The notes beneath the pieces were generated by a model. The model worked only from the letters and a program-made list of their open reading frames with translations, did not search any database and was not told the origin of the DNA. The position numbers and the translations under genes are program-made. DNA of 31,428 nt from a bacterium. GTDB taxonomy: Bacteria; SZUA-182; DTGQ01. Shown one piece after another: positions 1-31,428 of the stretch. The stretch spans positions 1-31,428 of the forward strand of contig JBFLZW010000014.1 of assembly GCA_040755755.1 (NCBI GenBank). The letters run 5' to 3'. The first letter of the stretch is position 1. Each line of letters begins with the position of its first letter.

Positions 1-127
1 TGTTTTTTATCCACCTTAAGGCTGCAAACTCGTCCACCGACATGGTCACTTTTTAATTTTTTAACTTATCCTACTTTTAACTATATAAAATATACTTTGT
101 CGATATAAAAATTAATAAAACTAAATG

Positions 128-401
128 GAATGGCACTTACATAAGCCAAGCTTATAATATAGAGAGGACACAAAGCACACAGGGAAAAAAGATCTCCCGC
201 AGAGACGCAGAGACGCAGAGAACAACCAATCCGGCAAGGTCCTGATGAAAGTCGGGATATATCGATGTGTCAACGGCCTGGAAGCAAGCAAAAAGTAAAA
301 AGGCACAAGGAGGAACTTGTTTTACTTTTACTTTTCAATGATATCCTCTGCGTCTCAGCGTCTCTGCGGGAGAATTACTAATTCTTATGTAAGTGCCATT
401 C
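128..401. mobile_element. MITE-like element, 18-bp TIRs, 10-bp target duplication
   Basis: A 274-bp non-autonomous element. The left end (128-145) reads GAATGGCACTTACATAAG and the right end (384-401) is its exact reverse complement. The direct repeat AAACTAAATG flanks it immediately on both sides (118-127 and 402-411), as expected of a 10-bp target-site duplication. There is no transposase inside. The interior has a second inverted repeat (194-220 against 346-372), so the whole unit could fold into one long hairpin. A 10-bp duplication falls within the range seen for IS4-family transposases, but assigning a parent element is a guess. The perfect ends and perfect duplication suggest recent insertion. 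Confidence 0.85.
194..372. repeat. Subterminal inverted repeat of the MITE
   Basis: Positions 194-220 contain overlapping copies of CGCAGAGA, and 346-372 hold the reverse complement with one mismatch in 27. The arms lie inside the 18-bp terminal repeats. Similar CGCAGAGACGCAGAG strings are common dispersed repeats in environmental bacterial genomes, from general knowledge. Here they appear to be part of the mobile unit. Confidence 0.75.
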
Positions 402-581
402 AAACTAAATGCCAATCTAACCATTTAATCTTCTTCCGGCTTCCAACTCTTGATTCCTGGCTCTTCTTGCACCAAAGTTTGAACAAAATTTCTATTGTAC
501 GGGCAGTAAGGGCCTAACCAAATAGCCTCACCAAAAGATATTAGTCACTCTCAAGTTCTCACTATATTATTATACACCAAA

Positions 582-2777
582 TCAGGAGGATGGGTCTCCA
601 GTTCCCGAGCTCTTCTGCCTGCATTGATCCAGCAGCATGCGGGCCTGCCAGAAGTTCGGTTCCAGTTGGATGGCTTCCTGAAGGTGCTCGATGGCTTTAT
701 CCAGGCGGTTGAGTTTGAGAAAGGTGCAGCCGAGATTAAAATGGGCTTCGGCATTTTGGGGATTGATTTCCAGAGCTTTTTGCCATTCCCGGATGGCCTG
801 CTCCGGCTGGTTGGTTTTGAGATAGATATTACCCAGGCCCATGTGGGCGGCCAGGTATCCGGGGTCCAGAGTGAGGGAGCGCTGGTATTCCTGCTGAGCC
901 AGGCTATACTGCCCAAGCATTTCGCAGGCTATGGCAAGGTTGGTATGGGCCACGACCTGCGTTGCCGGGTCGGGTTTGAGCTGGAGCAGTTTTTCGAATT
1001 GCTCTCTGGCCTCCTGATAGCGGTTGTTCTTCAGATATATCCCTCCCAGGTTATTGTAGGACAGGGTGCTGGCAGGATGGAGCTTGATATCCATCCGGTA
1101 TTCAGCCAGAGCCTGATCGAACTTGCCCAATTTCTCGTAGATTATACCAAGGTTATTATGAATATTGATGAACCGGGGGTCCTGATCGGCCACCTGCTGA
1201 AATTCTTTCAGGGCTTCCTCAAGAAGGCCGGTCTTTTCGAGGGCGGAAGCCAACAGGAAGCGGGCCAGGATATTTTTGGAGTCTTTCCGGAGCAGATGGC
1301 GAAAGGAGGTGATTGCCGCCTGGTATTGTCCAGCGGAGAATTGTTCGCTTCCCTGATCGAAGAGGGTCAGGGTATCGATCATATCCTTGGGATCAGGGGG
1401 GGAATCGGGACGGTCGGCAATAATGCGGACTGTCTGGATATATCCCAGCCCTTCGAGCCGTGTCCGGGTTGCTGCATCTATCTCCACGGGCTTACTGGCA
1501 TGATGCTCAGGAGGGGCGGCAGCCAGAAAAGCGTGAAGTATTTTCCCCAGATTTTGAGCCTGTTCCGGATATTGCTCCAGCACATTCTGCAGTTCATGCG
1601 GATCAGCCGATAAATCGTATAATTCCAGGCGGGGTGCCCGGATATATTTCCATTTCCGGGTTCGCACCCCTTCCAGCCTGCTCCAGCCAAAATTGGCTTC
1701 CGGAAACCGGGTTTCCAGAAAAATCCTGTCATCACTCAGAGGATCCGCCCCGCTTCGGTTCATCTGCGTGAGCAGGCTTAATCCCTGCAATCCCGCAGGC
1801 TGGGGAATTTTGAGGAGGTCCAGGACCGTTGGCAGGATATCCAGCGTCTTGACTGGCCGAGAATAGACCAGCCCTTCAGGCAGCCCCGGATAGCGCAGAA
1901 TCAGAGGGACCCTCACCGTGGCATCGTAGAGAAAGATGCCGTGAGTGTTTTCCCGGTGCTCGCCGAGGCTCTCCCCATGATCGGCCACCAGCACGATCAG
2001 GGTGTCATTCAATCTGTTAATCGCTGCCAGTTCCCTGAGCAGGAGCCCGACACAATGGTCCGTGTACGCGATTTCTCCATCGTAAGGCCGGTCAGGGTAC
2101 CTGCTCCGGAACGGCTGGGGAGGGTCGTACTTGGTATGGGGATCAAAGTAATGCACCCAGAGGAAGAAGCGGTCAGGGTTTTTATTTTTCAGCCACTTGA
2201 TACTTTCTTCAGTTACTATTTCGCCCCGCCGCTCATTATACAGCCAGAAGGCTTCATGCTCGGAGGATCCGGTCTCCCTATCCGGCGAAAGGGAATCATC
2301 GAACCATTCAAAACCCTGGTCAAGGCCAAATTGCCTGCTCAGGACAAAGGCTCCGACAAAGGCTGCCGTAGTCAATCCCTGCTGCTGTAAAATCTGCGCC
2401 AGAGTCCTGGCGGATGCATCCAGCCGGTACTCCCCGTTGTTTACCACTCCATGCACGGCAGGGTACAGGCCGGTCATGATAGTGGCATGAGAGGGGAGCG
2501 TGATCGGCACCGGGGTGAAGGCCCATTCGAACCGAATGCCCTCTTTGGCAAGGGAATCGATGGCCGGAGTGTCTATCCCGGTGTATCCATAGCAACTGAG
2601 ATGATCGGCCCGCAGGGTGTCGATAGTAATCAGCAGCACATTCCTGGGCGGGTGTATCCCGCCGTCTTGAGGGGCCTGCTGCCTCTGAGCGCGTCTGCAT
2701 CCCGCTCCCATGGACAGGCAGAGCAGGAAGATGATAAGGATATGAATATGGCACAAATGATCCGCTGTTTTTCCCAT
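582..2777 (-). CDS. Sulfatase-fold lipoprotein with C-terminal TPR repeats
   Basis: 731 residues. The N-terminus has a hydrophobic stretch ending in a plausible lipobox (GAGC, Cys27), so the protein is probably a lipoprotein. The sulfatase/alkaline phosphatase fold covers roughly residues 45-400: a metal-binding start (ITIDTLRAD, Asp53) and a downstream VADHGESLGEH segment are clear. The nucleophile motif reads TLPSH at 93-97. The formylglycine Cys/Ser of true sulfatases is therefore a Thr and the usual Arg is a His, which favours a phosphodiesterase or phosphotransferase-like activity with Thr as nucleophile. From about residue 455 to the end come about seven TPR units, a protein-interaction scaffold. 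The ATG lies 104 bp downstream of the beta-helix gene, across a repeat hairpin. Shine-Dalgarno support is weak. Family call is strong; substrate unknown. Confidence 0.9.
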   Translation of the reverse strand: MGKTADHLCHIHILIIFLLCLSMGAGCRRAQRQQAPQDGGIHPPRNVLLITIDTLRADHLSCYGYTGIDTPAIDSLAKEGIRFEWAFTPVPITLPSHATIMTGLYPAVHGVVNNGEYRLDASARTLAQILQQQGLTTAAFVGAFVLSRQFGLDQGFEWFDDSLSPDRETGSSEHEAFWLYNERRGEIVTEESIKWLKNKNPDRFFLWVHYFDPHTKYDPPQPFRSRYPDRPYDGEIAYTDHCVGLLLRELAAINRLNDTLIVLVADHGESLGEHRENTHGIFLYDATVRVPLILRYPGLPEGLVYSRPVKTLDILPTVLDLLKIPQPAGLQGLSLLTQMNRSGADPLSDDRIFLETRFPEANFGWSRLEGVRTRKWKYIRAPRLELYDLSADPHELQNVLEQYPEQAQNLGKILHAFLAAAPPEHHASKPVEIDAATRTRLEGLGYIQTVRIIADRPDSPPDPKDMIDTLTLFDQGSEQFSAGQYQAAITSFRHLLRKDSKNILARFLLASALEKTGLLEEALKEFQQVADQDPRFINIHNNLGIIYEKLGKFDQALAEYRMDIKLHPASTLSYNNLGGIYLKNNRYQEAREQFEKLLQLKPDPATQVVAHTNLAIACEMLGQYSLAQQEYQRSLTLDPGYLAAHMGLGNIYLKTNQPEQAIREWQKALEINPQNAEAHFNLGCTFLKLNRLDKAIEHLQEAIQLEPNFWQARMLLDQCRQKSSGTGDPSS

Positions 2778-2833
2778 CTATGACCCTGAATCGGCAAGCC
2801 GGGCCGCTTTAATCGGCTGCCGCTGTGCAAAGA

Positions 2834-2895
2834 AGTGATCAGTCATCAGTTTTTTACTGACCACTGATCACTGATTACTGATCACTGATCACTGA
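2834..2895. repeat. Heptanucleotide repeat array with hairpin
   Basis: Six consecutive heptamers of consensus YYACTGA occupy 2854-2895. An inverted arm of the same unit lies at 2834-2850, so 2834-2850 can pair with 2856-2872 (15 of 17 positions) around a short T-rich loop. The array sits between two minus-strand genes and overlaps the last codons of the beta-helix gene: its final residues SDQ and the TGA stop are written in the repeat unit. The same heptamer family occurs at 12481-12536 inside the subtilase. The hairpin could slow or end transcription, but no clean U-tract follows it on the minus strand. Confidence 0.8.
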
Positions 2896-5647
2896 ACTTA
2901 AATGCCCGGGGGGGCCTCATCGCCGATAGGGCTACATCTACCTGGCCTTTGATCAGTGATCCATCCTTCAGAAGACCGGAAAGAGTAAGGCAAATCATTC
3001 CCTCCTGAACTTCCCTGAGCGCTAATGATCTCATGACCTGTTGATTATTGAATGTCAGTATCAGATCATTATACCCGTCACCACTGAGGTCCTGAACGTT
3101 GATGGAGGGTGTACTCCTGACCGGGATATCTGCATAGCTCCAGCGGGCAGGTGCAATGTTTTCTCCAATGCCCTTACGGCCAAGCAGAATAGTTTCCGGA
3201 TCTATGGCCGTAACGTCAAGCCCCTCCCTGCCCAGAACGACAAGCTGTATCTTTCTGCCTCTCAGGAAATCGGGTGATTCTCCCGGATAAAGGCCAAGGG
3301 ATATCCAGATAATAGGTGGAACAAATCCGCGGTACTCATAAGCTTCCATATCATATCTGGCTACGCCGTCGCTGTCTCCATCCCAGGGCCGCACTTCACC
3401 GTCCCGGTCATTCTCAGCGCCGGGAATTGCCGGATCATTTCCGGCATCGATGCAGGGGGAGCCGTATTGTAAATGATAATCGCCATTGATTAAATCAGCA
3501 AACAGGGGTGGCAGACTGATATTGCCTGATCCCTGATATCCACCCTGAATATTGGAATAGGAAATTTTCAGGGAGCTTGCAGACAACTGGTTTACAACCT
3601 TTACGTCCCGGTATCCTCTTAAGATGCCTGACCTGGTAATCCTGGAAATCTTATCCCCGACTTCATTCGGAGCATTCCCCCAGAGAATGCAGTTGGTGAC
3701 AACCGGCGAGGATTGATCACTTAAGATGCCGCCACCTGACAGGGAGGCAGAATTACCGATGATGGTGCAATTGATGATTTTCGGTGAGGGGAAGTTGTAC
3801 TCTGGCGAGCTCGACAGGGTATATCCCGAGCAATTGATTCCCGCTCCAAGGCGGGCTGAATTCAGGGCCAGAACGCAGTTGGCAATAGTCCACCGGGTGG
3901 CAAAGCCGGTTATGGGCCAGGTACAGTAGATGCCGCCGCCGTAATCAGCCGAATTTCCGGTAATTGTGGAATTGCTGATATCCAGGGCATCGCACTGGCA
4001 GTAAATCCCCCCTCCCCGATGTGAAGCCTGGTTGAGGCTGATCGTACAATTGACGACTTTCGGCTGGTAGCACATCGAGCCAAAGCAACTGATCCCTCCG
4101 CCGCAGGGGGCAGAGTTATCCGTAATGATGCAGTTGGTTATTACCGGAGCGGAGTTGCAGCAGAATATCCCGCCGCCGCCGTTGAAGTCCTCATCCTCTG
4201 ATGCCAGATTGCCGGTGGCGGAGTTCCCGGTGATCTGGCAGTCGGTAAGAGCTGGCCATGAGCGCTCACAGGAAATTCCTCCCCCAGAGGCGGCTGAATT
4301 TCCGCTGATCATGCACTTGACGATCGAAGGCGATGAGTTATGATTACAGAAAATTCCACCGCCCGATTCCACTGCCAAATTCTGTACCACCTGGCAATTA
4401 CTGATGGTAAGCGAGGAGTTAAGGCAGTGGATTCCTCCCCCGTACCTCTGGGCCGACCCATTCTGGATGGTAAAACCATCGAGGAGACCATTTGACCCTA
4501 TATTAATCAGGGTCAGAGCCGATCCTGTCTGAGAGCCGTCGATAATTGTGGAATTAGGGCCGCTCTGGCTGATGATGGCGATATCCTTCCCGCTCAGCAG
4601 AATATTTTCCCGGTACCTGCCTGGATAAACGACAATAGTGTCCCCCGGGAATGCCGAATCGATAGCCTGCTGAATAGTGGTAAAATCACAGCTCCCATCA
4701 GCAGCAACCGCAATCCTGGTCAATTCAGGCCCGTTACTCCCCTCTCCCCCGCAGGCTCCAATATCGGATCGGGAACCATCCGCATCGAGCAGCCGTGGAT
4801 GCCCGGCATCCCTGCAGGGAGAGGCAGTTTGCAGATGGTAATTACCAGCTTCAGGATCAATGAACAGCGGATCTGCATCGATATTTCCCGGTCCCGGACA
4901 GCCATGCTGAATATCACAGTAACTCACTTTCGGACCGGCTTCAGAATCCGCGGTTATCTCCGAACCATTGTCCCAGAAAATTGAGTTCAGGATGAAGGGT
5001 GAAGAGCAATGGCTGACAGAGATTCCCCCGCCGCTGGAAGCCGAGTTCCTGCTCACGACACACGAGGTGATGTCGGGTGAGGAATACCAGTCGCAGTATA
5101 TCCCGCCTCCCTTTTCAAAAGCCAGGTTTTCCATGATAATACAGTTAGTTATTTCAGGTGAGGCCTCAAGGCAATAAATTCCCCCGCCGAAAGGGGCCGA
5201 ATTGCCGACGATGGTACACTTTTTGATGAGCGGCGAGGAGGATTGACAGAAAATACCGCCGCCTTTGGTGAAGGGAGCTTTTGCCTGGCCGTTTCTTACC
5301 GTGACGCCGCTGAGCACGGATGAAGTTCCTTCTCCGTGTGCACAAGTGACCACACTTCCTGAATTTCCTCCATCGATAATAGTCGAAGCGACGATATCGG
5401 GATCGTTCGGGTCCCCGCTTCTTATAATAATGCCCTTGCCGCAAAAATCAATATTTTCCCGGTAAATTCCCGGCTGGATAATGATCACATCTCCATCAGC
5501 GGCAGCCTCGATCGCTGACTGAATAGTTCCGTAATCGCCGGGCACAAGCCGCTCTGCCGCCCGGGCAGGGGGAATCGGGAATATCACCACCGCAGCCACC
5601 CCCCCCAAAACCAACACCGAGAGTAAGCTCAATATCCTGTTGTTCAT
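2882..5647 (-). CDS. Exported right-handed parallel beta-helix protein, two cassettes
   Basis: 921 residues. A Sec signal peptide is clear (hydrophobic 5-24, likely cleavage ARA|AE near residue 31). Two homologous cassettes follow. Each opens with a TIQ-AI-A-GD-I-V-PG-YRENI segment (about residues 40 and 320), runs through many short rungs with repeated GGGI and SGNSA/TGNSA motifs typical of beta-helix and Pmp-like repeats, and closes with a PLF-D--NG-YHLQ--SPC-DAG segment. The last roughly 150 residues form a separate domain with a calcium-loop-like DLSGDGYNDL sequence. Such proteins are usually secreted or surface carbohydrate-active or adhesive factors; no catalytic residues can be assigned here. 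A good AGGAG ribosome site precedes the ATG. The gene lies 42 bp after the alpha/beta hydrolase gene, probably co-transcribed. The 3' end runs into the heptamer array. Confidence 0.88.
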   Translation of the reverse strand: MNNRILSLLSVLVLGGVAAVVIFPIPPARAAERLVPGDYGTIQSAIEAAADGDVIIIQPGIYRENIDFCGKGIIIRSGDPNDPDIVASTIIDGGNSGSVVTCAHGEGTSSVLSGVTVRNGQAKAPFTKGGGIFCQSSSPLIKKCTIVGNSAPFGGGIYCLEASPEITNCIIMENLAFEKGGGIYCDWYSSPDITSCVVSRNSASSGGGISVSHCSSPFILNSIFWDNGSEITADSEAGPKVSYCDIQHGCPGPGNIDADPLFIDPEAGNYHLQTASPCRDAGHPRLLDADGSRSDIGACGGEGSNGPELTRIAVAADGSCDFTTIQQAIDSAFPGDTIVVYPGRYRENILLSGKDIAIISQSGPNSTIIDGSQTGSALTLINIGSNGLLDGFTIQNGSAQRYGGGIHCLNSSLTISNCQVVQNLAVESGGGIFCNHNSSPSIVKCMISGNSAASGGGISCERSWPALTDCQITGNSATGNLASEDEDFNGGGGIFCCNSAPVITNCIITDNSAPCGGGISCFGSMCYQPKVVNCTISLNQASHRGGGIYCQCDALDISNSTITGNSADYGGGIYCTWPITGFATRWTIANCVLALNSARLGAGINCSGYTLSSSPEYNFPSPKIINCTIIGNSASLSGGGILSDQSSPVVTNCILWGNAPNEVGDKISRITRSGILRGYRDVKVVNQLSASSLKISYSNIQGGYQGSGNISLPPLFADLINGDYHLQYGSPCIDAGNDPAIPGAENDRDGEVRPWDGDSDGVARYDMEAYEYRGFVPPIIWISLGLYPGESPDFLRGRKIQLVVLGREGLDVTAIDPETILLGRKGIGENIAPARWSYADIPVRSTPSINVQDLSGDGYNDLILTFNNQQVMRSLALREVQEGMICLTLSGLLKDGSLIKGQVDVALSAMRPPRAFKFSDQ

Positions 5648-5689
5648 TGTTTTTCTCCTTTCTGGATAGGCAGGTGCACGATGGATGCA

Positions 5690-6706
5690 TCAGGGGTTGT
5701 CCGTGACGATCAATTCCTTTACCGGCAGTCCATCACTCCATACTCCCATGAAGCGCTGCTGCGGAGTATTGCCGAGGGCATATTCCCAGTTCTTCTGGTA
5801 AAAGGCGGCGTCAGTGAGAGCATCGAACAATTTCCACAGGCAATAGTAATCAAGAGCATTCGGGCCGGCGGCAGACCGTAGCCCGGTATCGGCAGCCGAG
5901 CAGGCAGGAGTAAAATGATCTGCCTTCAGGGGGGGAGATCCACGGTAATCCGAAACCATGATGATATAATCTTTTTTCTCCAGGGGGATCTGCGGTATCC
6001 GGTAAAATATCTCTTTGGCAGCCCGGTCACCGGAAACAAAATCCTGATCACCTACCATCAGGAGCACAAGAGTATCCGCCGAAATAGCCGAAAGGTCTTC
6101 GAGGGGAACTGTGCTTGTCCATCCCGGCTCAATAGACATGATCGCTCCTGGAACGGGAAGACCGGACTGTACAGCCAGGGCAGCCAGATTGACAGCTATT
6201 ATCCCGCCGGTTGAATGACCCACGACAGCAAATTTGCCAAGGTCCGGCCTGACATGATTTTTGGCCTTCAATATTTCCAGTGAATTCTGCACCGAGCGAA
6301 TGGTATTCGAGGTGAAATCTTTGGGTTTGGAAAAATAGGACTGGTAGGCTGGAAAGATGACGATATTGCCCTTTCTGACGATATGCTCGATCCAGGCGCC
6401 ATATGAGCTGGGCCTCAGTGCATCCCATCCATGCAGGAAGACGATTAAAGGTGCCGTCTCAGGCCGTGGTGAATCCGGCTCAAAGAGATGATACCGCAGG
6501 GCACCGGAACCATAGACATTGCTGATGACCTTGCCGTGAGGGTAGTCTGCACCGCCAAGTCCCGATGATGGCTGAGGAGGTCCGGTAGTGGCAAAGACAA
6601 GGGAGAAGGTGACAAAGAGTATGAAAGGAAGACAAAGAAATACCCGGACGATTCGCAAGTACCTGTTCTGGAAAGCAGAGCTCATGCTCTGGCTTGCTGG
6701 AGGCAT
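5690..6706 (-). CDS. Exported or membrane-anchored alpha/beta hydrolase
   Basis: 338 residues from the ATG at 6706, chosen because GAGGAG lies six bases upstream; an in-frame ATG at 6802 has no such site and would add 32 unlikely residues. A hydrophobic segment (about residues 17-38) acts as signal peptide or anchor. The fold shows an oxyanion-type FLHGWDA segment and the nucleophile elbow GHSTGG (Ser165). VGDQDF and ADHFTP toward the C-terminus are the likely Asp and His of the triad. The sequence resembles the dienelactone-hydrolase/chlorophyllase/polyester-hydrolase group, so an extracytoplasmic esterase is plausible; the substrate is unknown. The start of the beta-helix gene follows after 42 bp, suggesting an operon of exported proteins. 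Confidence 0.87.
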   Translation of the reverse strand: MPPASQSMSSAFQNRYLRIVRVFLCLPFILFVTFSLVFATTGPPQPSSGLGGADYPHGKVISNVYGSGALRYHLFEPDSPRPETAPLIVFLHGWDALRPSSYGAWIEHIVRKGNIVIFPAYQSYFSKPKDFTSNTIRSVQNSLEILKAKNHVRPDLGKFAVVGHSTGGIIAVNLAALAVQSGLPVPGAIMSIEPGWTSTVPLEDLSAISADTLVLLMVGDQDFVSGDRAAKEIFYRIPQIPLEKKDYIIMVSDYRGSPPLKADHFTPACSAADTGLRSAAGPNALDYYCLWKLFDALTDAAFYQKNWEYALGNTPQQRFMGVWSDGLPVKELIVTDNP

Positions 6707-6968
6707 TTTCATCTCCTCTTTGAGGCTTGTGGCTTTTTTGGTTGTAAGGCCTGTCAGTTGACAATAAGGGTAATTCTCATGATACTCAGGGTTGAAAACC
6801 ACACCCTTGAGGAAGAACTGGATACTGCCGATGGCAAAACCTGCAAAATGTATGAGAAAGTTATTTGAGATAAAATAGTGATTACTTTTTCGGCCTCTCT
6901 TCCTGAGAAGAACTACCCTTATCGTGGTGGGGAGATGAAAAGATTTTGAACGGGCTCTGGAGCAGATT

Positions 6969-8765
6969 TCAATCGGAATCCGCCTTGAGCACCGATAAAA
7001 AGGCTTTTTGAGGGATCTCTACCGAGCCGATCATCTTCATGCGCTTTTTACCCTTTTTCTGCTTTTCCAGCAGCTTTCGCTTCCGGGTAATATCCCCGCC
7101 GTAGCATTTGGCCAGAACATCCTTGCGAAAAGGCGAGATGGTGGTCCGGGCGATGATGGCTCCGCCGATAGCTCCCTGAATGGCGATTTTAAACATCTGT
7201 CGCGGTATCTCATCCCTGAGCCGCTCGCAGGCATGGAGGGCGCGGGCGCGGGCATGATCCCGGTGGACGAGCTGGGCAAGCGCATCCACCTTCTCTCCAT
7301 TGACCAGAATATCGACTTTGACCAGATCCGTCTCGCGATAGTCCAGAATTTCGTAGTCAAAGGAGCCATACCCCTGAGTCAGGCTTTTGAGCTTATCGTA
7401 GAAATCGTAGACAACTTCTGCCAGCGGCAATTCGAAAACCATTTCAACCCGGCCCGGTCCCGTATAATGATACCCCGTATTGATACCGCGCCGCTCAAGA
7501 CACAGCTTCATGACCGCGCCCAGGTAGCGGTCGGGAATGATGATTGTGGCTTTGATAAAAGGCTCTTCCACCTTGTCGATCGAGGTGGGGTCTGGATACA
7601 GGGCCGGATTGTCGATCGTGATTTTCCCTTCCTTTTTCAGAGTAACCTGGTAGCGGACCGTAGGGGCGGTCATGATCAGGGACAGGTCATATTCCCTTTC
7701 CAGTCGCTCCTGGACAATCTCAAGGTGCAAAAGGCCCAGAAAGCCGCAGCGAAATCCCATGCCCAGAGCCGCTGAAACATCTTTCTCAAAGGAGAGAGCC
7801 GCGTCGTTCAATTTATATTTCTCCAGGGCCACTGCCAGGTCTTCATATTCATCGGTCGAGACCGGATAGAGAGAGGAAAAAACCACCGGCTTGGCTGCCC
7901 GGAATCCTGCCAGGGGCTTGTCGGTCGGACGGTCGGCCAGCGTGATCGTATCCCCGACCCGGGCATCGCTGACAGTCTTGACACCGGCAATGATATAGCC
8001 CACCTCACCAGCCTGGAGATTTTGGGATTTTTCCCGCTTGAGGCAAAAATAACCGACCTCTTCCACCTTGTACTCAGCCCTGTTGGACAGCAACTGGATG
8101 GTATCGCCTGCCCGGACCTGCCCCTCGAAGATGCGGCAGAAGATGACCACTCCCCGGAAAGGGTCATACTGGGCATCGAAAATCAGGGCTGAGAGGGGAT
8201 TGTGCTCATCCCCCTTTGGCGGGGGCAGCCGGTGAACAATCGCCTCCAGGATCTCATCAATGCCGATTCCTTCCTTGGCTGAACAGCGAATGGCCTCATC
8301 AGGATTCAGTCCCAGTTCCGAATCGATCTGCTCCAGAACCCGGTCGATATCGGCTGAAGGCAGGTCGATCTTGTTAATGACCGGGATAATGGAAAGATCG
8401 TGCTCCATGGCCAGATAAAGATTGGCCAGGGTCTGGGCCTCCACTCCCTGGGAGGCATCGACCAGGAGCAGCACTCCCTCGCAGGATGCCAGTGCCCGTG
8501 ATACTTCGTAGGTGAAATCCACATGCCCGGGCGTATCGATCAGATTCAGCGTATACTTCTGGCCATCGCGGGCCTGGTAGGGGAGGCGTATGGCCTGGCT
8601 TTTAATGGTAATCCCCCGCTCCCGCTCAAGGTCCATGGTGTCCAGCATCTGATCCTTGAACATCCGGGGATCGATCACTCCGCTCTGCTGGATGAGCCGG
8701 TCAGCCAAGGTGGACTTTCCATGATCGATATGAGCTATGATGCTGAAATTACGAATTAAGTTCAT
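6969..8765 (-). CDS. lepA: Elongation factor 4 (LepA), ribosome-associated GTPase
   Basis: 598 residues, the normal length for LepA. The N-terminus is diagnostic: [19 protein letters not shown] carries the P-loop, followed by DTPGHVDF (G3) and NKIDLP (G4). The LepA-specific C-terminal domain ends in a Lys/Arg-rich region ([20 protein letters not shown]) that lies near the peptidyl-transferase centre in structures. LepA acts on ribosomes during initiation/elongation and subunit assembly. It is transcribed alone on the minus strand with a candidate promoter at 8838-8866. No lepB (signal peptidase) follows, unlike in enterobacteria. Confidence 0.98.
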
Positions 8766-9121
8766 GGTTATATCTTGCTTCCCTGGTAAATTGCTCCTGA
8801 AAGATTGGTTAAAGATTGGTTAAGGTCATGAGTTTTCATGATAACCTATTTTGCATAAAGAATCAATCTCATTGAAACAGGGACAGATGTTCCCCATCTT
8901 GTATGGGAGCCTCTCTTCAACTTCTCCCCCTTGATGGGGTAGGTTGTGTGGGGGGTGATAGTTATCTTCACCATGCCTCATGGAGGAAAGGAACATGTGA
9001 GCCTGATCAGGCTAATTGATGGAGACTGGATATCAGGATATTTGGGGGATTGATAAAAAGAGTTGGCAAAGCGAGAGGTTGATATTGATAATCTATTGGA
9101 AAACAAAAAGAAGGTACTGGT
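8766..9121. other. Intergenic region between lepA and the primase relic
   Basis: About 350 bp without a supportable gene. It contains the candidate lepA promoter (8838-8866) and a tandem duplication of AAAGATTGGTT (8800-8821) in the lepA leader. It also has a small hairpin around 8892-8908, a CCATG-CCT-CATGG hairpin near 8971, and the perfect 14-bp palindrome AGCCTGATCAGGCT at 9000-9013. A short GTG-started frame near 8998 has a purine-rich site upstream but only 18 codons, and was not called. Confidence 0.5.
8838..8866 (-). promoter_or_regulatory. Candidate sigma70 promoter for lepA
   Basis: Read on the minus strand: -35 TTGATT (8861-8866), a 17-bp spacer, and -10 TATCAT (8838-8843). The leader to the lepA ATG is about 65-70 nt and includes a duplicated 11-bp sequence. 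Matches are 4/6 and 5/6 to consensus. Confidence 0.45.
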
Positions 9122-9640
9122 TCAAAAAGAAAGTGAGAAGTTATTGGCGATGAGGTTAAGCTGGATATCGGCGAGGTCTTCAGGTTCCATTCCGTTGGGA
9201 AGTTCATGAGTGAAGAGGCGAGTTTCTGGCTGGAGGATGTTGGCGATATCAGAAGCGGCCTTTTTAGTTAGCTGCCTGATCACCATCGGGCATGAGGAGG
9301 ACTTTTGGTGCATGGGTGAGCCATGCAGCCTGGACAGGTGAAAGAGAGGTACCCAGCAAGGCACCAGCATTACTGATACCGGATTGAGCAACGCGCATTA
9401 CCGCCCAGGAGCACTCTACGACGATGATTCCCTTATGCCTGAAGGGAAGTGCACGGTGGGCATTATAGAGCATATCCTTTTTGGGGAAGTTTTTGGGGAA
9501 GAGTCATTTGCCCCAGGAGACAATGGCCTTATGATCAAGGCGTCGGCCCCAGTAGCCGAGAGGATTTCCCGAAAGGTCATGGAGGCGAACAGCCACCGTT
9601 CCTCGCAGGGCGCAACAGAAGATGGCAAAATACCGGATTA
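9122..9640 (-). pseudogene. Relic of a TOPRIM-type DNA primase
   Basis: Reading the minus strand from about 9614, one frame gives a primase-like segment (RGTVAVRLHDLSGNPLGYWG), then hits an in-frame TGA at 9504-9506. It continues in the same frame as LFPKNFPKKDMLYNAHRAL, and then into a TOPRIM domain with VVEC and the metal-binding MPDGDQAAN motif. A one-base insertion near 9269 shifts the frame; restoring it gives AANKKAASDIANIL and a normal tail ELPNGMEPEDLADIQL, ending at 9122. The N-terminal CHC2 zinc-finger half is gone. It resembles CHC2/TOPRIM primases of mobile elements. TGG to TGA (Trp codon) is the likely nonsense event. Non-functional. Confidence 0.8.
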
Positions 9641-9774
9641 AAATCGTAATAGTAGGGTAAAACCGTTCGATACAGTGAAAATTACAGGTAATATCTTTTC
9701 TCCTCTTCCTGGTTCCCCCAATTAAAGAGGCACCGTTTCCAGTGCCTTCCTTGTATAAGGGGATAAATTTAATT

Positions 9775-10425
9775 TTATAGATTGATAACTCCCCATTCAA
9801 CCCCTCTCCGTTCGGCAATTTTCCGAGCCAACTCCTTGAAATCCCGGTAGGCACTTTTGACAGCTTCAAAATGTGCACCAATAGCCCCATTCAGCGGGTT
9901 TCAAGTGGAACATAGGCTTTCTGGCCTCCTGGGCCATCGGCATAAGGCTTCGATAGTGCTTGAGGAGCATGAGACAATGAGGATCATTAACCACAGAAAG
10001 CCCGCTTCCGTCAAGCTCACCTAAAACATCCTGCCGATATACTTTTGGGATGCGGCCCATCCACCGCTGATACGCCTTCACCGGACGATCGAGACGCTCT
10101 GAGTGCTGTAAAACGATGTACCCGGCAGGTTTGATACTCCCTGGGGGAAGATTCAGGTCAGACGCAGGATTTTTCTCAATCCGCTCTATCCATTGCTCGC
10201 GCCAGCGCCGTAAGGTCGGACCAAGGTTGCGCAAGCCCTGCAGCGAGAATAGATCCGGTGAAAGAGGAATAACCACGTAATCAGCAGCAATAAGGGCAGC
10301 CCGATTTATCGCTCCCAGATTAGGGCCAAGATCCATCAAAACCGGAAAGCGCAAGGTCTCCAACCAGGAGGGCCAGGTTATCTTCAATCTGCTCCAGATG
10401 AGGTTCGTCAACTGCTGCCCATTTA
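9775..10425 (-). pseudogene. Relic of a ParA/Soj-family ATPase
   Basis: The longest surviving frame encodes DLGPNLGAINRAALIAADYV, VIPLSPDLFSLQGLRNLGPT and KHYRSLMPMAQEARKPMFHL, hallmarks of a large ParA-like family. Three lesions are visible. The Walker A region and everything before about residue 90 are missing. An internal deletion near 10336-10343 joins a fragment in another frame (EQIEDNLALLVGDLALSGF) directly to the DLGPN segment; GGTTTTGA at the junction suggests microhomology. An extra A at 9890-9892 shifts the C-terminus, which otherwise reads ADGAIGAHFEAVKSAYRDF and ends at 9775. The gene lies upstream of the primase relic on the same strand, so both probably came with one plasmid-like or integrated element. 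Confidence 0.8.
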
Positions 10426-10428
10426 CTG

Positions 10429-10881
10429 AGTAACCATTATAACCTTACCCGCAGTAACTACTATCACCAGTTAGATTATTCCAGTAGTTCCGGAGGCGAC
10501 GTGATCCCATTTTTAGAATATGCTGTCCAGGGTTTTATCGATGGCCTTAAGGAGCAGATCAATTTAATTCGTTTTGAACAATTTAAAATTATCTGGCGAA
10601 ATTTCATTTATGATATATTTAAAAATAGAGATGGCCTTGTCAACGACCGCAGACGGAAGCTCATGTTAGACATATCAGACCGTTTTGATCCAATCCCCTT
10701 AAAAGAAATCCGCTACATCAGCCCTCGAATTGCAGAGATCTATGCAAAGAAAACAGATAAAACTATTGGAAGAGATATCAATGAACTGGTCAGCATGGGA
10801 TTACTGAAACGAGTAAAAGAGGGATATACACCCTGTAGAGAATTAATCTCTGCCTTTTTGCCAGAACGAAGAACACAGTAA
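10429..10881 (+). pseudogene. C-terminal remnant of a Fic-family protein
   Basis: About 150 codons match the C-terminal part of Fic (AMP-transferase) proteins: an SNYYHQLDYSSSSGGDVIPF segment, then AVQGFIDGLKEQI, and a winged-helix-like tail with ISPRIAEIYAKKTDKTIGRD and ending in AFLP. The catalytic Fic core (HPFxxGNGR motif) and everything before it are absent. The frame runs without interruption through 10501 (a GTG), but homology clearly extends upstream of that codon, so GTG is not the natural start. The left break near 10429 abuts the oppositely oriented ParA relic, indicating a rearrangement junction. A translated 127-residue wHTH product cannot be excluded. Confidence 0.7.
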
Positions 10882-10922
10882 CACAGTAAAGCCGAGGCAT
10901 ATCTCCATCCCCACTCCAATCC

Positions 10923-12677
10923 TCAGGGTGTCCTCAGGACCGCCAGGTAGGCGTTGACCAGCCCGAATCCGAAATACTGGTCCCATCCGGCAGTGCCAAG
11001 GTCGGTGGCGCTCCCTTCAATGATTGAAACCACATCTGCCGGAGCAAGGGGAATGGTGCTCTTGCCGATAACCAGGGCAGCCACACCGGAAACCAGAGCG
11101 CAGGCGGGGGATGTTCCTTCCATGAAATAATAATAAAATGTGGTATAGTCGGTCCCGTTATGAGTCTGCTGCAGAATGCCGTCTCCGAATCCATCGGCGT
11201 TCTGGTCCACGCTCAGGTCTCCTCCCGGTGCGCAGACATCGACAAAGGTGCCATAATTGGAGTAAGAGGGGAGCGTATAATCGTAGCGGATGGAGCTTAC
11301 CGAGATCGGCTCCGGATACGAGGCCGGGTATTCGGGGGTGCTGGAGCCGGAATTTCCGGCGGAGCAGACGACAGTCACTCCAGCGTTGTAGGCATAGGTA
11401 ACAGCCGCTGCTTCCGTGGCTGAAGTACCGGGGCCGCCAAGACTCATGCTGATGACTCTGGCCCCGTTGTTCACTGCAAAATAAATCCCGTCAACTTCCG
11501 TGGTGATAACCACCCCTCCGACGTTGTCCATGACCTTGACCGGCATGATGGTCGCATTAAACGCCACTCCGGAGACTCCCAGAAGGTTATTCGTTGTCTG
11601 GGCAATGCATCCGGCCATATGCGTGCCGTGGCCGAAATCGTCATCCGGGAAGGCATCGTTATTGACAAAATCATAGCCTGGGGCAAAGAGAGTTCCTGCC
11701 AGATCCGGTGCCTGGGTGAAGGTCGCGTTTGTTTCAAAGGCGACTCCGGAATCCACAAGTCCCACCAAAACCCCCGCTCCTGCTCCGTAATCCCATGCAT
11801 AACTGCAATTCAAGCGGGGCAGGTGCCATTGGTAATTGTAATACGGGTCATTCGGGATGAAGTGTGGCCGGCGCAGGAAATTCGGTTCGGCATAAAGAAC
11901 CGAGGCCTCGGCTCGCAGCCGCTGGGCAGCCTGCAAGACCGTGATGGAGGAGGGAATACTCAAGACTGTATAGCCTGCATAGGGACTGGTATAAACCTCG
12001 CGGCATCCATGCCTGGTGCAAACCCGGCCGACCTCAGCAGCAGGAGTCCCGGGGGCGAATTGCACGACTACCTGATTTGCCCTGTAAGCGGGAATGCCCG
12101 GCAGATAGGCTACTCCAGCACCGAGAATTGCCGGAGGCTTATAGAGAATGCTCTTTGCTTCAATGCCGACTGTCCGCCGGTCTACCGGCGGCGGATTGGA
12201 AGCCGCCGTACGGGAAAGAGCGGCGCGGGGCGAAATCGACCATGGATTGGAAAACAGATTGAGTGCCAGAGCATTGAGATTGAGGAGGGGGGAAAAAGCC
12301 AGTTCATAGTTTATCAAGGAGCTTATGAAAGGCTCGAACATAAGCATTGGCCATGCCCCCCAGCCGGATGATTGCCCCCCTGACTGCCACATGGGAGCAG
12401 CCCATGAGGCTCCCGCATATGTCTGCGGATATAATAGACCTGCCCAGGGGAGCCCCCCCCAGGTGGGAAACAACGAGTGGCCACTGACCACTGGCCACTG
12501 ACCACTGACCACTGGCCACTGACCACTGACCACTGCTGGTGCAAGCCACTGGGCATGCACCCTGGTGAAATGCCCCGAAGTGAAAAATAGTGCAAGGATT
12601 ACCCACAGAATCAGGCCAGAAGCTGGCCGGGATAAACGGGATGAGATAAATTGCCTCTCTCTGGCCGGGTAGTGCAT
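10923..12677 (-). CDS. Secreted subtilisin-like serine protease (S8)
   Basis: 584 residues from the ATG at 12677; an in-frame TTG at 12695 behind GGAGG (12-base spacing) is an alternative start. A signal peptide runs to about residue 43 (ending VHA). It is followed directly by VVSGQWP repeats encoded by a DNA heptamer array, then a Pro/Ala-rich linker and a fervidolysin-like propeptide (around YRANQVVVQFAPGTP). The S8 catalytic domain has Asp309 in VGLVDSGV, His350 in GHGTHMAG and Ser523 in GTSPACALVSG. The usual GTSMAxP is changed to GTSPAC around the nucleophile, but the triad is intact. Expected to be an exported, autoprocessed endopeptidase. It is divergently oriented from the M16 peptidase pair, about 400 bp away. 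Confidence 0.92.
   Translation of the reverse strand: MHYPARERQFISSRLSRPASGLILWVILALFFTSGHFTRVHAQWLAPAVVSGQWPVVSGQWPVVSGHSLFPTWGGLPWAGLLYPQTYAGASWAAPMWQSGGQSSGWGAWPMLMFEPFISSLINYELAFSPLLNLNALALNLFSNPWSISPRAALSRTAASNPPPVDRRTVGIEAKSILYKPPAILGAGVAYLPGIPAYRANQVVVQFAPGTPAAEVGRVCTRHGCREVYTSPYAGYTVLSIPSSITVLQAAQRLRAEASVLYAEPNFLRRPHFIPNDPYYNYQWHLPRLNCSYAWDYGAGAGVLVGLVDSGVAFETNATFTQAPDLAGTLFAPGYDFVNNDAFPDDDFGHGTHMAGCIAQTTNNLLGVSGVAFNATIMPVKVMDNVGGVVITTEVDGIYFAVNNGARVISMSLGGPGTSATEAAAVTYAYNAGVTVVCSAGNSGSSTPEYPASYPEPISVSSIRYDYTLPSYSNYGTFVDVCAPGGDLSVDQNADGFGDGILQQTHNGTDYTTFYYYFMEGTSPACALVSGVAALVIGKSTIPLAPADVVSIIEGSATDLGTAGWDQYFGFGLVNAYLAVLRTP
12481..12536. repeat. CCACTGR heptamer tandem array inside the subtilase
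   Basis: Eight consecutive heptamers: seven CCACTGA/CCACTGG units and a terminal CCACTGC. A stray CCACTGG lies at 12546-12552. Read on the minus strand, three heptamers make one 21-bp unit encoding VVSGQWP, which appears twice plus a partial third. The array falls just after the predicted signal peptide. Because seven is not a multiple of three, gain or loss of one unit would shift the protease frame. Confidence 0.85.
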
Positions 12678-12695
12678 TTCTCTCAATTTGTCCAA

Positions 12696-13092
12696 GGTAC
12701 TTATAAACCTCCGCTGATAGATACTCAGGTAAGAACGCTCATTGTCAGCCAGTAGTTATTTATTGGCTTTTTACCGAAAGAGCATGGTATATTTCCAGCT
12801 ATTGCCGGTCTGGCTTTTCAGACAAATCCTTAAGCTGTGGGGAAATGCAAGCAGTGTGCCGCCGATGGCGGCTTCCAAACAGCTTGAATTATTTGATCAA
12901 TAGAAACTCGGTCCCTTGCCGGACGGGGAAAAAATTGAAGAAGCGGCCTCAGTGATGCCCATAAGAACGGACTTGACAAGTTTGATGGATTACGATAATT
13001 TACTTTTTCATAGGGCTGTGAGAGCCCATTGTTCAGCTTTCATGGCAGGGTAAAAATTGTAGTCCGGGAGTAAAGCAAAGGTCATACTTTCT
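12696..13092. other. Intergenic region between divergent protease genes
   Basis: About 400 bp between the minus-strand subtilase and the plus-strand M16 gene. It holds a GGAGG site for the alternative subtilase start near 12710. There is also a nested hairpin at 12832-12885: an outer 7-bp AAGCTGT/ACAGCTT stem, an inner GGAA/TTCC, and a 6-bp GCCGCC/GGCGGC stem. A possible promoter lies at 12973-12999, and a GGGCT/AGCCC hairpin near 13013-13027. A 39-codon frame (12784-12903) overlaps the nested hairpin, but neither a protein family nor a known riboswitch was recognised. Confidence 0.5.
12973..12999 (+). promoter_or_regulatory. Possible promoter for the M16 peptidase pair
   Basis: A perfect -35 TTGACA (12973-12978) is followed by GATAAT (12994-12999) with a short 15-bp spacer. 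At 17 bp the -10 would be the poor TAATTT. The leader to the ATG at 13093 would be about 85 nt. Confidence 0.35.
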
Positions 13093-14619
13093 ATGAATGT
13101 CAGCCGGAAAAGAAGAATACCTGCTCTCACCATCGTGATGATCGTTTTCCTCTGGACCTGTCCGGGCCAGGCTACTCATCTTGCAGATCTTGTTGTCGAG
13201 CAAACCTTGCGTAACGGACTTAAAGTTCTGGTTCTGGAGAGGCACCAGTCTCCTACGGTTTCTCTCTATCTTCGGTTTCGGGTGGGCATGATCGATGAGG
13301 GAGGCAAGGGGCTGGCCCATCTGCTGGAACATATGCTGTTCAAAGGAACCACCAGTGTCGGGACCAAAAATTTCCCCAAGGAAAAAAAACTCCTGTTTAA
13401 AATTGACCAGGCTGGCCGGAAACTGGATGCTGAAAGGAAAAAGGGCGAGGCTGCCAGCCCGCAGGTGATTAAAGAGCTGGAAAAGGAATTAAAGGCCCTG
13501 CAGGAGCAGGCCAGTCAGTATGTTGTGACCGATGAGATGACCCTCCTGTATACCGAGAATGGGGCCACAGGGCTGAATGCCAGTACCGGCGGTGACCTGA
13601 CAACCTATCATGTCAGCCTCCCCTCCAACCGGATCGAGCTGTGGGCAAGACTGGAATCGGACCGATTTCGAAATCCGGTTTTCCGCGAATTTTATTCCGA
13701 ACGGGATGTGGTTCTGCAAGAGCGGCGGCAGACAAATGAAAGTGAACCCCTGAGCAAATTCTGGGAGCAATTTCTTGCTGCTGCCTATATATTTCATCCC
13801 TATCGAAATCCGGTCATCGGATGGGAATCGCATCTGCAGTTCCTCTCCAAATCGGAGATGGAAGAGTTTTTCCGGACCTACTACGTTCCCAATAACGCCG
13901 TGATTGCCGCTGTCGGAGATGTCCGGGCGAAGGAATTCATCAGTCTGGTGGAGCGGTATTTCGGCTCTCTCCCCCGCCGGGAATATCTGCCCGCCTTGAC
14001 CGCCAAGGAGCCGCCCCAGATCGGGGAGCGCAGGATCGCTGTCCACCTCGATGCTCAGCCCCAGGTCATGATCGGCTATCATAAACCGACCCTGCCCAGT
14101 CGTGAGGATTATGTCTTCGACCTTGTTGACGCTGTCCTTTCCGGCGGCCGCACCTCCCGCCTCTATCAGCGCCTGGTGGAAAAAGACCAGATTGCCGTCC
14201 AGATAAACACAGCCAATGGAATACCCGGGGCCCGGTGTGCAAATCTATTCATGATCATGGCTACTCCCCGCCATCCTCACACTGTCCAGGAGGTTGAGCA
14301 GGCCATTTCCGAAGAGATTGACCGGCTGAAGAAGGAGCCGGTTTCGGATCGGGAACTTCAGAAGGTTAAAAACCAACTGGCGGGAGATTTTATCCGCTCT
14401 CTGAACTCCAACGCCGGTCTGGCCGGTGAGCTTTCCTATTTCGAGATCGTGGCCGGAGACTGGAAATATATCGATACACATCTTGAAGTCCTGGAAAAAA
14501 TTACCACCCGGGAAATTCAGGAAGCTATACAAAAGTACCTCATTGAGGATAACAGAACAGTTGCCGTTTTAGTACCGAAATCAGGAAAGGGCGGGCAAGG
14601 TGGTCAAGAGAAGCGATAA
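13093..14619 (+). CDS. M16 zinc peptidase, catalytic subunit
   Basis: 508 residues. A signal peptide (hydrophobic about 12-24, ending near GQA) sends it to the periplasm. The inverted zinc motif HLLEH is at 76-80 within GLAHLLEHMLFKGT, followed by a charged, coiled-coil-like insert (about 95-150) and the conserved ERDVVLQERR region that normally supplies the third zinc ligand. The second half is the usual inactive M16 C-terminal domain (VVDAVLSGG-TSRLYQRL-like). It is followed, with a 20-nt overlap, by a second M16 gene lacking the zinc motif, so the two products probably form a heterodimer like the mitochondrial processing peptidase and bacterial M16B pairs. Likely role: degradation of peptides or small exported proteins. 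Confidence 0.94.
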   Translation: MNVSRKRRIPALTIVMIVFLWTCPGQATHLADLVVEQTLRNGLKVLVLERHQSPTVSLYLRFRVGMIDEGGKGLAHLLEHMLFKGTTSVGTKNFPKEKKLLFKIDQAGRKLDAERKKGEAASPQVIKELEKELKALQEQASQYVVTDEMTLLYTENGATGLNASTGGDLTTYHVSLPSNRIELWARLESDRFRNPVFREFYSERDVVLQERRQTNESEPLSKFWEQFLAAAYIFHPYRNPVIGWESHLQFLSKSEMEEFFRTYYVPNNAVIAAVGDVRAKEFISLVERYFGSLPRREYLPALTAKEPPQIGERRIAVHLDAQPQVMIGYHKPTLPSREDYVFDLVDAVLSGGRTSRLYQRLVEKDQIAVQINTANGIPGARCANLFMIMATPRHPHTVQEVEQAISEEIDRLKKEPVSDRELQKVKNQLAGDFIRSLNSNAGLAGELSYFEIVAGDWKYIDTHLEVLEKITTREIQEAIQKYLIEDNRTVAVLVPKSGKGGQGGQEKR

Positions 14620-16105
14620 GGAGTGGCTGTCAAACGAAAATCAGCAATGCATCCGGATACGGCTCCGAGCCTGGTTGATAATGGGCCTGACTGGAATCTG
14701 GCTGGCTTGCCTCATGGCCTGCACTCCATCTCTCTCCCCCACCGGGGCATTGACTTCGACTCTTCCTCCTCCCCGGAGTCTCAAATATCCCCCCTTGCAG
14801 TTTCAGCTCCCGAAGGCGGAGCGCAGGCAACTGAAAAATGGACTGATTGTCTATTTGCTGCCTGACCACGAGATCCCTATTGTCAACGTTACCGCCCTGA
14901 TCCGAACCGGCAGTGTCTATGAGCCTTCGGATAAGGTCGGCGTGGCGCAATTGACCGCTGAGGTCATGCGGACCGGAGGGACCTCCTCTCTGTCTGCAGA
15001 AGAGCTGGATGAGGAACTGGAGTTTCATTCCATTCACCTCGGTACGATGATCGACCGGGAGTCAGGCACCGCTTCCCTGTCCGTATTAACCAAGGACCTG
15101 GACAAGGGGCTGGGGCTCTTTTTCGATGTCATTCGCCATCCGGCCTTCAGTCAGGAAAAGGTGAATCTGGCCAAGGATAAAAAAATTGAAAGCATCCGCC
15201 GCAAGAATGATTCCCCTCAGGACATTGCCTTCCGGGAATTTCGCAAAATACTCTACCGTGGTGATCCCCGGAGCAATGAAGCCACGATCGAAGGGATTCA
15301 AAAGCTGACCCGTCAGGACCTTGTCAATTTCCACGAGCGCTATTTTCACCCCGATAACACCATTATGGGCATCTGCGGTGACTTCCAGCCGGAGGAGATC
15401 ATGGAAAAACTGGAAAAGTTGACTGCCGGCTGGGCAGCTCTGTCGGCACCGGTCCCACCTCCACCCGTTCCATCGGGAAAGACGCCAAAATCGATAAATT
15501 ATATTTCCCGCAAATTACCTCAATCTATCATTATCACCGGCGGCTTCTCCGTGCCCCAGAATCACCCGGACCATTTTGCCTTTCTGATCCTGGACCATCT
15601 CCTGGGAGGGAATGGATTTAATTCTTATCTCTCTGAGGAAATACGCTCCAGGCGGGGGCTGGCCTACAGTGTGGGAAGTTTTTACAACGGCTATATTAAC
15701 TACGGAGCATCCGGTACCTATTGCTTTACCAATTCCTCCAGCACAATTTTAGCCATTACCCTGACTTACCAGATCCTGGAAAAGGTCAAAAGCGGCCAGA
15801 TTTCTCCCGATAAGCTGCAATGGGCCAAGGACTCGATTCTCAATCAGTTTGTTTTTTCCTTCACCTCTTCCGATGGAATAGTAAGCCAGTTAATCGCCCT
15901 GGAATATCACGGACTGCCCAGAGATTATCTGGACCGGTTCCAGGATAATATCCGCAAGGTCAGCCTGGAGGATGTGCAGCGGGTGGCCAGAGATTACCTT
16001 CAGCCGGATAATAATATTCTGCTGGTCCTGGGAGATGATGAAAGCTTCGAGCAGCCGCTCAGCCAGTTCGGGTTTGTGAACATGGTTGACGTCGAACACT
16101 ATTAA
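14600..16105 (+). CDS. M16-family lipoprotein, non-catalytic partner subunit
   Basis: 501 residues from a GTG at 14600 that overlaps the preceding gene by 20 nt, preceded by a purine-rich GGAAAGGGCGGG stretch. A lipobox (LMAC, Cys41) after a hydrophobic stretch marks it as a lipoprotein. The M16 fold is complete, but the position of HxxEH reads as QLTAE within GVAQLTAEVMRTGGT, so zinc is not bound. The substrate-binding Arg/Tyr region (RSRRGLAYSVGSFY) is kept. This matches the non-zinc subunit of heterodimeric M16 peptidases. Translational coupling to the catalytic subunit suggests a 1:1 complex anchored in the membrane. Confidence 0.92.
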   Translation: MVKRSDKEWLSNENQQCIRIRLRAWLIMGLTGIWLACLMACTPSLSPTGALTSTLPPPRSLKYPPLQFQLPKAERRQLKNGLIVYLLPDHEIPIVNVTALIRTGSVYEPSDKVGVAQLTAEVMRTGGTSSLSAEELDEELEFHSIHLGTMIDRESGTASLSVLTKDLDKGLGLFFDVIRHPAFSQEKVNLAKDKKIESIRRKNDSPQDIAFREFRKILYRGDPRSNEATIEGIQKLTRQDLVNFHERYFHPDNTIMGICGDFQPEEIMEKLEKLTAGWAALSAPVPPPPVPSGKTPKSINYISRKLPQSIIITGGFSVPQNHPDHFAFLILDHLLGGNGFNSYLSEEIRSRRGLAYSVGSFYNGYINYGASGTYCFTNSSSTILAITLTYQILEKVKSGQISPDKLQWAKDSILNQFVFSFTSSDGIVSQLIALEYHGLPRDYLDRFQDNIRKVSLEDVQRVARDYLQPDNNILLVLGDDESFEQPLSQFGFVNMVDVEHY

Positions 16106-16139
16106 GACATGCACTATCAATAAGTTATTTTGGTATATA

Positions 16140-16169
16140 TTGACAATGGGGAGAAATATTTACTATAAT
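16140..16169 (+). promoter_or_regulatory. Near-consensus sigma70 promoter for the cytochrome gene
   Basis: TTGACA (16140-16145), an 18-bp spacer, and TATAAT (16164-16169). Both hexamers are perfect. The transcript would start near 16176, leaving a leader of about 65 nt with a weak CCAGG/CCTGG hairpin and the AGGAGG ribosome site of the cytochrome gene. Strong constitutive expression is expected. Confidence 0.8.
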
Positions 16170-16239
16170 CGTGAGAAATCACGGCCAGGTATTCGGTTGA
16201 GCCTGGTTAATCTCATCAGGGAAAGGAGGGATAGATAGA

Positions 16240-16662
16240 ATGAAGAAAGCTCTGTTAGCAATTCTTGTAGTTTCTTTATTGGTGATTAGCGTATCTGCTC
16301 TGAGGGCTGCCGATGCTCCGAAGGTCAAGGACTCCTTCGAAATCAATACTTCTGCGGATCATTACAAAGGTGGCAAGAAGACCAAAACTCCTGTTGTTCT
16401 TTCCCACAAGAAGCATGCAGATACTGTTGGCTGCAAAGAGTGCCATCACAACATGAAGGATAACAACGATTCGGCCAACGCAAACAAATGCAGCACCAAG
16501 GACTGTCACGGAGCAGAAGAAGTACAGCGCGATGGTAAAAAAGTAGTTACCTTAAAAGACGCTATGCACAGCAACTGCTACAAGACATGCCACAAGACCA
16601 ATAAGGATGCTGTCGCCAAGAATGCTCCCACCAAGTGTGAGGGATGCCATCCTAAGAAATAG
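16240..16662 (+). CDS. Periplasmic class III (c3/c7-like) multihaem cytochrome c
   Basis: 140 residues with a Sec signal peptide (cleavage near ALRA|AD, residue 23). Four candidate haem sites are present: CKECH (65-69), CSTKDCH (84-90, CX4CH), CYKTCH (113-118, CX3CH) and CEGCH (133-137). Additional His residues suited to bis-His ligation include HKKH (56-59) and His110. The layout fits tetrahaem cytochrome c3 with similarity to c7 (PpcA-type) at the C-terminal end. Such proteins shuttle electrons in the periplasm during anaerobic respiration. The third site is unusual because CX3CH is not a standard motif. The gene is a single unit with its own strong promoter and terminator. Confidence 0.93.
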   Translation: MKKALLAILVVSLLVISVSALRAADAPKVKDSFEINTSADHYKGGKKTKTPVVLSHKKHADTVGCKECHHNMKDNNDSANANKCSTKDCHGAEEVQRDGKKVVTLKDAMHSNCYKTCHKTNKDAVAKNAPTKCEGCHPKK

Positions 16663-16691
16663 TTAAGGTTTTTACGATCGGAATTTCTGAG

Positions 16692-16723
16692 AAGGGGTAG
16701 AGAAAATACTACCCCTTTTTTTT
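16692..16723 (+). terminator. Rho-independent terminator after the cytochrome gene
   Basis: A perfect stem AAGGGGTAG / CTACCCCTT (16692-16700 with 16709-16717) around an 8-nt loop, running into a tract of eight Ts (16716-16723). It ends the single-gene cytochrome transcript. Confidence 0.93.
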
Positions 16724-16756
16724 CAACCGCAACAAATTGATTTCAAATGGCCCAAA

Positions 16757-17836
16757 TTGAAGGTTCTTGACCGGTACATACTGAAAGAATTAGTCCCTCC
16801 CTTCGGGCTCGGGATAGCGGTTTTCACCTTTGTCCTCCTGATGGGTAAAATACTCCGTCTGACGGACCTGATTATCGGCAGTCAGGTATCGGGAACTGCG
16901 GTAGCCCTGCTGCTTGTCTATCTCCTGCCATCCCTCCTTGTTTTCATTATTCCGATGTCGCTTCTTTTTGCCATCCTTATTGTCTTTGGCCGCATGTCAT
17001 CGGACAACGAAATCATGGCTCTGCGTGCTGCCGGAGTGCCTCTTTACCGTATTATAGCGCCGGTCCTGGCAGCATCCATCGGTATCTTTGTCATCACCCT
17101 GTATGTTTCCTGCTTTCTCATTCCCAGAGGAAACGCCGCCTTCCAGCGATTGGCCCTCCATGCTACCTGGAAGAACGCAACCCTGGGGCTTCATGAAAAG
17201 ACCTTCAATGACAGCCTTGAGGATCTGATTATCTATGTCGATGAAATTTCCGGTTCATCATTGTCCCGGGTGGTTATCTCGGATCAGAGGAAAAAGAACG
17301 AAATTATTACCATTTTTGCCCATAAGGGAGAATTGATCGCCGACGATCGGGCATTCAAGCTTATCCTGCGTCTTAAGGATGGTACCATTCACCGGAATAA
17401 TCCCGCTAATCCGAAGGAATATCACCGGCTGTCCTTTTCGACGTATGATATTCTCATCTCCGGGGCCTATCTGGATGATAAGGGAGATTTTCGGACCATG
17501 GGCCTGAGAGAGTTCCACCGCGAGATCGAGCGGCAGAAAAAAGCGGGAAACTCCCTGGATAAGCTGCTGATCGAATGGCATAAAAAATTTTCCATCCCCT
17601 TTGCCTGCATCGTTTTTGCCCTTCTGGGATGCCCTTTGGGGGTTCAAAACCGGAAAAGTACCCGGGTCAGCGGATTTGGCTTGAGTCTGATTGTCATTCT
17701 GGTTTACTATGCTCTTTTGGCCGCAGGGAAAGTAATGGTTTACGGAGGATGGCTGCCCGCCTGGCTGGCCATGTGGATGCCTAACCTGCTCCTGATGCTG
17801 CCGGGAGTCTATCTGCTCAGGCGGCTGGAGGAGTAA
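16757..17836 (+). CDS. lptF: LPS export ABC transporter permease LptF
   Basis: 359 residues of the YjgP/YjgQ family. The N-terminus MKVLDRYILKELVPPF and helices at about 15-35, 55-80 and 95-120 are followed by a periplasmic beta-jellyroll (about 130-260) and three more helices at the C-terminus. With LptG and the LptB ATPase it extracts LPS from the inner membrane and passes it to LptC/A. Being the first of two paralogues, it is assigned as LptF. The start is a TTG with no visible Shine-Dalgarno site, only 34 bp after the cytochrome terminator. An AlbA_2 gene now separates it from lptG. Confidence 0.9.
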   Translation: MKVLDRYILKELVPPFGLGIAVFTFVLLMGKILRLTDLIIGSQVSGTAVALLLVYLLPSLLVFIIPMSLLFAILIVFGRMSSDNEIMALRAAGVPLYRIIAPVLAASIGIFVITLYVSCFLIPRGNAAFQRLALHATWKNATLGLHEKTFNDSLEDLIIYVDEISGSSLSRVVISDQRKKNEIITIFAHKGELIADDRAFKLILRLKDGTIHRNNPANPKEYHRLSFSTYDILISGAYLDDKGDFRTMGLREFHREIERQKKAGNSLDKLLIEWHKKFSIPFACIVFALLGCPLGVQNRKSTRVSGFGLSLIVILVYYALLAAGKVMVYGGWLPAWLAMWMPNLLLMLPGVYLLRRLEE

Positions 17837-17853
17837 AATGCTCAGTTACCTGG

Positions 17854-19548
17854 ATGGAACATGTAATGATACTTGCAGAACTTAATAGAAAGCTGAACGA
17901 ACTGATGGCACTGCCTGCCGAGGTCGAGTGGGTGGAGTTTAAAGAGGCAAAAAATTCCTTCAAATTTGACGACCTCGGCAAGTATTTTTCAGCTCTCAGC
18001 AATGAAGCCAACCTGAAAGACCAGAAATATGGCTGGCTTATTCTCGGAGTTACCGACCAGCCACCGCGGAGAATCGTCGGTTCTCAGTATTGCCCCAATC
18101 GGACGGTTCTCGACAGGTTAAAGCAAGGGATTGCCGAAAAGGCCGGTAACGGACTTACCTTTGTTGAGATTCATGAGCTTCTTCTGCCTGAAGGTCGAGT
18201 CCTGATGTTTCAGATTCCACCTGCAATCCAGGGGATACCGACTGCATGGGATGGGCATTACTATGGGCGAAATGGTGAATCGCTAGGACCACTCAATTTG
18301 AGCGAAATTGACCGGATTCGAGGACAAGCAGTGCGGGAAGACTGGTCAGCAAAAATTTGTCGGGAAGCTACACTCAACGATCTCGATCCTGATGCTATAC
18401 GGTTTGCCCGCGAGCAATATAAGGAAAAACACCCAAGACAGAGAGAAGAGGTTGATCAATGGGACGATCTGACCTTTTTGAACAAGGGCAAAGTCTGTAT
18501 CGGCGGCCAGATCACCAATACGGCTATTATCCTGCTCGGGAGGGAAGAGGCCGAACATTTCATTTCTCCGGCATACGGCTGGATAACATGGGTTCTCAAG
18601 GATGAAGATGGCATTGCGAGGGATTATGAGCACTTTAGACCACCTCTGATTCTGGCTGTCAGTCGGGTATTTGCCAAAATTCGCAACCTTACCTATCGCT
18701 ACATGCCAAATGATACTTTATTCCCAGCCGAAATCACCCAATACGATCCCTGGGTCATGAGGGAACTGCTCCACAACTGTATTGCCCATCAAGACTACAC
18801 CCTGGCCGGGCGGATCAGTGTTGTGGAGGAACAAGAATCTCTCTTATTCACAAACCTTGGTTACTTTATTCCCGGTTCGGTGGAAGAGGTCATTCGCAGT
18901 AATGCACCACCTCCGCAATACCGCAATCCGTTTCTCGCTAACGCAATGGTGAACCTGAACATGATCGACACCATAGGCAGCGGCATCAGGCGAATATTTG
19001 AGAAGCAGCGGCAGCGATTTTTCCCCCTGCCCGATTATGACCTGAGCGAGCAGCCGGAGCGGGTTGAAGTAAGGCTATTCGGGAAGGTATTGGATGAGAA
19101 CTATACCCGCTTGCTGGTTAAGGGAACAAACCTTGATCTCATGGACGTGATCGCCCTCGACAAGGTGCAGAAAAAGCGACCACTCACAGAAGAAGAGTTC
19201 AAGAGTCTTAAGGAAAGAAAACTGGTTGAGGGCCGCCGTCCGAATCTCTACGTATCGGCCAAGATTGCCGCAGTAACGGATGATAAGGCAACCTATATCA
19301 AGCATCGGGCGTTTGACAAAGCTCATTATAAGGCGCTAGTTATTTCCTTTTTGAAGGAATTCCACAAGGCAAAACGAGAGGAAATTGACAACCTGTTATT
19401 GAATAAGCTCTCGGACGCATTAACGGAGAAGCAAAAGAGAAACCGAATTACTAACTTATTATCTGAGATGTCCTATAAAGATAAAACAATCATAACGAGT
19501 GGTCCTAAGAGAACTGCTGAATGGCGATTGCGCGATAATGAGGAGTAA
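17854..19548 (+). CDS. AlbA_2 (Schlafen-like) domain and GHKL ATPase-domain protein
   Basis: 564 residues. The first part (about 20-150) is an AlbA_2/Schlafen-AlbA-like domain (VEWVEFKEA, then GWLILGVTD), followed by a RecG-C-like HATPase_c_4 region (about 290-400: MRELLHNCIAHQDYTLAG, then IDTIGSGIRR) and a helical, winged-helix-like tail. This combination (COG2865) is annotated as a transcriptional regulator or predicted helicase-related protein and is common on mobile and defence islands; its biochemical role is poorly known. It lies between lptF and lptG, which are normally adjacent, so it looks like an acquired insertion. The ATG at 17854 is used; another in-frame ATG is at 17866. A strong GGAGGAG site upstream of 17838 belongs to a short out-of-frame ATG instead. 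An AT-rich tail with a hairpin follows. Confidence 0.88.
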   Translation: MEHVMILAELNRKLNELMALPAEVEWVEFKEAKNSFKFDDLGKYFSALSNEANLKDQKYGWLILGVTDQPPRRIVGSQYCPNRTVLDRLKQGIAEKAGNGLTFVEIHELLLPEGRVLMFQIPPAIQGIPTAWDGHYYGRNGESLGPLNLSEIDRIRGQAVREDWSAKICREATLNDLDPDAIRFAREQYKEKHPRQREEVDQWDDLTFLNKGKVCIGGQITNTAIILLGREEAEHFISPAYGWITWVLKDEDGIARDYEHFRPPLILAVSRVFAKIRNLTYRYMPNDTLFPAEITQYDPWVMRELLHNCIAHQDYTLAGRISVVEEQESLLFTNLGYFIPGSVEEVIRSNAPPPQYRNPFLANAMVNLNMIDTIGSGIRRIFEKQRQRFFPLPDYDLSEQPERVEVRLFGKVLDENYTRLLVKGTNLDLMDVIALDKVQKKRPLTEEEFKSLKERKLVEGRRPNLYVSAKIAAVTDDKATYIKHRAFDKAHYKALVISFLKEFHKAKREEIDNLLLNKLSDALTEKQKRNRITNLLSEMSYKDKTIITSGPKRTAEWRLRDNEE

Positions 19549-19715
19549 ATTTTTATCTAAAGTCCGCTTGGAACTTGGAAATTAGATAAAAAAATATTTA
19601 AAAAACGCTCATTAAAAATTGGCAACCTATTGTATTCAAAAGAGATATTTTATAAATAAAATTTGTAACACCCAGCACATTTAGTTAAAAATCCTGGCTT
19701 TATTTTTAAACGCAT
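19549..19715. other. AT-rich spacer with hairpin after the AlbA_2 gene
   Basis: Immediately after the stop codon, TTTTTATCTAA (19550-19560) can pair with TTAGATAAAAA (19582-19592), an 11-bp stem around a 21-nt loop. The rest is much more AT-rich than neighbouring genes and may contain a weak promoter for lptG (for example TTGTAT at 19630 with TATAAA at 19651, spacer 15). There is no Shine-Dalgarno site before the lptG ATG. It may mark the right edge of the inserted segment. Confidence 0.5.
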
Positions 19716-20798
19716 ATGCGCATTCTGGATCGATATCTGATAAAAGAGTTTTTCCGCTCATTTGCCCTGACGGTTGTCTGTCTTCTCGGAATTTATCTTA
19801 TCATCGAATTTTTCGAGAAGATCGATGATGTCGTCAAGTCCGGTACGAGTGCTGGTCCCCTGGTGAAGTACCTGTTCTATACCATTCCAGCAACTCTCTT
19901 CCAGTTCCTGCCGGTGGCCTTTCTGATCGCCGTTTTATTAACCCTGGGAATGATGTCGCGCAACCGGGAGCTTCTGGCCATGAAAGCAGCCGGTATCAGC
20001 CTTTACCGGGCAACCTCCATCCTTTTGCTCATCGCCGCCCTTTTCTCGGCTCTCTCGTTCACCTGTCAGGAAACGGTCCTGGTCAGCAGCAATCAGCTTG
20101 CCAATTACTATAAGAAGCTGATGGAGGGGAAAAATCCTCGAAAGAGCCTGTCGGAAGGCAGGATATGGTTTTGGGGAACCAGGGGACGCCTCTTTAATAT
20201 TCAACTGGTAAATGCGGAGCTTCACGAAGTTCGTGGTATCATTATGTTCGAATTGGATCCGCAGTTTCGTATCATCCGCCGGATCGATGCCCGGCAGGGG
20301 GCTTACCGCAACGGTATCTGGTACCTGGAACATGGCGTTGAGCGCATTTTCAGTCCGGATGATTTCTCGAAGACGACCTTTGCCGAGTTTGAGGAAAAAG
20401 CCCTTTCCATTCCGGAGCAATTTGAGGATATCTTTGCCCTGCAAAAGCTGCCGGAAGAGATGTCATACCGGGAACTGGCCAATTACATCGAGCGGCTTCG
20501 CGAAGCAGGCTATAGCGTAGATAAGTATCTGGTGGATTTGCATGCCAAGATATCAACTTCTTTCATTCCCTTTATCATCGCCCTGATCGGAATATCGTTC
20601 GCGGTAAAAATCGACCGCAGCGCCAGGCTGTTCAATATTGGATTAGGTCTTCTGATCAGCTTTATCTATTGGGTCATATTTTACCTCAGCATCTCTCTCG
20701 GCCGGGCCGGAGCGATTCCTCCGATGCTGGCTGCATGGCTGGGAAATTTGATCTTCCTGTGCTTCGGAGTCTATCTGTTCATGACTATTCCTACATAA
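19716..20798 (+). CDS. lptG: LPS export ABC transporter permease LptG
   Basis: 360 residues of the YjgP/YjgQ family, starting MRILDRYLIKEFFRSF, which mirrors the LptF N-terminus. Six helices flank a periplasmic jellyroll domain (about 135-260). The KAAGISLYR coupling-helix segment contacts LptB. It pairs with LptF to form the permease of the LPS extractor. The gene is separated from lptF by the AlbA_2 gene and 167 bp of AT-rich DNA, and no ribosome site is visible before the ATG, so its expression is likely altered relative to the ancestral operon. Confidence 0.92.
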   Translation: MRILDRYLIKEFFRSFALTVVCLLGIYLIIEFFEKIDDVVKSGTSAGPLVKYLFYTIPATLFQFLPVAFLIAVLLTLGMMSRNRELLAMKAAGISLYRATSILLLIAALFSALSFTCQETVLVSSNQLANYYKKLMEGKNPRKSLSEGRIWFWGTRGRLFNIQLVNAELHEVRGIIMFELDPQFRIIRRIDARQGAYRNGIWYLEHGVERIFSPDDFSKTTFAEFEEKALSIPEQFEDIFALQKLPEEMSYRELANYIERLREAGYSVDKYLVDLHAKISTSFIPFIIALIGISFAVKIDRSARLFNIGLGLLISFIYWVIFYLSISLGRAGAIPPMLAAWLGNLIFLCFGVYLFMTIPT

Positions 20799-20836
20799 CA
20801 CATTGAAAAGTAAAATATATATGATATTTATTTTTC

Positions 20837-20865
20837 TTGACATCTCCTCATCGTCATGGTATCTT
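20837..20865 (+). promoter_or_regulatory. Sigma70 promoter for the phoH-pgpH-ybeY operon
   Basis: TTGACA (20837-20842), a 17-bp spacer, and TATCTT (20860-20865). It lies about 90-115 bp upstream of the phoH start. The -35 is perfect and the -10 matches 4 of 6. It marks the start of the tightly packed gene run that reaches at least to corC. Confidence 0.65.
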
Positions 20866-20954
20866 CGCTCTAATGCAATTATACGATAAGCTAGGCCAAT
20901 TCCGGCTTAACCGAGAGAAAGGATTCAAGAACCGGATTGAACAAAGAACAGGTA

Positions 20955-21992
20955 ATGAAAAAAATTGAATATGATGACAATCAAAGCCTGGTGGATTTTT
21001 TCGGCTGCCAGGAAAAGAATCTTCAACTGCTTGAAGATAACTTTCATGTCCAGATTTCAACCAGAGGAAATCAATTCTGTATTCTCGGAGAGGAGAGGAA
21101 CGTTGACCGGGCAACAAACCTTATCCCGAGACTTCTGAATTTAATCAAGCAGGGGGCAGTAAGTAAAGGCACTGACATTAGATATATTATTCAAGCCTTT
21201 ACGGAAAACGAAAATGCAGATCTGGAATCGATTTTCCTCGATCGTATCGAAGTGCCGGGAAGAAAACCGTTCATCCGTGCCAAGGGCAGAGTACAGCAGG
21301 AGTACATTCAGGCCATCCGAGATCACGATATCGTCTTTGGTATTGGCCCTGCGGGGACCGGCAAGACGTATCTGGCTATGGCTATGGCCGTATCATCATT
21401 AATGAAGAAGCAGGTGAGCCGCATTATTCTGGCCCGGCCAGCGGTCGAGGCCGGCGAAAAGCTGGGATTTTTACCCGGTGATTTACAGGAGAAAGTCAAT
21501 CCTTATCTGCGGCCTCTGTACGATGCCCTCTACGACATGATGGATACGGAGAGAGCCAATCGGCTGATAGAAAAAGACGTGATCGAAATCGCTCCTCTGG
21601 CTTATATGCGGGGAAGGACTTTGAACGATGCCTTCGCTATTTTGGATGAGGCACAGAACACCACTTCCGAGCAGATGAAAATGTTTCTGACCCGTTTGGG
21701 TTTTGGGTCAAAGGCTGTAATTACCGGCGATGTGACCCAGATTGATCTGCCGTCTGACCGACCTTCAGGATTAGTTGAAGTCCAGTCTATTTTAAGAAAA
21801 GTTCAGGGGATCCGGTTTATTTACTTTTCCGAGCTTGATGTCGTTCGGCATAGTCTGGTCCAGAAAATTATTAAGGCCTATGAGAATTACGAACAGCATG
21901 AGGAAAATTCCAGGCAGAAAGCTGGTAAGGAACCTGCTCTCAAAAGGAAAAAATGTTTAACCGATGGAGAAAAGGAGCCACCAAGGCTGTAA
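20955..21992 (+). CDS. phoH: PhoH-family ATPase (YbeZ-like)
   Basis: 345 residues from the ATG at 20955; a TTG at 20937 would add six. An N-terminal nucleic-acid-binding-like region precedes the PhoH ATPase domain: Walker A GPAGTGKT near residue 131 and Walker B FAILDEAQNTT near residue 226. RPAVEAGEKLGFLPGDLQEK and VTGD-TQIDLP-type motifs are typical. PhoH proteins are RNA-associated ATPases; the E. coli homologue YbeZ acts with YbeY in rRNA handling. It is the first gene of the run, and its end overlaps pgpH by 40 nt, implying translational coupling. Confidence 0.95.
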   Translation: MKKIEYDDNQSLVDFFGCQEKNLQLLEDNFHVQISTRGNQFCILGEERNVDRATNLIPRLLNLIKQGAVSKGTDIRYIIQAFTENENADLESIFLDRIEVPGRKPFIRAKGRVQQEYIQAIRDHDIVFGIGPAGTGKTYLAMAMAVSSLMKKQVSRIILARPAVEAGEKLGFLPGDLQEKVNPYLRPLYDALYDMMDTERANRLIEKDVIEIAPLAYMRGRTLNDAFAILDEAQNTTSEQMKMFLTRLGFGSKAVITGDVTQIDLPSDRPSGLVEVQSILRKVQGIRFIYFSELDVVRHSLVQKIIKAYENYEQHEENSRQKAGKEPALKRKKCLTDGEKEPPRL

Positions 21993-24451
21993 GTGGCAAA
22001 AGGATCCTCTTAAAAGATAAAAAATCCTCATCATCGAGAGCTTACGCTTATTTTATTGCCCAGGTTATCGGCCTGTGGCTGGGGACGACTTTTATCCTGA
22101 CGTATCTGATCCTTCCTATCGTCAGCGTGCCGATCGTCCCCATGCAGGTTGGCGATATCAGTCCGCACGACATTAAAGCGCCCAAGGATTTCCAGGTCGA
22201 GGACAGGGCTACGACCATAAAACGGCAGAATGATGCCGAAGCCAGGATTCTGGCCATCTATGATTATGACGGACGGCTGCTGGCAGACATTGACCAGAAA
22301 CTGCACCGTGCCTTTGACCTGCTGAGGGAGGTCGCCCCATCGGGAAACAAGCCGCCGGATGAACAAGGGGAAAAGGAAGGCGAAGCAGCGCCAGAGTCCG
22401 ATCAGGAAGGAACACCTTTTTCTCAATCCCCGATCGAAGATCAATGGGAATACTTCAAGGATGAGACCTACCTTGCCCTGCCACTCGAAGACTTCAAACA
22501 CCTGGTGCATTATCCGGAGAAAGATCAACTGAAAGACACCATCAGCAGTCTCATGAATAAAATCATGCACATGGGTGTTGTGGGAAGCCTGAATTTTCCC
22601 TTGGAGGAAGAAAAAAAGGGTTTTATCAAGAGAAATATCCTCACCGGCCAGGAGATGATCATCAAGGACACGAGTGAAATATTCGATGAGCAGGGGGCCA
22701 AAGAGTATGCTCAAAAAGCGGCCAAGTCCCTTTTCCCCCAGGATCATAAAACCTCCCGGCTGGTAGCGGAAATCCTGAAGGGGCTGATTTATCCCAACAT
22801 GACACTTAATCTGAGCGAGACCCGGCTGCGAAAGATCCAGGCGATTGAGAGTGTAAAGCCGTCATTTTTCCAGATAAAAAAGGGAGAGATGATCGTCCGG
22901 GAAGGGGAAAAGATCACGGAAAGCCAGGTTGCCAAGATTAACGAGCTGATCCGGATTATGGAGCAGGAAAATGTTTTCCTCTCCTTTTTCGGAATGGCCA
23001 TGATCACCCTTTTGACTCTGCTGATGGTGTTTCTTTTCATCTATCGCTATCATCCGCCCATGACCAAAAATATCAAGGACCTGGTATTGATCGCTCTGAT
23101 AATCCTGGTAACCATTTTTTTCAACAAGATGTTTGTCTACGTAGCCAACGGCCTGTCGGCTACGGTATCACAAATAGAGCATTCCTCCTATCTTTACGCT
23201 TTCCCGTTTGCCGCTGCGGCCATGCTGGCAGCCATTTTGCTTGATACCCAGATAGCGGTGATGATCGCGGTTGTTACAGCCATTTTTTCCAGTCTGCTGC
23301 TCGGGAAAAATTTCTATTTCTTTTTAGTCGCCTTCTTCGGGAGTATGGGAGCGATCTACGGTTTGTTGTATAAGGCTCATCGAACCGCTGTTGTCCGCGG
23401 AGGAGCTATGGTCAGCCTCGTTAACCTGGCGGTAATCATTCCCCTTGACCTGACCAGAGGAATTTTGGTGAGCTCTCAGGGAATTTTCGATTGCATCTTT
23501 GGGATTGTGGGAGGACTGGCTTCAGCAACTTTAGTTTCAGCCCTGCTGCCGATTTTTGAATCGCTCTTTAAATTGACCACCGACATCAAACTGCTGGAGC
23601 TGCTGAATATGAATCAGCCGATCCTGCGCCGCCTGGCCATGGAAGCACCGGGAACCTATCACCACAGTATCGTGGTCGGTAACCTCGCCGAGGCAGCCTG
23701 CGAAGCCATAGGAGCCAATTCGCTTCTGGCCCGTGTGGCTTCCAATTACCACGATATCGGCAAAGTTAAAAAGCCCCGGTATTTTGTTGAAAATCAGATG
23801 AATTTTAAAAACGAACATGAACGGCTGGCTCCCAGCATGAGCGGATTGATTTTAATCTCCCACGTGAGGGATGGTGTTGAACTGGCCAGGCAGAATAAAA
23901 TCAGCCCAGCTATTATAGATATCATCAGTCAGCACCATGGAACCAGTCTCATCAAGTTTTTCTACAAGAAGGCCAAAGATCAGGAAGAGCAAAAGCTCCA
24001 GGTGATTAAGGAGGAGGATTACCGATATCCGGGGCCCAAGCCTCAAACCAAGGAGGCGGGAATCGTCATGCTGGCTGATGTGGTGGAAGCTGCCTCAAGG
24101 ACATTGACTGATCCGAGCCCCTCCCGGATCCGGGGGCTGATCCTGACCATTATCAACCATGTGTTCCAGGATGGTCAGTTAGATGAGTGTGAGCTGACCT
24201 TGAAGGATCTTAACCAGATCGCAGGCAGCTTTAACCGGATTCTGACGGGAATTTTTCACCAGAGGATTGCTTATCCTCATATTCAGCCGGGATCGGGTGA
24301 GGGGAAAAAGGAAAAAAGTGGAGATTCAACTCAGAAATCAACAAAAGATAGTAAAAATAAGCCTTCCCTTGTGGAGGAAGGCGGTACGGAAAATCTTAAA
24401 CGCCTTGGGATTTCAAACCAAGGAGGTGAGTATTACATTCGTAACCGATAA
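21953..24451 (+). CDS. pgpH: 7TM-HD family c-di-AMP phosphodiesterase (PgpH/YqfF)
   Basis: 832 residues. An N-terminal helix (about 32-55) precedes a long extracytoplasmic 7TMR-HDED domain, then about seven helices (about 340-545) and a cytoplasmic HD domain with HHSIVVGNLAEAAC and the metal motif YHDIGK near residue 600, followed by NEHERLAPSMSG and SQHHG. PgpH hydrolyses c-di-AMP in Listeria and Bacillus relatives. Starts with ATG behind AAAAGGA, overlapping phoH by 40 nt. The C-terminus ends in a roughly 56-residue Lys/Ser-rich, low-complexity tail that family members usually lack. Its last 44 codons overlap ybeY in another frame. Confidence 0.92.
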   Translation: MFNRWRKGATKAVSGKRILLKDKKSSSSRAYAYFIAQVIGLWLGTTFILTYLILPIVSVPIVPMQVGDISPHDIKAPKDFQVEDRATTIKRQNDAEARILAIYDYDGRLLADIDQKLHRAFDLLREVAPSGNKPPDEQGEKEGEAAPESDQEGTPFSQSPIEDQWEYFKDETYLALPLEDFKHLVHYPEKDQLKDTISSLMNKIMHMGVVGSLNFPLEEEKKGFIKRNILTGQEMIIKDTSEIFDEQGAKEYAQKAAKSLFPQDHKTSRLVAEILKGLIYPNMTLNLSETRLRKIQAIESVKPSFFQIKKGEMIVREGEKITESQVAKINELIRIMEQENVFLSFFGMAMITLLTLLMVFLFIYRYHPPMTKNIKDLVLIALIILVTIFFNKMFVYVANGLSATVSQIEHSSYLYAFPFAAAAMLAAILLDTQIAVMIAVVTAIFSSLLLGKNFYFFLVAFFGSMGAIYGLLYKAHRTAVVRGGAMVSLVNLAVIIPLDLTRGILVSSQGIFDCIFGIVGGLASATLVSALLPIFESLFKLTTDIKLLELLNMNQPILRRLAMEAPGTYHHSIVVGNLAEAACEAIGANSLLARVASNYHDIGKVKKPRYFVENQMNFKNEHERLAPSMSGLILISHVRDGVELARQNKISPAIIDIISQHHGTSLIKFFYKKAKDQEEQKLQVIKEEDYRYPGPKPQTKEAGIVMLADVVEAASRTLTDPSPSRIRGLILTIINHVFQDGQLDECELTLKDLNQIAGSFNRILTGIFHQRIAYPHIQPGSGEGKKEKSGDSTQKSTKDSKNKPSLVEEGGTENLKRLGISNQGGEYYIRNR

Positions 24452-24785
24452 GGCCATCAGGGAACTGAACCGGCAATACCGGGGCATTGATTCAGCAACT
24501 GATGTCCTGGCCTTCTCGATGCGCGAGGGAGAATTTCCGGAGATTAATCCTGATCTCCTCGGAGACGTGATTATCTCGGTGGAGACTGCTCAAAGACAAT
24601 CCATCGAGGCAGGGCATCCGCTGGAGCAGGAAACAGGAATTTTGCTGATTCACGGCCTTCTGCACCTGGCTGGCTATGACCATATGGCTGAAGAAGAGGC
24701 CATCCGTATGAGAGAAAAAGAGCAGGAGCTTTGGCAGTGTATTCAAACCGAGTTACATGAACATGCTTTCCGATCGCCCGGATGA
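24318..24785 (+). CDS. ybeY: Endoribonuclease YbeY, rRNA maturation factor
   Basis: 155 residues from a GTG at 24318, chosen because it gives the normal YbeY length and follows an AAAAAGGA site; an earlier in-frame ATG at 24267 would add 17 atypical residues. The zinc motif HGLLHLAGYDH (about 112-122) and STDVLAFS-like SATDVLAFSM are diagnostic. YbeY takes part in 16S rRNA 3'-end maturation and 70S quality control. The first 134 nt lie inside the 3' end of pgpH in another frame, so the start depends on translation through pgpH. The gene also overlaps the next one by 29 nt. Confidence 0.94.
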   Translation: MEIQLRNQQKIVKISLPLWRKAVRKILNALGFQTKEVSITFVTDKAIRELNRQYRGIDSATDVLAFSMREGEFPEINPDLLGDVIISVETAQRQSIEAGHPLEQETGILLIHGLLHLAGYDHMAEEEAIRMREKEQELWQCIQTELHEHAFRSPG

Positions 24786-25497
24786 TACGTTAATCGAAAA
24801 GCTCAATTACGCCATTGAGGGGATAATCTACTCGGTCAGAACGCAGAAGAACCTGCGTTTTCACCTGGGAGCCGCCGCCCTGGTGTTACTGGCGAGTGCC
24901 ATTTTGCCTATTTCCAAAGAAGAGATGCTCATTGTGGTGCTCATCATTTCTCTGGTGCTGATAGCAGAGGTATTCAATACAGCCATTGAAGAGATGGTGA
25001 ACATGATCAGCCCGCATCCCAATGCTCAGGCGAAAATTACCAAAGACATTGCGGCAGGTGCTGTACTGCTGTCGGCTGTGGGAGCCGTAGCTGTCGGCAG
25101 CCTGATTTTTATCCCCTATCTTATTTCCCCTGCCTTCACGGCAGTGGGATTTTTTCACCGCCTGAGTGAAGGCACACTGGCTGCCTATACTATCCTTTTT
25201 ACCCTTCTGGTGGTTATCATCCTTATTGTCATCAGCAAGGCCAAATTCGGGCGGGGTGAGCCCCTGCATGGCGGCATGCCCAGCGGGCATTCCGCTGTGG
25301 CCTTCTCGATCGTGACAGCCATAGCCTTTTTGACCAGTAACCCGATCATTATTATGCTGGCTTTCGGCCTGGCCATCATGGTGAGCCACAGCAGACTTCT
25401 CCTGAAGATTCATACCCGCCAGGAGGTAATTGTCGGGGCAATCCTGGGCGGGCTGGTTACGGCCGGCATTTTTATCCTTTTTCGCTGTTGCTTTTAA
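24757..25497 (+). CDS. Fused diacylglycerol/undecaprenol kinase and PAP2 phosphatase
   Basis: 246 residues with two modules. The first (about 10-125) is a DgkA-type kinase with RTQKNLRFH and the catalytic EVFNTAIEEMVNMI segment near 70-82, plus a KDIAAGAVLL helix. The second (about 140-246) is a PAP2 phosphatase: KFGRGEPLHGG, PSGHS near 174-178 and SRLLLKIHTRQEVIVG near 210-225, containing the conserved Arg and His. Membrane helices run throughout. The first module phosphorylates a lipid alcohol and the second removes phosphate from lipid (pyro)phosphates, so the protein could recycle undecaprenol or diacylglycerol. It starts within ybeY (29-nt overlap) without a clear ribosome site; a second ATG lies two codons on. 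Confidence 0.9.
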   Translation: MNMLSDRPDDTLIEKLNYAIEGIIYSVRTQKNLRFHLGAAALVLLASAILPISKEEMLIVVLIISLVLIAEVFNTAIEEMVNMISPHPNAQAKITKDIAAGAVLLSAVGAVAVGSLIFIPYLISPAFTAVGFFHRLSEGTLAAYTILFTLLVVIILIVISKAKFGRGEPLHGGMPSGHSAVAFSIVTAIAFLTSNPIIIMLAFGLAIMVSHSRLLLKIHTRQEVIVGAILGGLVTAGIFILFRCCF

Positions 25498-25555
25498 AAG
25501 GGAGGAGGTAAAATACTGTTTGCAGTTACAGGAAAATATTTTTTAAGGGAAAGGT

Positions 25556-26494
25556 ATGGAAAAAATAGATAATGCCCCCCCTCCTGAGCAGGAAGAAAGC
25601 CTGAGGGAGAGGCTTGGCCTGAAACTCCGGGAGATTTTGGCTCGCCTTTGTTTTGGAGGGGAAAGAACCGCCATCCAGAGCGAAGAAGAGCTCAGACAGT
25701 TAATAGATGATGGGGAAAAGCGGGGAGTGATTGAGGAGGAGGAACATGAGATGTTCCGGAGTATCCTCAAATTCGGAGATACCATTGCCCGTGAAGTCAT
25801 GGTCCCCAGAATAGAAATGCTCTGCATCCGCCAGGATGCCACCTTCGACCAGGTGATAGATTTTATCAATGAAGATGGACATTCCCGGATTCCGGTTTAT
25901 AAAGATACTATCGATAATATTGTGGGGGTATTATACGCAAAGGATCTTCTGCGCCTGCTCCATAGTCTCGGGCGGGAACGATTCATAGCTGCTGACATTA
26001 TGCGGCCCCCTTTCTTCATCCCCGAGACAAAAAAAATCAGTGAGCTGCTGCGGGAGTTTCAGCACAAGAAAGTCCATCTGGCCATTGTGGTGGATGAATA
26101 TGGCGGAACTGCGGGGCTGGTGACCATCGAAGACCTGCTGGAAGAGTTGGTCGGTGAGATCGAAGATGAATACGATATCGAAGAAGAACAGATGCTGGTG
26201 GTGGATGAACAGGACAGGCAGGCTGTTTCCGCCGATGGCCGTCTGGGGATAGACGAATTGGAGGAATATTTCCAAATCCCCTTGAAAGAGGACGATTATG
26301 AGACGGTAGGCGGGCTGATATTTGCACTCCTGGAAAGGATCCCTCGCCAGGGGGAACAGATTACCTATAAGGGTTTACAATTTACTGTTGAAAAAGTGGA
26401 TGAGCGAAGAATCCATCGAGTTAAGATAGTCAGGGTAGACATGGGCACATCGGCGGAAGACTCTTTATCTTCTCCGGAAGGTGAGAGAAGCTGA
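25556..26494 (+). CDS. corC: CorC/HlyC-type CBS-domain protein (YbeX-like)
   Basis: 312 residues. A short acidic N-terminal region leads to two CBS domains (roughly 75-200, with [27 protein letters not shown] and [24 protein letters not shown] as landmarks), then a CorC_HlyC ligand domain (about 215-300, [13 protein letters not shown]). It lacks the DUF21 membrane domain found in the larger relatives. E. coli YbeX, its counterpart, is linked to Mg/Co handling and ribosome metabolism and is encoded with ybeY and ybeZ (phoH), as here. The ATG follows AAGGGAAAGG. A GGAGGAGGT at 25501 upstream is not followed by a usable start. Confidence 0.93.
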
Positions 26495-26529
26495 GAGGAG
26501 AGTCTCGATTTGCTGCTGGAGGAAAGGCA

Positions 26530-27435
26530 ATGCCTGGAATGCTGAAAAAGGTTCTTCTTGTTGAAGAGGAAGTGGCTGTTAAAGAGCGACTGAAAGAAAA
26601 CCTGCACAAGGCAGGCTATCTGGTCCTGGAAGCTGATCACGGGTCTGAAGCTCTGGCCATCCTCAACGAACAGATTCCGGATATTATTATTTCCGATGCT
26701 TACCTGTCCTCCATGAGCAGCGTGGAGTTTTGCCGCCGGGTCAGGGAAAAACCGCTGACAGCCGTAGTCCCCTTCGTCTTGCTGATGGAGGAAGGAGATA
26801 CCGAAGAGGCCATAGTCAGGCTGGAAGTAGGCGCGGATGATTATATACTCAAGTCCGCCAGCGCGGAGGAATTGATCATCCGAATTCAGGCCAAGGTTGA
26901 CCGGTTTCGGACCCTTCGGGAACTGGTCCATGTCGATTCCGTCACTCAGCTTTACAATCGCTACTACTTCGATAAGACCCTGGCCGACATTCTCAAGATA
27001 TCCGAGCGCTACCATCATGATGTGTCCCTTTCTATCCTGGATATCGATGGTTTTAAAGATTTCAACGATACCTTCGGTCATCAGACCGGAGACTTTGTCA
27101 TCAAATCCGTAGCCCGGTTTATTCGTGAGAGGCTGCGGGAAGTAGATATTGTAGCCCGCTATGGCGGAGACGAATTCGTGGTGGTTATGCCGGAAACCTC
27201 GAAGGGTAATGCAGCCAAAGCCATGACCCGGATTCAGAATGAACTGGGCCGTACATTCTTCCGTTCCGATGGGGTTGATCAGCAGCTCCAGGTTTCCATC
27301 AGCTTTGGTATCGCCAACTACCCGACCGAGGCGGCCACTGATTATGAATTAATCCACAAGGCGGATCAGGAGCTTTACGCCCTCAAGAATCTCAAGAGCA
27401 AAGCGCTGATGCCGGTATTGAAACGAAATCAGTAG
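26530..27435 (+). CDS. Response regulator with GGDEF diguanylate cyclase domain
   Basis: 301 residues. An N-terminal REC domain (about 5-120) has the acidic pair as Glu12/Glu13, the phosphoacceptor Asp56 and a Lys in DDYILKS. The usual Thr/Ser is replaced and the MPxMDG loop after Asp56 reads AYLSSMSS, so switching may be non-canonical. A GGDEF domain follows (about 130-295) with an intact RYGGDEFVV active site and an RxxD inhibitory site (REVD) five residues before it, so it should make c-di-GMP and be product-inhibited. It starts 35 bp after corC, probably the end of that operon, and converges on a histidine kinase with a 7-nt overlap. Confidence 0.95.
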   Translation: MPGMLKKVLLVEEEVAVKERLKENLHKAGYLVLEADHGSEALAILNEQIPDIIISDAYLSSMSSVEFCRRVREKPLTAVVPFVLLMEEGDTEEAIVRLEVGADDYILKSASAEELIIRIQAKVDRFRTLRELVHVDSVTQLYNRYYFDKTLADILKISERYHHDVSLSILDIDGFKDFNDTFGHQTGDFVIKSVARFIRERLREVDIVARYGGDEFVVVMPETSKGNAAKAMTRIQNELGRTFFRSDGVDQQLQVSISFGIANYPTEAATDYELIHKADQELYALKNLKSKALMPVLKRNQ

Positions 27436-29060
27436 CGACTGCCACTGCCCTGGCTGCCGCGCGGGGATCTCTGGTTACTGGCCGGATTCATGCCGCACTG
27501 CTGCAGGTCTTCCGGTGTAGGAAGGGGCAGCTTGATGGTAAAAATCGTTCCCAGCCCCTCTTTGGAGCGCACCCGGATACTTCCCCGATGGGCCTTGATG
27601 ATTCCGGCACTGATGGACAGACCGAGGCCGCTTCCCCTGCCAACCTCTTTGGTGGTAAAGAAAGGCTCGAAGATTTTACTCAGGTACTTCTTCGGGATCC
27701 CGCCTCCGGTATCTTTGAAGATAATCATTACATTTTCTCTGGCCGTATCCAATTTCGTCGAAATGGTTATCTCATCTCCAAGTTTTGTTGCATCAATGGC
27801 ATTGATGAGCAAATTGACACAGACCTGCTGAATCTGGCTGGCGACAACAATTACCGGCGGAATATTGTGGGCATACTGCTTGATCAAGCGAACTCCCCGG
27901 GTTACGGTTTCCGCCTCGAACATTGAGATGGCGTCTTCGATAACCTCGTGAATTTCGTAAAGGTATCTGGGTTCTTCTTTTTGCCGGGAAAAAAAGAGAA
28001 GGCTATCGACAATCTTCCCGATACGGTCACATACTCTTTTCATACTGGCAAAATTATGCCCCAATTCTTCATGGGCCTCATATTTTGTGAGCAGATCCTG
28101 AATCCGTCCGGAAAGAACAGCCAGCGGGTTATTGATTTCGTGGGCAATGCCGGCTGAAAGCCTGCCCATAGCTGCCAGACGGTCCGAATGGAGAATGTGC
28201 TCGTGGATCTTTCTTTCCTGATCTTCGATCTTTTTCTTCTCGCTGATATCCCGGATAGTTGCCAGAGTGACCCATGTTCCATCCACGAGAACATGCGAAG
28301 TGGAAATCTCAAGGTCGATAACAGCCCCATCCTTCCTTTGAGCCTTGATCTCAAAGCGGGGAGGATTGGGTTTGCCCTGCCGTCTCCTGGTTATCCGCTC
28401 CTGAATGATTTCCCAGGCTTCCGGGGTGCTGAGGGCCATCAAACTTTGGCCGATCAACTCCTTCGGGTTCTTATAACCCAATATTCTGGCCAGGCTTGGA
28501 TTGACATAGGTAATAGTTTCTCCTGTTGAAATGCCAATACCCTCCAGAGAGCCTTCTACCAGAGCATAAAAATTCTTTTCCCATATCTCCATCTCCCTGG
28601 CCTGCCTCCCGGCATCTTTCTCAAGCTCGTTCTCCCGTGATTTGTAATCGGGCATTTCTTCCAGACAAATCAACAGAAAATCAATCAGTCCGGCCTGATT
28701 CCTGAGAGGAAATATACTGAGGCTATACTGTACCGATGAGCCGCTGATCATGAATTGAGGGGTTTCATTCCTGAAAACCGGCTTCCCTTCCCGCAGGACA
28801 CTTGTGCAGATTTCCTGCATCCGGGTTGTAAAAGTATGGGGAAAAATCTCAAACGCGGCCTTTCCCAAAGCCTGGGAAGCCGGGATTTGGGTCATTTTTT
28901 CCATCGCCGGATTCCAGAGGCAAATGCGAAAATTTGTGTCCAGCAGATGGATGCCGACGGGAATAACCTGAATGATTTCCTCACCCAGCTCACTGAACCG
29001 GCTTATATCCTGCCCCATATGCCAACAATACGGAGATTTTTGAAGATCGGTGCTATCCAT
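27429..29060 (-). CDS. PAS-domain sensor histidine kinase
   Basis: 543 residues, with no transmembrane segment seen, so it is probably cytoplasmic. Two PAS domains come first (about 28-140, IPVGIHLLDTNFRICLWN; and about 165-285, GSLEGIGISTGETITYVN ending in RDISEKKK). Then comes HisKA with phospho-His307 in AGIAHEINNP, and an HATPase with N box NLLINAID, G1 DTGGGIP and G2 GRGSGLGLSI. The C-terminal tail is Ser/Gly-rich. Its 3' end overlaps the adjacent GGDEF response regulator convergently by 7 nt. The two could form one signalling pair, but separate transcription makes this only an inference. ATG is preceded by a modest CCAGGTC site. Confidence 0.95.
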   Translation of the reverse strand: MDSTDLQKSPYCWHMGQDISRFSELGEEIIQVIPVGIHLLDTNFRICLWNPAMEKMTQIPASQALGKAAFEIFPHTFTTRMQEICTSVLREGKPVFRNETPQFMISGSSVQYSLSIFPLRNQAGLIDFLLICLEEMPDYKSRENELEKDAGRQAREMEIWEKNFYALVEGSLEGIGISTGETITYVNPSLARILGYKNPKELIGQSLMALSTPEAWEIIQERITRRRQGKPNPPRFEIKAQRKDGAVIDLEISTSHVLVDGTWVTLATIRDISEKKKIEDQERKIHEHILHSDRLAAMGRLSAGIAHEINNPLAVLSGRIQDLLTKYEAHEELGHNFASMKRVCDRIGKIVDSLLFFSRQKEEPRYLYEIHEVIEDAISMFEAETVTRGVRLIKQYAHNIPPVIVVASQIQQVCVNLLINAIDATKLGDEITISTKLDTARENVMIIFKDTGGGIPKKYLSKIFEPFFTTKEVGRGSGLGLSISAGIIKAHRGSIRVRSKEGLGTIFTIKLPLPTPEDLQQCGMNPASNQRSPRGSQGSGSRY

Positions 29061-29210
29061 GACCTGGCATGACTTGGGTTATAGTAAGGGGTGTACGGCT
29101 TAGCGTACATTAAGTTAACTGGTATTTATTTATTCAGCAGCATAATAATAACATATTTTGGAGAAGAAAGCCAGGAGAGAATAAGGGGGCATCCAAGCAG
29201 AATAGAGAGG

Positions 29211-29243
29211 TATTGCCGCACAGCCTGCGGCTGTGCGGCAATA
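29211..29243. repeat. Perfect 15-bp inverted repeat hairpin
   Basis: TATTGCCGCACAGCC (29211-29225), a TGC loop, and its exact reverse complement (29229-29243). It lies just downstream of the membrane-protein gene (minus) and upstream of the histidine kinase. It has no T-tract on either strand, so it is not a classical terminator. It may protect mRNA ends or be a dispersed repeat. Confidence 0.8.
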
Positions 29244-29273
29244 TAATCCTCGTCTGGTTTGATTGGATTTCTC

Positions 29274-29651
29274 TCAGGTTTGTTTTGTCCCGAAAGCATA
29301 TCCTAAAAGTGCAGTCAGGGCCGGGAATAAAGCATTCAATAGGATCATCTGAATCATTTCCTTTATGAATTTGCGGAATTCAGTCAGATCTTCGCGGACC
29401 TTTCCCATGAGCTCATTTAACCGTGCATACCCGACCTCATCAACCCTTCCAGCCAGCACTTCTCGCTGGGAACATTCCAAGAGCCTGGCACACTGATATT
29501 CCTTCAGGGCGTATCCTACCATTACAGCAGCAATGAACCCGGCTATTCCAACTAAACCCCATTGAACAAGGCTTATTCTGGCCTTTGTAAGTGGCACTGA
29601 AGGAACGGTGCTAACCTCAGCCCCGTGGATAATATCTTCTGGTAACTTCAT
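29274..29651 (-). CDS. Small two-helix membrane protein, unknown function
   Basis: 125 residues, not recognised. A hydrophobic helix at about 28-48 (VQWGLVGIAGFIAAVMVGYA) and a second at about 100-120 (LLNALFPALTALLGYAFG) flank a charged, probably coiled-coil region of roughly 50 residues. The ATG follows GAAGAGG closely. It begins 24 bp after a ribbon-helix-helix gene on the same strand, so the two are probably one transcript. A toxin/antitoxin or regulator/effector pair is possible but unsupported by any recognised toxin motif. Confidence 0.7.
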   Translation of the reverse strand: MKLPEDIIHGAEVSTVPSVPLTKARISLVQWGLVGIAGFIAAVMVGYALKEYQCARLLECSQREVLAGRVDEVGYARLNELMGKVREDLTEFRKFIKEMIQMILLNALFPALTALLGYAFGTKQT

Positions 29652-29675
29652 AGCCTCTTCATCTTAAACCATAGT

Positions 29676-29894
29676 TTAAGTTTTTATCTGCATGAGGGAA
29701 GGCATAGCTAACCGGTGTACATCCGATCCATCTTCTGTGGTAGACAGGATCACCGACCTTTTGGCCTTCTTCTCACTTATAGCCCAGCTTAATAAAGCAA
29801 GAGCCTCCCGTACAACGTCCGTAGAGTTTTTGACTTGCAGTTCTTTTTCAAGTGCGGTCATAAACTCGTCATCAATTTTAAAGCGAACCTCCAT
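29676..29894 (-). CDS. Ribbon-helix-helix (CopG-like) DNA-binding protein
   Basis: 72 residues. The N-terminus MEVRFKIDDEFMTALEKELQ gives a beta strand and first helix, and STDVVREALALLSWAI gives the second helix, the usual RHH layout in which paired strands contact the operator. The C-terminal 20 residues are of unknown role. A GGAGG site nine bases upstream supports the ATG. RHH proteins of this size are typically autorepressors or antitoxins; its partner would be the membrane protein encoded 24 bp downstream. Confidence 0.78.
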   Translation of the reverse strand: MEVRFKIDDEFMTALEKELQVKNSTDVVREALALLSWAISEKKAKRSVILSTTEDGSDVHRLAMPSLMQIKT

Positions 29895-30100
29895 TGTTTT
29901 TTGTCCTCCATTATGCTTTGTTCCTTGCCCGAAAATCGCTGAGTACCATTGACCTCTGGTAACAGGAACCTCAAGGCTTAATATTTCCGGGCGATGTCAG
30001 AGGCCTCCTTTCTTGCTCCTTACTTCTTATTCCGTATTTTATCCAAAATTTTTCCAACAGTCAAGAGACGTAATCTCTTTGGGAATAATTGGAAGGCATT

Positions 30101-30130
30101 GATGCGATGCCCGGCATCGGGCATCGCATC
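30101..30130. repeat. Perfect 13-bp inverted repeat
   Basis: GATGCGATGCCCG (30101-30113), loop GCAT, then the exact reverse complement (30118-30130). The arms are themselves built from repeated GATGC steps. There is no T-tract. It lies upstream of the methyltransferase promoter. Confidence 0.8.
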
Positions 30131-30178
30131 GAAAAATACTGGCCGAACAGCCTTTCCGCCGTGTCGCGGATTTTTCGC

Positions 30179-30210
30179 TTGCATTCCTGCCGGAATCTAC
30201 TATGATAGTA
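30179..30210 (+). promoter_or_regulatory. Methyltransferase promoter with overlapping palindrome
   Basis: A weak -35 TTGCAT (30179-30184), a 16-bp spacer, and -10 TATGAT (30201-30206). The palindrome TACTATGATAGTA (30198-30210) covers the -10, as an operator would. Autoregulation by the methyltransferase, or control by another DNA-binding protein, is a reasonable inference. Confidence 0.45.
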
Positions 30211-30256
30211 TAGTACTCAGGCATAAGAGGCACAAAGATGAATTGAGAGAAGAGAA

Positions 30257-31237
30257 ATGAAACCATACACTCAGGCCCTGTTTGACCAGAAGCGCAAAAT
30301 TTCAGATGAATTTGCCCTTTCGGAACATATTGTCGTCTACCCCGGAGACTGCCTCAACCTGCTGAAGACGATTCCGGCTGAATCGCTGCAGCTCATTGTT
30401 ACATCGCCTCCCTATAACATTGGCAAGGAGTACGAGGAAAGGCTCCATCTTGATCTGTATCTCCAGCAGCAAGCGCAGGTAATTGCCGAGTGTGTGCGCG
30501 TTTTATCGCCGCAAGGGAGCATTTGCTGGCAGGTCGGCAACTACGTTGACAGAGGGGCGATCATCCCTCTGGACACGGTTCTCTATCCCATCTTCTCAGG
30601 TCTGGGTCTCAGGATGCGTAATCGCATCATCTGGCACTTTGAACACGGACTGCACTGCAGCCGCCGGTTTTCCGGACGATATGAAACGATCATATGGTTC
30701 ACAAAGTCTGACGAGTATGTTTTTAACCTTGATGCCATTCGTGTGCCCCAGAAATATCCGGCGAAAAAGTACTACAAAGGACCCAAAGCTGGCCAGTATT
30801 CATGTAATCCCCTCGGAAAGAATCCAGGGGACGTGTGGGAGATCCCGAATGTCAAGAGCAATCATGTCGAGAAGACTGACCACCCCTGCCAGTTTCCGGT
30901 AGAGCTGATCGAACGATTGGTTTTATCTCTAACCAACGAAGGAGATTGGGTGTTCGACCCATTTCTTGGAACAGGGACTGCGGTCATTGCAGCTATTCGT
31001 CATGGCCGCCGGGGCGCTGGTGCGGAAATCGTCCCCAACTACGCTCATCTTGCACGACAAAGAATTCAGCAGGAAACCGAAGGCACATTACGGACCCGTC
31101 CAATGGATAGACCAGTCTATGACCCGGTTGAAGCGGGAAACAGTCTGGCCACTTCCCCCTGGAAGAAGAATACCAGGCAGATTACGCTATTTGAGGAAAG
31201 CCCGGAATACGGTAAATTGGAATATCCTCAGTTATGA
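30257..31237 (+). CDS. Beta-class DNA methyltransferase (N4-cytosine or N6-adenine)
   Basis: 326 residues. The catalytic motif IV TSPPY (about 49-53) comes before the AdoMet-binding motif I FDPFLGTGTAVIAA (about 232-245), which is the beta-class order. SPPY is more often found in N4-cytosine enzymes, DPPY in N6-adenine ones, so m4C is favoured. The region between them should hold target recognition. The ATG follows GAGAGAAGAGA. No restriction endonuclease is complete in the window. A gene starts near the right edge and could be a partner, otherwise this is an orphan regulator-type methylase. Confidence 0.93.
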   Translation: MKPYTQALFDQKRKISDEFALSEHIVVYPGDCLNLLKTIPAESLQLIVTSPPYNIGKEYEERLHLDLYLQQQAQVIAECVRVLSPQGSICWQVGNYVDRGAIIPLDTVLYPIFSGLGLRMRNRIIWHFEHGLHCSRRFSGRYETIIWFTKSDEYVFNLDAIRVPQKYPAKKYYKGPKAGQYSCNPLGKNPGDVWEIPNVKSNHVEKTDHPCQFPVELIERLVLSLTNEGDWVFDPFLGTGTAVIAAIRHGRRGAGAEIVPNYAHLARQRIQQETEGTLRTRPMDRPVYDPVEAGNSLATSPWKKNTRQITLFEESPEYGKLEYPQL

Positions 31238-31327
31238 CTCCCCAGACAATATCGATATAACACCAAAATAACCATGAATCAGTTTGTCTCTCATCCTCGC
31301 ATTCGCTACCGGACACTTTTACTGTCT

Positions 31328-31349
31328 CATTCCCGCGCAGGCGGGAATG
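31328..31349. repeat. REP-like palindrome downstream of the methyltransferase
   Basis: CATTCCCGC, loop GCAG, GCGGGAATG: a 9-bp perfect stem. The sequence belongs to the very widespread ATTCCCGCGNAGGCGGGAAT type of dispersed extragenic palindrome, from general knowledge. It may also help end the methyltransferase transcript. Confidence 0.7.
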
Positions 31350-31418
31350 ACGAGGTGCGACCGGCATGGTCGATACCTAGCTGGTCAAAGTCCAGCCATG
31401 AGCCGGAAAGGAGGCGAC

Positions 31419-31428
31419 ATGGAGACAA
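31419..31428 (+). CDS. Start of a gene cut by the window edge
   Basis: An ATG at 31419 sits five bases after a strong AAAGGAGG ribosome site. Only three codons are visible (Met-Glu-Thr). It lies about 180 bp downstream of the methyltransferase on the same strand and could be a restriction partner, but nothing in the visible sequence says so. Confidence 0.45.

What the first reader, a model, noticed from the sequence alone, without database searches (positions are those of the whole stretch)
118..411. Intact MITE with perfect ends and 10-bp target duplication
GAATGGCACTTACATAAG at 128-145 is exactly inverted at 384-401, and AAACTAAATG is duplicated immediately outside (118-127, 402-411). A near-perfect second inverted repeat (194-220 and 346-372) lies inside. 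The element is 274 bp with no coding capacity. The perfect flanks suggest recent mobility, so a parent transposase should exist in the genome.
Basis: seen in the sequence. Interest (0 to 1): 0.6.

Follow-up and report, generated by a model that had tools for sequence, protein, structure and literature searches.

The report
IS4-type MITE family, many copies
A 274-base non-coding hitchhiker transposon, present in dozens of copies in this bacterium, has the same ends and the same 10-base target habit as a full-sized IS4-type jumping gene found in other bacteria, so it is a real but ordinary kind of miniature transposon.

Summary
Window 128-401 is bounded by exact 18-bp inverted ends and a 10-bp target duplication, with a 27/28 inner inverted repeat. 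Of 93 distinct element ends, 75 carry a YTAR core at the same place in the adjacent target (background 0.5%). An uninterrupted version of the window's target, with AAACTAAATG once, exists at G000:C45 and other contigs. A parent exists, but not in this assembly: a scan with the ends found a 1532-bp insertion sequence (L232:307-1838, L180:1462-2993) in a betaproteobacterial MAG with the same ends, a 10-bp YTAR-centred duplication and a 459-aa IS4-family transposase. The ends match the published IS4-subgroup signature (-AATR--------WTW) and duplication length (10-13 bp). Searches for this transposase in the window's genome and eight relatives found only remnants or distant relatives. Best reading: a new MITE family moved in trans by an IS4-subgroup transposase, mobile until recently; the helper is missing or unassembled here. 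New member of a known kind.

The parts
118..127 (.). left 10-bp target duplication AAACTAAATG (core CTAA = YTAR)
   Evidence: single copy in the uninterrupted site at G000:C45 and C35
128..401 (.). the 274-bp MITE
128..145 (+). left terminal inverted repeat GAATGGCACTTACATAAG, fitting the IS4-subgroup end signature -AATR--------WTW
   Evidence: PMC2266710 Table 1
193..220 (+). left arm of inner inverted repeat (TCTCCCGCAGAGACGCAGAGACGCAGAG)
346..373 (-). right arm of inner inverted repeat, 27/28 complementary
   Evidence: folding z-score of the whole element -10
384..401 (-). right terminal inverted repeat, exact
402..411 (.). right 10-bp target duplication AAACTAAATG
103..517 (+). the target: a roughly 131-bp repeat (103-127 continued at 412-517) of seven copies in this genome, into which the MITE was inserted

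Best explanation
A non-autonomous miniature transposon (MITE) of the IS4 family, IS4 subgroup. It keeps only the terminal inverted repeats that an IS4-subgroup DDE transposase binds and cuts. The transposase acts in trans, mobilises the element, and inserts it at targets of the form NNNYTARNNN with staggered cuts 10 bp apart; gap repair gives the 10-bp duplication. Shown here: ends, copies, duplications, target preference, uninterrupted site, and a full-sized insertion sequence with the same ends and target habit in another genome. Inferred: action in trans, the cut-and-fill step, and that a closely related transposase worked in this lineage until recently.
For: Copies: 100% identical at C45, and several more above 99%, C69, C36, C33 and C19 among them. 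Of 26 full-length copies examined besides the window, 21 have exact and different 10-bp duplications and 1 has one mismatch. Target: of 93 distinct ends, T at -6 in 97%, A at -5 in 98%, YTAR in 75, background 0.5%. Uninterrupted target with one AAACTAAATG at C45, C35, C12 and C31. Parent: L232:307-1838, 1532 bp, exact 10-bp duplication ACGTTAAGCC, and L180:1462-2993, one mismatch. It encodes a 459-aa protein scoring E=2.9e-68 to NF033592 IS4 family transposase and 4e-18 to PF01609, with the Y(2)R(3)E(6)K motif YARRWNVELDLRNLK. Ends and duplication length fit the IS4 subgroup in PMC2266710 Table 1. Precedent for trans mobilisation of transposase-less IS4-family cassettes: MIC231A1 by IS231A, as reported in PMC3913671.
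Against: No intact transposase of this kind in the window's own assembly or eight relatives of the phylum; the parent found is in another phylum and shares only the ends with the MITE. Four of 26 full-length copies lack a clean duplication. Mobility was not observed directly.
Confidence: 0.93

Rival explanations
1. A MITE moved by a transposase of another family that happens to use similar ends, for example IS5 (known for YTAR targets).
For: An IS5-like transposase fragment lies beside one end of this kind at C41:37678-38024; YTAR recalls the IS5 target (own knowledge).
Against: IS5 elements duplicate about 4 bp, not 10 (own knowledge). The C41 fragment is a small piece inside a mosaic, not an intact element. 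The intact elements found with these ends and 10-bp duplications encode IS4-family transposases.
Confidence: 0.03
2. A chromosomal repeat kept for a host function (RNA hairpin or terminator, like REP or ERIC) rather than an active transposon.
For: The element would fold into a very stable hairpin as RNA (-110 kcal/mol, z -10). For 16 of 22 copies no reading frame of 100 aa or more spans the site.
Against: Exact, different target duplications at most copies, near-identical copies, an uninterrupted site, and an insertion sequence with the same ends. Secondary use by the host is not excluded.
Confidence: 0.03
3. Copies were spread by recombination, or are assembly artefacts.
For: At least 20 contig ends lie inside this element, as expected where an assembler meets a repeat; four copies lack matching flanks.
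Against: Twenty-two copies (window included) sit in different flanks with their own exact duplications.
Confidence: 0.01

Closest known systems
IS4 family, IS4 subgroup (De Palmenaer et al. 2008, PMC2266710)
   Same: End signature -AATR--------WTW (G-AATG-GCACTTAC-ATA), duplication of 10 bp within the stated 10-13, parent transposase with the YREK motif and DDE_Tnp_1 domain, parent length 1532 bp within 1400-1650.
   Different: The window element has no transposase, and its target core is a marked YTAR; whether any catalogued IS4-subgroup member shares this core was not checked, since the paper's target figure is not held.
1532-bp insertion sequence at L232:307-1838 and L180:1462-2993 (JANYBQ010000031.1, JANYBQ010000388.1, Betaproteobacteria MAG GL140_6)
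   Same: GAATGGCACTTAC ends (one end GAATGGCACTTACATAAG exactly) and 10-bp YTAR-centred duplication.
   Different: Autonomous; interior unrelated; other phylum.
MITEs with the same ends in Polaromonas (L166, L181, L188, L204), a Muproteobacterium (L233) and Lampropedia (L194)
   Same: Length 154-234 bp, ends and 10-bp duplications, nearly all YTAR-cored.
   Different: Interiors differ; other phyla.
MIC231 cassettes (Bacillus cereus group)
   Same: Transposase-less element of the IS4 family moved in trans by IS231A (PMC3913671, citing Chen et al. 1999).
   Different: IS231 subgroup, carries genes, different ends.

Membership tests
MITE | short, non-coding, terminal inverted repeats | tested here: met
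   274 bp, exact 18-bp ends, no credible ORF
MITE | multiple dispersed copies with target duplications | tested here: met
   26 further full-length copies examined, 21 with exact 10-bp duplications
MITE | ends shared with an autonomous element | tested here: met
   L232 and L180 insertion sequences in another genome; none intact in the own genome
IS4 family, IS4 subgroup (as non-autonomous derivative) | end signature -AATR--------WTW | tested here: met
   all seven specified positions agree with Table 1 of PMC2266710
IS4 family, IS4 subgroup (as non-autonomous derivative) | direct repeat of 10-13 bp | tested here: met
   10 bp
IS4 family, IS4 subgroup (as non-autonomous derivative) | parent transposase with DDE domain and Y(2)R(3)E(6)K motif | tested here: met
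   for the L180 parent: PF01609 4e-18, NF033592 2.9e-68, YARRWNVELDLRNLK; not available in the own genome
IS4 family, IS4 subgroup (as non-autonomous derivative) | mobilised in trans by that transposase | not testable with these tools
   needs an assay

The most novel reading that the evidence does not exclude
The terminal repeats have outlived their transposase in this lineage: the MITE family expanded to dozens of copies using a transposase that is now absent from the genome or was supplied only briefly by horizontal transfer, while the same end sequence serves two target habits in other bacteria, 10-bp YTAR-centred and 9-bp with a CAG or CTG core, so that one end family straddles two cut spacings.
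Probability: 0.25. Interest if true: 0.4.

Novelty: new member of a known kind. Interest (0 to 1): 0.27.

Why it matters
It identifies a young, high-copy MITE family in a sparsely sampled phylum (nine genomes held), links it by ends, target habit and duplication length to the IS4 subgroup, and gives a named full-sized parent candidate for an in-trans assay. It also accounts for at least 20 of the contig ends of this assembly.

Tried and rejected
Searching the literature for the end sequence and for the inner repeat gave nothing relevant. Plasmids gave only a 39-base match to the inner repeat and phages none. The IMG/VR scan with the ends gave 18 single matches, about what chance gives, and the MITE interior none. 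Lone ends in the own genome (C1, C22, C33, C49, C55, C72 and others) were read inwards: they are older short derivative families (about 120-485 bp) or lone ends, with no intact transposase found. PF13006 (IS4 N-terminal domain) was not found in any of the nine genomes of the phylum. The five PF01609 hits of the own genome are fragments or unrelated. The C35 hit is the C-terminal part of another IS4-type transposase interrupted by the 131-bp repeat.

Full report
OBSERVATION. The exact 18-bp inverted ends (128-145, 384-401), the flanking AAACTAAATG pair (118-127, 402-411) and the inner inverted repeat (193-220, 346-373, 27 of 28) are all present. The element is 274 bp with no credible reading frame.

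COPIES IN THE SAME GENOME. The window is contig C14 of a 5.26-Mb, 88-contig assembly, 97.6% complete. The 18-bp end occurs 134 times with up to 3 mismatches (backwards control 6) and 111 times with up to 1 (control 0). BLAST with the whole element finds one copy 100% identical (C45:16619-16892), several above 99%, and further ones at 89-97%. Of 26 full-length copies extracted besides the window, 21 are flanked by exact 10-bp duplications, each different; one has a single mismatch, one has three, and three show no duplication, possibly recombined or misassembled (cause inferred). At least 20 contig ends lie within the element.

TARGET. Over 93 distinct ends of this end family the adjacent 10 bp read NNNYTARNNN: T at -6 in 97%, A at -5 in 98%, and the full YTAR in 75 of 93, against a background frequency of 0.5%. 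For 16 of 22 copies no reading frame of 100 aa or more spans the restored target, so by this rough measure insertions are mostly between genes.

UNINTERRUPTED SITE. Window 103-127 joined to 412-517 is a roughly 131-bp repeat found seven times in this genome. Copies at C45, C35, C12 and C31 have AAACTAAATG once and no MITE. C71 begins with the MITE's right end in the same repeat but has a different right flank, so the filled repeat seems to occupy two places.

PARENT. One scan of 84,980 species genomes with GAATGGCACTTACMKAAG gave 96 stretches, about three times a rough chance estimate of 30 (own arithmetic), many with paired ends. Two copies of a 1532-bp element in a betaproteobacterial MAG have these ends and a 10-bp duplication: L232:307-1838 exact (ACGTTAAGCC) and L180:1462-2993 with one mismatch. 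It encodes a 459-aa transposase: NF033592 IS4 family E=2.9e-68, PF01609 E=4e-18, with YARRWNVELDLRNLK satisfying Y(2)R(3)E(6)K. The IS4-subgroup row of Table 1 in PMC2266710 gives ends -AATR--------WTW---- and repeats of 10-13 bp; the MITE end G-AATG-GCACTTAC-ATA-AG fits every specified position. Other short elements with these ends and 10-bp, nearly all YTAR-cored duplications occur in Polaromonas, a Muproteobacterium and Lampropedia.

PARENT IN THE OWN GENOME. A profile of four such transposases found in the phylum's nine genomes only weak matches: C35 of the own genome (E=6e-4), and a remnant and a distant relative in two family members. PF13006 was not found. The C35 protein is a different IS4-type transposase fragment. 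So an intact parent is missing from the assembly, or sits in its gaps.

MECHANISM. An IS4-subgroup DDE transposase recognising the ends moves the element in trans; this is inferred, with the published precedent of MIC231A1 and IS231A (PMC3913671). Identical copies with intact duplications indicate that this happened recently.

VERDICT. Observation confirmed, interpretation supported except that the parent is not in the assembled genome. A new family of a known kind.

Noticed in passing
window 103-127 + 412-517; also G000 C12, C31, C33, C35, C45, C71: A roughly 131-bp repeat without obvious terminal repeats, seven copies, ending ...TGTACGGGCAGTAAGGGCCTA, not found in eight relatives of the phylum; it looks mobile itself (one copy splits an IS4-type transposase gene on C35) and its family is unknown.
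   Followed up: partly
window 193-220, 346-373; L138:4160 and 4211; L074:2694; L243-L247: The inner repeat CTCCCGCAGAGACGCAGAGACGCAGAG also occurs outside the MITE in this genome, in a Thiodictyon plasmid and in five IMG/VR contigs; no paper in the library prints it.
   Followed up: partly
L156, L174, L197, L219, L221, L224, L227, L228: Short elements of other bacteria (mostly Gammaproteobacteria) with nearly the same ends have exact 9-bp duplications, mostly with a CAG or CTG core, with the end shifted by one base: a second cut spacing within one end family.
   Followed up: partly
G000 C13:21261-21404, C22:211041-211185, C22:160831-161315, C33, C49, C55, C72: Several older short families (about 145-485 bp) in the same genome share GAATGGCACTTAC ends and the YTAR target, suggesting repeated MITE births from one transposase lineage.
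   Followed up: partly
window 10923-12695 minus strand, around 12500-12600: A subtilisin-like protease ORF contains a tandem repeat read as VVSGQWPVVSGQWPV near its N-terminus; possibly an inserted short repeat.
   Followed up: no
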